Origin: Acholeplasma sp.
GTDB taxonomy: Bacteria > Bacillota_I > Bacilli_A > ML615J-28 > CAG-698
Assembly (NCBI GenBank): GCA_012838635.1
Contig: DUOW01000024.1
Span: 1 to 48,372, forward strand
Direction of reading: 5' to 3'
DNA: 48,372 nt
In this document: positions 1 to 48,372 of the stretch, piece by piece
How the letters are laid out: the number at the start of each line of letters is the position of its first letter
Numbering within the stretch: position 1 is the first letter of the stretch
Made by a program: the position numbers and the translations under genes
The notes under the pieces: generated by a model
Database searches by the model: none
What the model saw: the letters and a program-made list of their open reading frames with translations, nothing else
What the model was told of the DNA's origin: nothing

Positions 1-1892
1 ATTCCTCTAAATCCAGGACCACCAGTTGATGTTTCTTCAATCTTATTTCCTTCTAGTAAAATATCATGGTATTGAATTTCATCTGTATCAGCTTTTAAGT
101 AAATAACACCTTCGCCTCCGCCGCCTTCAGCGCCTACTTTATCAAAGTAGTTATTCTTAATAGTTAATGTTCTTAAACCACTAGTTGATCTAATTGGTGA
201 TTTATCTACTATATGGAAACCATCAATTGTAAAGTTATCAGCTCCATCTAATGTAATCTTTCCAGAAATTTTAGCTTCTTCAACTCTTACACCATCAACA
301 GCACTAATACCTGCGTTTGGTCCAATTAAAGAAACATTCTTTGCAGAAATTGTGATTGGTAAACTTGCATATTCTCCAGCTAAAACAAATACTTTTGAGC
401 CATCTCTTAATAATGGTCCAACATCTGTTAAATTAGGAAGTGCGTTAATACCATTATAATATGTAATTCCATCATATACTGTAGTTCCACCATCTGCTTC
501 AACTCCAGCCTTAACTAATACGTTTGGATTATCACCTACATCAACTACTGTTACTTCTAACATACCTTTAATTTCTGGATCATCTACTGATGTTGCAATA
601 ACATTAGCAGTACCACCAGCTAATCCTTGTACGTTACCAGCTTCATCTACACTTAAAATAGTCTCATCACTTACTGACCATGTTACGTTAGGTCCTAAGT
701 AGTTTCCTTTAACTGTAGCTTTATATGGGATAGGAGGTAAATTCATTCCAATTGATGCTTTACCTTCAACGATAACTTCAGGAGCTACATAATCTTCAAT
801 AATAATCATCTTGCTTACTTTTAAAGCAGCAAGTGCTTTTGATGTAGCAGTAATTGTTAATGGTCCTGCTGCTAGTGCTGTTACTTTACCTGTTGCTGGA
901 TCAATTGTTGCTTTTGTTTCATCATCTACACTCCAAGTAACTTCTGTATAAGTTCCTTCAGGTTCAAATGAAACTGCAAATTGATACTCTTCACCTTCCA
1001 TAGCAACAATCTTGTCAGGTCCAGTCATCTTTAATCTTTCTGGTAATGGAACATAGCAGTTTAATGTAATTTTTGCTGCTGCAACATCTGGATAATTTTC
1101 TAAAGTTAAACTAATTTCAACTTCACCAACTGCAACTGCTGTTACTTTACCTTCAGCTGTTACTTTTGCTATTGCTTCATCACTTGATGACCATACTAAT
1201 GCGTCTTGTACAGCATCTGCTGGTAAAATAAATCCTTCAAGTTGTACTTCTTCGCCTACTGCTAAATCTGTACTTTCTAAAGGTTTAATTCTAACTGATG
1301 ATGGTAAAACATCTGCTGGAAGTACTGTTACTGTTACTTCTGCTGTTTGACTATCAATAGTTAATGTAATTACAGCTGTACCTTCTGCTACTGCTGTTAC
1401 TTTACCTTCCCCGTCTACTGTTGCAATTGCTTCATCACTTGATGCAAATTCTGCTACTTGGTTTGTAGCATTATCTGGTTCAACACCATAAGCAATTGTA
1501 TCAGTTTCACCTACTTTTATTTTTAGTTCATCTTTACTTACAGAAATTTTTGTTACTAATACTGGATTAACAGTAATTGTTATCTTCTTAGTAAATTCTC
1601 CTACTTTAATAGTAATTTCTGCTGTACCAGCTCTTAAACCCATTACTTTACCATCTTTGCCAACACTTGCAATACGGCTGTCAGAAGATGTAAATTCTAC
1701 AGCTGGAAGTTCTGCTTCAGCTGGAACAGGTTTTACTTTTAACTCTTGTATTTCACTTGAATCTAGCGTTAATGATGCTGGTGTAACTTCGATACCTTCA
1801 AGTTCAATCTCTTTTTCGCGGCTACAACCAACAAGTAAACCTAGACCTAGCATTAAAACAAAAGCTACTAAAATTTTTCCAAATTTTCTCAT
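1..1892 (-). CDS. Surface lipoprotein with five Big_2-like domains and a beta-helix-like region (3' end off window)
   Basis: The frame is open from ATG at 1892 to the left edge (630 codons), so the C-terminus is missing. A lipoprotein signal peptide (MRKFG, then a hydrophobic run) ends in lipobox LVGC with Cys23, so the mature protein should be lipid-anchored outside the membrane. Five bacterial Ig-like (Big_2) modules follow at about 32-110, 111-191, 194-281, 282-366 and 369-451; each shows a W/F-S-S-D/S-V-S-D-E element and a G-K-V-T-A-V/L-A-like element. From about 452 the text changes to N-x-T-I/I-x-G-N repeats (TLTIKNNYF, ILLEGNKI) typical of a right-handed parallel beta-helix. It is transcribed alone from a strong promoter at 1984-2012 with a cre-like box at the start site. 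Likely an adhesin or glycan-binding surface protein; the ligand is unknown. Confidence 0.85.
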   Translation of the reverse strand, partial: MRKFGKILVAFVLMLGLGLLVGCSREKEIELEGIEVTPASLTLDSSEIQELKVKPVPAEAELPAVEFTSSDSRIASVGKDGKVMGLRAGTAEITIKVGEFTKKITITVNPVLVTKISVSKDELKIKVGETDTIAYGVEPDNATNQVAEFASSDEAIATVDGEGKVTAVAEGTAVITLTIDSQTAEVTVTVLPADVLPSSVRIKPLESTDLAVGEEVQLEGFILPADAVQDALVWSSSDEAIAKVTAEGKVTAVAVGEVEISLTLENYPDVAAAKITLNCYVPLPERLKMTGPDKIVAMEGEEYQFAVSFEPEGTYTEVTWSVDDETKATIDPATGKVTALAAGPLTITATSKALAALKVSKMIIIEDYVAPEVIVEGKASIGMNLPPIPYKATVKGNYLGPNVTWSVSDETILSVDEAGNVQGLAGGTANVIATSVDDPEIKGMLEVTVVDVGDNPNVLVKAGVEADGGTTVYDGITYYNGINALPNLTDVGPLLRDGSKVFVLAGEYASLPITISAKNVSLIGPNAGISAVDGVRVEEAKISGKITLDGADNFTIDGFHIVDKSPIRSTSGLRTLTIKNNYFDKVGAEGGGGEGVIYLKADTDEIQYHDILLEGNKIEETSTGGPGFRG

Positions 1893-1901
1893 TTCTTTTT
1901 C

Positions 1902-1946
1902 ACTATCAAACAAATTGATGTTGGCTTTGTTTAATAGTTTGCCTCC
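1902..1946 (-). promoter_or_regulatory. GGAGG followed by a 13-bp leader hairpin before the lipoprotein start
   Basis: On the minus strand GGAGG (1942-1946) lies about 50 nt before the ATG at 1892. Between them ACTATTAAACAAA (1926-1938) pairs with TTTGTTTGATAGT (1902-1914), 13 pairs including one G-U, with an 11-nt loop. Outside the stem only CAA and GAAAAAGAA separate GGAGG from ATG. If the hairpin forms, the effective spacing falls to about 12 nt. The sequence near the ATG has only a weak A/G-rich ribosome site. The function is inferred. Confidence 0.55.
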
Positions 1947-1964
1947 ATTTAAAATATTTGCCAA

Positions 1965-1978
1965 CACAAACGTTTACA
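1965..1978 (-). promoter_or_regulatory. cre-like (CcpA-type) box at the lipoprotein transcription start
   Basis: The minus strand reads TGTAAACGTTTGTG, 12 of 14 positions of the Bacillus catabolite-responsive element TGWAARCGYTWNCW, with a perfect AAACGTTT core. It overlaps the predicted start site 6-7 nt below the -10 box, a position where a LacI/CcpA-type protein would repress. No ccpA gene is in the window. Confidence 0.4.
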
Positions 1979-1983
1979 AGGAT

Positions 1984-2012
1984 ATTATACCTAATTTTTA
2001 TAAAAAAGTCAA
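1984..2012 (-). promoter_or_regulatory. Sigma-A-type promoter of the left-edge lipoprotein
   Basis: TTGACT (2012-2007), 17-nt spacer, TATAAT (1989-1984). The predicted start near 1977 gives a leader of about 85 nt, long for this window. Confidence 0.8.
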
Positions 2013-2050
2013 TTTTTAATCAACTATTTATTCATAAAATATGTTTATAA

Positions 2051-2079
2051 AAAATCCTAGTCTATTAAACTAGGATTTT
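2051..2079 (-). terminator. Intrinsic terminator of gltX-tldD-tldE-metK
   Basis: AAAATCCTAG pairs with CTAGGATTTT around a 9-nt loop, followed on the minus strand by a T run. The metK stop codon (2057-2059) is inside the stem. Confidence 0.8.
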
Positions 2080-3238
2080 CTAAATATTTCTTTATTTCAT
2101 CAACTTTATCTAACTTTTCCCAAGCAAGATCTAAATCAGGTCTACCAAAATGACCATAATTAGATACCTTGCGATAGATTGGTCTAAATAAATCAAAATA
2201 ATCAATAATTCCTCTTGGTGTTAGTGGGAATACTTTTCTAATGATTTTGATAATTAAATCATAAGAATACTTATTAAACCCAAAAGTATCAATTAATAAT
2301 GATGTGGGCTCACTTCTACCAATGACATAGCTTAAACCTACTTCAAGTTTAGGTGCAACACCTGCTGCAACTAAATTCTTGGCAATGTATCTTGCCATAT
2401 AAGCACCAGTACGATCTACTTTTGTAGGATCTTTGCCACTAAATGAACCACCACCATGATGAGCATAGCCACCATATGTATCTACAATAATCTTTCTACC
2501 TGTAAGTCCGCTATCTGCTTTTGGGCCACCTTCAGTAAAAGCACCTGTAGGGTTAATATAATACTTAGTATCTTTATCTAGTAACTCTTTAGGAATAACG
2601 ACCTTGATGATATTTTCTAAAACATATTTTCTTAACTCTTCTTGGCTAATATCTGCGATATGGTGAGTTGAAACAACGATACTATCGATTCGCTTCATTT
2701 TACCATTTTCATCATATTCTACTGTTACTTGGCTTTTACCATCAGGACGCAAGATTTTCTTTTTCTCTTGTTTTCTTACCTCTGCTAGTCTTTTTGTTAA
2801 CCTGTGAGCTAAAGTAATAGCAATTGGCATATATTCTTCAGTTTCATTAGAAGCATAACCAAACATTATTCCTTGGTCTCCAGCTCCTGTTGTTCCTTCT
2901 TCGTTTTGGTCTACACCTTTACTAATATCTTTTGATTGTTCATTAATTGCTAGTAAAACACCGACATTATCTCCATCAAAACCAATCTTTCCACGATCAT
3001 AACCAATATCGTTAATTACCTCTCTTACAATCTTTTGGATATCTACATAACAATCAGTCGTAATTTCTCCCATAACTAAAACTATTCCTGTTGTAACAGC
3101 AACTTCGCAAGCAACTCTTGGTTCTTCTAAAGAATTTTTAATTATTTCATCTAGAATTGCATCAGCAATTTGATCACAAACTTTATCTGGATGACCTTCA
3201 GTAACTGACTCAGATGTAAATAGAATTTTCTCTTTCAT
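2057..3238 (-). CDS. metK: S-adenosylmethionine synthetase
   Basis: Makes S-adenosylmethionine from methionine and ATP in the cytoplasm. The 393-residue length is normal. Visible signatures are [16 protein letters not shown] (15-30, with His16 and Asp18), the ATP-site loop GAGDQG (118-123) and the glycine-rich GGGSFSGKD (262-270). ATG at 3238 follows GGGAG, which lies in the last codons of tldE only 2 bp upstream, so it is the last gene of the gltX-tldD-tldE-metK unit. There is no SAM-responsive leader because the gene is internal to the operon. Its product feeds rlmN and queA in this window. Confidence 0.97.
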
Positions 3239-3240
3239 TT

Positions 3241-4554
3241 TTATTCTCCCGAAACTTGTAAACCGTTGAATTTAACTGAAGGTGCATTAACACTAGATTC
3301 ATTACGTAGTTCTAAATCATTACCAATTTTATCAATATCATTCATCATTTCAAAGAAATTTCCTGATGTTACAATTAAACTTGTAGGTTTACTAATCTTA
3401 CCATCTTCAAGATAAAATCCAGATGATTGTAAGCTAAAGTCACCTGAAATAGGGTTTAATCCTGAATGTAATCCTTGCATACTAGTGATTAATAATCCTT
3501 TATCAATGCTCTTGATTAAATCAGCTAAAGCAGTATCACCATTTCCTAAATAAGTATAAGCAAAGTCTACACTCTTATTATAACCATTACCAGTTAGTTC
3601 TTCATTTAATGCTTTAGCAGTTTTTAAGTTGTGAGCAAAACCTTGAAATACTCCGTCTTTAATTAAATGCTTTTTCTTAGTAGCTACACCTTCATCATCA
3701 AAAGGAGTGTAATAAACAGAATTTTCCATTAATGGATCTTCTATAATATTAACTCTTTCATCAAAGATTTTCGTCTTTTCTTTTCCAAGTAAAAGTGTTG
3801 TTTTCTTAATAGCAGCTTCACCACTAAAGATACCTAAGAAAGCACCAAGTAATGACGAGAAAGCATCCTTTTCAATAATTACGGGATATTTACCAGATTT
3901 GATTGGTTTAGCTCCAAGTAGTCTTGTGGCTCTTTCTACTGCTTTTGAAGCAATTTTATTTAAATCCAAATCTTTAAAATTAAAAGCAACTTGAACTCCA
4001 AATCCTGTTTGTGTACTTTCGCCTTCACTTGCATTAACATATGTATATGCACCACAAGATTTCAATTCCTTTTTAAGATTTAAACCTTTACTGTTAATAA
4101 TTTCTTGGGTAGTTGTTGATTCAAAATAACAAGAATTTTCTACTAAAATAACTCTCTTATCTAATTCATAAACTTTCTTTTCTAAATTAATTAAGAATTC
4201 AACTTTCTCTTTATTATCTACATTATTAAAATCAACTTCTCTTACAATTGATTTTGGATATTCTTTACTACCACCAAAAATTTCTTCTTTTTCAGCTTTA
4301 TTTAAAGCTTTAGTATTTTCCTTTAATTTCTTTAATAGTTTCTTTGGATCAAAATCTTGGTTTGTGGTAGAAACAGAGGCAAGTTGATCATTATATAAAC
4401 CACTTAAAACAATAGAAAAATCGCTTTGAACTTGATTCTTCTCAACCTTTCCTTTAAATACATCAATTGACAAAGATGTACTACTTGAAATTTGAAATTC
4501 CAAATCAGAAAAACCTAACTTTTTACCATCTTCTAATATTTTCTTATAATCCAT
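3241..4554 (-). CDS. tldE: TldE/PmbA-family metalloprotease subunit
   Basis: 437 residues, homologous throughout to PmbA/TldE, partner of TldD in a heterodimeric zinc protease that degrades or trims unfolded peptides; in E. coli it matures microcin B17. It has no HExxxH motif, as expected for this subunit. I place the start at ATG 4554, behind AAAGGGG and one base after the tldD stop. An in-frame TTG at 4575 lies inside tldD upstream of that ribosome site and is less likely. Adjacency to tldD supports co-production; the substrate here is unknown. Confidence 0.9.
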
Positions 4555-4555
4555 C

Positions 4556-5947
4556 TTAATTCCCCTTTCCACCAACAGTGATGTTTTGAACTCTGATTGT
4601 TGGTTGACCTACGATTGTTGGAATTGAACCACTTAAAGATCCACACATACCATAAGAAAACTCTAAGTTGTTAGCAATCATATCAATGTTAGCTAAAATC
4701 TCAGCACCACTACCAACTAGAGTAGCTCCTCTTACTGGTTTTGTAATCTTTCCGTTTTCAATTAAATAACCTTCATTAACCGCAAAATTAAATTCTCCCG
4801 TTGCTGGGTTAACACTTCCACCACCCATACTCTTCGCAAAGAATCCTGACTTTGTATTTTTAATAATCTCTTCAAAAGTAGAATCTCCTGGTGCAAAGAA
4901 AGTATTAGTCATTCTTGATGTTGGTGAATATTTGAAGTTTTGTCTTCTTCCACTACCTGTAACACCATGGTTCATAATACGATCATTTCTAAAATCTACT
5001 AAGTATGATTGTAAGATTCCATCTTTAATTAAAACATTTCTTTTAGTTTCATTGCCTTCATCATCAATATTCAATGATCCCCAAGCATTTGGAATTGTAC
5101 CATCATCAATAGCGGTTACGATTGGGGAAGCAATTTGTTTTCCAAGCATATTACAGAATACCGAACCACCTTTAGCAACTGATGTTGCTTCTAGTGAGTG
5201 CACACAAGCCTCATGAAGTAATACTCCACCAAAGCCATTATCAATAACTACTGTCATCTTACCACTCTTCATTTCATCGGCATGAAGCATTTTAACTGCA
5301 GCTTCGCTTACTTTATAAGCCATACCTTCAATATCAAAGCCATCAAACAATTCATAACCACAGTTTCCACCTTTTGAGTTAAAAGCATCTTGCATATTTT
5401 TACCATCTGATGCAACTGCTGATACTGAAAGACGTAAATGGCTTCTTAAGTCTTTCTTAATTACTCCTAAAGTATTAATAACTGTAATATATTGTTCTTC
5501 ATCTGCTAAGAAGGCATTAGTTCTAATGATTTCTTTAGATTTGTAACTTCTTAAGCCTTTCTCAGCTCTTTTTAATAATTTAATTTTATCCTTTAGTTTA
5601 GTTTTACTAGCACTTCTTTCCACAAACACAATCTTTGGTGTTTCTTCTTCTTTCAAAGTAAATTTAGTCTTTTGTTTTGGTGCATTAAAACTAGCATTTA
5701 ACTTCCTTGCTAGATTAAGTAAGTTTTCTTTACTTAAATCAGAAGTATAACCAAATGATTCTTCTGCACCTAGTAAAATTCTAATGCTTGCTCCGTATAG
5801 ATTACTGCTACTTGCTCTATCTAACTTCCCATTAATCATTACATAGTTATTAGCAAGCTTATCTTCAAGATAAATCTCCGCAAAATCAGCACCTGTTTCT
5901 AAACATACATCTAGTATTTCTTTATAATCTTTTTTTGTTAGTTTCAT
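4556..5947 (-). CDS. tldD: TldD-family zinc metalloprotease subunit
   Basis: Catalytic subunit of the TldD/TldE protease, 463 residues. The zinc-binding HExxxH motif is HEACVH (His245, Glu246, His250); many relatives have HEAxGH, so Val is a small variation. The C-terminal glycine-rich region (MGGGSVNPATGEF) is typical of the family. ATG follows AAGGGGAAGAATT, 13 bp after gltX. The pair sits between a tRNA synthetase and metK and has no peptide precursor or modification gene beside it, so a general proteolytic role seems more likely than maturation of one peptide. That is inference. Confidence 0.92.
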   Translation of the reverse strand: MKLTKKDYKEILDVCLETGADFAEIYLEDKLANNYVMINGKLDRASSSNLYGASIRILLGAEESFGYTSDLSKENLLNLARKLNASFNAPKQKTKFTLKEEETPKIVFVERSASKTKLKDKIKLLKRAEKGLRSYKSKEIIRTNAFLADEEQYITVINTLGVIKKDLRSHLRLSVSAVASDGKNMQDAFNSKGGNCGYELFDGFDIEGMAYKVSEAAVKMLHADEMKSGKMTVVIDNGFGGVLLHEACVHSLEATSVAKGGSVFCNMLGKQIASPIVTAIDDGTIPNAWGSLNIDDEGNETKRNVLIKDGILQSYLVDFRNDRIMNHGVTGSGRRQNFKYSPTSRMTNTFFAPGDSTFEEIIKNTKSGFFAKSMGGGSVNPATGEFNFAVNEGYLIENGKITKPVRGATLVGSGAEILANIDMIANNLEFSYGMCGSLSGSIPTIVGQPTIRVQNITVGGKGN

Positions 5948-5960
5948 AATTCTTCCCCTT

Positions 5961-7409
5961 TTACTTTCCTAAATCTTCTTTTAGCCAAATAGAAGATTGT
6001 TTTAATCTCTTAATTGACTTTTCTTTTCCTAATATCATCGCTATCTCTACAAACCCACCTGGAGTTACATCAACGCCAGAAATCGCCCATCTCATTGTAG
6101 AGTAAACAGCACCTTGTTTTAACTGATATAAATCAACTACTTCCTTTACCTTATCTTTCCAAGCATCTTCTTTAAAATCTAATTTTTCTAGATTTTCTAA
6201 ATAACTATTTAAGATTTTATAAGCTAATTCTTGATCAATTTTAAATCTTTGATTTTCATACTTCTCACTTGGAAATCTTTCATATTCATCAATAAACTTC
6301 ACCTTTTCAGGAATCTCACTAAAGATTTCAATTCTTGTTTGAAGTAATCTTGCAAACGGCTCATAATCATAACGACCTTTAATGCTAGACTTTTCAAAAT
6401 ATGGTAAAGCATATTTATAAAATTCTTCAAAACTTAATTCTTTAATATATTCACCATTTAACCATGCCATCTTCTTTTCATCAAAAATACTATTTGATTT
6501 AGATAAACCTTCAACGGAAAAGTTTTCAATTAACTCTTCCATTGTAAATTTCTCTTGTGTGCTTTTTGGACTCCAGCCTAATAAAGCAATATAGTTTACA
6601 ATTGCATGAGGTAAGTATCCTTTTCTGATAAAGTCATCAAAGTTAGCATCACCATGTCTTTTACTTAACTTTCTTGTTTCATCTTTCATGATTTGTGTTA
6701 AGTGGATATATTCAGGCCTTTCCCAACCAAATGCATCATATAATAAATTATATTTTGGCGTAGATGATAAATATTCGTTTCCTCTAATAACATAAGTTAC
6801 ATGCATATAGTGATCATCAACTACATGAGCAAAGTTATATGTAGGCATACCATCTGATTTAATTAAGATGTTATCTTCCATATCTTTATTAGGAACAGTA
6901 ATCTCGCCAAAAACTAAATCTGTATAACTAGACTCACCTTCAATAGGAATGTTTTGTCTAATAACATATGACTCACCTGCATCTAGTCTTCTTTGAACTT
7001 CTTCTTTGCTTAAAGAAAGACAATGTTTATCATAACGCTTAGTTCCCATAAAAGTAACATGTTCTAGTCTTTCTTTATCACAAAAGCAATAATAAGCATG
7101 CCCTGTTTCAACTAACTTTTTAGCGTGTTCTAAATAAATCGATTTTCTTTCACTTTGAACATAAGGTCCATAAGGTCCACCTTCACGTGGTCCTTCATCA
7201 AAAACTATTCCCGCTTGATCACATGTACTATAAATTACTTCTACTGCCCCTTCTACAAATCTCTCTACATCAGTATCTTCAATTCTTAAAATAATTTTAC
7301 CATTATTTTTCTTTACAAATAGATAACCATATAAAGCTGATCTTAAATTACCAATATGCATAAAGCCTGTAGGGCTAGGTGCAAATCTTGTTCTTACTTC
7401 TTTTTTCAT
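5961..7409 (-). CDS. gltX: Glutamyl-tRNA synthetase
   Basis: Class I synthetase charging tRNA-Glu (in Firmicutes often also tRNA-Gln, later amidated by GatCAB). 482 residues, normal length. HIGN (18-21) follows FAPSPTGFM, and KLSKRHG (247-253) is the KMSKS-type loop. ATG at 7409 is preceded by AAGGTGATAAT. First gene of a four-gene unit, with its own near-consensus promoter in the 125-bp gap shared with divergent coaD. gatCAB is not in the window, so whether it is discriminating cannot be judged. Confidence 0.96.
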   Translation of the reverse strand: MKKEVRTRFAPSPTGFMHIGNLRSALYGYLFVKKNNGKIILRIEDTDVERFVEGAVEVIYSTCDQAGIVFDEGPREGGPYGPYVQSERKSIYLEHAKKLVETGHAYYCFCDKERLEHVTFMGTKRYDKHCLSLSKEEVQRRLDAGESYVIRQNIPIEGESSYTDLVFGEITVPNKDMEDNILIKSDGMPTYNFAHVVDDHYMHVTYVIRGNEYLSSTPKYNLLYDAFGWERPEYIHLTQIMKDETRKLSKRHGDANFDDFIRKGYLPHAIVNYIALLGWSPKSTQEKFTMEELIENFSVEGLSKSNSIFDEKKMAWLNGEYIKELSFEEFYKYALPYFEKSSIKGRYDYEPFARLLQTRIEIFSEIPEKVKFIDEYERFPSEKYENQRFKIDQELAYKILNSYLENLEKLDFKEDAWKDKVKEVVDLYQLKQGAVYSTMRWAISGVDVTPGGFVEIAMILGKEKSIKRLKQSSIWLKEDLGK

Positions 7410-7436
7410 ATTATCACCTTTTTTATTTCTTTATAT

Positions 7437-7465
7437 ATTATATCATACATTTTTAATATCCTCAA
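7437..7465 (-). promoter_or_regulatory. Promoter of gltX-tldD-tldE-metK
   Basis: Minus strand TTGAGG (7465-7460), 17-nt spacer, TATAAT (7442-7437), with an extended -10 (TGATATAAT). The leader is about 20 nt. Confidence 0.8.
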
Positions 7466-7486
7466 TAAATTTTACTTGATATTTAT

Positions 7487-7514
7487 TTCATAATTTATTA
7501 ATTTATGGTATAAT
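7487..7514 (+). promoter_or_regulatory. Promoter of coaD
   Basis: TATAAT at 7509-7514 within an extended -10 TGGTATAAT; TTCATA at 7487-7492 is a weak -35 at 16 nt. The leader is about 14 nt and begins just before the ribosome site. Confidence 0.7.
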
Positions 7515-7534
7515 ATATCAAAAGGAGAGTTAAT

Positions 7535-8023
7535 ATGAGTGTATGCATTTATCCTGGTTCTTTTGATCCTGTATCTAACGGACATTTAGAAATTATCGAA
7601 AGAGCTGCTAATATTTTTGACACTGTTTATGTAATTGTATCAATTAACCCCAATAAAAATTATACCTTTACAAATGAAGAAAGATTAGATTTATTAAAAA
7701 AAGCTACTAAACACATTAAAAATGTTCATTGCGAACTAAGCGATAAACTAATCTTACAATGCGCAAAAGAAAAGAAAGCAAATGCAATTGTCAGGGGAGT
7801 AAGAAACTATAACGATTACCAAGATGAACTAACAAGATTCCAATTTAACCGTTCAATTGATAATACAATCGACACTGTCTTCTTTTTCCCATCAAGAGAT
7901 AATTTGTTTTTATCAAGTACAGCTATTAAAGAACTAGCTATTTTTAATAGCGATATTTCGTTATACGTACCTAAAAATTTAAGTGAATATATTTCTAAAA
8001 CAATTAGAGAAAGAAAAAAATAG
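7535..8023 (+). CDS. coaD: Phosphopantetheine adenylyltransferase
   Basis: Penultimate step of coenzyme A synthesis: transfers AMP from ATP to 4'-phosphopantetheine. 162 residues, normal length. GSFDP (8-12) and SNGH (14-17) form the nucleotidyltransferase (T/S)xGH signature; RGVR (87-90) and LSSTAIKEL (126-134) are the other family blocks. ATG follows AGGAGAGTTAAT. It is a single-gene unit divergent from gltX and convergent with glyA; the two share one terminator. Confidence 0.96.
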   Translation: MSVCIYPGSFDPVSNGHLEIIERAANIFDTVYVIVSINPNKNYTFTNEERLDLLKKATKHIKNVHCELSDKLILQCAKEKKANAIVRGVRNYNDYQDELTRFQFNRSIDNTIDTVFFFPSRDNLFLSSTAIKELAIFNSDISLYVPKNLSEYISKTIRERKK

Positions 8024-8044
8024 ATTGGATTAACCAATCTATTT
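8018..8044. terminator. Shared bidirectional terminator of coaD and sdaA-glyA
   Basis: A perfect 11-bp inverted repeat (AAATAGATTGG / CCAATCTATTT) with loop ATTAA and A/T runs on both sides. The coaD stop is in one arm and the glyA stop begins one base after the other. Confidence 0.85.
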
Positions 8045-9280
8045 TTATTTATATAATGGAAATTTGGAAAGAAGTTTGAGTACTTCTTTTTTTATTTCAT
8101 CTAATGTTTCATCATCTTTGGCTTTTAAAGCTTTATCAATTAAATGAACTACTTTTACCATCTCTTCTTCTTTAAAGCCTCTAGTAGTCATCGCAGCTGA
8201 GCCAAATCTTAATCCACTCGTATATTTTAACTTTTCTGTTTCAAAGGGAATGGCATTTTTATTGCAAGTAATATTAACCTTTCCTAAAATGTTTTCTGCA
8301 TCTAAACCAGTAATACCTAACTTTCCTTTTACATCAACCATCAATAAATGATTATCCGTAGTCTTACTAATTACTCGATATCCTAGCTTAGTAAACTCAT
8401 CTGCCATTTTTTTTGCATTTAACACTACTTGTTTTTGATATTCTTTAAATGAAGGATCTAATGCTTCTTTAAAGGAAACAGCTTTTGCAGCTATAACATG
8501 CATTAAAGGCCCCCCTTGAGTTCCTGGAAAAACTGCTCTATCTATTTTCTTAGCCAACTCTTCATCATTTGTTAGGATAAACCCACCACGTGGTCCCCTT
8601 AAAGTCTTATGAGTTGTCCCTGTTACTACATGTGCATATTCAACTGGAGTAGGATGAAGTCCAGCAGCAACTAGCCCTGCAATATGAGCCATATCTACAA
8701 ACAAATAAGCTCCTACTTCATCTGCTATTTCGCGAAACTTTTTAAAATCAATTATTCTTGAATAAGCACTTGCCCCAGCAATAATCATCTTCGGTTTAAC
8801 TTTTCTTGCAATCTCTAATACTTCATCATAGTTAATCATTTCTGTTTCTTTATCAACACCATAACTATGAATCTCATATAAAAGTCCTGAAAAGTTTAAT
8901 TTATGACCGTGAGTTAAATGCCCACCTGCTGATAAATCCATTCCTAAAACGACATCACCTGGTTTAACTAAGCTTTGAAAAACTGCCGCATTAGCTTGTG
9001 AACCAGAATGAGGCTGAACATTAGCATATTTAGCATTAAACAATTTCTTTAATCTATCTCTTGCAATATTTTCAATCTCATCTACATAAATACAACCACC
9101 ATAGTATCTATTACCAGGATATCCTTCTGCGTATTTATTTGTAAGGATGCTGCCTTGAGCTTCTAAGACAGCATTAGAAACAAAGTTTTCACTTGCAATT
9201 AATTCAATATGATCTTCTTGTCTTTCTTTTTCTAGTTTTATAAACTTGTATATTTCTTTATCTTCACTTAAATGTTTCAT
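8045..9280 (-). CDS. glyA: Serine hydroxymethyltransferase
   Basis: PLP enzyme interconverting serine plus tetrahydrofolate with glycine plus 5,10-methylene-tetrahydrofolate, the main one-carbon source. 411 residues, normal length. The PLP lysine is Lys225 in [22 protein letters not shown] (91-97) and [12 protein letters not shown] (196-207) are family blocks. ATG is preceded by TTAGGAGAAAAT. It lies 25 bp after sdaA. The one-carbon product is used by fmt (after conversion to the 10-formyl form), and the folate pool may depend on the riboswitch-controlled folT in this window. Confidence 0.97.
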
Positions 9281-9305
9281 ATTTTCTCCTAAATCTAGCC
9301 TTTCG

Positions 9306-10496
9306 TTATTTAATATGTTTAGCTAGTCCACCAATACCAGTTTCTTTATATTCATCTTTTAAGTCTTTTCCTGTTTCTGTCATTGACTTAACTGCCATAT
9401 CAAAAGTAATGTAATGTGTTCCATCACTTAGATGAGCATATTTTGCGGCATCAATTGCTCTTAATGCTGCAATCGCATTACGCTCAATACAAGGAATTAA
9501 TACATATCCTAAAACTGGATCACAAGTTAAGCCTAAATGATGTTCTAATGCTATCTCAGCACCATATTCAATAATATCATTACTTGCACCAAAAAGTTGT
9601 AAGACAGCTGCTGCAGTCATACTACATGCACTACCAATTTCCCCTTGACAACCAACTTCTGCTCCAGAAATTGAACCATTAGTTTTAATTAAGTTACCAA
9701 CTAAACCTGCAACTAATAATCCCTTAGCAATTTCATCTAAAGTAAATCTTTTTGTATCATAATATGCTTTTAAGACTCCAGGCATAACTCCACTAGAACC
9801 ACATGTAGGTGCTGTAACTACTGTTCCACCTTCTGCGTTTTCTTCAGCTACAGCTAAAGCATTACTCATAACTAAAACATCAAAATCGCCAGACTTCTTA
9901 TATCTTTCATAATAGTCTTTAGATTTTCTCTTCACAAATAGTTTATTTTGCGCAGATAACTTTCCTTCTTTATTTCTACCTCTTTCAACACTATCAAACA
10001 TAGCTTTTAAGATTTGCTTTGCAAAATCTAAAATATCTTGATCTTCATGTTTAAAAATGTATTCAATCAAAGTAAGATTGTTTTCATGACAATATTTTAA
10101 AATGTCATCAAAAGTAGTCTCATCATATACTTTCTTATAATCAATTGCGTGTTCCTCACCTAACTCTTTTAACTCACCCCCACCAATAGAAAAAATCAAC
10201 CACTGATCAATTAACTTTCCATCTTTATAAGCATAAAACTTTAAGCCATTTGGGTTATAGTCATAGTGAGTATCAAAATCAAATTTAATTTCTAAATCTT
10301 CCCCAAAAACTCTGAATAAAGCTTTATCAGTTAAATGTCCTTTTCCTGTTAGAGCAATTGATCCATATAAATCAACTTTAAATTTATCAGCATCTTTATT
10401 TCTTTCTTTGAAAATCATTCCAGCTTTTGTAGGTCCAATCGTGTGCGAACTAGATGGTCCATAACCTACTTGAAATATTTTTCTAACACTTTCCAT
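9306..10496 (-). CDS. sdaA: L-serine dehydratase, single-chain iron-sulfur type
   Basis: Deaminates L-serine to pyruvate and ammonia. One 396-residue chain carries the beta domain ([12 protein letters not shown], 11-22) followed by the alpha domain; Bacillus makes these as two proteins and E. coli as one somewhat longer chain. Candidate iron-sulfur cysteines are Cys232 (APTCGSSG), Cys283 and Cys291 ([12 protein letters not shown]) and Cys325. ATG follows AAGAGGTATTGCT. It leads the sdaA-glyA pair, which routes glycine or serine toward pyruvate or the reverse balance of serine and one-carbon units. Confidence 0.93.
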
Positions 10497-10516
10497 AGCA
10501 ATACCTCTTATTTATT

Positions 10517-10545
10517 ATTATACCAATAATGGTTTCATTTTTCCA
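10517..10545 (-). promoter_or_regulatory. Promoter of sdaA-glyA
   Basis: TATAAT (10522-10517) within extended -10 TGGTATAAT; a weak -35 TGGAAA (10545-10540) lies 17 nt upstream. Confidence 0.6.
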
Positions 10546-10553
10546 TTAAAAAC

Positions 10554-10582
10554 TTGATTTTAAGAGATATTTATAATATAAT
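10554..10582 (+). promoter_or_regulatory. Promoter of the class I amidotransferase gene
   Basis: TTGATT (10554-10559), 17-nt spacer, TATAAT (10577-10582). The start site falls about 10 nt before the strong AAGGAGGT at 10599-10606. Confidence 0.7.
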
Positions 10583-10618
10583 TATATTATACTTTTTGAA
10601 GGAGGTAGATTTGAGATT

Positions 10619-11284
10619 ATGCAGAAAGTTATTGCTGTAACTCCAAGAATTATTTATGAAGGTACAACACCAAAAGAGTTTGTCAATCGCCGTTATGTAA
10701 GGGCATTATTAAACAGAGGTTTTTTAGTAATAATGCTAACTTTAGAAAACGAAAATATTGAAAGTTTACTGGAAAAATGTGATGGATTTTTAATAACTGG
10801 AGGAGATGACATTGATCCAGTTCATTTTGGTGAAGTAAACACAGGTGAATCAAAAGATGTCATGAAAGAATTAGACGACTTAGATAAGATTGTTGTTGAA
10901 TACGCTTTAAAAAGCAAAAAACCTCTTTTAGGTATTTGTCGTGGTCATCAATCAATCAACGTTTTTGCTGGTGGAAGCTTATATCAAGATATTGGTAAAA
11001 GTCACTCAGGTATTAAAGAAAACCATGTTGTTCACACAGTACCAAATAGATTATTAAACTTTAAAGAAGTAATAAAAGTAAATAGTTATCATCATCAAGC
11101 ACTTAAAAAAATCGCTCCTGATTTTATCGAAATTGCTAAACACGAAGATGGTACTAATGAAGCCATTATTCATAAAACATTACCAATTATTGGGATTCAA
11201 TGGCACCCTGAAATGCAACAAGAAAACGAACCTAGCAAAATTATCTTTGACACATTTGCAAAGTTAGTTAATAACAATAAATAA
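10619..11284 (+). CDS. Gamma-glutamyl-GABA hydrolase-like class I amidotransferase (peptidase C26)
   Basis: 221 residues of the PuuD-like C26 family, which hydrolyses gamma-glutamyl bonds, for example in gamma-glutamyl-GABA or folylpolyglutamate-like substrates. The triad is visible: Cys107 in GICRGHQ, His196 and Glu198 in QWHPEMQ. ITGGDDIDP (59-67) forms the oxyanion-side loop typical of this family. The SD AAGGAGGT sits 13 nt from the ATG, longer than usual; the TTG nearer to it is out of frame. It is a single-gene unit with its own promoter and no other puu genes nearby, so the substrate cannot be assigned. Confidence 0.88.
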   Translation: MQKVIAVTPRIIYEGTTPKEFVNRRYVRALLNRGFLVIMLTLENENIESLLEKCDGFLITGGDDIDPVHFGEVNTGESKDVMKELDDLDKIVVEYALKSKKPLLGICRGHQSINVFAGGSLYQDIGKSHSGIKENHVVHTVPNRLLNFKEVIKVNSYHHQALKKIAPDFIEIAKHEDGTNEAIIHKTLPIIGIQWHPEMQQENEPSKIIFDTFAKLVNNNK

Positions 11285-11309
11285 AAAAGTGGGTTAAACT
11301 CACTTTTTT
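11283..11309. terminator. Bidirectional terminator between the amidotransferase and pgpA-like genes
   Basis: AAAAAAGTGGG pairs with CTCACTTTTTT (one G-U) around TTAAA. The pgpA-like TGA stop (11300-11302) is within the 3' arm. Confidence 0.8.
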
Positions 11310-11866
11310 TGTTTTAAATCCATTTGTAATTGTTTGATACTTGGATCATGCTCTGCGTATTCTTCACTTTGAATTTGGGCTACTCTCGTACTTGCAGCTG
11401 CAGCTAAAGCACCTACAATATCATCTAAGAAAGTATGACATTTTCCTTTTCGCCCCTCCTTGTTTAACTTCCCAACAATCCCTGGTTTATTTACGTCAAT
11501 ATCACCAAAGTTAGTTTGGCCAATAACACCATAATTAGAAGCAATACTTAAACCCAAAAGCTCATCAATTCCAAACATTCCAAGATCTTCTTCTAAAATT
11601 CCTTGCATTGGCTCAGATAGTTTTCCTTGTTCAGTTAAAACATCTAGTTCAATTCCTAGTTGCACAGCATGAAAAATATCACGATATGTTAGAATCTTAG
11701 CAACACTTTCTAAGCATGTAGAAAGTTCAATATCAGGATTATATTTAGATTGTTGTTTATATGCAATTAATGCAATATCTTCTAATGTTACTCCTCTTTC
11801 TTCTAATTTTCGTTTGTTCATTTTAAACATTTCTTCGCGAGAATAAATTATCTTTTTCTCTTTCAT
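11300..11866 (-). CDS. Phosphatidylglycerophosphatase A family protein (YutG-like)
   Basis: 188 residues resembling B. subtilis YutG, a PgpA-family phosphatase that dephosphorylates phosphatidylglycerophosphate to phosphatidylglycerol. The conserved acidic block is HTFLDDIVGA (144-153), next to an Ala-rich helix. Its soluble-looking N-terminal half (LEERGVTLEDIA, LDVLTE, LSIASNYGVIG) is shared with YutG rather than with the membrane PgpA of E. coli. It is the last gene of the fructokinase-priA-fmt unit, starting 1 bp after the fmt stop. The family assignment is from memory of the sequence pattern; activity is inferred. Confidence 0.8.
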   Translation of the reverse strand: MKEKKIIYSREEMFKMNKRKLEERGVTLEDIALIAYKQQSKYNPDIELSTCLESVAKILTYRDIFHAVQLGIELDVLTEQGKLSEPMQGILEEDLGMFGIDELLGLSIASNYGVIGQTNFGDIDVNKPGIVGKLNKEGRKGKCHTFLDDIVGALAAAASTRVAQIQSEEYAEHDPSIKQLQMDLKQKK

Positions 11867-11867
11867 T

Positions 11868-12791
11868 TTAACCTCCTATAATTTCCCCAATTTTAAAAAT
11901 TTCTTTTCCTTTTCCGTTCAAGAAATCTCTAACCGGAGTAGTATTTTTACCTTGGCGCCTAATTAGTAACAAACCAATCGCCCCTTCTTTACAAGCAATA
12001 ATAATTTCATCTTTCGTAATATCAATAATTTCTCCCGGATTACCTTTTTTATCTAAATAAAGTTTAGCTTCAAAAACTTTATAAATTTCATCTTTAAAAT
12101 TAAAGTAAGCTCCTTTAGAATCATTAATTGCTCTTATCTTATTATACACCTTATAAGCTTCTTTTTCAAAAGAAATAAGTTCATCTTCATTGCTTATAAT
12201 AGGAGCAAAAGTAACTTCTTCTTCCTTTTGTTTTTCACCAGGAAGTTTTTCTTTGGCTAATTTTTTAATAACATCAACTGTTAACTTAGCACCCAAATTA
12301 CTTAAAGCAGCAAAAGCTTCCCTTTCACCCCATTCTAAAGGTAAAGGAATTGCTTTTTTTGCAAGAATATTACCGGCATCCATTTTTGCCGTCATATAAA
12401 TAATACTCACACCAATTTCTTTTTCCCCATTCATAATTGCTCTTTGAATTGGCGCTCCCCCGCGATATTTAGGTAAAAGTGATCCATGGCAATTAATAGC
12501 TGCAAGTTTAGGATGATTTAAAATATCTTTTCCTAAAAACTGACCATAAGCAGCAGTCACAATTAAATCACATTCAGTATTTAAAATATAGTGTTTTTCT
12601 TTATTGATATTTTCTGGTTGAAAAATAGGTAAGCCTAATTCTATTGCTTTATTTTTTACTTCACTATAAACTATCTTTTTCCTAATTCTTGAATCAGGCT
12701 GAGTTACAACTAACACTATCTCAAAATGTTTATTTATTTCTTCTAAAACAGGAACAGCAAAAGAAGGTGTTCCCATAAATATAATTTTCAA
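11868..12791 (-). CDS. fmt: Methionyl-tRNA formyltransferase
   Basis: Formylates initiator Met-tRNA using 10-formyl-tetrahydrofolate. I choose a TTG start at 12791: it gives the canonical N-terminus (M)KIIFMGTPSFAVPVLEEI, lies 7 nt from AGGAGG, and that SD overlaps the priA stop. An upstream in-frame start at 12830 would add 13 residues inside priA. The product is 307 residues, normal length. The catalytic Asn-His pair is in NCHGSLLPKYRGGAPIQ, and MDAGNIL is a second family block. Peptide deformylase (def), the usual neighbour, is absent from this cluster. Confidence 0.95.
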   Translation of the reverse strand: MKIIFMGTPSFAVPVLEEINKHFEIVLVVTQPDSRIRKKIVYSEVKNKAIELGLPIFQPENINKEKHYILNTECDLIVTAAYGQFLGKDILNHPKLAAINCHGSLLPKYRGGAPIQRAIMNGEKEIGVSIIYMTAKMDAGNILAKKAIPLPLEWGEREAFAALSNLGAKLTVDVIKKLAKEKLPGEKQKEEEVTFAPIISNEDELISFEKEAYKVYNKIRAINDSKGAYFNFKDEIYKVFEAKLYLDKKGNPGEIIDITKDEIIIACKEGAIGLLLIRRQGKNTTPVRDFLNGKGKEIFKIGEIIGG

Positions 12792-12801
12792 ATCATTCCT
12801 C

Positions 12802-15102
12802 CTAATAGAAAGTTTTCGGATGACGTTCAAATATAAACTCTAAATTGTCTTTCTTAAACTTTTCTTTTACTTCATCAATTAATTTACTTAATTTTTCATA
12901 ATCATTAGTTTTAATAATTAACTGCATTCCTTGATATCGCCTTGTATATTTAGGGCCTAAAATCTCACTGTCAGTAAAAATACTCCTAAATACTTTTCTA
13001 AAGTAATATGCAGCATGATATCTCTTACTATAATCACCAGCAATAATCAATCTCATTATCTCTAACTTTGGGGGATAATTTAAAGCATTTCTTTGCCTAA
13101 TTTCTTGGTAATAAAAGTTTTGATAATCATTCTTTAAACCTAAAGTAATACTATAATGATCTAAATTATATCCTTGTAAGACTAAACCTAAACCATCTTT
13201 ATTTAACACCTTAACAATATTTAAAAATAATGTTTCAGATGCACGATAATCACCATAGTTTAAAATATTATCTGAGTTAATTAAACCTACAAAACTAATA
13301 TTAGGATAATTAAGCAAATCAAAAACTAAATTAGTTCCAATAATAAAGTCAACTTTTTGCTCTTCGATTGCTAGTACTGCTTCACTATATTTACTATAGT
13401 TACTCATTGTCTCGGCATGAATTACTAAGTACTTTTTATCGGGATAATATTTCTTTAAATCTTCTTCTAAACTCTCTAATCCTAAATTGAAAAAACTTAA
13501 TTTCTTACTTCCACAGCTAGGACATTTTAAGTTAGAATAAGGAACTTTATAATCACAATAATTACAGCTCAATTCATTTTTATTTTTATTGTAAGATAAA
13601 CTAATCTTACATTTAGGACACTTAATAACTTCAGAACAATTATTACACATAACCATTTCACTATAATTCTTTTGGTTTAAAATTAAAGCAACCATCTTCT
13701 TATTATTAAAAGCTATTTGGATCTTCTCTTTTAAAGTATTAGAAATTAAAGGACTAACTCTAGCTATTTCTTTTTTTAAATCAACTAAAGCATATTTATT
13801 ATTCTCCTTTTTTAAATTCTCTAATAAAATGTAATTGTTCTTTAAATAATTATCATAATCATCAACACTTAAAGTTTCATTTACTAAAATAAGTTCTGCT
13901 TTATGATATTCCATTCTCCACTTTAAAACTTCTAAAGTCAAGAACTTTGGATTTTGTTCATTAATATAGGCTGTATCATTAGAATCAAAAATAACAATTA
14001 AACCTAATTTTTCTAAAGGTAAAAAGCTACTCGAAATTGTCCCAACAACAACATCTACATTACCTTTTTTAACTTGCATATAATTATCAAAATATTCATT
14101 ATTGCTTAATGAAGAATTAAAACAATAGATTCTTGCATTAACTAATCTTTTTTCTAAAAAATCATATACTTCAAAAGACTGAACAATTGATTTTGTTAGG
14201 ATTAAGATTTGTTTATTATCCATAATTGTTTTTGAGATTACATCTTCTAAAAACTTACACTTAAATTCTAAATCATCAGTTACTAAAAGATAAGGTTTAT
14301 TCTTATTAGCATCATATTTGGCTTTAATGTCTTGTTCTAAAGAAGTATAAGTAACATAAGAAGATTGAAATCTTTTAAGATTATCTTCTTCTTTAATAAC
14401 TTCTTTTACTTCCAAAAATCCTTCTTTTCGTAAATCATTAATTAAAAAGTGACTAGTATTAGTATTTAAACTTATCTCCTCTATTGTTAGCCCTGGATTG
14501 CAAGAAACATACTCAATAATCCTTTTTCTTTTAACTGTTAAATTTGTAGTATCTTTATTTTCACTTACATAGTAAATATTTTGATATTTATTTTTACCAT
14601 AAGTATAGTGGTTATACTCAATAGCTAAATTACCTTGTTTTAACTCCTTCGCAATTCTGCTACTATAATCAATCATTGAACTATTATATTCAATCTTCGA
14701 TTTACCTTTAAAAAGCATTGCTACATTGCTATCTAACTTTTCTAAATGAACAACTTTCAAATATTTACGATATTTAGTTTTTAAAAAAGCCGGATACATT
14801 AGATCTAAAGCAGAAACAAGTAAACTTTTTGTTTCATCAGAAATCTTCTTAGCCAGTTCTATTTGTTCTTCAGTAAGTTGTTTATCAAAATCATAAACAT
14901 CTAAAATCTCTTTGATATTTCCTGAATAAGAAGTCTCAGAGCTAATTCTAATTACATAACCAATAATTTGCCTACTTCCAAATTCAACCAATACCCTACT
15001 TCCTATATCTACATATTCTTCAAAATGCTTAGGAACCTCGTAAGTAAATAAAGTATCAGTATTAGCATTTCGAACATCAACTAACACTTCTGCGAACTTC
15101 AT
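12802..15102 (-). CDS. priA: PriA-like primosomal protein with a degenerate helicase domain
   Basis: 766 residues with the full PriA plan: N-terminal 3'-end binding domain (1-55, TLFTYEVP...VLVEFGSRQIIGYV), a winged-helix region, two helicase lobes, a zinc module and the C-terminal domain (NYPPKLEIMRLI ... EILGPKY). All four CxxC pairs survive (Cys486/489, 495/498, 513/516, 527/530). The ATPase motifs do not: the Walker A site reads VTDDLEFKCKF (274-284) with no GxGKT; the DEEH box is FDSN (372-375); SATPS is NETLS (408-412); QVAGRAGR is NIVKVLNKDG (628-637). Without these it should not hydrolyse ATP or unwind DNA. The reading frame is intact, so a structural role in loading the replicative helicase is plausible. 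It overlaps the upstream kinase gene by ATGA. Confidence 0.9.
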   Translation of the reverse strand: MKFAEVLVDVRNANTDTLFTYEVPKHFEEYVDIGSRVLVEFGSRQIIGYVIRISSETSYSGNIKEILDVYDFDKQLTEEQIELAKKISDETKSLLVSALDLMYPAFLKTKYRKYLKVVHLEKLDSNVAMLFKGKSKIEYNSSMIDYSSRIAKELKQGNLAIEYNHYTYGKNKYQNIYYVSENKDTTNLTVKRKRIIEYVSCNPGLTIEEISLNTNTSHFLINDLRKEGFLEVKEVIKEEDNLKRFQSSYVTYTSLEQDIKAKYDANKNKPYLLVTDDLEFKCKFLEDVISKTIMDNKQILILTKSIVQSFEVYDFLEKRLVNARIYCFNSSLSNNEYFDNYMQVKKGNVDVVVGTISSSFLPLEKLGLIVIFDSNDTAYINEQNPKFLTLEVLKWRMEYHKAELILVNETLSVDDYDNYLKNNYILLENLKKENNKYALVDLKKEIARVSPLISNTLKEKIQIAFNNKKMVALILNQKNYSEMVMCNNCSEVIKCPKCKISLSYNKNKNELSCNYCDYKVPYSNLKCPSCGSKKLSFFNLGLESLEEDLKKYYPDKKYLVIHAETMSNYSKYSEAVLAIEEQKVDFIIGTNLVFDLLNYPNISFVGLINSDNILNYGDYRASETLFLNIVKVLNKDGLGLVLQGYNLDHYSITLGLKNDYQNFYYQEIRQRNALNYPPKLEIMRLIIAGDYSKRYHAAYYFRKVFRSIFTDSEILGPKYTRRYQGMQLIIKTNDYEKLSKLIDEVKEKFKKDNLEFIFERHPKTFY

Positions 15103-15965
15103 TTTTCCATCACCCCTAAAGCAATAGCACCATATAAAGCAGAGTTATCTTTTAAGACCGGGCTTACTATTAACTCCTCTATACTTTTAACTGCCTTATA
15201 TGTATAGTAATTGTTATTTAATTTTCTAAACTCTTCCCTAATAAAAGGAAGTAGTTTTTCTTGATGACTTACACCACCACCAATAATAATCTTATCAGGG
15301 GCAAATGTTAAGTATAAATTATAGATTCCTTGAGCGATATAATTAGCTTCTCTTCTTAATAAATCTTCTCTTAAAGAAAGTTCTTCATAACTTAAATTAT
15401 ATCTTTTATCTAAGCTGATTCCTGAGGCTAAACCTTCAAAACAATCACTATGGAAAGGACAAGTACTCTCGTATTTATCATCTTTATCCCTTTTTAATAT
15501 CATATGCCCAATCTCAGGATGATGATGACCTTGAAGTAAGTTACCATTATAAACTATCCCACCACCAATACCTGTACCAATAGTTACATAAATTAAATTT
15601 TGATATTTCTTTTTATAACCATAATAGTACTCACCAAAAGCTGATGCGTTAACATCAGTTGTGATTTTTACAGGACACTTAAGAGCATCTTTTAAAGTTT
15701 TTAAGATATTGTAATTAGCCCAAATCTTTTTTGGTGTATCTAAAATCATCCCGTATCTTTCATCAGTTTGATCTAAACAAATCGGACCAAAACAACCAAT
15801 ACCTAAAGTCTTAATGGGAAAAGATGAAAAGAACTTCAAAACCTTTTCCATTGTCTCTTCAACTGTAGTTGTTTTGATTGTAGTATCTTGTAAGATAACT
15901 CCACTTGATGTAGCTACAGCACATTTGAATTTTGTACCACCAGCTTCAATTGCTCCAATTAACAT
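15099..15965 (-). CDS. ROK-family fructokinase
   Basis: 288 residues. ROK sugar kinase with the N-terminal phosphate loop IEAGGTKFK (6-14), catalytic Asp104 in TTDVNAS, and GTGIGGG (130-136). The zinc site is the fructokinase type: His154 in EIGH, Cys169, His172 and Cys175 in CPFHSDCFEGLASG, as in the Bacillus YdhR/GmuE group, rather than the CXCGxxGCxE of glucokinases. I place the start at ATG 15965, 8 nt after AGGAGGA; an upstream in-frame start would put that ribosome site inside the gene. First gene of the priA-fmt-pgpA-like unit, a mixed metabolic and replication operon. Substrate assignment is by family. Confidence 0.88.
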   Translation of the reverse strand: MLIGAIEAGGTKFKCAVATSSGVILQDTTIKTTTVEETMEKVLKFFSSFPIKTLGIGCFGPICLDQTDERYGMILDTPKKIWANYNILKTLKDALKCPVKITTDVNASAFGEYYYGYKKKYQNLIYVTIGTGIGGGIVYNGNLLQGHHHPEIGHMILKRDKDDKYESTCPFHSDCFEGLASGISLDKRYNLSYEELSLREDLLRREANYIAQGIYNLYLTFAPDKIIIGGGVSHQEKLLPFIREEFRKLNNNYYTYKAVKSIEELIVSPVLKDNSALYGAIALGVMEK

Positions 15966-15988
15966 AAGGATAGTCCTCCTTTTACTAT

Positions 15989-16017
15989 ATTTTACCATAT
16001 TTCTTGTAAAAAAACAA
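15989..16017 (-). promoter_or_regulatory. Promoter of fructokinase-priA-fmt-pgpA-like
   Basis: Minus strand TTGTTT (16017-16012), 17-nt spacer, TAAAAT (15994-15989) with an extended -10 TGGTAAAAT. Confidence 0.65.
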
Positions 16018-16070
16018 ACTACTACTAATATAATAACAAAGCAGTTAATCTTTTACTTTTATATTTTAAA

Positions 16071-16099
16071 AAGAAACACTTATTCACTAAGTGTTTCTT
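16071..16099 (-). terminator. Intrinsic terminator of gmk-rpoZ
   Basis: A 12-bp perfect stem (AAGAAACACTTA / TAAGTGTTTCTT), 5-nt loop, then TTTTT on the minus strand. The rpoZ stop codon (16080-16082) is in the stem. Confidence 0.85.
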
Positions 16100-16331
16100 C
16101 ATTCGTACTATCATAAATTGTAATTTTATCTTCGTAAATTTCTTCTAAAGCCAAACCTAAAGATTTCTTATTTACAGGATCTTCTAATAACTCTTCAGCA
16201 TCCCCATGTTCTAGATCTTTAGCTCTTTTTGCTGCTCCTAAAACTAAAACATATTTACTCTTGCTTTTATCTAATAGAGCATCAATTGGTGGATATCTTA
16301 ATCCTTCATCAATATTCTTTTCCCTTTTCAT
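16080..16331 (-). CDS. rpoZ: RNA polymerase omega subunit
   Basis: 83-residue small subunit that helps fold and assemble beta-prime. The N-terminal RYPPIDALLD and the following LGAAKRAKDL helix (the usual V-x-x-A-A-K-R-A-R element) identify it. The ATG overlaps the gmk stop codon by one base (TAATG), so the two are translationally coupled, as in many Firmicutes. The acidic tail is variable in the family. Confidence 0.92.
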   Translation of the reverse strand: MKREKNIDEGLRYPPIDALLDKSKSKYVLVLGAAKRAKDLEHGDAEELLEDPVNKKSLGLALEEIYEDKITIYDSTNEETLSE

Positions 16332-16951
16332 TATTCAACCTCCAATAGTTTTTCATAACCGTGTATTGTTCTTTCTGTTCTTGCATGTTCCGCTTTAATA
16401 ATTGTCATTATCTTTTCAGCTGCATTGTGAACATCATCATTAACTACAATATAATCATACATATACGCCATATGCATTTCATTTAAAGCTTTATCAAAAC
16501 GCTTTTGAATCAATTCTTCAGATTCAGTACCGCGACTAGTTAGGCGGTCATGTAAAGCCTTTAAACTAGGCGGGGCAATAAAGATAAACACAGCATGAGG
16601 CATTTTACTTTTAACTTGTGTTGCCCCTTGAATTTCAATTTCTAAAACAACTTCATGTCCTTCATTTAGTTGTTCCTTAACATATTTTAATGGTGTTCCA
16701 TAATAGTTCCCGACAAACTCTGCATATTCTAACATCTCACCATTTTTGATTTTCTCTTCAAATTCTTCACGAGAAACAAAAAAATAGTCTTTGCCTTCAA
16801 CTTCACCTAAACGCATTTTCCTTGTTGTCATTGAAACAGAGTAAATTAAGTCATGTCCTTCCATTTCAAATAAAGCTTTTCTAATTGTTCCTTTACCTAC
16901 ACCACTTGGTCCAGATAAAACTACTAATATTCCTTTATCATCTAATTTCAT
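16331..16951 (-). CDS. gmk: Guanylate kinase
   Basis: Phosphorylates GMP to GDP with ATP. 206 residues, normal length. P-loop GPSGVGKG (14-21); GMP-binding block SMTTRKMRLGEVEGKDYFF with conserved Arg and Tyr; LEIEIQGA after it. ATG follows TGAGGAATGTTTT. A consensus promoter (16975-17003) drives gmk-rpoZ, divergent from rqcH. Confidence 0.96.
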   Translation of the reverse strand: MKLDDKGILVVLSGPSGVGKGTIRKALFEMEGHDLIYSVSMTTRKMRLGEVEGKDYFFVSREEFEEKIKNGEMLEYAEFVGNYYGTPLKYVKEQLNEGHEVVLEIEIQGATQVKSKMPHAVFIFIAPPSLKALHDRLTSRGTESEELIQKRFDKALNEMHMAYMYDYIVVNDDVHNAAEKIMTIIKAEHARTERTIHGYEKLLEVE

Positions 16952-16974
16952 AAAACATTCCTCATATTAGCATT

Positions 16975-17003
16975 ATTATACCTAAAAATGAGGGAATTGT
17001 CAA
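16975..17003 (-). promoter_or_regulatory. Perfect-consensus promoter of gmk-rpoZ
   Basis: TTGACA (17003-16998), exactly 17 nt, TATAAT (16980-16975): a full match to the sigma-A consensus. Confidence 0.9.
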
Positions 17004-17060
17004 ATGGATAATGATTTCATTAATTCTCAAGTAGTTTTAAAAATTTCAATGCAACTATAA

Positions 17061-17089
17061 TTGCAAAAAAGGTATATATTTGGTAAAAT
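17061..17089 (+). promoter_or_regulatory. Promoter of rqcH
   Basis: TTGCAA (17061-17066), 17-nt spacer, TAAAAT (17084-17089). The TTG that could be read as an upstream start codon of rqcH is the -35 box. Confidence 0.75.
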
Positions 17090-17105
17090 AAATCAAGGTG
17101 AATTT

Positions 17106-18680
17106 ATGAGTTTTGATGGGGTATTTATTAGAAATCTAATTAAAGAATTAAAAGAACAAATTATTAATACAAGAATAAACAAAGTCAATTTTTATAATAA
17201 ATATGACTTTTCTTTTACGTTATCAAACAAACAAGAACTACTATACTCACTATCAAATAACCCCCACCTTTTACTAACTAAACAAACTTTAATAAAATCT
17301 GATAACCAATCAAACTTTTCTAAAGTCTTAAAAAGACTGTTTGAAAAAGCAATTATTACTGATATCTACCAAATCGAAAACGATCGTATCATTGTTTTAG
17401 AAATCTCTAGCTTTGATGATTTAGGATATGAAGAAAAATACAAACTAATCTTTGAAGCATTTGGAAGAAACTATAATGTTATTATTGCAAGTAAGGAAAA
17501 CAAAATCTTAGAAATCTTGCTTCCTACTTCTATAGATAGTAAAAGAGTCTTACTTAAAAATACTTTCTACAACCAAGCAGAATCAGACCAAATTAATCCT
17601 TTTACTACAAATATCCTAACAAAAACAAACAACTATCAAGGAATATCTAAAATCCTGTTCCAAGAAATTCAGTTTCAAAATGATTTAAATATTATTAATA
17701 ATAATCCTAACCCTGTAATCATTGATGGTGATAAAGCTTACTTCTACTGCTTTGATTTAAAACACGTAAAAGGAAAAAGAATCTTTTATCCAACTTTATC
17801 AGAACTTTTAGAAGCATATTTTCAAAACTTTAAAAGCCAAACTATTATCAATAATGATTTGAAATTACTTTCTAATCATTTAGATAAAGAACTTGCAAAA
17901 TTAAGAAGAAAGAAAGGTAAACAAGAAAGAGAGTTAGATGAAGCTAATAATAATCTAGAATACGAACAAATTGGTAATATTTTAAAAGCTAACCTGCACC
18001 AAGTAAAAAAAGGTATGAGTAAACTAACTACAAATAACTTCTACACAAATGAAGAAATTACAATTAAACTTGACCCTCTACTTTCTCCAAGTAAAAATTT
18101 AGAACAAATCTTTAAAAAATACAAAAAAGCTAAACGAAGTATAGATTACATTCAAAAACAAATTGAAGAAACAAAAGCCGATATTCTATACTATGAAGAC
18201 TTAAAGTCACAACTTGACTATTTTGATTATAATAGCATTAATGAAATAATCTTAGAACTTTCTTTAAGAAAAATTACAAAACAAGATCAAAAGAACTTAA
18301 AAAAACCAAAATATACTACCTATATTTTAGATGAAAATAAGTTTATTTATTTGGGTAAAAACAATCTTCAAAATAATTATGTTACTCATAAACTAGCAAA
18401 CAAAGATGATTACTTCTTTCATGTAAAGGATTATCCAGGATCTCACGTAATCTTAAGAGGAAATAACTTAAGCAAGGAAGATTTTAAAATAGCAGCTAAC
18501 TTTGCTTCGTATTTTTCAAAAGCAAAGAATAGTAGTAATGTAGCCGTTATCTATACTCAAGTTAAAAACGTAAGTAAAATTGCTGGCCTTAAAGGATCGT
18601 TTGTAAAGTACAAAAATGAAAAAACAATCTTTGTTACTCCAAATGAAGATTTAATAAATAGCTATGAAAAAAGGAATTAG
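17106..18680 (+). CDS. rqcH: RqcH/NFACT ribosome quality-control protein
   Basis: 524 residues, somewhat shorter than the 570 of B. subtilis. RqcH binds stalled 50S subunits and adds C-terminal alanine tails that mark the nascent chain for degradation. Order: NFACT-N with the conserved Asp93-Arg94 pair (ENDRI) needed for tailing, a helical coiled-coil middle rich in Lys/Glu (about 260-380), and the NFACT-R domain with YFFHVKDYPGSHVIL near the C-terminus. Older annotation calls it a fibronectin-binding protein. ATG at 17106 follows AAGGTGAATTT; the in-frame TTG 45 bp upstream is the promoter -35 box. Confidence 0.93.
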   Translation: MSFDGVFIRNLIKELKEQIINTRINKVNFYNKYDFSFTLSNKQELLYSLSNNPHLLLTKQTLIKSDNQSNFSKVLKRLFEKAIITDIYQIENDRIIVLEISSFDDLGYEEKYKLIFEAFGRNYNVIIASKENKILEILLPTSIDSKRVLLKNTFYNQAESDQINPFTTNILTKTNNYQGISKILFQEIQFQNDLNIINNNPNPVIIDGDKAYFYCFDLKHVKGKRIFYPTLSELLEAYFQNFKSQTIINNDLKLLSNHLDKELAKLRRKKGKQERELDEANNNLEYEQIGNILKANLHQVKKGMSKLTTNNFYTNEEITIKLDPLLSPSKNLEQIFKKYKKAKRSIDYIQKQIEETKADILYYEDLKSQLDYFDYNSINEIILELSLRKITKQDQKNLKKPKYTTYILDENKFIYLGKNNLQNNYVTHKLANKDDYFFHVKDYPGSHVILRGNNLSKEDFKIAANFASYFSKAKNSSNVAVIYTQVKNVSKIAGLKGSFVKYKNEKTIFVTPNEDLINSYEKRN

Positions 18681-18698
18681 TTAAACTAATTCCTTTTT
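18668..18698. terminator. Shared bidirectional terminator of rqcH and the fakA-nth operon
   Basis: A 13-bp perfect stem (AAAAAGGAATTAG / CTAATTCCTTTTT) with loop TTAAA. The rqcH stop ends the 5' arm and the nth stop is in the loop. Confidence 0.88.
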
Positions 18699-19310
18699 AT
18701 CTTCAGAGGTACAAAAATGAAAAAAAGGGCATTTTTCACATAGAGGACCTCTTGCCTTACAAATATACCTTCCAAATCTTAGTAATCTTAAATGCAATAT
18801 CCCCCATTTTTCTTGTTTAAATATCTTCATTAAATCTTCCTCAACACCTAATGTAGTTTCAGCACGAGATAATTCTAATCTTCTTGCTACTCTAAAGACA
18901 TGAGTATCTACTGCTATCCTTGGGATCTTAAATCCTTCTGATAAAACTACATTAGCTGTTTTTCGCCCTACTCCCGGAAGACTCATTAACCATTTTATAT
19001 CAGGCTCAATCACATTATTGTTTTCTAAAATGATTTTAGAAGTTTCAATAATGTTTTTTGCTTTTGTATTATATAAACCTATTGTTTTGATAATTTCTGC
19101 TACATCTTCAAAATCTGCTTTTGCTAAAGCTTTTGCATCAGGATATTTTTCAAATAACTCTTTGGTTACATTATTAACAGCTATATCTGTTGTTTGCGCC
19201 GATAAAATAACGGCTACTAATAACTGAAAAACAGATCCATATTCTAAATCACCTTTATTACTAGGAAAAATTTTCCCTAAAGTATCATAGATATAATCAA
19301 TTCTTTCCAT
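18681..19310 (-). CDS. nth: Endonuclease III
   Basis: Bifunctional DNA glycosylase/AP lyase for oxidised pyrimidines. 209 residues. The helix-hairpin-helix is LPGVGRKTANVV with catalytic Lys117; the catalytic Asp135 is in AVDTHVFR. The [4Fe-4S] cluster cysteines are Cys184, 191, 194 and 200, the standard C-x6-C-x2-C-x5-C. It overlaps the end of dnaD by 14 bp; the dnaD-nth order is conserved in Bacillus. Last gene of the fakA unit. Confidence 0.96.
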   Translation of the reverse strand: MERIDYIYDTLGKIFPSNKGDLEYGSVFQLLVAVILSAQTTDIAVNNVTKELFEKYPDAKALAKADFEDVAEIIKTIGLYNTKAKNIIETSKIILENNNVIEPDIKWLMSLPGVGRKTANVVLSEGFKIPRIAVDTHVFRVARRLELSRAETTLGVEEDLMKIFKQEKWGILHLRLLRFGRYICKARGPLCEKCPFFHFCTSEDKKELV

Positions 19311-19911
19311 GATATTCTTTCCAAAGATCTTGTAAAGCTGTCATATCATCATCACTTTTTTCACTATACTTATTTACTAAAGCACGATCAATATACTTAA
19401 CACCTTTGTTTTTACTAGAAAGCGCCTTATTTACAAACTCTTCAATATCTTTGTATTCATAATCAAACTCATAAAACCATTTGCGTACAATCTCAACATC
19501 AACTGGAGATAATACTTTATTAAATCCTTGTTCTAACTTTTTAACTGTAGCTACAAGCCTATTTTCTTTTAGTTGATTATCTTGATTATTATCTTCGCCA
19601 TAAAGTAGGTTAGCTAACTTTTCATAAGTTCCATCTAACGAATATAACTCTTTTTGTGAAGCAAAATCTATTTTCAAAAACCCAAAGTCAATTAATCGCA
19701 TTAAATAATTAGCAAGATCAGTTTCACTAACACTCATATTTTTAGCTAACTTTTTTACCGAAATTGATGTAATGTCTTTTTGTAATAAACGATTAATTTT
19801 AATTAAAATCATTGCTTCTGTTTCATTAAGTTTTAAGGATGCATATTTTTCAATAATTAAATTATCAAAATTTATGAGATTATTTTTAATTAAATCATAA
19901 TACTTTTCCAT
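19297..19911 (-). CDS. dnaD: DnaD-like primosome protein
   Basis: 204 residues. In Firmicutes DnaD joins PriA-dependent and DnaA-dependent loading of the replicative helicase. The N-terminal part is a winged helix (SVKKLAKNMSVSETDLANYL), and the C-terminal DnaB_2-like domain ends with VKYIDRALVNKYS, close to the usual YIxxIL block. ATG follows GAGGATAGTT, with the SD overlapping the rnc stop. Its presence matters for interpreting the ATPase-dead PriA: the loading partners of PriA appear to be retained. Confidence 0.88.
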   Translation of the reverse strand: MEKYYDLIKNNLINFDNLIIEKYASLKLNETEAMILIKINRLLQKDITSISVKKLAKNMSVSETDLANYLMRLIDFGFLKIDFASQKELYSLDGTYEKLANLLYGEDNNQDNQLKENRLVATVKKLEQGFNKVLSPVDVEIVRKWFYEFDYEYKDIEEFVNKALSSKNKGVKYIDRALVNKYSEKSDDDMTALQDLWKEYHGKN

Positions 19912-19920
19912 AACTATCCT

Positions 19921-20604
19921 CTACTTTGCTAATTTCTCTAAAGCTGCTTTAGCAGCGTTTTGCTCAGATTCTTTTTTGCTTTTACCAACACCTTCACCTA
20001 ACTTGATGTTTTCATAATAAACATGTGTTGTAAATAGTTTATCATGGCTAGGTCCTTCTTCTTTTACTAAAACATAATTTACAGATTTCTTTGTCTCTGC
20101 TTGAACATATTCTTGTAATGTACTTTTATAATCTAAGAAAAAGCCATCTTCTTTAATAATCTCAATGTTTTTTAAAACTACATCCGTAATAATTTCTTTG
20201 ACTTTTTCTAATGAAGAATCTAAATAAACAGCTCCTAAAAAAGCTTCAAACAAATCTCCTAAAACAGAAGGTTTTCTTCTTCCCTCTTGTTCTTCTTCGC
20301 CTTTACCTAAAAGTAAGAGTTTATCTAGGCCTAACTTTAAACTATACTCAGCATTTGCTTGCTCACAAACATAAGTTGCTCTAATCTTTGTCATTTCTCC
20401 TTCGCGCAAGTTTGGATACTTACGAAATAGATATTCTGAAAAGCAAAAGTTTAAAATTGCATCGCCTAAGAACTCTAATCTTTCATTATTCTTTACATTA
20501 TTTTCATTGGCATATGATGTATGAGTAAAGGCAGTTTGGTATAATTCATAGTTTTTAACTTCTAAATTATATTTCAAACAAATTGCCTTAAACACTTTAT
20601 TCAT
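19921..20604 (-). CDS. rnc: Ribonuclease III
   Basis: Cuts double-stranded RNA, including rRNA precursors. Signature ERLEFLGDA (41-49) and the second catalytic pair Asp117/Glu120 in LGDLFEAFLG are intact; a double-stranded RNA binding domain follows at about 156-227. I choose ATG at 20604 (227 residues), overlapping the plsX stop by 8 bp; in-frame TTG/GTG codons at 20616/20613 could add 3-4 residues. Confidence 0.95.
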   Translation of the reverse strand: MNKVFKAICLKYNLEVKNYELYQTAFTHTSYANENNVKNNERLEFLGDAILNFCFSEYLFRKYPNLREGEMTKIRATYVCEQANAEYSLKLGLDKLLLLGKGEEEQEGRRKPSVLGDLFEAFLGAVYLDSSLEKVKEIITDVVLKNIEIIKEDGFFLDYKSTLQEYVQAETKKSVNYVLVKEEGPSHDKLFTTHVYYENIKLGEGVGKSKKESEQNAAKAALEKLAK

Positions 20605-21598
20605 CTTTAGCACCAATAATTGCTTTCATTTTTTCGGCTACGTTTGCTAAAACAGTTCTTCTAGCAAGTCCAATTGCAGCATGAAATGATGTAGCATTTG
20701 AAGAACCATGAGCTTTAATTACAATTCCATCAGCTCCAATTAATATAGCTCCCCCAATACTATCAGCAGTAGTTTTATTTTTTAATTCTTTAAAAACACC
20801 TTTCATAAAAAGATAACCAAACTTTGCTTTTGTAGAAGCCATAATTCCTTGTTTTAGAACTCTACCAATAGCAATTGCAACTCCTTCAGCTGTTTTCATT
20901 ACCATATTGCCAGTATAACCATCAGTTACTAAAATATCACAAGGAGAAGCAAGCATTTCTTTAGGTTCAATATTTCCAAAGAAAGTAACATTTTTGTTAT
21001 CTTTTAATAAGTGATATGCTTCAATATCAATTTCTCTACCCTTAGCTTCTTCTGTTCCGATATTTAAAAGACCAACTACAGGTTCTTTTACGCCCATTAC
21101 TTCTCTCATATAGATTGTGGCATATTCTGCAAGTTGCACTAAGTGTTCTGCTTTTAATTCTAAATTAGCACCTGAATCTAAAAGTAGTCTTTGTTTACCA
21201 TCACCTAAATCAGGAAGTCCTAAACATAAAGCCATACGGCTCATACCTTTAATTCTTCGTAGTACTACATGCGCTGAAACAACAACAGCTTGTGTCGGAC
21301 CTGCAGTCACAACACCTGAAGCTAAATCTTCTTTAACAGCTGTAAATGCTTGAACTAAAGAAGTATCTTTATTATTTCTAATTTCACGTCTTGGGTCTTC
21401 TTCACCCATAGAAATTACCATTGGTGTATGAACAATCGTAACTCTATTGCTAGGAGTTAAATATTTCTTAATTTGTTCTTCATCGCCATATAAGATTAAC
21501 TCTAAATCTTCATATTCTTTGATACTTAAATTAACACCTTTTACAATCTCTTCAGGAGCAAAATCACCGCCCATTGCATCAATTGCTAACTTTATCAT
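20597..21598 (-). CDS. plsX: Phosphate acyltransferase PlsX
   Basis: Interconverts acyl-ACP and acyl-phosphate, the acyl donor for PlsY in phosphatidic acid synthesis. 333 residues, normal length, with N-terminal AIDAMGGDFAP and the C-terminal TTADSIGGAILIGADG. ATG follows AGGAGGAACA; that SD overlaps the recG stop. In Bacillus plsX is followed by fabD-fabG-acpP before rnc; here rnc overlaps plsX directly and those fatty-acid synthesis genes are absent. Confidence 0.96.
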   Translation of the reverse strand: MIKLAIDAMGGDFAPEEIVKGVNLSIKEYEDLELILYGDEEQIKKYLTPSNRVTIVHTPMVISMGEEDPRREIRNNKDTSLVQAFTAVKEDLASGVVTAGPTQAVVVSAHVVLRRIKGMSRMALCLGLPDLGDGKQRLLLDSGANLELKAEHLVQLAEYATIYMREVMGVKEPVVGLLNIGTEEAKGREIDIEAYHLLKDNKNVTFFGNIEPKEMLASPCDILVTDGYTGNMVMKTAEGVAIAIGRVLKQGIMASTKAKFGYLFMKGVFKELKNKTTADSIGGAILIGADGIVIKAHGSSNATSFHAAIGLARRTVLANVAEKMKAIIGAKDE

Positions 21599-21606
21599 TG
21601 TTCCTC

Positions 21607-23634
21607 CTATTCTAAAAGTTCCCTTTTTTCTTTAAAATCTTCGTCGACAATATTATATAACATTTCATATTCTTCTGTAAAGATTAATCCAGAATCGATG
21701 ATTCGATCTGCTTCATCATTACATAAATTTAATAACTCACGGTCATTAATAATATTAGCAAACTGAAAATCAATAATTCCACTTTGCTTAACACCATAAT
21801 ATTCACCAGGTCCCCTTACAAGCAAGTCTTCTTCAGCTAAAGTAAAACCATCAGAATTAGATGCAATTAACTTAAGTCTAGCAATAGCAGTATCAACAGT
21901 AGTATCAGATACCAAAAAGCAGTATGCTTGATAGTCAGATCTTCTAACACGACCACGCATTTGGTGAAGTTGAGCAACACCAAAACGATCAGCATCTAAA
22001 ATAACAATTGTTGTGGCATTATGAATGTTAACACCAACTTCAATGACACTTGTAGAGATCAAGATTTTGATTTTGTCATCTTTAAAGTTTTTCATTACTT
22101 CTTCTTTTTCTTCTTGTTTTAGACGACTATGAATTAGGCCAACATCACAAATATCTTTAAATAATTCTTTGTATTCTAAATAGATATTAGTTACATTCTT
22201 TAAATCTAAACTTTCAGATTCTTCAATTGCGGGACAAACAACATAGATTTGTCTACCACGATTAATTTCTTCCTTTAAATGATTCATAACTTTATCTTTA
22301 TCTTTGTACTGTAAATACTCAGTAATAACTGGTTTTTTATTACCTGGCATTGTTTTGATTGTAGAAATGTCCGAATCTCCCATAACCGAAATTGCCAAAG
22401 TCCTAGGGATTGGTGTAGCTGTCATTTTTAAGTGATCAATCTTTTGACCTTTTGCTACCATTTCAGCTCTTTGTTTTACCCCAAAACGATGTTCTTCGTC
22501 CGTAACTACAAATCCTAAGTTTTGGAAATTAACATCTTTTTGGAATAAAGAGTGTGTCCCAACAATAATATTAATGTTTCCTTTTTCTAATCCTTTTAAG
22601 ATTTCTCTTCTTTCTTGCAATGGAACACTAGCAGTTAATAGTTTTAAACTTAAATCAGTATTTTTGAAAGCTGCTTTTAAAGTGTCAAAATGTTGATTTG
22701 CTAAAATCTCCGTTGGCACAAGCATTGCTGCTTGATAACCAGCAGTGTATGCTGCACATAAGGCAATTGCCGCAACAACAGTTTTACCAGAACCAACTTC
22801 ACCTTGTAACAATCTACTCATTTTGTAATTAGAATTCAAATCTCCTAAAATTTTATCAACTGCTTCTTTTTGATCTTTTGTAAGTTCAAAAGGTAAATCT
22901 TTAATAAATTGTTCTACTTTTTCTTTATCAAAGTTAATTTTTAATCCTTCTAAATGATTCTTTCTCATATATAAAGAGTACTTAATCTTTAGTTGATATA
23001 AAAGTAACTCTTCAAATTTAATTCTCTTAATTGCTTTTTCAACTTGGTTCATCGTATCAGGAGTATTTACAAACTTAATTGCTTTATCTAAATCAATTAA
23101 ATCATGTTTATCTTTTAAACTTTGAGGCAAATAATCTTTAATATCTTTTCTGTGTTCTCTTAATAGCTTTTGTTTGATTTCAAATAGTTTATCATCAGTA
23201 ATGCCATCAATACCAAAAATGGGACTAATGTTATTGCTATACTCATCTAGTTCAATTTCACTAGCTGTAAAGTTTTTCAAATCTTTTTGAAACTTGCCAG
23301 TTACACGAACGTAAACACCATAGTTTAATTTAGAGCGCAAAAAATGACGATTAAAAATCGTTACTCTTACCTTATTGCCATCACTATCAATATAAAAGTT
23401 CATTACTGTTAGTTTACTTCTAGCATTATATACATAAGGTTTTCCTTGAACAATTCCAGAAATAGTAATTGTCTGTTCTAATGGTGCTTCTGATGTTGAG
23501 ACTATTGTATAATCATTAAATCTTTTAGGATAATAAGTCAGTAAATCCCATACAGTATTAAGTTTATGTCTTTTAAAAACAGCAATATTTCTTTTAGTAA
23601 TATATTCTTTTTCAGTTAATGGGATATTTTTCAA
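21607..23634 (-). CDS. recG: ATP-dependent DNA helicase RecG
   Basis: Remodels stalled forks and recombination intermediates. 675 residues, near the usual length. Wedge/OB domain in the first 240 residues, Walker A GEVGSGKT (278-285), DEEH (379-382), and helicase C with VIEVGVNIHNAT and QMRGRVRRSD. All motifs are intact, in contrast to priA here. Translation starts at TTG 23634, 5 nt after AAGGAGGAA. A terminator-like hairpin lies between fakA and recG, so expression probably depends on readthrough. Confidence 0.96.
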   Translation of the reverse strand: MKNIPLTEKEYITKRNIAVFKRHKLNTVWDLLTYYPKRFNDYTIVSTSEAPLEQTITISGIVQGKPYVYNARSKLTVMNFYIDSDGNKVRVTIFNRHFLRSKLNYGVYVRVTGKFQKDLKNFTASEIELDEYSNNISPIFGIDGITDDKLFEIKQKLLREHRKDIKDYLPQSLKDKHDLIDLDKAIKFVNTPDTMNQVEKAIKRIKFEELLLYQLKIKYSLYMRKNHLEGLKINFDKEKVEQFIKDLPFELTKDQKEAVDKILGDLNSNYKMSRLLQGEVGSGKTVVAAIALCAAYTAGYQAAMLVPTEILANQHFDTLKAAFKNTDLSLKLLTASVPLQERREILKGLEKGNINIIVGTHSLFQKDVNFQNLGFVVTDEEHRFGVKQRAEMVAKGQKIDHLKMTATPIPRTLAISVMGDSDISTIKTMPGNKKPVITEYLQYKDKDKVMNHLKEEINRGRQIYVVCPAIEESESLDLKNVTNIYLEYKELFKDICDVGLIHSRLKQEEKEEVMKNFKDDKIKILISTSVIEVGVNIHNATTIVILDADRFGVAQLHQMRGRVRRSDYQAYCFLVSDTTVDTAIARLKLIASNSDGFTLAEEDLLVRGPGEYYGVKQSGIIDFQFANIINDRELLNLCNDEADRIIDSGLIFTEEYEMLYNIVDEDFKEKRELLE

Positions 23635-23656
23635 CTTATTCCTCCTTATTATAATT

Positions 23657-23677
23657 AAAGGGGCTTTAAGCCCCTTT
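23657..23677 (-). terminator. Hairpin between fakA and recG, partial terminator
   Basis: AAAGGGGC / GCCCCTTT with loop TTTAA, 2 bp after the fakA stop. The T run is short and broken (TTTAATTATAAT), which suggests attenuation rather than a complete stop, because no recG promoter is visible. Confidence 0.65.
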
Positions 23678-23679
23678 GA

Positions 23680-25359
23680 TTATTCTATTGCTAGAATATA
23701 ACTATAGACTTCTTGATCTCCTTCAACAACGTCTACTTCCACATTCTGATAATTCTTTGTAATGTGTTTAACAACATTATTAATTTCTCTTTGGTCAGCA
23801 TCTTTACCTCTGATAATTGTAATGATTTCTTTATCAGGTGTGATACTTTCTTTTAATAATCTCTTTGTAGTTTCATAACGATTCTTATGACTTGCTACAA
23901 TTTTGCCATTACAAATAGCTATGTAATCATCTTTTTTAATTTTGATGCCATTGTTATCAGCATCTCTAATTGAGTAAGTAACTTGTCCTGTAGTTACATT
24001 AACAATTACTTTCTTTAAATTGTTTAATAATACTTCTGGTTCTTGTTCTAAATCTACCATTGTGATTGCTGAGAATCCTTGAGCGATTGATTTAGTCTCT
24101 AAAACCCAGATTTTTGCATCTTCGTATAACTCTGCAGATTGTTTTGCAGTTAAGACGATGTTGCTATTATTAGGAAATACAATAATGTTTTCCGCATTCA
24201 CAGCACCATAAGCATTTAAGAAATCTGCAGTTGATGGGTTCATACTTTGACCACCATGGATAACATAATCTGCTCCAAGTTCTTTAAATGTATTAATTAA
24301 TCCTTCACCTGTAGCAACTGTTACAATAGCATATTTTTCTTTCTTTACATCTTTTTTAACTTCTACTTTAGGTTCTTCTTTTTGTTTTGGTTCTTTGTGA
24401 TGAATTTCATTGTGTTGTAAAGTCATATTTTCAATCTTTAATTGAATGAATTCACCATATCTTTGACCAATATTTAGAATAACTCCAGGAGTTAATGTGT
24501 GGATGTGAACTTTAATAATATCTCCATCTTTAACACAAACGATACTATCTCCTAAAGGACTAATTTCATTTAGAATTGTTCTTTCATCAACACTATTTTT
24601 GTTTTTTTCTGCTAATTGAAGTAAGAACTCTGTACAATAACCAAATTCATTTTCATGGTCATGATCATCATTTCCAAAAGAAAGATCGATACTTGCTGTA
24701 GCAGCTAATGCTTCATCTAAATTAACTACAACATCTGTTGCTCCTGATAAGTCTGCTACAATACCTTCGTTAATTGTAACATAACCAGCACCACCACTAT
24801 CTACAACCCCAGCTTCTTTTAATACTGGAAGTAAATTAGGTGTATCTTCTAAAGCTATTTTAGCTTCATTTAAATATTCTTGATAAAATTCTTCAATTGT
24901 CATTTCTTTTGTAGCTACTTTACTTACACGATCAGCTGCTAAACGCGCAACAGTCAAAATAGTTCCTTCTACAGGAGTCATAACAGCTTTATAAGCTTGT
25001 TTTACAGACTCTTGATAAGCACTTGCAAGTAATACTGCATCAGCTTCTTTAGCAGCCCCAATACCATTGCTTAGCCCACGGAAGATTTGCGATAAAATAA
25101 CACCAGAATTACCACGGGCACCGATTAACATTCCACGAGATAATTTTTGCATCATAACATTTAAGTCATTTCCTGCATATGTATTCATTTCTTTAACGCC
25201 GCTTTCAATTGTCATTAGCATGTTGATACCTGTATCACCATCTGGTACAGGGAATACGTTTAATTCATCTATTTTTTTATAATTAGCTTTTAAATTTTTA
25301 GCCCCACTACTAACAATTTGTTTAAATAGTTGGCCAGTTAAAATCTTTGTTTCACTCAT
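23680..25359 (-). CDS. fakA: Fatty acid kinase FakA (YloV, DhaL-domain protein)
   Basis: 559 residues. FakA phosphorylates fatty acids bound to FakB, giving acyl-phosphate for phospholipid synthesis. The N-terminal DhaL kinase domain has VPDGDTGINM with metal-binding Asp40/Asp42 and RGNSGVILSQIFRG. A Glu/Lys-rich linker (about 320-340) leads to the DegV-like C-terminal region. I start at ATG 25359 behind GAGGTG; the GTG three codons earlier overlaps that site. The usual upstream partner yloU (Asp23 family) is absent, and FakB is not in the window. Confidence 0.93.
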   Translation of the reverse strand: MSETKILTGQLFKQIVSSGAKNLKANYKKIDELNVFPVPDGDTGINMLMTIESGVKEMNTYAGNDLNVMMQKLSRGMLIGARGNSGVILSQIFRGLSNGIGAAKEADAVLLASAYQESVKQAYKAVMTPVEGTILTVARLAADRVSKVATKEMTIEEFYQEYLNEAKIALEDTPNLLPVLKEAGVVDSGGAGYVTINEGIVADLSGATDVVVNLDEALAATASIDLSFGNDDHDHENEFGYCTEFLLQLAEKNKNSVDERTILNEISPLGDSIVCVKDGDIIKVHIHTLTPGVILNIGQRYGEFIQLKIENMTLQHNEIHHKEPKQKEEPKVEVKKDVKKEKYAIVTVATGEGLINTFKELGADYVIHGGQSMNPSTADFLNAYGAVNAENIIVFPNNSNIVLTAKQSAELYEDAKIWVLETKSIAQGFSAITMVDLEQEPEVLLNNLKKVIVNVTTGQVTYSIRDADNNGIKIKKDDYIAICNGKIVASHKNRYETTKRLLKESITPDKEIITIIRGKDADQREINNVVKHITKNYQNVEVDVVEGDQEVYSYILAIE

Positions 25360-25368
25360 CTTAAACAC

Positions 25369-25743
25369 CTCACATAATTATAGATGTATCCTTATTTTTA
25401 AGTATTATATTATGGAAACATTAAAAATACCTTAAAACTTACAATTTATTTACATTTCTTGCCTAACTCACCCTCAAAAACACCTATTTTACCCCAAATA
25501 CCTTTGATTTTGCTTGCTGAGATAAAATTAGCGAGGGTTAATTTACCTAAAACAAGATAAAACGCCCAGAAACGCAAAATTTAGGCCTTTTTTGCCATAT
25601 TTTAGATATTTTACTCCTTTTTTGATTTAAATCAAGTTTTTTACTCACTTTTAAGCAAAATATTCTTTTAGATTTAAGTTGCATTTTCTTAAATTTTTTG
25701 CTATAATATATAAGTATTTAAGAGTAGTAAGGAGGTTTTAGTT
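25369..25743. other. 375-bp intergenic region between fakA and rpmB
   Basis: The right 65 bp hold the rpmB promoter and SD. No convincing fakA promoter is visible: TATAAT at 25409-25404 has no good -35. The middle (about 25450-25580) is less AT-rich, with CACC/ACCC words, and a TTG-initiated 43-codon frame without SD. A perfect 14-bp palindrome TTGATTTAAATCAA lies at 25622-25635. I cannot assign a function to 25410-25670. Confidence 0.5.
25679..25707 (+). promoter_or_regulatory. Strong promoter of rpmB
   Basis: TTGCAT (25679-25684), 17-nt spacer, TATAAT (25702-25707) with an extended -10 TGCTATAAT. AAGGAGG follows at 25729-25735. Confidence 0.85.
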
Positions 25744-25935
25744 ATGGCTCGTAAATGTTACGTTACTGGAATCGGTACTAAATCTGGTAACAACCGTCCT
25801 CACTCTTTAAAAGCTACTAGAAGAAAGTGGAAAGCTAACTTACAAAAAGTAAGAATTAAAGATGCTGACGGCAAAATTAAACGTGTTTATGTATCAACAC
25901 GTGCATTAAGATCTGGACTTGTAGAAAGAGCTTAA
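25744..25935 (+). CDS. rpmB: Ribosomal protein L28
   Basis: 63-residue 50S protein. The N-terminal ARKCYVTG, the central [15 protein letters not shown] and the C-terminal [11 protein letters not shown] are standard for bacterial L28. It lacks paired CxxC motifs, so it is the zinc-free form. ATG follows AAGGAGGTTTTAGTT. Single-gene unit divergent from fakA, the Bacillus arrangement. Confidence 0.97.
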
Positions 25936-25943
25936 TGTAAGTT

Positions 25944-25971
25944 AAAAGGCTTAGAATATAAGCCTTTTTTT
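25944..25971 (+). terminator. rpmB terminator
   Basis: AAAAGGCTTA / TAAGCCTTTT, loop GAATA, followed by a T run to 25971. On the minus strand the tail is TTTTAAC, so it may weakly end the opposing operon too. Confidence 0.85.
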
Positions 25972-25999
25972 ATTTTATAAAATCTTTCTATATAAAACC

Positions 26000-26671
26000 T
26001 TAAAGTGTTTCTAAATACCTCATAAATGCTAGTTTAATATTTCTTCTAAGTTCAGCTTCTGGTTTAATTCTATTTTCAAGATCTACTAATTCGCCTCCAG
26101 CTTGCTTAGCAATCTTTTTAAGAAAAGGAGTTGTTTTTGCATCAACCTCTCTTGCTTCTGCTAACTGCTGAGCAGTTACTTGATTAAGAACTTCTTCTAA
26201 TTCGTCTGGAAATTCAATTTCATCAACTATACTTTCAAGATTAAAAATAAAATTAGTTTTAGGAAGTTTGTCTAAAGTATTACCACTAGCAACTGCTTTT
26301 TCATACTTTTCTAAATCATATCCCCATCTTATCTTTTCAGCTTCATCTTTAGTTGCTTCAAAAAAATTCCAAGCAACTAAGCCGTCAATAGCTAAATAAG
26401 CATCAAAATCTCCACTCCAACCATATAAATCTAGCTCATCAGTAAATCTTTCTATAATTGAATAATATTCATCTTTTCCATTTCTTCTATATAAACGAGC
26501 ATTTTTATATTTCGGGATTAACTTATCTGTAAAATCTCTATCTTTTTGAAACATAACTAAGTAAATTACTTCTTTTGGGTTTAATGGTCTTCTAGCCAAC
26601 ATGTAATCATAAGATTCCCAATCAGTATTTAAAACATCTTCATAACTTGTGATAATTGTTCTTTCTTCCAT
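26000..26671 (-). CDS. Unrecognised acidic cytoplasmic protein
   Basis: 223 residues; I do not recognise the family. No signal peptide or membrane segment. It is acidic and aromatic in the first half (WESYDYMLARRP, LYGWSGDFDAYLAIDG, VAWNFFEATKDEAEKIRWGYD), then a helical Glu/Ala/Gln-rich stretch (about 155-180), then a basic C-terminal block with TPFLKKIAKQAGG and RIKPEAELRRNIKLAF. Last of eight tightly packed minus-strand genes, 4 bp after thiN, ATG behind a weak AGTGA. The position says only that it is co-expressed with rRNA/ribosome maturation and cofactor genes. Confidence 0.75.
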   Translation of the reverse strand: MEERTIITSYEDVLNTDWESYDYMLARRPLNPKEVIYLVMFQKDRDFTDKLIPKYKNARLYRRNGKDEYYSIIERFTDELDLYGWSGDFDAYLAIDGLVAWNFFEATKDEAEKIRWGYDLEKYEKAVASGNTLDKLPKTNFIFNLESIVDEIEFPDELEEVLNQVTAQQLAEAREVDAKTTPFLKKIAKQAGGELVDLENRIKPEAELRRNIKLAFMRYLETL

Positions 26672-26675
26672 TTTT

Positions 26676-27266
26676 TCACTTACTTTCTATAACTAAAACT
26701 AAATCTTTAGTCTTGATAATAGCATCTTCTTTAATTTCATTACTTAAACATAAGTTATCTTTACTTGTTAAGTGATAATTATCTAAATTATACTTAAATC
26801 CCCTTAAAGTTATATAAGCATCTTCGCTAAAAAAAGAAATATACTTATAATCTCCTTTTCTAAACTTAGTATCCTTATTAGTTAAATAAACTTTATTATT
26901 TAAATCAAATAAACAAACATTTAAAGGAAAATACTTAACTAAAGTAATAATAGCTGATAAAGAATGATCAAATCTTTCTTCTAAAGCATTATAAACTAAC
27001 ACTTTAGAAAACTTTTCATCTTTTATTTCCATAAATGCAAGTTCTAAATCACTATAATCTTTATCTTTGGGATAAACTATTATTTTATCAGCATTAATAT
27101 CCTTAATATCAACAGAATCAAAATCACCAATCGCAAGATCTACTTTTATTCCTAACTTATTTAGTAAAAGTGTACCATTATCTAAGCCGACAATATATTC
27201 ATTGTCGTCTTTTTTATATAGCTTACTGAAAGAATCTTTTGATCCACCTACAATCTTACAAATCAT
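26676..27266 (-). CDS. thiN: Thiamine pyrophosphokinase
   Basis: Converts thiamine to thiamine diphosphate with ATP. 196 residues. GDFDS (47-51) and KDKDYSDLELA (67-77) are the conserved catalytic blocks; the C-terminal beta region is the thiamine-binding part. It overlaps the rpe stop by ATGA. The rsgA-rpe-thiN order is conserved in Firmicutes. No thiamine biosynthesis genes or THI-box are visible, consistent with salvage, though the window is small. Confidence 0.93.
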   Translation of the reverse strand: MICKIVGGSKDSFSKLYKKDDNEYIVGLDNGTLLLNKLGIKVDLAIGDFDSVDIKDINADKIIVYPKDKDYSDLELAFMEIKDEKFSKVLVYNALEERFDHSLSAIITLVKYFPLNVCLFDLNNKVYLTNKDTKFRKGDYKYISFFSEDAYITLRGFKYNLDNYHLTSKDNLCLSNEIKEDAIIKTKDLVLVIESK

Positions 27267-27907
27267 AAGTTTAAGATAGCCTCAATTGCTTTCTTTCTGT
27301 CTTTAGCTTTAAAAACATATGTCCCACAAACAACTATGTCACAGCCTTTATCTTTACATAGTTTAGCTGTTTTTTCATTAATCCCGCCATCTACTTCAAT
27401 TAAGTAATTCAAGCTATGTTTTTTTCTATATTCATCTAAAAACTTAATCTTAGATAAACTATTTTCCATAAACTTTTGTCCACCAAAACCAGGTTCAACG
27501 CTCATTACTAAAACTAAATCTATTTTTCCTAAATAAGGAACTATTTTTTCAACATCTGTCCTAGGTTTAATTGAAATCCCAACTTTAGCGCCACTATCTT
27601 TAATAACTTTAATGATTTTCTCTTTATCTTGGTCAACTTCTAAATGAAATGTCAGAATATCTGCACCTTTTTTAATAAAAATCGGTGCATAATATAAAGG
27701 ATTAGTAATCATTAAATGAACATCAAAAATCATATCTACTTTTCCTTTTAAGTTTTCATAAGCTAAAGTTCCAAAACTAATATTAGGAACAAAATGACCA
27801 TCCATTACATCGACATGGAGATAATCACATCCTAATTTCTTTAAATCCTTTACATCATCATATAAATGATTGAAGTTTGCTGATAAAATTGATGGTGCTA
27901 TTTTCAT
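27263..27907 (-). CDS. rpe: Ribulose-phosphate 3-epimerase
   Basis: Interconverts ribulose-5-P and xylulose-5-P in the pentose phosphate pathway. TIM barrel of 214 residues; metal and acid/base residues lie in HVDVMDGHFVPN (31-42), and VEPGFGGQKF is the later signature. ATG follows AGGAGGGAAGAAA, with that SD just after the rsgA stop. Confidence 0.97.
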   Translation of the reverse strand: MKIAPSILSANFNHLYDDVKDLKKLGCDYLHVDVMDGHFVPNISFGTLAYENLKGKVDMIFDVHLMITNPLYYAPIFIKKGADILTFHLEVDQDKEKIIKVIKDSGAKVGISIKPRTDVEKIVPYLGKIDLVLVMSVEPGFGGQKFMENSLSKIKFLDEYRKKHSLNYLIEVDGGINEKTAKLCKDKGCDIVVCGTYVFKAKDRKKAIEAILNL

Positions 27908-27918
27908 TTTCTTCCCTC

Positions 27919-28761
27919 CTAATACTTCTTTTTTTGTATTTCTTTTATTTCTTCATGCAATAGAAGATAATTTTCATACCTTGATTTTAAAATCTTTCCT
28001 TTTTCTACTGCTTCTTTGACAGCACAATTAGGTTCATTAATATGTAAACATGTTGCAAAACGGCAATTACGGCTTAACACAAAAAACTCTTTGAAAGAAT
28101 GAGCCAGAATTGTTTCATTAAACTCTTCTAAACTAATTGTCCCAAATCCTGGTGTATCCATAACTAGGCCATCTAAAACTTTATATAACTCTACATGTCT
28201 TGTAGTATGTTTACCTCTTCCTAAAGCTTGACTTATTTCTTGAGTTTTCAAATTAAAACCTAAAGTGTTTAGCAATGTAGATTTACCAACACCACTTTGA
28301 CCACTTAAAACAGAAATCTTATCCGTAAATAACCCTTTAAAGTCATTTTCTTCATTTTTAGAAAAAAAGTAAACCTTATATAAACTCTTATAATAATTAA
28401 CAATATCTAAATATATTTGCTCTTCATCTAAATCAATTTTCGAAAAGACAATTGTAATCTCTAAATCTAAATATTCATAATAGGCAATCATCTTATCAAG
28501 TAAATGCAAATTAAGATCTGGTTCTTTTAAGGAAAAAACTAAGATAACTTGATCAATGTTAGCTACACTTGGACGTAAAAGCAGGTTTTTTCGCTCCAAA
28601 ACTTTGGTAATTATATTATCTTCATCAATAATAACTCTATCACCTACATAAATATCTTGTTCTGTATGACGAAAAACACCACGAGGCTTACAAATATATT
28701 CTTTATCTTTTACTCTAACTGTATAGTCACCACTTACAAGCTTAGTTACGATACCTTCCAT
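27919..28761 (-). CDS. rsgA: Ribosome small-subunit GTPase RsgA
   Basis: Late 30S assembly GTPase. 280 residues with an N-terminal OB fold (about 1-70), then a circularly permuted GTPase: G4-like SKID (107-110, N-to-S variation), G1 GQSGVGKS (154-161), G3 DTPG (202-205). C-terminal zinc site Cys233, Cys238, His240, Cys246. Its ATG overlaps the rlmN stop (TAATG), and its SD (AAGGAGG) is encoded in the last rlmN codons. Confidence 0.96.
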   Translation of the reverse strand: MEGIVTKLVSGDYTVRVKDKEYICKPRGVFRHTEQDIYVGDRVIIDEDNIITKVLERKNLLLRPSVANIDQVILVFSLKEPDLNLHLLDKMIAYYEYLDLEITIVFSKIDLDEEQIYLDIVNYYKSLYKVYFFSKNEENDFKGLFTDKISVLSGQSGVGKSTLLNTLGFNLKTQEISQALGRGKHTTRHVELYKVLDGLVMDTPGFGTISLEEFNETILAHSFKEFFVLSRNCRFATCLHINEPNCAVKEAVEKGKILKSRYENYLLLHEEIKEIQKKKY

Positions 28762-29795
28762 TAACCCTCCTTAATTTGTTTATTTCTTAGTTGTCCGCAA
28801 GCAGCATTAATATCATGCCCTTGCTCTTTTCTTTTTGTTACATTTACATTATTTCTTTTTAAATACCTAAAAAACTCATTTACTGCCTTTTCATCACTAC
28901 GTTCAAACTTACTGCTAGTGCTATTATAAGGAATTAAATTTACATAACAATTTAATCCTGATACAAATTCTACTAAAGCTCTCGCATCTTCTAAACTATC
29001 ATTAACACCTTTTAATAAAATATATTCAATTGTAATTCTTCTATTTGTTTTCTCATAGTATTTAATAATAGCTTCTTTTAATTCTTGTAAATTATACGCT
29101 CTATTTACTGGCATATACTTACTTCTTTTTTCATCTGATGCAAAGTGAAGTGAAATTGCTAAGTTTACTTGCAAAGGAAAATTACTAAATTCTTCAATTT
29201 TAGGTGCTAAACCTACAGTACTAACGGTAATATGGCGAGAGCCAATTGCTAGTGCCTTATCATCATTAATAATTTCTAAAAACTCTAAAACATTATCGTA
29301 GTTATCAAAAGGCTCGCCAATTCCCATAACAACAACACTACTTACCTTTTCATCCTTTTTGCTTAAATCATCATTAATATACTTAACTTGTAAAACAAGT
29401 TCATCAGTTTTTAAATTTCTTTGTTTTTTAAGTAACCCTGATGCACAAAAAGCACAAGCAAAGTTACACCCAACTTGCGTTGAAACACAGAGACTATTAC
29501 CATAATCGTGTTTCATTAAAACTGTTTCAATTAAATTATCATCATAAAGTTTAAATAAATACTTAACAGTACCATCAATTGATTCTTCTTTTCTTACAAG
29601 TTCTAAACTATTTAAATAAAAGTTCCCTTTTAAAAAGTCTTTAAATTCGTTTTTTAATACTTTAATATCATCAATAGAATTTACATTTTGTCTATATAAG
29701 CCTTCATAAATTTGCACAGCTCTAAATTTTGGATGCCCATTTGCAACTAAAAACGATACTAAATTATCTCTTGAAATACCAAATAATGATCTCAT
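28761..29795 (-). CDS. rlmN: Dual-specificity 23S rRNA/tRNA adenine-C2 methyltransferase
   Basis: Radical SAM enzyme methylating A2503 of 23S rRNA and A37 of some tRNAs. 344 residues. The cluster motif is CNFACAFC (Cys110, 114, 117); the methyl-carrying cysteine near the C-terminus is Cys333 in AACGQL. Both are intact, so it should be active, unlike its upstream neighbour. It overlaps that neighbour by 4 bp (ATGA). Confidence 0.97.
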   Translation of the reverse strand: MRSLFGISRDNLVSFLVANGHPKFRAVQIYEGLYRQNVNSIDDIKVLKNEFKDFLKGNFYLNSLELVRKEESIDGTVKYLFKLYDDNLIETVLMKHDYGNSLCVSTQVGCNFACAFCASGLLKKQRNLKTDELVLQVKYINDDLSKKDEKVSSVVVMGIGEPFDNYDNVLEFLEIINDDKALAIGSRHITVSTVGLAPKIEEFSNFPLQVNLAISLHFASDEKRSKYMPVNRAYNLQELKEAIIKYYEKTNRRITIEYILLKGVNDSLEDARALVEFVSGLNCYVNLIPYNSTSSKFERSDEKAVNEFFRYLKRNNVNVTKRKEQGHDINAACGQLRNKQIKEG

Positions 29796-30871
29796 GCTAC
29801 TTTCCTTAAATAAGCTAGATAACCAATTACCTTGCTATTATCATAACTTACTTCTTTGATTAATTTATAACTAGGATTATTTTCTAAAAAGTTTGCAATT
29901 AATCTTTCATTTTCATCTTTATTAACTGTATTAGTATAGTAAACAAGCTGTCCTTCTACTTTCAATAAAGGTGAAACTTCATCTAAAACAGCTTCTTGAA
30001 TCGAAATTATCTCTTTTATTCCTGATAAACTTAATTTATATTTTAAATCTTTTTCTTTTTTATAATTAACTAAATTTGAAGAAGGACTATTTACTAAAAC
30101 AAAGTCTAAAGCTTCATCTTTAATTTCATCTTGTAATACTAAAGGTGAAATTAGAACTGGCTTGACATTCTTTTTATTTTGCTTTTTTAAATAGTGAGCA
30201 AGTTGTTTTTGTTTTTTCTTCTTATCTAAAACAGCAAATATCTTACCTTCTTTTAATTTATCACTTAGAATACTACTACTTTCTTTTGTAGCCCAAAGAT
30301 CTAAACCAACCTTAGCGTCTTCTAACTTAAACTGTCTAAGAGCTAATTTTGTTAAGTTTTGGAACTTTAAATCTTCCTCTTTTAAGATTTTAGTAACATC
30401 ACTATAACTATAATCTTTTAATAAATAACTAACAAGCCATAAAGGATAAGAATATTCAATACTTAAACGATCAATAGCAATTAAGTTTGCTAAGTCTCTT
30501 GTTTTATTTTTCGAGAAGTTTCTTAATGTTCTCTTTACAAAATTGCTAACACCTTTATTTTTTAAAACAGCAACTTTACCTATTTCTTCTATTACTAATT
30601 CTAAATTCTCTTGACGATAAATTAGTAAATAAATAGAAATTAATAGTAAGTTTTTCACATCATCTTTGGTTTTTTTATAAAGGTAAGGCTCTAAATAATA
30701 CTCTAGTTCTAAATAGTGATTAATTACTCCTAAAACAAGATCTTCTAACTTTTCCTTTTCACTTTCTGAAAAACGGTATTTAGAATAAACCTTCTTTAAC
30801 TCTCTATTTAAACTAAAGTCTCTGTTCATAACTTTAGTAATTAAATCTACTGCTATTTTATAGATATTCAT
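29792..30871 (-). CDS. RsmB-like protein lacking catalytic and SAM-binding residues
   Basis: 359 residues, collinear with RsmB, which makes m5C967 in 16S rRNA: an N-terminal NusB-like helical domain (about 1-135) and a C-terminal Rossmann methyltransferase domain. The position between a PHP gene and rlmN-rsgA matches the Firmicute rsmB locus. But motif I (DxCAAPGGKT) is DLWATKESSS (191-200), the motif IV Cys is Ser264 (SPSSN for APCSG), and the catalytic motif VI Cys is Asn314 (YYTNT for YSTCT). The PLLKxxGxLVYxT frame around them is retained. So it is probably not a methyltransferase; an RNA-binding or assembly role is possible. There is no frameshift and ATGA overlaps exist on both sides. 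Confidence 0.85.
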   Translation of the reverse strand: MNIYKIAVDLITKVMNRDFSLNRELKKVYSKYRFSESEKEKLEDLVLGVINHYLELEYYLEPYLYKKTKDDVKNLLLISIYLLIYRQENLELVIEEIGKVAVLKNKGVSNFVKRTLRNFSKNKTRDLANLIAIDRLSIEYSYPLWLVSYLLKDYSYSDVTKILKEEDLKFQNLTKLALRQFKLEDAKVGLDLWATKESSSILSDKLKEGKIFAVLDKKKKQKQLAHYLKKQNKKNVKPVLISPLVLQDEIKDEALDFVLVNSPSSNLVNYKKEKDLKYKLSLSGIKEIISIQEAVLDEVSPLLKVEGQLVYYTNTVNKDENERLIANFLENNPSYKLIKEVSYDNSKVIGYLAYLRKVA

Positions 30872-31680
30872 AAGCCTAACCTTTCTAAAAAGTTTGTTAA
30901 GTAAGGCTCCTTTAAACTAACACTACCGATATTACCATGTTTATAATCATCAAAACGATGAAAATCTGATCCAGCAGTTACTAATAAATTATTTTCTTTA
31001 CAAAATTTTAAATAATCATTAATTTGTTCTTCTGTTGCATCAGGATAAAATACTTCTATTCCGTCAATTCCATCTTTTAAAAATTCTTCAACTTTATTTC
31101 TTTTATATAAAACAGGATGAGCTAAAATAGCAATTCCGCCTTCATCCTTAATTGCTTTTATTCCTTCAGCGCTTGTTATTTTTGTTGTTGGGACATAGGC
31201 AGGACAATCTTCACCAATCAATTTTTCAAAGATTTCTGCTCTTGTATAAGGATAACCTGCCTCCAAAATCAAATTAGCAATATTAAATCTTGTAACTGCC
31301 GCATTATCATCAAGCTTTTTTAAATCTATTTCTATTTCAAAATATTCTTTTAATCTTCTTTGTATTTCTTCTGCTCTTATGCTTCTTGCATCTTGCATTC
31401 TCTTTAAGAACTCATCCATCTTAAGAATCTTTTTTTTAGAATCAAAATATCCTAAAATATGAACTGATTCTTTATTGTTTACAGTTGAAAGTTCAAAACC
31501 ATATATTCCAACAAGACCATAATCAGGTGCTTTATCTACAGCTTCTACTGTCCCTGTAATACAGTCATGATCAGTTATCGAAAAGTATTTAACATTTGCC
31601 TTTTTTACTTCTTCTAATATTTCTTCAACACTTAAAGAACCATCAGAATAAGTAGTATGCATGTGAAAATCTCCGCGCAT
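30868..31680 (-). CDS. PHP-domain phosphoesterase (RNase AM/YciV type)
   Basis: 270 residues. Trinuclear metal site residues are all visible: His6 and His8 (DFHMHTTYSDG), Asp13, Asp37/His38 (TDHD), Glu63 (GFELS), His74, His188 (ILAHPV), Asp239 and His241 (GSDFH). Relatives dephosphorylate 3',5'-bisphosphonucleotides and trim 5' ends of rRNA and short RNAs. It overlaps the RsmB-like gene by ATGA and lies 2 bp after the unknown first gene. The operon's rRNA theme favours an RNA-end or nucleotide role; substrate not determined. Confidence 0.88.
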   Translation of the reverse strand: MRGDFHMHTTYSDGSLSVEEILEEVKKANVKYFSITDHDCITGTVEAVDKAPDYGLVGIYGFELSTVNNKESVHILGYFDSKKKILKMDEFLKRMQDARSIRAEEIQRRLKEYFEIEIDLKKLDDNAAVTRFNIANLILEAGYPYTRAEIFEKLIGEDCPAYVPTTKITSAEGIKAIKDEGGIAILAHPVLYKRNKVEEFLKDGIDGIEVFYPDATEEQINDYLKFCKENNLLVTAGSDFHRFDDYKHGNIGSVSLKEPYLTNFLERLGL

Positions 31681-31682
31681 CT

Positions 31683-32570
31683 TTATCTCTCGCCTCCTAA
31701 CTCATAGAAAATTAAGACAACAAAGTATCTTTTTTCTAGCTTCTGATATAATTCACTAAATTGTAAGTAGTCATATAGCTCGACATTTGATGTCGTTTTC
31801 ATAACAAATTTAAACTTATTAAAAAGTGAAATCCATTCTTTAAACTCAAAATTTAAAATAGCATCACTTTTCAAAAAGTAAGAATAATTATAAGTCTTAG
31901 CATAAGACTTATTCTTACCTTTCTCAAAACAACTTACTAAAGCCTTAACGGTTTTCACAATCAAATCTCCACTATAATAATAAGTATCATAATAAGCATA
32001 TTCTAAGTTATTGTAAGATCTAATTAATTCATTTACTTCTCTAGCTAAGCCTTCTAGCTCATAAGCTTTTTTATCTTTAATAGCCGCAAGTGATGTCATC
32101 TTTATATTACGAAAATAAGCATCATATAAATAATTCAAAATCTCATTAGCTTCTTTAAAATTCTTTTCATGAACTCTTATTTTATCAATAATTACATCTA
32201 CTTGATTAAGATTGGCTTTATCTATTGCATCATATTCTTCTTTTAAAGTTTTACTTACTTCTTTTAATAAATTAGCACTACTTGCAACTTTTTCCAAATT
32301 AAGTTTAAACTTTAAATCTTTTTTAATTCCTTCTTGAAAAAGGATAATTGTATAAAGGCGTTGTAAAAAGGGTTCTAAAGATGAATCAAACTCATTAATA
32401 AACTTACCAATCTTTTCATTCTTTTGGTCTAAAGAATAATCTAAATAAGGATCAACATCTTTTTTAATCTCTCTCATTTCATGATAAAAATCACTCACTT
32501 TTGCTTGAGATTTGTTTTTTTTAGGTTCTCCAGATAATGTAATTCCAATTATTTCTTTATTCCTCTTCAT
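31683..32570 (-). CDS. Unrecognised helical protein, first gene of the rsmB-like/rlmN operon
   Basis: 295 residues from ATG 32570 (AGGTGG 5-6 nt upstream; the GTG three codons earlier overlaps that site). No family recognised. No signal peptide. The composition is Lys/Glu/Leu/Tyr-rich and looks almost wholly alpha-helical, with likely coiled-coil around 95-160 and a tyrosine-rich stretch near 190-200 (YAYYDTYYYSGD). The C-terminal YFVVLIFYELGGER is hydrophobic but short. Transcribed from an extended -10 promoter ahead of seven downstream genes. Confidence 0.75.
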   Translation of the reverse strand: MKRNKEIIGITLSGEPKKNKSQAKVSDFYHEMREIKKDVDPYLDYSLDQKNEKIGKFINEFDSSLEPFLQRLYTIILFQEGIKKDLKFKLNLEKVASSANLLKEVSKTLKEEYDAIDKANLNQVDVIIDKIRVHEKNFKEANEILNYLYDAYFRNIKMTSLAAIKDKKAYELEGLAREVNELIRSYNNLEYAYYDTYYYSGDLIVKTVKALVSCFEKGKNKSYAKTYNYSYFLKSDAILNFEFKEWISLFNKFKFVMKTTSNVELYDYLQFSELYQKLEKRYFVVLIFYELGGER

Positions 32571-32588
32571 TAAAACCACCTATATAAT

Positions 32589-32597
32589 ATTATAGCA
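32589..32597 (-). promoter_or_regulatory. Extended -10 promoter of the eight-gene operon
   Basis: Minus strand TGCTATAAT. No -35 is found at 16-18 nt; TTGACT lies at 22 nt, which is too far. The leader is about 12 nt. Confidence 0.6.
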
Positions 32598-32640
32598 TAA
32601 TTTAATCTATTTTCATAGTCAAAAACTTATAGCTAATTAA

Positions 32641-32660
32641 AAACTCTCAGAAGAGAGTTT
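32641..32660 (-). terminator. Second (backup) terminator after the lipoprotein gene
   Basis: AAACTCTC / GAGAGTTT with a 4-nt loop and TTTTTAATTAG on the minus strand. With 32679-32698 it forms a tandem terminator. Confidence 0.7.
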
Positions 32661-32678
32661 CGCTTAATCTATATAAAA

Positions 32679-32698
32679 GAGCTAACAAAAGTTAGCCC
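32679..32698 (-). terminator. First terminator after the lipoprotein gene
   Basis: Minus strand GGGCTAAC / GTTAGCTC (one G-U), loop TTTT, then TTTTATAT. Confidence 0.7.
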
Positions 32699-32716
32699 CT
32701 TATCTTTTTAAAACAA

Positions 32717-33637
32717 TTAAATTGTTGGGAAAAAACTTTCAAATGGAACATGTGATTCTTGCGCATAAACCTCTTGATCCATTTTAATAATAGAAACATA
32801 TAATTCCCAAGGTAGTTCGTCATTTGCTCTCATTCTTAAAATACAAATACCATTAGAATAAAAATGAAAAGCAAAATTACCTCTCAAACTAGCATCAGAA
32901 TCCGTAAATCTAAAATGGGTTACGCCTGCAAGTTCATACTCATCATCCGCAAACAATAAAGTTTTACCAATTAAATCTGTATTTTCGTAAGCAGATTCAT
33001 CTTTAACCTTAATAAATGGTAAATAAAACATTCTTGCTGCTTCTTCTGGAGTTTTACCTAAACGTGGACTAGAATCCAAAGGCCCCATAAATAACACTTC
33101 ACTTATAACATCTAATGTACCATATCTTGCTAATAACAATTCTTCATAAGTATGATATTTAGCCCCATCAACTACATAATCTGTTACTTTCATTTCTGTA
33201 ATTTTTTTAGCTATTGCTTCTTCAAGCAAAATCTCTATTTGATCAAAATTGGTAATTTTTTCTTTGTCTTCCAAAATCAAACTTTCAATTTCTTGCTTTA
33301 GTTTAAATAAAGTCCTAATCACAGTTTCAGCATTCTCTTCTGCTTTCATTGCTTCAATAAGATCTTTAATTTCTAAAACTCTATCTACAGGCTTTTCTTC
33401 AACAGGAGAACCATCACTAGTAGAACCTTCATTTGTTTCTGTTATAGGCTCTTCTTCATTATTTTCTGTAACTTTTTCTTTATTCTCTATAACTTCTTCT
33501 TTTTGTTTAGGAACCTCTTCATAAACATTAACTGTTCCTTTATTTTCTTCATCTGGTAACTTCTTTACATCATCTTTTTTACAAGCTGTTAGACCAAAAC
33601 AAAACATTAATAATAAAATAATAAATAGTTTTTTCAT
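32717..33637 (-). CDS. Putative lipoprotein of unknown function
   Basis: 306 residues. Signal peptide with lipobox LTAC and Cys19, followed directly by KKDD. A Glu/Lys/Asn/Thr-rich disordered linker runs to about residue 85, then helical segments (85-150), then a mixed C-terminal domain (about 150-306) containing ARYGTLDVISEV and GNFAFHFYSNGICILRMRAN. Anchored outside the membrane by inference; no family recognised. Single-gene unit with its own -10 box, a cre-like box over the -35, and a tandem terminator. Confidence 0.8.
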   Translation of the reverse strand: MKKLFIILLLMFCFGLTACKKDDVKKLPDEENKGTVNVYEEVPKQKEEVIENKEKVTENNEEEPITETNEGSTSDGSPVEEKPVDRVLEIKDLIEAMKAEENAETVIRTLFKLKQEIESLILEDKEKITNFDQIEILLEEAIAKKITEMKVTDYVVDGAKYHTYEELLLARYGTLDVISEVLFMGPLDSSPRLGKTPEEAARMFYLPFIKVKDESAYENTDLIGKTLLFADDEYELAGVTHFRFTDSDASLRGNFAFHFYSNGICILRMRANDELPWELYVSIIKMDQEVYAQESHVPFESFFPTI

Positions 33638-33659
33638 AGTTACCTCCTCTTACGACTAT

Positions 33660-33665
33660 ATTATA
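33660..33665 (-). promoter_or_regulatory. -10 box of the lipoprotein gene
   Basis: TATAAT on the minus strand, 23 bp before the ATG at 33637. The position of the -35 is occupied by the cre-like box and matches the consensus poorly. Confidence 0.5.
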
Positions 33666-33680
33666 CTACCCCCCATAAAA

Positions 33681-33694
33681 TGCAAGCGTTTTTT
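33681..33694 (-). promoter_or_regulatory. cre-like box over the lipoprotein -35 region
   Basis: Minus strand AAAAAACGCTTGCA, 12 of 14 positions of TGWAARCGYTWNCW (the first two differ). It overlaps where the -35 for TATAAT at 33665-33660 would be, consistent with repression. Confidence 0.35.
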
Positions 33695-33733
33695 CAATTT
33701 CTTTACAAAACTATTTAAAAGTAATGTTATTAA

Positions 33734-33759
33734 AAAATGTAGACCATGGTCTACATTTT
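33734..33759 (-). terminator. Terminator of gpmI-eno
   Basis: A 26-bp perfect palindrome: 11-bp stem AAAATGTAGAC / GTCTACATTTT with loop CATG, then TTTTTT on the minus strand. Confidence 0.88.
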
Positions 33760-33767
33760 ATTTTGTG

Positions 33768-35093
<1,326 letters not shown>

Positions 35094-36608
35094 TTATTTT
35101 TTATATATTAATGTCTTGCCAGTCATTTCGGCTGGTTTTTTAATTCCTAATAATTCTAGTAATGTAGGAGCAACATCTCCTAAATTACCACCACTTCTTA
35201 CTTTATAACTTTTATCTGTAATGATAAATGGAACTGGATTTAAAGTATGAGCTGAGAATAGTTTTCCATCTTCTAGAAGCTTTTCTGCGTTTCCATGATC
35301 GGCAATAATTACCATTACTCCGCCTACTTTCTTAACAGCTTCATATAATCTTCCAACACAAGCATCTACTGTTTCTACTGCTTTAACTGTAGCATCAAAA
35401 ACTGTTGTATGACCAACCATATCACAGTTAGCAAAGTTTAGAATAATTGTATCATATTTTTTAGACTTAATTGCTTCTTCTGCCTTTTCACATACTTCAT
35501 AGGCACTCATTTCTGGTTTTAAATCGTATGTAGGTACTTCTTTAGGTGAAGGTACTAAAATACGATCTGCACCTTCAAATGTTCTTTCTTCTCCACCATC
35601 AAAGAAGAAGGTAACGTGAGCATATTTTTCTGTCTCCGCAATCCTAAGTTGCGTCATTCCTGCTTTTTCAATAACTTCTCCATAGATATTTTCTAAAACA
35701 AGATCCGGTAAAATTACTTCTCCCTTTACATTTTCTGAATATTCCATCATTGAAGCATAGAATAAATCTTTAAATACTTTCCCATTTTGAATGCCTGCTG
35801 CACTTAAATTAGTTATTGCCATTGACATCTCAATTGCCCTATCTTTTCTAAAGTTAGCAAAAATTACTGAATCGCCATCATTAATATTAGAATCTTTATT
35901 GGCAATAAAAGGATAAACAAATTCATCTGTTACCCCATTTGCATATGATTCTTCAATTCCTTGAAAGACATCTTTAAATGTACCTTTGTTATAAACTAAA
36001 GCATCATATGCTGGTTGAACACGATCCCAGTTACGATCACGATCCATTGCATAGTATCTACCACTTACAATACCAATTTTAGAATTACCTACTTTGTCAA
36101 TTGTCTTTTGTAGTTCTTTTAAATAAGTAAGTGCTGATTTAGGTGGTGTATCTCTTCCATCTAAATAAGCATGAACGACAACTTCTTTTACACCAGAAGC
36201 TACAATCTTTTCTACTAAATATAAAATATGTTTTATATGAGAGTGAACTCCCCCATCTGATAATAAGCCCATTAAATGAACTTTACTATCATTATCTTTT
36301 GCATGTTTAATTGCTTTTTGAATAACTTCATTTTTAATTAAAGTATTCTCTCTAACAGCAATATTGATTCTTGTTAGAGATTGGTAAACAATCCTTCCAG
36401 CTCCTAAATTTAAATGTCCTACTTCACTATTACCCATTTGTCCTTCAGGAAGACCTACAGCCTCACCTGATGCATTTAAAGTATTGTGTGGATATTCTTT
36501 AAATAGGTAATCTAAATTAGGTTTTTTCGCTTTATAAATTGCATTACCTTCTTTATTGTCGCTTAGACCATAGCCATCTAAAATCGTAAGCATAACTAAT
36601 TTCTTCAT
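35094..36608 (-). CDS. gpmI: 2,3-bisphosphoglycerate-independent phosphoglycerate mutase
   Basis: Manganese-dependent interconversion of 3- and 2-phosphoglycerate. 504 residues, normal. Metal residue Asp11 (ILDGYG) and nucleophile Ser61 (QMGNSEVGH), HAYLDGRDTPP, and the C-terminal IADHGNAE block are all present. ATG follows TAAGGAGAGAAT. Strong promoter at 36640-36668. Confidence 0.97.
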   Translation of the reverse strand: MKKLVMLTILDGYGLSDNKEGNAIYKAKKPNLDYLFKEYPHNTLNASGEAVGLPEGQMGNSEVGHLNLGAGRIVYQSLTRINIAVRENTLIKNEVIQKAIKHAKDNDSKVHLMGLLSDGGVHSHIKHILYLVEKIVASGVKEVVVHAYLDGRDTPPKSALTYLKELQKTIDKVGNSKIGIVSGRYYAMDRDRNWDRVQPAYDALVYNKGTFKDVFQGIEESYANGVTDEFVYPFIANKDSNINDGDSVIFANFRKDRAIEMSMAITNLSAAGIQNGKVFKDLFYASMMEYSENVKGEVILPDLVLENIYGEVIEKAGMTQLRIAETEKYAHVTFFFDGGEERTFEGADRILVPSPKEVPTYDLKPEMSAYEVCEKAEEAIKSKKYDTIILNFANCDMVGHTTVFDATVKAVETVDACVGRLYEAVKKVGGVMVIIADHGNAEKLLEDGKLFSAHTLNPVPFIITDKSYKVRSGGNLGDVAPTLLELLGIKKPAEMTGKTLIYKK

Positions 36609-36639
36609 ATTCTCTCCTTACACTTTTCAGTTCTATTAT

Positions 36640-36668
36640 ATTATACCAAATTCAAACCATCTTTTCAA
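36640..36668 (-). promoter_or_regulatory. Promoter of gpmI-eno
   Basis: TTGAAA (36668-36663), 17-nt spacer, TATAAT (36645-36640) with extended -10 TGGTATAAT. A second TATAAT overlaps at 36640-36635. Confidence 0.8.
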
Positions 36669-36702
36669 TTAAGGTAAAAAAGAAAATGTTTTATTTCTTA
36701 TA

Positions 36703-37320
36703 CTAAAACCATTTCATTGCAGGATCTTGTTCTACAATTAACCTTTTGGACTCTAAAACTACAAATAACTGCTTAAAGATTGTAAAGATAAGCATTACCT
36801 CTAATGGTAAAAGGACAATGTTTTTGGTAAACCTAATCCAAAATGATGTCATTAAAGCTTCAAAAACTAAATCTTTATTCATATACAAATAATACCAAAG
36901 TGTTCCTAAAAAGGCATTGCATACCATATTCACAATTAACTTAGCTACAATTAACTTCCAAAACTTTAATTTCGTCCTATAGAAGAAAAGTCCATAAATA
37001 AACCCAGCCAGTGCTGATGTTAAGGTATAGCCAATAAAGAAAGGTCCAGTAGGATGAATCACAAAACTCGAAACATCACTAATAGCGCCAGATACCATCC
37101 CTACTAAAGGGCCAAAAATCATACCAATTAAACTGGAAACGATAAAGTCAAACTTAATCCTCACCTCTCCAGTTATAGGAATATAAATTAAACCAATCAC
37201 AACTTGTAAAGCTATTAAGATAGCAATAAGTGCAATATTCTTTAAACTACTAAATTCTTTGATTGCATCTTTCCAATATCCCTTCCTAAAAGGACTTGGA
37301 AATATTTCTAACTCTTTCAA
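36703..37320 (-). CDS. folT: Folate-specific S component of an ECF transporter
   Basis: 205 residues, about six membrane helices. S components capture a vitamin and dock on a shared EcfA-EcfA'-EcfT module, which is not in this window. The folate subfamily block HPTGPFFIGYTLTSALAGFI is clear. Start at TTG 37320, 7 nt after AGGAGG; an in-frame GTG at 37350 lies upstream of that SD. The tetrahydrofolate riboswitch directly upstream independently supports folate as the substrate. No folate synthesis genes are in the window, so the cell may rely on uptake (inference). Confidence 0.92.
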   Translation of the reverse strand: MKELEIFPSPFRKGYWKDAIKEFSSLKNIALIAILIALQVVIGLIYIPITGEVRIKFDFIVSSLIGMIFGPLVGMVSGAISDVSSFVIHPTGPFFIGYTLTSALAGFIYGLFFYRTKLKFWKLIVAKLIVNMVCNAFLGTLWYYLYMNKDLVFEALMTSFWIRFTKNIVLLPLEVMLIFTIFKQLFVVLESKRLIVEQDPAMKWF

Positions 37321-37343
37321 TTTAAGACCTCCTAACTTTAAGA

Positions 37344-37364
37344 GATCCACTATTTTAGTGGATA
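37344..37364 (-). promoter_or_regulatory. Expression-platform hairpin before folT
   Basis: ATCCACTA / TAGTGGAT hairpin between the riboswitch core and the folT SD. No T run follows, so it suggests translational rather than terminator-based control. Confidence 0.45.
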
Positions 37365-37366
37365 AA

Positions 37367-37440
37367 CTAGAAAACCGCCATTAAATGTTCGTCAATATTC
37401 CTCCACAAAAATATTGCACTTAACGCTTTCTAGCTACTCT
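37367..37440 (-). ncRNA. Tetrahydrofolate (THF) riboswitch upstream of folT
   Basis: On the minus strand the order matches the THF riboswitch: AGAGTAG (37440-37434), P1 CTAGAAA, GCGTTAAGTG, a helix CAATATT / AATATTG, ACGAA, a short hairpin, GCGG, and TTTCTAG closing P1 (37373-37367). The conserved blocks GAGTAG, GCGTTAAGTG, ACGAA and GCGG are those of the folT-linked class (RF01831). It precedes folT, the commonest target of this class. It should lower folT expression when reduced folates are plentiful. Confidence 0.88.
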
Positions 37441-37455
37441 TTTCTTTTATAAAAA

Positions 37456-37477
37456 AAGGTTATAAAATTATAACCTT
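37456..37477 (-). terminator. ftsZ terminator
   Basis: AAGGTTATA / TATAACCTT, 4-nt loop, then seven T on the minus strand. It overlaps the ftsZ stop codon (37476-37478) and ends 16 nt before the riboswitch. Confidence 0.85.
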
Positions 37478-38621
37478 ATTTAAATCTATTCTTAAGCCAA
37501 TCAGGAATGTTTGAATCACCTTTAGATCTTTTAGTAACTGAATCATCACTTTCTAAAACTCTAGTTTGATTCTCCATCAAATTGTCTTCTTTTCCAATAT
37601 GTATATCTTTCTTTTCTTCTGGTTGTGCATAATCATAGTCATAATTGTATTCATTATCTTTCGTAAGTTCTGATGAATCAAAACCTGTCGCAATAACAGT
37701 TACAATTAATTCTCCTGCTAAATCCGAATTAAAACCAGCACCTACAATAATATTAATTTCTGTAGTTGAGGCATTACGAATCTCTTCCATAACTTGTGAT
37801 ACTTCATGCATTGTTATGTTAATATCACTTGTAATAAAGACAATTGCATCAGTAGCACCATTGATATCAATTTCTAATAATGGGCTTCTAATAGCTTTTC
37901 TTGCAGCTTCAACCGCACGATTTGGACCATCTGCAATTCCAATACCCATTAAAGCAGTACCTTTGTTTTTCATTACTGTTTTAATATCGGAAAAGTCTAC
38001 ATTGATTAATCCTGGAATAGCTACAATCTCTGCTATACCTTGAACACCACGACGCAATACATTATCAATTTCTCTAAATGCTTCAAGCATTGGTGTTGTC
38101 TTATCTACAATTTGATATATTTTATCGTTAGGAACTACAATTAATGTATCTACATAAGGCTTTAATTCTTTTAGGCCTCTAATTGCTTGAACTTGTCTTC
38201 TTCTACCTTCAAAAACAAAAGGTTTAGTTACAATACCAACAGTTAAGCATCCAAGTTCGCTAGCAATTCTAGCTACAACAGGAGCTGCACCAGTACCTGT
38301 TCCCCCACCCATACCGGCAGTAATGAAAACCATGTCTGCTCCTTGCAATACATCTCTAATTTCGTCTTCAGATTCTTCAGCTGCTTGGGCACCAATATCT
38401 GGATTTGCCCCAGCACCTAATCCTCTTGTTAATTGTTTACCAATTTGAAGTCTTGTATCTGCTTTAGAAAGACGTAAAACTTGAGCATCAGTATTAATAA
38501 CTACAAACTCTACTCCTCTTACATCATTTTCAATCATACGGTTAACGGCGTTTCCACCACCGCCACCAACACCAACAACTTTTAAAATTGGCTTTTCGCT
38601 AAAAGAATCTTGTCCGTACAT
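37476..38621 (-). CDS. ftsZ: Cell division protein FtsZ
   Basis: Tubulin-like GTPase that forms the division ring. 381 residues. N-terminal [15 protein letters not shown], tubulin signature GGGTGTG (105-111), and the C-terminal partner-binding peptide IPDWLKNRF after a variable acidic linker. ATG follows AAGGAGGAAGCT. It is transcribed alone: ftsA is not next to it, and upstream lies a lipoprotein gene of the tgt operon instead of division or wall genes. Confidence 0.97.
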
Positions 38622-38653
38622 AGCTTCCTCCTTAAAAATTCTAAACTCTATAT

Positions 38654-38682
38654 ATTATACCATATTTAAAACAAAATATCAT
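38654..38682 (-). promoter_or_regulatory. Promoter of ftsZ
   Basis: TATAAT (38659-38654) within extended -10 TGGTATAAT; ATGATA (38682-38677) lies 17 nt upstream as a weak -35. Confidence 0.7.
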
Positions 38683-38689
38683 TATCTTT

Positions 38690-39595
38690 TTAAATATCTT
38701 TTAAATATTTAATAAAATAACACTTTTCTGTAAACTCAACTTCAAACTTCTTCCCTAAATATTCAAAAGTAAAGTTAGCACCATCTTGGCCATTAAACTC
38801 ACCTATGTAATAATCCTTAATCAGTTGGATATTCATCGCAAGTTCTTCTTCACTCATCCCTTTTTCTTCATCATATTCAGGATAAAAGAACTTTCTAAAC
38901 CCTTCATCTTCGAAATACTTGTCATCTTTTAAAATAGCTTTTAGGCTATTGTGAGTTCCAATCGTATACTTAGTTTGATCATATAAATTTAATATAACTA
39001 ATCTTTTAACTTCACCTTTTTTAATTACTTGAAAAGGAAAATGTAAGATCATCCTTATTCCTTGACTATACTGCCAAGCATAATATGTTTCTAAATTACC
39101 TTCTTCATCTTTTGCATCAAATCTTCGATAGTCTAAACTTAACTTTAAACCATTAGATAAACTAATATATGCAACTTCATTATACATAATATTACCTTCT
39201 GGTCTTAAGTATACTTTCTCCCACTTACCATCAACTTCTTTATTTAAAAAGGTTTCATTTTCTTTTTCTTCTTTAACTGTTAAGACTGATAACCTGTGTT
39301 GATCGCGATAACTATCTAATAATTCTTTAATAATCTTACTTAACTTAAAATCATCATTTGAATGAAACATAACTTCATTTGCTTTAAGATTAGTTTTTGC
39401 GGTATTAAGGGTTCCCTCAAAATGCCAAACAAAACTTGGAATATCTTCTCTATTATAATCTAAATACTCATAGTATTCTTCTGGTATTGTAAGTTCTAAC
39501 TTTCCTTCATGAGTAATAACTTCTTGCTCTAAAAAACTACACTTGCACCCAGTTACTAATAAAGGTATAAGTAGTAACAATATCATTTTCTTCAT
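38690..39595 (-). CDS. Putative lipoprotein of unknown function
   Basis: 301 residues from ATG 39595, two bases after the tgt stop. The signal peptide is short and ends in lipobox LVTGC with Cys17. Starts at 39625 or 39613 inside tgt would add a basic extension without a better ribosome site. The mature part is rich in Glu, Tyr and Lys and shows beta-like segments (GKLELTIPEEYYEYLDY, NGLKLSLDYRRFD, MILHFPFQVIKKG, FTFEYLGKKFEVEF). Family not recognised. It ends the ruvB-queA-tgt unit; no functional link to tRNA modification is evident. Confidence 0.78.
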   Translation of the reverse strand: MKKMILLLLIPLLVTGCKCSFLEQEVITHEGKLELTIPEEYYEYLDYNREDIPSFVWHFEGTLNTAKTNLKANEVMFHSNDDFKLSKIIKELLDSYRDQHRLSVLTVKEEKENETFLNKEVDGKWEKVYLRPEGNIMYNEVAYISLSNGLKLSLDYRRFDAKDEEGNLETYYAWQYSQGIRMILHFPFQVIKKGEVKRLVILNLYDQTKYTIGTHNSLKAILKDDKYFEDEGFRKFFYPEYDEEKGMSEEELAMNIQLIKDYYIGEFNGQDGANFTFEYLGKKFEVEFTEKCYFIKYLKDI

Positions 39596-39596
39596 T

Positions 39597-40736
<1,140 letters not shown>

Positions 40737-41756
40737 CTATTTAATAAACATCGCATCTCCAAAAGAAAAAAATCGATATTTGTTTTTAATTGCTTCTTCA
40801 TAAGCAGCAAGTATATATTCTCTTTTAGAAAAAGCACTAACCATCATAATTAGTGTTGACTTAGGTAAATGAAAGTTAGTAATCATACTATCAATAGCTT
40901 TGTATTCGTATCCAGGATAGATAAAAATATTAGTATCTTCGGTTGCCTCTTTAAATTTACCATACTTAGTAATATTTGCTTCTAGTGTTCTTGTAGTTGT
41001 TGTTCCAACTGCAATAATTCTTTTACCTAGTCTTTTAGCTTCGTTTAACTTAGAAGCAACATCCTTTGTAATTGTATAAGCTTCACTATGCATTTTATGA
41101 TCTTCTAACTCTTCTACTTTTACATCTCTAAAAGTATCTAAGCCAATATTTAAACTTACTTCTAAAATTTCAATTCCTTTAGCTTTTATTTTACTTAATA
41201 GCTCTTCAGTAAAATGAAACCCAGCAGTAGGTGCTGCAGCTGAACCTAAGTTCTTCGCATAAATTGTTTGATATCTAGAGTTGTCTTTTAATTTCTCATG
41301 AATATATGGTGGAAGAGGCATTGTGCCTACCTTATTAAGCAAATCATAAAAGATTCCCTCATAAGTAAATTTAATGTGGCAAATCCCTTCTTCTTTTTTC
41401 TCTAATACTTCTCCTGTAAATAGTCCTTCAAAATCTAAAACTGTCCCTTGCTTAACTCTTCTAAATGGTCTTACTAAACACTCATAAAACTCGCCTTTAT
41501 TTTTAAGTAACAAAACTTCTATTTTAGCTTTCGTATCTACCTTTTCACCGATAATTCTTGAGGGTACAACTTTAGTATTATTAATAACTAAGACGTCTTC
41601 TTTAGATAAATAATCGATAATATTATAAAAGATATCATGTTTTACTTTACCTGTAAAACGGTCCATCACTAATAATTTACTATATTCTCTTTTGTCAATT
41701 GGATTTTGAGCAATTAACTCTTCTGGTAATTTGTAATCAAAATCACTAACTTTCAT
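40737..41756 (-). CDS. queA: S-adenosylmethionine:tRNA ribosyltransferase-isomerase
   Basis: Adds the cyclopentene ring to preQ1-tRNA using S-adenosylmethionine, giving epoxyqueuosine. 339 residues, normal. DFDYKLPEELIAQ at the N-terminus and GSAAAPTAGFHFTEELL in the middle are characteristic. It overlaps ruvB by 11 bp. No epoxyqueuosine reductase (queG/queH) is in the window. Confidence 0.97.
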   Translation of the reverse strand: MKVSDFDYKLPEELIAQNPIDKREYSKLLVMDRFTGKVKHDIFYNIIDYLSKEDVLVINNTKVVPSRIIGEKVDTKAKIEVLLLKNKGEFYECLVRPFRRVKQGTVLDFEGLFTGEVLEKKEEGICHIKFTYEGIFYDLLNKVGTMPLPPYIHEKLKDNSRYQTIYAKNLGSAAAPTAGFHFTEELLSKIKAKGIEILEVSLNIGLDTFRDVKVEELEDHKMHSEAYTITKDVASKLNEAKRLGKRIIAVGTTTTRTLEANITKYGKFKEATEDTNIFIYPGYEYKAIDSMITNFHLPKSTLIMMVSAFSKREYILAAYEEAIKNKYRFFSFGDAMFIK

Positions 41757-42747
41757 ATTTATACATTCCTATTTTTAACTGCTTATAGGCTTTTTCAGTA
41801 GCTAATCTTCCTCTAGGAGTTCTTGTAATGAAACCATTTTTTAAAAGAAACGGTTCAACAACATCTTCTAGCGTTTGACTATCTTCAGCTAAGGTTGATG
41901 CTATCGCATTTAAACCAGCTGGTCCACCATTAAACTTTTCAATTAAAGTTTTTAAATAGCGTCTATCAGTTATATTTAAACCTTCATTGTCTATAAGTAG
42001 CTTTTCTAAAGAGCTATTAGCAATCTCTAAAGTAATTAACTTACAATCTAAATCTTCAAACTGAGCAAAGTCTCTTACTCTTTTAAATAGCCTATTAGCA
42101 ATTCTTGGTGTTCCTCTACTTCTTTTTGCAATCTCATAGGCAGCATCTTCTGCTATTTTAAAATTAAAAACAGTAGCTGTTCTCATAATAATCTTTTGTA
42201 AGTCTTCGTTATTATAATAATCTAAGTGTTGAACAATCCCAAAACGATCACGTAAAGGTGCCGTAATATCGCCGACTCTAGTTGTTGCGCCAACTAAAGT
42301 AAAAGGTGGTAGTTCAATTCTTAATGTTGTAGCAGTAGAATCTTTACCAGTAATTATATCAATAGCAAAATCTTCCATTGCTGAATAAAGTACCTCTTCT
42401 ACAACCCTTGGAATCCTATGAATCTCATCAATAAACAAAACATCACCAGGATCTAAAGAAGATAAAATCGCTGCTAAATCTCCTACACGATCTAAACTTG
42501 GCCCAGAAACGATATAAATATTAGTCCCCATTTCATTGGCAATAATTGAAGCTAAAGTCGTTTTACCAAGCCCAGGAGGACCAAATAGTAAAACATGATC
42601 TAAAGTTTCTTCTCTATGTAAAGCTGTTTGAATAAAGACATGCAACATTTCTTTTAAATCAGCTTGACCAATAAAATCAACTAACTTCTTCGGTCTTAAA
42701 CTAATATCATATTCAGTATCAAGATTTAATAATTCATTTTCTTCCAT
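41746..42747 (-). CDS. ruvB: Holliday junction branch migration ATPase RuvB
   Basis: AAA+ motor of the RuvAB complex. 333 residues. SLRPKKLVDFIGQ, Walker A GPPGLGKTT (56-64), Walker B LFIDEIHR, and the C-terminal winged helix ending GFITRTPRGRLAT. ATG follows TAGGAGGGAAAA. ruvA is not in the same operon but on the opposite strand 51 bp away. Confidence 0.97.
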   Translation of the reverse strand: MEENELLNLDTEYDISLRPKKLVDFIGQADLKEMLHVFIQTALHREETLDHVLLFGPPGLGKTTLASIIANEMGTNIYIVSGPSLDRVGDLAAILSSLDPGDVLFIDEIHRIPRVVEEVLYSAMEDFAIDIITGKDSTATTLRIELPPFTLVGATTRVGDITAPLRDRFGIVQHLDYYNNEDLQKIIMRTATVFNFKIAEDAAYEIAKRSRGTPRIANRLFKRVRDFAQFEDLDCKLITLEIANSSLEKLLIDNEGLNITDRRYLKTLIEKFNGGPAGLNAIASTLAEDSQTLEDVVEPFLLKNGFITRTPRGRLATEKAYKQLKIGMYKYES

Positions 42748-42773
42748 TTTTCCCTCCTATTTTTAGTAAAGTG

Positions 42774-42782
42774 TGGTATAAT
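42774..42782 (+). promoter_or_regulatory. Extended -10 promoter of ruvA
   Basis: TGGTATAAT, with TATAAT at 42777-42782. No recognisable -35. The leader is about 10 nt. Confidence 0.6.
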
Positions 42783-42798
42783 AAATAAGGTGATAAAT

Positions 42799-43356
42799 AT
42801 GTATAATTATATTAAAGGCAAAATAACTTACATAGCTAATAGTTATATTGTTTTAGAAAATAACAACATTGGCTATGAAATTAAATCAGCTACACCTTAT
42901 GATTATAAAATTGATGATGTAGTAACAATTTATCTATATTTAAATGTTCGTGAAGACATCCAAGAACTTTATGGTTTTAAAACTTTAGAAGAAAAGGAAT
43001 TCTTCTTAAAGTTGATTTCTGTAAAAGGATTAGGTCCAAAAAGTGCTTTACCAATAATTGCTAGTAATAACATCAGTGGTGTTATTGAAGCAATTAAAGA
43101 AGGAGATGCAAAATACTTACAAAAGTTTCCTGGTATTGGCCCTAAAGCTTCCCAACAAATCATTCTTGACTTGCACGGTAAAATTGATATTGATAAAACA
43201 ATCAAAACTAATCCTAAACTTCTAGATGCTAAAGCAGCTTTAGAAAGTCTAGGTTACAAACAAAAAGAAATTAAGCAAGTCTTACCTATTATTGAAGCTA
43301 ATCTAGATAAAGAATTAGGTGAATTAATCAAAATTGCTTTAAGAAACTTAATTTAA
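42799..43356 (+). CDS. ruvA: Holliday junction DNA helicase subunit RuvA
   Basis: Junction-recognising tetramer that directs RuvB. 185 residues. OB domain YIKGKITYI...ENNNIGYEI, two HhH motifs (VKGLGPKSAL, FPGIGPKASQQII), and domain III (ALESLGYKQKEI) at the C-terminus. I start at ATG 42799 behind AAGGTGATAA; the GTG at 42790 is part of that SD. Divergent from ruvB and convergent with ffh. Confidence 0.95.
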   Translation: MYNYIKGKITYIANSYIVLENNNIGYEIKSATPYDYKIDDVVTIYLYLNVREDIQELYGFKTLEEKEFFLKLISVKGLGPKSALPIIASNNISGVIEAIKEGDAKYLQKFPGIGPKASQQIILDLHGKIDIDKTIKTNPKLLDAKAALESLGYKQKEIKQVLPIIEANLDKELGELIKIALRNLI

Positions 43357-43387
43357 GCTTGTGTTTTTATAACACAAGTTTTTTTAT
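43355..43387 (+). terminator. ruvA terminator
   Basis: CTTGTGTT / AACACAAG with a 5-nt loop, then T7. It overlaps the ruvA stop and reaches the end of ffh; on the minus strand the T run is poor. Confidence 0.78.
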
Positions 43388-44793
43388 TAAAATCTAAAGC
43401 CCCCTTTGCCCTTGCCTTTTCCTTTTCTTTTTTTAGGCTGAGGCATTTGCGGCATTCCACCTTTTTGCATATTCTTTATTTGATCTTCATCCATTCTCGA
43501 TAATTGTTCTACTTGTTTCTTCATTGTATCAAAACGGCGAACTAAAGCATTAACTTCTGGATAAGGACGACCTGATCCTTTAGAAATCCTCGTTCTTCTT
43601 GAACTACTACGAGCAATAATTTCTGGATTGCATCTTTCATACTCAGTCATTGAAAAGATAATTGCTTCAATATAGGCAAGTTGCTTTTCATCAAATTCAA
43701 TATTTTTTAGTTGTTGACCAATACCCGGAATTAATTTTAAAATCCCTTTTAAAGATCCCATTCTTTTAATCCATTTCATTTGTTTTAGGAAGTCGTTATA
43801 GTCATATTTACCCTTTTGCATCTTCTGAGCCATTTTTTCAGCTTCTTCTTCCTCAACTGCTTGGGTAGTTTTTTCAACTAAACTAACAATATCTCCCATT
43901 CCTAAAATACGATCAGCCATACGATCTGGATGGAATACTTCTAAATCATCTAGCTTTTCCCCAACACCGATAAACTTAATAGGGATATTTGTAAGGTAAC
44001 GTACTGATAAAGCAGCACCACCACGAGCATCTCCATCTAATTTTGTTAGGATACAGCCAGTGATATTTAATCTAGCATTAAATGTCTCAATAACATTAAT
44101 TGCATCTTGACCCATCATCGCATCAATTGTTAGTAATACTTCATCAGGCTTAACTGCCTTTTCAACTTCTACAAGTTCATCCATCATTTCATCATCAATA
44201 TGAAGTCTACCTGCAGTATCAATTATTACTAAATCATGCTTGTTTGCTTTCGCATATTTAATACCTTCCCCTACAATCTTTACAACCTTCTCTTTGGTCC
44301 CCATTTCAAAAACAGGAATATTTAAACTCTTACCAATCGTCTTTAACTGGTCAATTGCAGCAGGACGGTAAATATCAGCCGCTATAAATAGTGGTCTTTT
44401 TTTATCTCCTTGTTTTCTAATATAGTTAGCTAGTTTACCTACATGTGTTGTTTTACCACCACCTTGTAAGCCCACTAACATAAAAACAGTTGGTCCACTT
44501 AAGTTGTAATTTAACGGAGCAGCTTCATCTCCCATTAATTTTTTTAGTTCATCACGAACAATCTTAACAACCATATCCCCAGGAGATAAAGATTTCATAA
44601 TCTTTTCACCTAAAGCTTTTTCTTTTACTTCTTTAGTAAAATCTCTTACAACTTTATAGTTAACGTCAGCTTCAAGTAATGAAAGTCTAATCTCACGCAT
44701 CATTGTATCTATATCTTTTTCTGTCAAGTTAGCTCTACCAGTAATCTTTCTTAGAGCCATACTTATTCTTTCTGATAAACTTTCAAAAGCCAT
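43387..44793 (-). CDS. ffh: Signal recognition particle GTPase Ffh
   Basis: Binds signal peptides and 4.5S RNA and docks on FtsY. 468 residues. N domain, G1 GLQGGGKTT (108-116; Gly where Ala or Ser is usual), G3 DTAGRL, G4 TKLDGDARGG, then the M domain with IPGIGQQ and a methionine-rich hydrophobic groove, ending in a Lys/Gly/Pro tail (PKKRKGKGKGKGG). ATG follows TAGGAGGTAAGAA. The 4.5S RNA gene is not seen in the window. Confidence 0.97.
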   Translation of the reverse strand: MAFESLSERISMALRKITGRANLTEKDIDTMMREIRLSLLEADVNYKVVRDFTKEVKEKALGEKIMKSLSPGDMVVKIVRDELKKLMGDEAAPLNYNLSGPTVFMLVGLQGGGKTTHVGKLANYIRKQGDKKRPLFIAADIYRPAAIDQLKTIGKSLNIPVFEMGTKEKVVKIVGEGIKYAKANKHDLVIIDTAGRLHIDDEMMDELVEVEKAVKPDEVLLTIDAMMGQDAINVIETFNARLNITGCILTKLDGDARGGAALSVRYLTNIPIKFIGVGEKLDDLEVFHPDRMADRILGMGDIVSLVEKTTQAVEEEEAEKMAQKMQKGKYDYNDFLKQMKWIKRMGSLKGILKLIPGIGQQLKNIEFDEKQLAYIEAIIFSMTEYERCNPEIIARSSSRRTRISKGSGRPYPEVNALVRRFDTMKKQVEQLSRMDEDQIKNMQKGGMPQMPQPKKRKGKGKGKGGFRF

Positions 44794-44803
44794 TTCTTAC
44801 CTC

Positions 44804-45115
44804 CTATTCTAATTCTTTTAATTTTTCAATTAATTCTTTTGTTTCTTCTTTATAATATTTTTGGTAAAGTTTGTTTCTTTTTTCATATTTAGCTTTTAAC
44901 TTTAACTTTTCTTCAAAATTATCTAAAGCTTTATAAGTATTTTGAATGCTATCATAAATAGCATTTCTTGATACTTTATACAATTCTGAAATCTCTCCTA
45001 AACTCAAATCTTCAAAATAATAACATTTAAAATATGTTTGTTGTTTGTCAGTTAAAAGATTTCCATAAAAATCATATAGAATGATATAATGTTGGTTTTT
45101 CTCTAATAAGTTCAT
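44804..45115 (-). CDS. ylxM: UPF0122 helix-turn-helix protein YlxM
   Basis: 103 residues. The central helix-turn-helix resembles sigma region 4 (LTDKQQTYFKCYYFEDLSLG, then EISELYKVSRNAIYDSIQ), followed by a basic coiled-coil tail. In Streptococcus and Bacillus the homologue lies in the ftsY-ylxM-ffh locus and associates with the signal recognition particle. The same order occurs here, with an ATGA overlap with ftsY. Confidence 0.93.
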   Translation of the reverse strand: MNLLEKNQHYIILYDFYGNLLTDKQQTYFKCYYFEDLSLGEISELYKVSRNAIYDSIQNTYKALDNFEEKLKLKAKYEKRNKLYQKYYKEETKELIEKLKELE

Positions 45116-46092
45116 TCTTCTTCAATCAACTCCGCAAATAATCCATAAATATACTTCTCTAAATCAAAATATTCTAAATCATCCATTTTCTCACCTAAAC
45201 CGATAAACTTAATTGGAACATTATAAACATCTCTAATTGCAAGGACAATACCACCTTTAGCTGTTCCATCTAGTTTAGTTAGAATGATTCCTGAAATATC
45301 AGTTGCTTCAATAAATGATTTTGCTTGATTTAGTCCATTTTGACCAGTTGTAGCATCAATTACTAAGAGTGTATCATGAGGAGCATTAGGTACTTCACGA
45401 GAAATAACTCTCTTGATTTTCTCTAACTCTTTCATCAAGTTTACTTTTGTTTGCAGTCTACCTGCTGTATCACAAAGCAATACATCATAGCCATTTTCTT
45501 TAGCAAACTTAATACCATCGAAAATAACTGCTGATGGATCAGATCCTTCTTCTTTTGTAATTACAGGACAACCTACACGATCTCCCCAAATCTTTAGTTG
45601 TTTAATTGCACCAGCTCTAAATGTATCACCAGCTGCCATACAAACTTTCTTGCCTTCTTTTTTTAGTTTATTAGCTACTTTTGCAATTGATGTTGTTTTT
45701 CCAGACCCATTTACCCCTACAAACAAATAAACAGATAATCCTTCTTTGTTTACATTAAGGTTAGAGTTGACAATCTCTCCTTTTAAATATAAATCAAACA
45801 TCTTATCTACAATTATCTCTTGAAGAAGTTTCATATCTTCTAAATCATCTAATCTTTCATCATCACGCAAACTATCAATGAACTTAACTGTTGTCTCAAC
45901 ACCCATATCAGCCATAACGAAGATTTCTTCTAATTGGTCAAATAGATCGTCATCAATTCGATCTTTCTCATTAAAAAGTCTAGTTAGACGTGACAAAGAT
46001 CCTTGCTTTCTTGTTTTAGCTAGACCTTCTTTATATTTTTTTGATTCTTCTTTTTTCTTTTTATTTTTTCTAAACCAATCGAATAAGCCCAT
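45112..46092 (-). CDS. ftsY: Signal recognition particle receptor FtsY
   Basis: Membrane-associated GTPase that receives Ffh-ribosome complexes. 326 residues: a very short basic N-terminal A region (GLFDWFRKNKKKKEESKK), then N and G domains with GVNGSGKTT (126-134), DTAGRLQTK and TKLDGTAKGG. Length is typical of Firmicute FtsY. ATG follows AGGGGGCTTATT. First gene of ftsY-ylxM-ffh. Confidence 0.97.
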   Translation of the reverse strand: MGLFDWFRKNKKKKEESKKYKEGLAKTRKQGSLSRLTRLFNEKDRIDDDLFDQLEEIFVMADMGVETTVKFIDSLRDDERLDDLEDMKLLQEIIVDKMFDLYLKGEIVNSNLNVNKEGLSVYLFVGVNGSGKTTSIAKVANKLKKEGKKVCMAAGDTFRAGAIKQLKIWGDRVGCPVITKEEGSDPSAVIFDGIKFAKENGYDVLLCDTAGRLQTKVNLMKELEKIKRVISREVPNAPHDTLLVIDATTGQNGLNQAKSFIEATDISGIILTKLDGTAKGGIVLAIRDVYNVPIKFIGLGEKMDDLEYFDLEKYIYGLFAELIEEE

Positions 46093-46115
46093 AATAAGCC
46101 CCCTATCTATTTAAT

Positions 46116-46124
46116 ATTATACCA
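46116..46124 (-). promoter_or_regulatory. Extended -10 promoter of ftsY-ylxM-ffh
   Basis: TGGTATAAT on the minus strand; no good -35 (ATGAAA at 16 nt is the best). Confidence 0.65.
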
Positions 46125-46147
46125 TATTTACGTTATTTTTCATAGTA

Positions 46148-46175
46148 AAAAAGAATAGCCTTAACTATTCTTTTT
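46148..46175 (-). terminator. topA terminator
   Basis: AAAAAGAATAG / CTATTCTTTTT, 11-bp perfect stem, 6-nt loop, then T run. The topA stop codon (46165-46167) begins an arm. Confidence 0.85.
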
Positions 46176-48156
46176 CTTCCTGCTCTTTTTCTATCTCTTC
46201 TAAACTACTATAAGTAGCACGACATTTTGGATAATTAGAACAGCCATAAAACCTTTGGCCTTTACTTCTTCCGCGTCTTGCCGTCCTTTCAACTAAGAAC
46301 CCTGTTCCACATTTAGGGCAAGGAATATCAGTTTGAACTGGCATATGCTCTTCATCTTGCTTAATGTAACGGCATTTAGGATAAGCAGAACATGCCGCAA
46401 ATTCCCCAAATCTACTTCTTCTAATGACAAGCTTACTTCCACACAAAGGACACTCTTCGTCTAAATAAACAGGTTCTTTTTTCTCCATTTTCTCTTCTGC
46501 GTTTTCAAGTAATGGAACATAGCGCTTATAAAAATCATCTAATTCTTCATACCAAACAAGTTTACCTTCTGCTATCTTGTCTAAATCTTTTTCCATATTA
46601 GCAGTATAATCAATATTAATAATCTCAGAAAAATATTCATCTAGCTTTTCTGTTGTTAGTTTCCCTTGATCAGTTGGAATAAACGATCTGTTTTCTAACC
46701 TTACATAATATCTTGCCTTTAAAGTATCAATTGTACTTGAATATGTAGATGGTCTACCAATACCAAGTTCTTCCATTTTTTTAATTAGTTTAGCCTCTGT
46801 ATATCTTGCAGGTGGTTTAGTAAAGTTTTGGACAGGTTCAATTACTACATCTTTAATTTCTTCGCCTTTAGTAAATGCTGGTAAAATATTATCTTCACTA
46901 TCACCATTATATGCTTCTAAGAAACCTTTGAAAAGGATTTGACTACCGTTAAGTTCAAAACCATAACCATTATTATCAATCTTTACTTTTGTATCTAAGA
47001 ATAAGGCTGGTGCCATTAGGCAGGCAAGTGCTCTATTATAAATAATGCTATAGATTTTATATTGATCTAAAGTTAAGTACTTTTTAATTTTATCTGGATG
47101 ATAAGCTAAATTAGTAGGCCTAATAGCTTCATGAGCATCTTGACTTGTATCATCTATTTTATAAGCATATGGCGCATAGTACTCTTTACCATAATTTTTA
47201 ATAATATAGTCTTTAGCACTCGCCATAAAATCATTTGATAATCTTTGCGAGTCCGTACGCATATAAGTAATTAAACCAACTCTTTCATCTTCTAAATCAA
47301 CACCTTCATATAGCCCTTGAGCTACCATCATTGTTCTTTTCGAAGTAAAGTTATACTTACTTGATGCTTCTTGTTGGAAGGTTGAAGTTGTAAAAGGAGG
47401 ACGAGGATTTCTCCTTCTTTCCTTTTCAATAATATCATCAACTAAATACTTACCTGCTAAGTTATTAATAACATTATTTGCATCTTCTTCACTTTTTAGT
47501 TCAATCTTTTCATTATTATAAGTCATTAGTTTAGCTTTAAGATCAGTTTTCTTATATCTAAAATTAGCAAAGATTTCCCAATATTCTTCTGAAATAAAAG
47601 CTTCAATTTCTTTTTCATGATCTACAATAATCTTTAAAACAACAGATTGAACTCTACCAGCTGATTTAGAACCAATTTTCTTTTGTAATAACTTACTTAA
47701 ACTAAAACCAATAATCCTGTCTAAAATTCTTCTTGTCTCTTGTGCATGGACTAAATCTTGATCAATCTTTCTTGGATGTTCAAAAGCTTCTAAAACTGCC
47801 TTTTTTGTAATCTCGTTAAATTCAACTCTTTCATAGTCATCTTCTTTTAACTCTAAGACTTCAGCTAAATGCCAGGCAATTGATTCTCCCTCACGATCAG
47901 GGTCGGTAGCAAGATAAACTTTATCTTTATCCTTCATTGCTTCTTTCAAAGCTTTGATTTCTGGAAATCTAATTCTTAGTCTACTGTATTGTGGTTCAAA
48001 ATTGTTTTCTAAATCAACACCATAACCACCATATCCTGATTTTTTCAAATCACGAATATGACCTTTACTAGATAGAACTTGATACTGTTTACCTAAATAT
48101 TTTTCAATTGTCTTTGACTTAGCTGGACTTTCCACAATCACTAAGTATTTTTCCAT
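46165..48156 (-). CDS. topA: DNA topoisomerase I
   Basis: Type IA enzyme relaxing negative supercoils. 663 residues. Toprim domain with VIVESPAKSKTIEKYL and DPDREGE (85-91), active-site Tyr298 in ITYMRTDS, and two C-terminal zinc ribbons (CPLCGS...CSAYPKC and CPKCGT...CSNYPKC). Start at ATG 48156 behind TAGGAGTGATTTTT; the GTG three codons upstream overlaps that SD. Confidence 0.97.
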   Translation of the reverse strand: MEKYLVIVESPAKSKTIEKYLGKQYQVLSSKGHIRDLKKSGYGGYGVDLENNFEPQYSRLRIRFPEIKALKEAMKDKDKVYLATDPDREGESIAWHLAEVLELKEDDYERVEFNEITKKAVLEAFEHPRKIDQDLVHAQETRRILDRIIGFSLSKLLQKKIGSKSAGRVQSVVLKIIVDHEKEIEAFISEEYWEIFANFRYKKTDLKAKLMTYNNEKIELKSEEDANNVINNLAGKYLVDDIIEKERRRNPRPPFTTSTFQQEASSKYNFTSKRTMMVAQGLYEGVDLEDERVGLITYMRTDSQRLSNDFMASAKDYIIKNYGKEYYAPYAYKIDDTSQDAHEAIRPTNLAYHPDKIKKYLTLDQYKIYSIIYNRALACLMAPALFLDTKVKIDNNGYGFELNGSQILFKGFLEAYNGDSEDNILPAFTKGEEIKDVVIEPVQNFTKPPARYTEAKLIKKMEELGIGRPSTYSSTIDTLKARYYVRLENRSFIPTDQGKLTTEKLDEYFSEIINIDYTANMEKDLDKIAEGKLVWYEELDDFYKRYVPLLENAEEKMEKKEPVYLDEECPLCGSKLVIRRSRFGEFAACSAYPKCRYIKQDEEHMPVQTDIPCPKCGTGFLVERTARRGRSKGQRFYGCSNYPKCRATYSSLEEIEKEQEEKE

Positions 48157-48183
48157 AAAAATCACTCCTATTTTTTCGTTTAG

Positions 48184-48212
48184 ATTATATCACTATATTA
48201 TTAATAATACAA
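48184..48212 (-). promoter_or_regulatory. Promoter of topA
   Basis: TTGTAT (48212-48207), 17-nt spacer, TATAAT (48189-48184) with extended -10 TGATATAAT. Confidence 0.7.
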
Positions 48213-48235
48213 ACATTTTGTTTTTTTATTTTAAA

Positions 48236-48260
48236 AAACTTCTAGATTAACTAGAAGTTT
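48236..48260 (-). terminator. Terminator upstream of topA
   Basis: AAACTTCTAG / CTAGAAGTTT with a 5-nt loop, then TTTTTT on the minus strand. It ends a transcript that enters from the right edge or starts at 48363-48368. Confidence 0.8.
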
Positions 48261-48372
48261 GATGTTTTCACTGTTGTTCCTTTCTAAAAAATAAGAATAT
48301 TCTTTAAGAAATTATCAATTTCTTATTATCGTTCAAATTAATAATTAAATTTATATATTTTCATTATATAAA
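48261..48372 (-). other. Right-edge noncoding stretch, possible short transcript
   Basis: No long frame. A TATAAT (48368-48363) near the edge could start a transcript of about 120 nt ending at the 48236-48260 terminator. It contains a hairpin AAGAAATT / AATTTCTT, a palindrome AAGAATATTCTT, and a six-codon frame (GTG 48271 to TAG 48251) with AAAGG 7 nt upstream. The -35 would lie at or beyond the edge. Function unknown. Confidence 0.35.

Follow-up and report, generated by a model that had tools for sequence, protein, structure and literature searches.

A PriA protein predicted to lack ATPase activity is fixed across an order of Mycoplasmatota-type bacteria

The priA gene of the window, which is the whole 48,372-nucleotide stretch of an Acholeplasma sp. 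genome that was analyzed, encodes a full-length PriA in which helicase motifs I, II, III, and VI have been replaced, and judging by its sequence the protein very likely has no ATPase activity. We consider it probable that this PriA acts as an ATPase-dead scaffold, which would recognize forks and load the replicative helicase by way of DnaD, DnaB, and DnaI. The open reading frame starts with ATG and has no internal stops, and the source genome (G000) is 1.04 Mb in size and 98% complete. The gene and the parts of PriA that it retains are as follows.

12802..15102, minus strand: priA, very likely ATPase-dead (pseudohelicase) form, 766 amino acids (NF004066, E = 4.3e-120; TIGR00595 above cut-off)
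14791..15090, minus strand: 3' DNA-binding domain (3'BD), amino acids 5 to 104, kept (PF17764, E = 3.9e-21), with Lys64 corresponding to E. coli Lys61
13942..13968, minus strand: aromatic-rich loop region, amino acids 379 to 387 (Tyr379 and Pro385 in 37/37 order members)
13513..13647, minus strand: cysteine-rich region with two zinc sites, amino acids 486 to 530, eight cysteines kept (present in all 37 PriAs of the order and all 76 comparators)
12805..13152, minus strand: C-terminal domain (CTD), amino acids 651 to 766, kept (dN/dS 0.040)

The protein scored 277 bits against TIGR00595 (cut-off, 230) and 402 bits against PRK05580/NF004066, which is under the strict cut-off of 813 that the latter model sets for itself. 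A sequence search of the PDB returned the PriA structures 4nl4, 6dgd, and 8fak (E of about 1e-40), and the alignment extends across the sites where motifs II, III, V, and VI would lie. All eight zinc cysteines are present (positions 486, 489, 495, 498, 513, 516, 527, and 530), and the PriA zinc ribbon PF18319 was found above its cut-off. Thus, the original prediction that the PriA domain order, 3'BD, CTD, and four CxxC zinc pairs had been retained held for each of these elements. With the 3'BD, the two-zinc cysteine region, the full-length sequence and fold, and the locus and vertical descent of PriA all found, the gene is, on these grounds, a true, vertically inherited priA of its order. The Walker A GxGKT, Walker B DE, and motif VI arginine finger of an active SF2 DNA helicase were all absent, and the alignment places the former motifs as follows.

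14251..14283, minus strand: former motif I (Walker A), amino acids 274 to 284, VTDDLEFKCKF for GVTGSGKTEVY; P-loop shortened from five to two residues in the model
13978..13989, minus strand: former motif II, amino acids 372 to 375, FDSN for DEEH
13870..13881, minus strand: former motif III, amino acids 408 to 411, NETL (NETLS from 408, for SATPS)
13312..13338, minus strand: former motif V, amino acids 589 to 597, GTNLVFDLL, with GT (589 and 590) kept and the K and G lost
13192..13221, minus strand: former motif VI, amino acids ~628 to 637, NIVKVLNKDG for the QVAGRAGR arginine-finger motif, replaced and shortened

The original prediction had placed degenerate motifs I, II, III, and VI at these positions in an intact frame, and there we agree with it; its wider claim that every helicase motif had been replaced goes slightly too far at motif V, where the GT survives as the sole helicase-motif remnant in the protein.

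An AlphaFold model of the window PriA, built from a 30-row alignment, had a pLDDT of 86.6, and its best Foldseek matches in the PDB were 4nl4, a PriA with ADP (E = 4e-42), and the fork-bound PriA 8fak (E = 1e-41). The model runs from a strand (271 to 275) through two residues (276 and 277) into a helix (278 to 294), whereas in the model of an intact control PriA (from genome G048) a five-residue P-loop (278 to 282) lies between the strand (272 to 277) and the helix (283 to 296). Since two residues stand in place of five, the phosphate-binding loop is closed in the window model. As far as prediction goes, the window PriA would therefore have a closed P-loop and an otherwise retained PriA fold.

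The order was sampled with 43 genomes from two families (f1 and f2), 41 of which gave a PriA match, and motifs were counted in those 37 PriAs, from 21 genera of both families, whose sequence was readable and complete or nearly complete. The comparators were 76 PriAs from the same class, one of which (L045, on contig C34 of genome G016) is an intact PriA from a 3.5-kb contig of a genome that also holds a degenerate PriA; with a reported contamination of 6%, it probably is a contaminant. GxGKT, the motif II D-E, and GRxGR were found in 0/37 PriAs of the order and in 76/76 comparators, a contrast that chance could not produce. Motif III was kept in 6 of the 37 and the motif V GT in 23, and DEED or STPS can still be recognized in several f1 members; because these remnants of motifs II, III, and V persist, motifs I and VI appear to have been lost first, and the window lineage appears to be among the most eroded of the order. 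All 37 PriAs of the order share the eight zinc cysteines together with Tyr21 (E. coli Tyr18) and Lys64 (E. coli Lys61), and several CTD residues are likewise invariant. At the site equivalent to E. coli 3'BD residue Asp17, the window PriA has Thr; members of the order differ here, with Thr in 14, Asp in 14, Glu in 8, and Ser in 1, and the comparators are variable also. At the former P-loop site, S/T-N-D-E-x-F recurs as a consensus in family f1, in many cases with L-D-F after it, and is absent from f2 and from the comparators. In a PriA tree built without the motif columns, the order formed one clade among the PriAs of the class with a support of 100.

These counts bear on two other explanations. 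One is that ATP is still bound or hydrolyzed through a noncanonical site, as might be suspected from the lysine found in 15 of the 37 order members at the Walker A lysine position, and from the acidic or TPS remnants of motifs II and III in several members. However, none of the 37 has G, K, and T together, a motif II D-E, or GRxGR, and the P-loop is missing from the predicted structure of the window protein, so we regard residual ATP use as very improbable. The other is that the degenerate sequence reflects an assembly error or contamination, or that an additional, intact PriA takes over the function, a situation that G016 with its two PriAs seems to offer. Yet the G016 contig is tiny and comes from a partly contaminated assembly, and no other genome of the order has a second PriA. 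A PriA model search of the 98%-complete source genome likewise gave no second, motif-complete copy; the other matches were weak helicase-domain matches of at most 61.7 bits, the best of them the RecG open reading frame. This explanation has almost no probability left and is ruled out by 37 concordant sequences.

The nearest relative of the window PriA was 92% identical, the named locus at that identity being from Acholeplasmataceae bacterium isolate AS05jafATM_21; isolate names of this type occur in a biogas metagenome-assembled-genome (MAG) study (PMC7038595). Between this pair, the dN/dS of priA was far from the value near 1 of relaxed selection: it was 0.065 overall and 0.05 to 0.06 in the dead lobes (lobe 1, 0.052; lobe 2b, 0.059), with the CTD at 0.040. 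The neighboring genes gave similar values (fmt, 0.123; ROK kinase, 0.095; rpoZ, 0.052), and other close pairs of degenerate PriAs ranged from 0.06 to 0.20. Thus, the window priA is under strong purifying selection, dead helicase lobes included. In the other degenerate pairs, the former-motif codons had a dN of 0.04 to 0.25 (one near-identical pair showed no change), whereas the working-motif codons of intact PriA pairs evolved more slowly, with a dN of 0.007 to 0.09; faster former-motif codons are the pattern expected if the ATPase constraint alone had been lifted. A decaying pseudogene might be supposed in a reduced genome, given that PriA has been lost outright in related lineages (families f5 and f16) and that one related genome (G067) has a broken copy. 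However, the reading frame is intact in every complete copy from 21 genera, and the low dN/dS, the conserved zinc cysteines, and the confident fold all speak against decay. We give the pseudogene explanation a negligible probability, as it is ruled out by the dN/dS and the order-wide conservation.

In class-wide surveys of PriA in 296 and 395 genomes, weak scores flagged additional candidates. In family f10, the PriAs of genus g56 (L113, L114, L115, L117, and L118) lack motifs I, II, III, and VI as well as the second zinc site (C445, C448, C463, and C466 in E. coli) but keep the first. The tree without motif columns placed g56 inside f10 among intact relatives with a support of 99. A single loss shared by the order and this Acholeplasma group was rejected when the two were forced together (AU test, p-AU 0.0044, to be read with long-branch caveats), and on this phylogenetic evidence the motif loss in g56 is independent of that in the order. 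The genus appears to hold Acholeplasma laidlawii (PG-8A, G129), and two genomes with an intact PriA are presumably those of A. palmae and A. brassicae. L154 (G173:C40:53500-56700, family f19) is a very divergent 685-amino-acid PriA that lacks motifs I, II, III, and VI and keeps the eight cysteines; the other sampled f19 genera have intact PriAs, and the L154 branch is too long to be placed in the tree. It probably represents a third loss, and helicase-motif loss thus seems to have recurred at least once, and probably twice, beyond the order in the same class. Two further PriAs may be intermediate stages of erosion: L112 (G299, genus g134) is partly eroded, with DSDLDKTH for Walker A and without GRxGR, and L108 (G062, family f15) is partly eroded and without a normal motif VI. 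The surveys found no PriA match in the genomes of families f5 and f16, and a match to the PriA 3'BD was also absent from several reduced genomes elsewhere in the class, among them G125, G248, G295, G331 (genus g85), G061, and G072.

The window gene lies in the cluster recG-plsX-rnc-dnaD-nth-(rqcH)-gmk-rpoZ-ROK-priA-fmt, which includes two further genes of interest.

19297..19911, minus strand: dnaD, for a primosome partner, in the gene neighborhood of priA (PF21984 DnaD_N, E = 6.7e-15; PF07261)
21607..23634, minus strand: recG, motif-complete SF2 helicase (PF00270, E = 3.5e-26; PF00271; PF17191)

RecG, which had been thought to keep its motifs, does so, with full DEAD and Helicase_C matches. 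The genes for DnaB (435 amino acids) and DnaI (273 amino acids) adjoin on another contig of the same genome, and the DnaI Walker A, GSYGVGKT, is intact; all three components of a firmicute DnaD-type primosome, DnaD, DnaB, and DnaI, are therefore present. Nearly all genomes with a degenerate PriA have two DnaB_2-domain proteins (DnaD and DnaB); the PriA-less genomes tested (G045, G057, and G068) have one each. Between rpoZ and priA (window positions 15099 to 15998) lies a ROK-family sugar kinase-like gene that overlaps the priA start by four bases, at the place where Bacillus has coaBC. Across 52 genomes of reduced Bacilli, the state of PriA did not correlate with RecG, whose wedge was found in 49 of the 52, and PriA motif loss showed no pattern with the loss of AddB. 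Most of these genomes, many with an intact PriA among them, had either no AddB or a strongly degenerate one.

The dead lobes could also have taken on a new role outside restart, such as a regulatory or repair scaffold, with restart proceeding by another route, and the f1 consensus at the former P-loop does hint at a rebuilt surface. However, the 3'BD, both zinc sites, the aromatic-loop tyrosine, and the CTD are conserved, and the whole set of DnaD, DnaB, and DnaI partners has been kept, making a role outside restart unlikely. Under the scaffold model that we prefer, the 3'BD, dead helicase lobes, zinc region, and CTD would recognize abandoned forks and D-loops, and PriA would serve as a passive platform that recruits DnaD and then DnaB and DnaI, which would load the replicative helicase. 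The nascent lagging strand would not be peeled back by PriA itself, and since the lagging arm would stay unopened, restart would begin from a single-stranded lagging template (gapped forks and D-loops) or another helicase would clear the arm. We infer the fork binding, the loading through DnaD, and this limitation of substrates. The original prediction of restart by a structural PriA that would cooperate with DnaD is thereby supported, with the amendment that the trait belongs to the whole order and is not particular to this gene. More tentatively, and with only a modest chance of being right, the PriA motor may have been repeatedly disposable in wall-less-type Bacilli, with several lineages each turning PriA into a passive loader, the ATP pocket of f1 having been rebuilt as a conserved contact surface (S/T-N-D-E-x-F) and restart running on DNA-structure recognition and the DnaI ATPase alone.

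Within the freely accessible literature searched, we found no report that PriA had lost its motifs in Acholeplasma or in any other mollicute. As far as that literature shows, what is new is that the trait is fixed across a whole order of Mycoplasmatota-type bacteria that have a DnaD-type primosome, that the ATP site has been replaced completely, that the loss has recurred in the class, and that cultured species provide a contrast pair. These results address a puzzle, in that E. coli laboratory mutants can do without PriA helicase activity, yet nearly all bacteria conserve it. An entire order from which this activity apparently has been removed is a natural experiment, and the cultured acholeplasmas offer an apparent contrast between A. 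laidlawii, without the motifs, and A. palmae and A. brassicae, with them, in close relatives that allow fork processing, damage tolerance, and primosome assembly to be compared. The window protein also provides a PriA, predicted to be ATPase free, for structural work with DnaD.

An ATPase-free PriA as such is already known. Actinobacterial PriA (NCBIfam PRK14873) resembles the window PriA in being a PriA relative annotated as having no detectable helicase motifs. It has been described as a "smaller and very divergent" ortholog (PMC1193525). The window protein scored best with ordinary PriA models (402 bits against PRK05580 versus 123 bits against PRK14873), and the tree puts its motif loss on a separate branch of its class. 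The PriAs of Bacillus subtilis and Staphylococcus are orthologs with a similar cluster, gmk-rpoZ-...-priA-...-fmt, and the same partners, DnaD, DnaB, and DnaI. Unlike the window PriA, they are active ATPases and helicases with all motifs present. The B. subtilis protein binds to branched DNA and brings in DnaD and DnaB (PMC13220808). ATPase-deficient E. coli PriA still assembles primosomes (PMC4504706), and DnaB-loading assays use the K230A form of PriA (PMC10175261). The E. coli K230R and K230A mutants are ATPase dead yet primosome competent through a single engineered change, whereas the window PriA has a complete removal of the ATP site that was fixed naturally. The original prediction named the actinobacterial case as its precedent, and to this can be added a biochemically proven one, Deinococcus radiodurans PriA, which binds single-stranded DNA, forks, and its DnaB, and which showed no ATPase activity or unwinding (PMC4504706). 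Like the window PriA, it combines the PriA domain architecture with degenerate Walker A and B motifs. However, its changes are milder (a Walker A Lys-to-Arg substitution and a poor motif II) than the replacement of motifs I, II, III, and VI in the window protein, and Deinococcus has no DnaD route, whereas the window PriA, analyzed here by sequence, belongs to Mycoplasmatota-type Bacilli with a DnaD-DnaB-DnaI primosome.

Follow-up and report, generated by a model that had tools for sequence, protein, structure and literature searches.

The closest described relative of the protein considered here is RsmB (Fmu/Sun) of Escherichia coli, the 16S rRNA m5C967 methyltransferase (1sqf/1sqg). Together, RsmB and RsmD were reported to lower, in vitro, the accessibility of h30 in a misfolded class of nascent E. 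coli 16S rRNA, with or without SAM, and sequestration of the h31 loop by the two proteins was proposed (PMC13004024). Deletion of E. coli rsmB leads to more 17S precursor (PMC7056703). An assembly role independent of methylation was described for NSUN4 (PMC3916286). Catalytically inactive RlmB and RlmL still aid assembly, inactive RlmN and RluC give no rescue (PMC11194073), and a KsgA that has lost catalysis does harm in E. coli (PMC9032327); the results for KsgA, RlmN and RluC imply that an rRNA modification enzyme without activity does not always remain useful. It is a long-standing question, addressed mainly via laboratory point mutants and deletions, whether cells keep rRNA methyltransferases because of the methyl mark or because of the time that these enzymes spend on the nascent ribosome; a natural RsmB that lacks the active site and is held by selection is a direct test case. 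Searches of the open-licence literature turned up neither a naturally inactive RsmB nor an NSUN pseudoenzyme, and the portion of PMC6409601 consulted contains no statement that NSUN7 is an inactive member. A survey of mollicutes, as far as its available text goes, gives RsmB as absent from the Acholeplasma/Anaeroplasma/phytoplasma group, from which four species were sampled (PMC4014445); a homologue is present here in 27 of 28 genomes of the family and 42 of 43 of the order, a set that may or may not include those four species.

The rsmB locus and its protein

The window, i.e., the whole stretch of 48,372 nucleotides that was analysed, carries an RsmB orthologue that stands at its own locus and has turned into a pseudoenzyme, in the sense that catalytic motifs are absent and the sequence is under purifying selection (Table 1). 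Its reading frame is open and overlaps by 4 bases at both ends, the stop with the start of rlmN and the start with the stop of an upstream gene that we take, from its sequence, to encode a PHP-domain protein. The initial annotation had placed the gene at the usual rsmB locus, and the comparison with a second genus agrees with this. The gene order around rsmB is identical in the window genome (G000) and in the genome of that second genus (G005), where it runs iPGM, enolase, two ORFs that have no match in the window, a relative of a 298-aa protein, PHP, rsmB, rlmN, rsgA, rpe and thiN (presumed names, given to these neighbours from their sequences). The 298-aa protein is encoded in the window at 31683-32579 on the minus strand, beside the PHP gene and rsmB; its position is conserved in G005 and it shares 42% identity over 139 residues with its counterpart there.

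Table 1. Features of the stripped rsmB gene and its immediate neighbours, in window coordinates
Feature	Coordinates	Strand	Remarks
Stripped RsmB homologue	29792..30871	(-)	359 aa, ATG start, stop included
NusB-like N1 domain and linker helices	30377..30871	(-)	residues 1-165; Pfam NusB match residues 5-120
Short linker at the N2 place of canonical relatives	30311..30376	(-)	residues 166-187; about 55 aa deleted
Methyltransferase-like domain	29795..30310	(-)	residues 188-359; seven strands in model
Ruined motif I (SAM loop) LDLWATKESSS	30272..30304	(-)	residues 190-200
Ser264, motif IV Cys position	30080..30082	(-)	alignment with relatives
Asn314, motif VI Cys position	29930..29932	(-)	alignment with relatives
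Invariant run starting at former motif IV	29996..30085	(-)	residues 263-292; G000 vs. G001
rlmN	28761..29795	(-)	overlaps rsmB stop; conserved neighbour in G005 genus
PHP-domain gene, directly upstream of rsmB	30868..31680	(-)	conserved neighbour in G005 genus

Domain searches and a predicted model bear out the initial annotation, according to which the NusB-like domain and the beta-strands of the methyltransferase part are kept. PF01029 (NusB) matches the window protein with 32.2 bits (cut-off 23.1) and PF01189 (Methyltr_RsmB-F) with 57.9 bits (cut-off 27); the NCBIfam RsmB models are its best matches, yet it stays under their cut-offs, both for the RsmB equivalog NF011494 (152.2 bits vs. 319) and for TIGR00563 (96.5 bits vs. 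269.05). In the AlphaFold2 model (11 sequences; pLDDT 88.3, pTM 0.78) all seven methyltransferase-fold strands are present, and a comparison with Foldseek and VIA-align put the two E. coli RsmB entries on top, the model fitting 1sqf with Z 31.7 and rmsd 4.0 A over 347 residues. The model of the G005 protein (pLDDT 89.7) resembles E. coli RsmB with Z 32.3 over 353 residues, and for these predictions the alignments contained canonical proteins, which helped the fold prediction. In the structure comparison that the initial annotation had called for, the predicted fold of the stripped protein thus agrees with that of E. coli RsmB. The protein was also considered as a stand-alone NusB (about 140 aa), which was rejected on account of its 359 aa and its methyltransferase domain, and as a replacement of NusB, which was rejected because a separate NusB-domain frame is present in G000 (134 aa), in G001, a genome of the same genus (142 aa), and in G005 (144 aa).

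Loss of the active site and its spread among relatives

When the protein is aligned with its relatives, residues 191-200 form DLWATKESSS, the remnant of motif I, in which DxCAAPGxK has been turned into DLWATKESS; PCSG of motif IV reads PSSN, with Ser264 at the Cys position, and STCT of motif VI reads YTNT, with Asn314 at the Cys position. The description of a protein that has neither catalytic cysteines nor a SAM loop is therefore right at all three sites, but more is gone than was claimed, since the Asp residues of motifs II, III and IV are also replaced and a segment of about 55 aa between the NusB-like and methyltransferase domains, the N2 segment, is missing. Both cysteines of motifs IV and VI are kept in 41 of the 41 canonical rows that were aligned, namely 22 from family f1, 14 from f2 and 5 from other Firmicutes. 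These counts leave out G008 (gene split over two contigs), G022 (no match), L085 (the second RsmB/F-type protein of G033), G041 (likewise split over two contigs, the pieces showing PCSG and STCT) and L027, a 137-aa fragment from G002 that is also left out of the trees and in which PCSG of motif IV and STCT of motif VI are intact.

The loss is unevenly spread over the protein. Among columns at least 95% conserved in the 22 canonical rows of the family, the window genus retains 21 of 31 within the N-terminal part (reference-row residues 1-173), 0 of 9 in N2, 6 of 19 among the SAM and catalytic motifs and 15 of 33 elsewhere in the methyltransferase domain, and G005 keeps 20, 1, 8 and 15, respectively; within the NusB-like domain the conserved positions Q83, V99 and N114 (reference-row numbering) are also changed. 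The two stripped lineages share identical Cys-to-Ser (motif IV) and Cys-to-Asn (motif VI) changes, G005 keeps the motif II Asp, and the replacements in motif I differ between them. The kept, predicted methyltransferase fold might be taken as a sign of an enzyme that is still active by way of other residues or another SAM loop, but this is very improbable, since motif I, the Asp of motifs II/III and IV and both cysteines have changed together in the window genus, and since the motif I replacements are not the same in the two lineages. Judged from its sequence, the loss of catalysis by the window RsmB is close to certain, and we infer that the protein cannot methylate C967 of 16S rRNA.

The stripped form was seen in three genomes: G000, G001 (81% identity) and G005 (34%). 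A class-wide search covered 395 genomes, 211 of them with a match, and among the matches listed only these three fit the stripped profile in one full-length run, so that more distant stripped forms may exist. The altered residues, whose conservation in relatives had been proposed as a check, are thus paralleled in G001 and G005, which carry the same losses, and the agreement of independent MAGs from the same genus (81%) and from another genus means that neither chance nor one bad assembly accounts for them. The MAGs consist of 63, about 120 and about 60 contigs, a fragmentation to which an artefact of assembly or binning, or a contaminating paralogue beside a missed canonical gene, could appeal; such an explanation is hardly credible in view of the agreement of independent MAGs, the contradicting copy in the same genus, the conserved gene order around the gene and the one PF01189 match per genome. 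In G000, G001 and G005 this match is the stripped gene, and in five canonical genomes included in the same search it is the intact gene. On the strength of the single match per genome, a canonical RsmB/RsmF missed elsewhere in the genome was rejected.

The PF01189 profile search found no second RsmB/RsmF-type gene in G000, G001 or G005, so that m5C967 is probably absent from the three stripped genomes, and domain-based annotation would wrongly call it present. A search with RF00177 found no 16S gene in these three (16S was found in 3 of 28 genomes of the family). The 16S of G010, a genome of the family with canonical RsmB, has the normal ...TTCGATGCAACGCG..., the positions of which we take to be G966 and C967. 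RsmD is present in 8 of 8 genomes searched, that of G000 keeping DLFGGSG and DPPY, and KsgA of G000 is intact, with IGPGMG and NLPY kept. KsgA (PF00398) was not found in G005 (95% complete), and its match in G001 (88% complete) is weak and under cut-off. G001 also contains a second rsmB start at the end of another contig (L004 1-132, G001:C66), which encodes 44 aa with 73% identity to the window protein, has ~93% DNA identity to the main copy and is accompanied by the upstream PHP gene; it probably stems from a close strain or species that was binned together with G001 and in which the gene start is kept as well. Within its first 200 bases, contig C46 (L003 1-500) contains an inverted repeat that resembles an assembly artefact.

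Selection on the stripped gene and the number of losses

Purifying selection still acts on the stripped RsmB. Its dN/dS is 0.129, with 0.086 for residues 1-165 and 0.178 for residues 166-359, and seven neighbouring genes have 0.057-0.143, all values being NG86 estimates from the G000/G001 pair only (for G005 a close relative was not available). No frameshift or stop was found in rsmB of G000, G001 and G005. That the gene is no product of random decay, as was first proposed, is upheld by the unbroken copies in relatives, the dN/dS of 0.13 and the retained fold and synteny, and a decaying pseudogene was rejected for the window genus, where an 81% identical copy is unbroken. Within the degenerate half, residues 263-292 are the longest identical run (30 residues identical between G000 and G001, 6 synonymous and 0 amino-acid changes; shuffle p about 0.02). 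Conservation is highest in the NusB-like part, and there is modest evidence that the other half has a specially protected RNA surface. Net charge gives no consistent signal, the G000 protein having +12 and the G005 protein -3.

The dN of stripped rsmB relative to rlmN is 1.84, compared with 0.60-1.08 in five same-genus canonical pairs, a comparison of one stripped pair with five (dS is not estimable for G012/G013). It could thus be thought that the use of the protein was lost and that the frame persists as a relaxed remnant, chiefly owing to the overlap of its ends with two translated neighbours; a dN about twice the rlmN-based expectation from the five canonical pairs, the long branches in the trees and the 4-base overlaps at both gene ends are in line with this. 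Relaxation to that degree is improbable, however, given dN/dS of 0.13 overall and 0.18 even in the degenerate half, the absence of stops and frameshifts in three genomes and the confident full-length predicted models; moreover, an overlap requires an open end and no conserved sequence of 359 residues.

The trees of RsmB itself place the three stripped proteins together, with support of 100/99 for 44 rows, 96/91 for the N-terminal part and 90/98 for 25 family rows, for which the program warned that long branches meet. The genomes are arranged differently by other genes. In a tree of 11 neighbouring genes (4094 columns from 16 genomes, out of 28 in the family, G016 having only 27% of columns filled), G010 is sister to the window genus with full SH-aLRT support, and the three stripped genomes as a clade are rejected (log-likelihood 213 lower, p-AU 1.5e-68). 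RpoB, encoded elsewhere in the genome, joins G010 and the window genus with 98/97, and none of 200 bootstrap trees groups the stripped three (p-AU 0.045). As the sister of the window genus in the 11-gene and RpoB trees has a normal RsmB, two losses of catalysis are probable. The RsmB data do not clearly reject the window genus with G010 (p-AU 0.049 for the whole protein, 0.084 for the N-terminal and 0.174 for the methyltransferase part). When either stripped lineage is removed from the RsmB tree, the other shifts to a different group, as would be expected if long branches attract; the exact position that it has in the 11-gene tree is recovered for neither lineage.

We thus favour two separate losses of catalysis, with moderate confidence. 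The grouping of the three in the RsmB gene tree (100/99) speaks against them, and the alternative is a single loss, after which the gene was transferred into the same locus; the identical Cys-to-Ser and Cys-to-Asn changes of both lineages favour this alternative. Differential loss of a stripped paralogue is a less likely course, since both forms occur together in no examined genome and the stripped gene lies at the normal locus.

The window PriA (12802-15102, minus strand) was considered as a companion of the stripped RsmB. It is without the Walker A GSGKT and the DEEH box and keeps the zinc-site cysteines, and from the motifs it looks like a family-wide PriA pseudohelicase; a PriA pseudohelicase was already published for Deinococcus (PMC4504706). 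The link that the initial annotation had drawn between the two stripped enzymes receives no support as a common event: GxGKT is missing in 12 of 12 PriA rows aligned from family f1, genomes with normal RsmB included, and a single event that stripped both proteins was rejected, the PriA loss being family-wide and separate.

A possible role without methylation

Retention by selection despite the lost active site suggests that RsmB has a second job, probably in aiding ribosome folding. The explanation that we prefer, at about even odds, is that the stripped protein has been preserved because it takes part in 30S assembly near helix 31 in a way that does not depend on methylation. RsmB would have a job that does not require methylation, and the gene would be retained for it: together with RsmD the stripped protein would transiently bind nascent 16S rRNA around helix 31, and this binding would keep the 3' major domain from misfolding in the course of 30S assembly. 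If catalysis was lost at least twice in the family, the binding job would be the part that remained under selection once methylation had been given up. The earlier idea of a repurposed assembly factor would fit the literature on SAM-independent action of RsmB and RsmD, and a stripped RsmB beside an intact RsmD would fit a methylation-independent assembly role as well. Counting against such a role are the methyltransferase half, which is less well kept than the N-terminal part, the evolution of rsmB, which is faster than that of rlmN relative to canonical pairs, and the charge of -3 of the G005 protein, which gives no sign of stronger RNA binding. In canonical enzymes N2 lies on the substrate side, and with its deletion here the binding of h31 may be lost too.

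The missing N2, together with the N-terminal part being the best kept and having the lowest dN/dS (0.086), would be expected if the protein had acquired a new function away from 16S h31, in which the NusB-like domain acts by RNA or protein binding, e.g., on a different transcript or together with transcription factors, and the methyltransferase half serves as a scaffold. This is rather unlikely, though less so than a relaxed remnant: a separate NusB is present in G000, G001 and G005, so NusB is not being replaced, the methyltransferase half keeps the seven-strand fold and the 30-residue invariant run, and locus and neighbours are unchanged. The minimal conserved surface of the stripped RsmB should reveal what its non-catalytic job requires. 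More tentatively, RsmB may have turned into a pseudoenzyme on two independent occasions within a single family of small-genome relatives of Acholeplasmatales, each time losing N2, the SAM loop and both cysteines under continued selection, and the decisive function of RsmB may then be one that is independent of methylation and needs neither SAM, cysteines nor N2. If the two-loss reading is true, it would be evidence from nature that the function of RsmB that matters is the one independent of methylation.

Among known systems, E. coli RsmB (1sqf/1sqg) shares with the window protein the NusB-like N1 domain, the methyltransferase fold and the adjoining rlmN, but the window protein is without the SAM loop, the catalytic cysteines and N2 and lies under the NCBIfam cut-off. 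The PriA pseudohelicase of Deinococcus radiodurans is, as reported, likewise a conserved enzyme that was kept without catalysis and retained a binding role, although in a different protein and pathway (PMC4504706). The part of NSUN4-MTERF4 in mitoribosome assembly resembles the role proposed here in that an NSUN-family protein acts without need of methylation; NSUN4, however, is described as a still active methyltransferase that works with MTERF4 on the large subunit (PMC3916286). RlmB and RlmL of E. coli are alike in that an inactive rRNA modification enzyme still supports assembly, yet those reported are laboratory mutants that act on 23S rRNA and belong to other families (PMC11194073).
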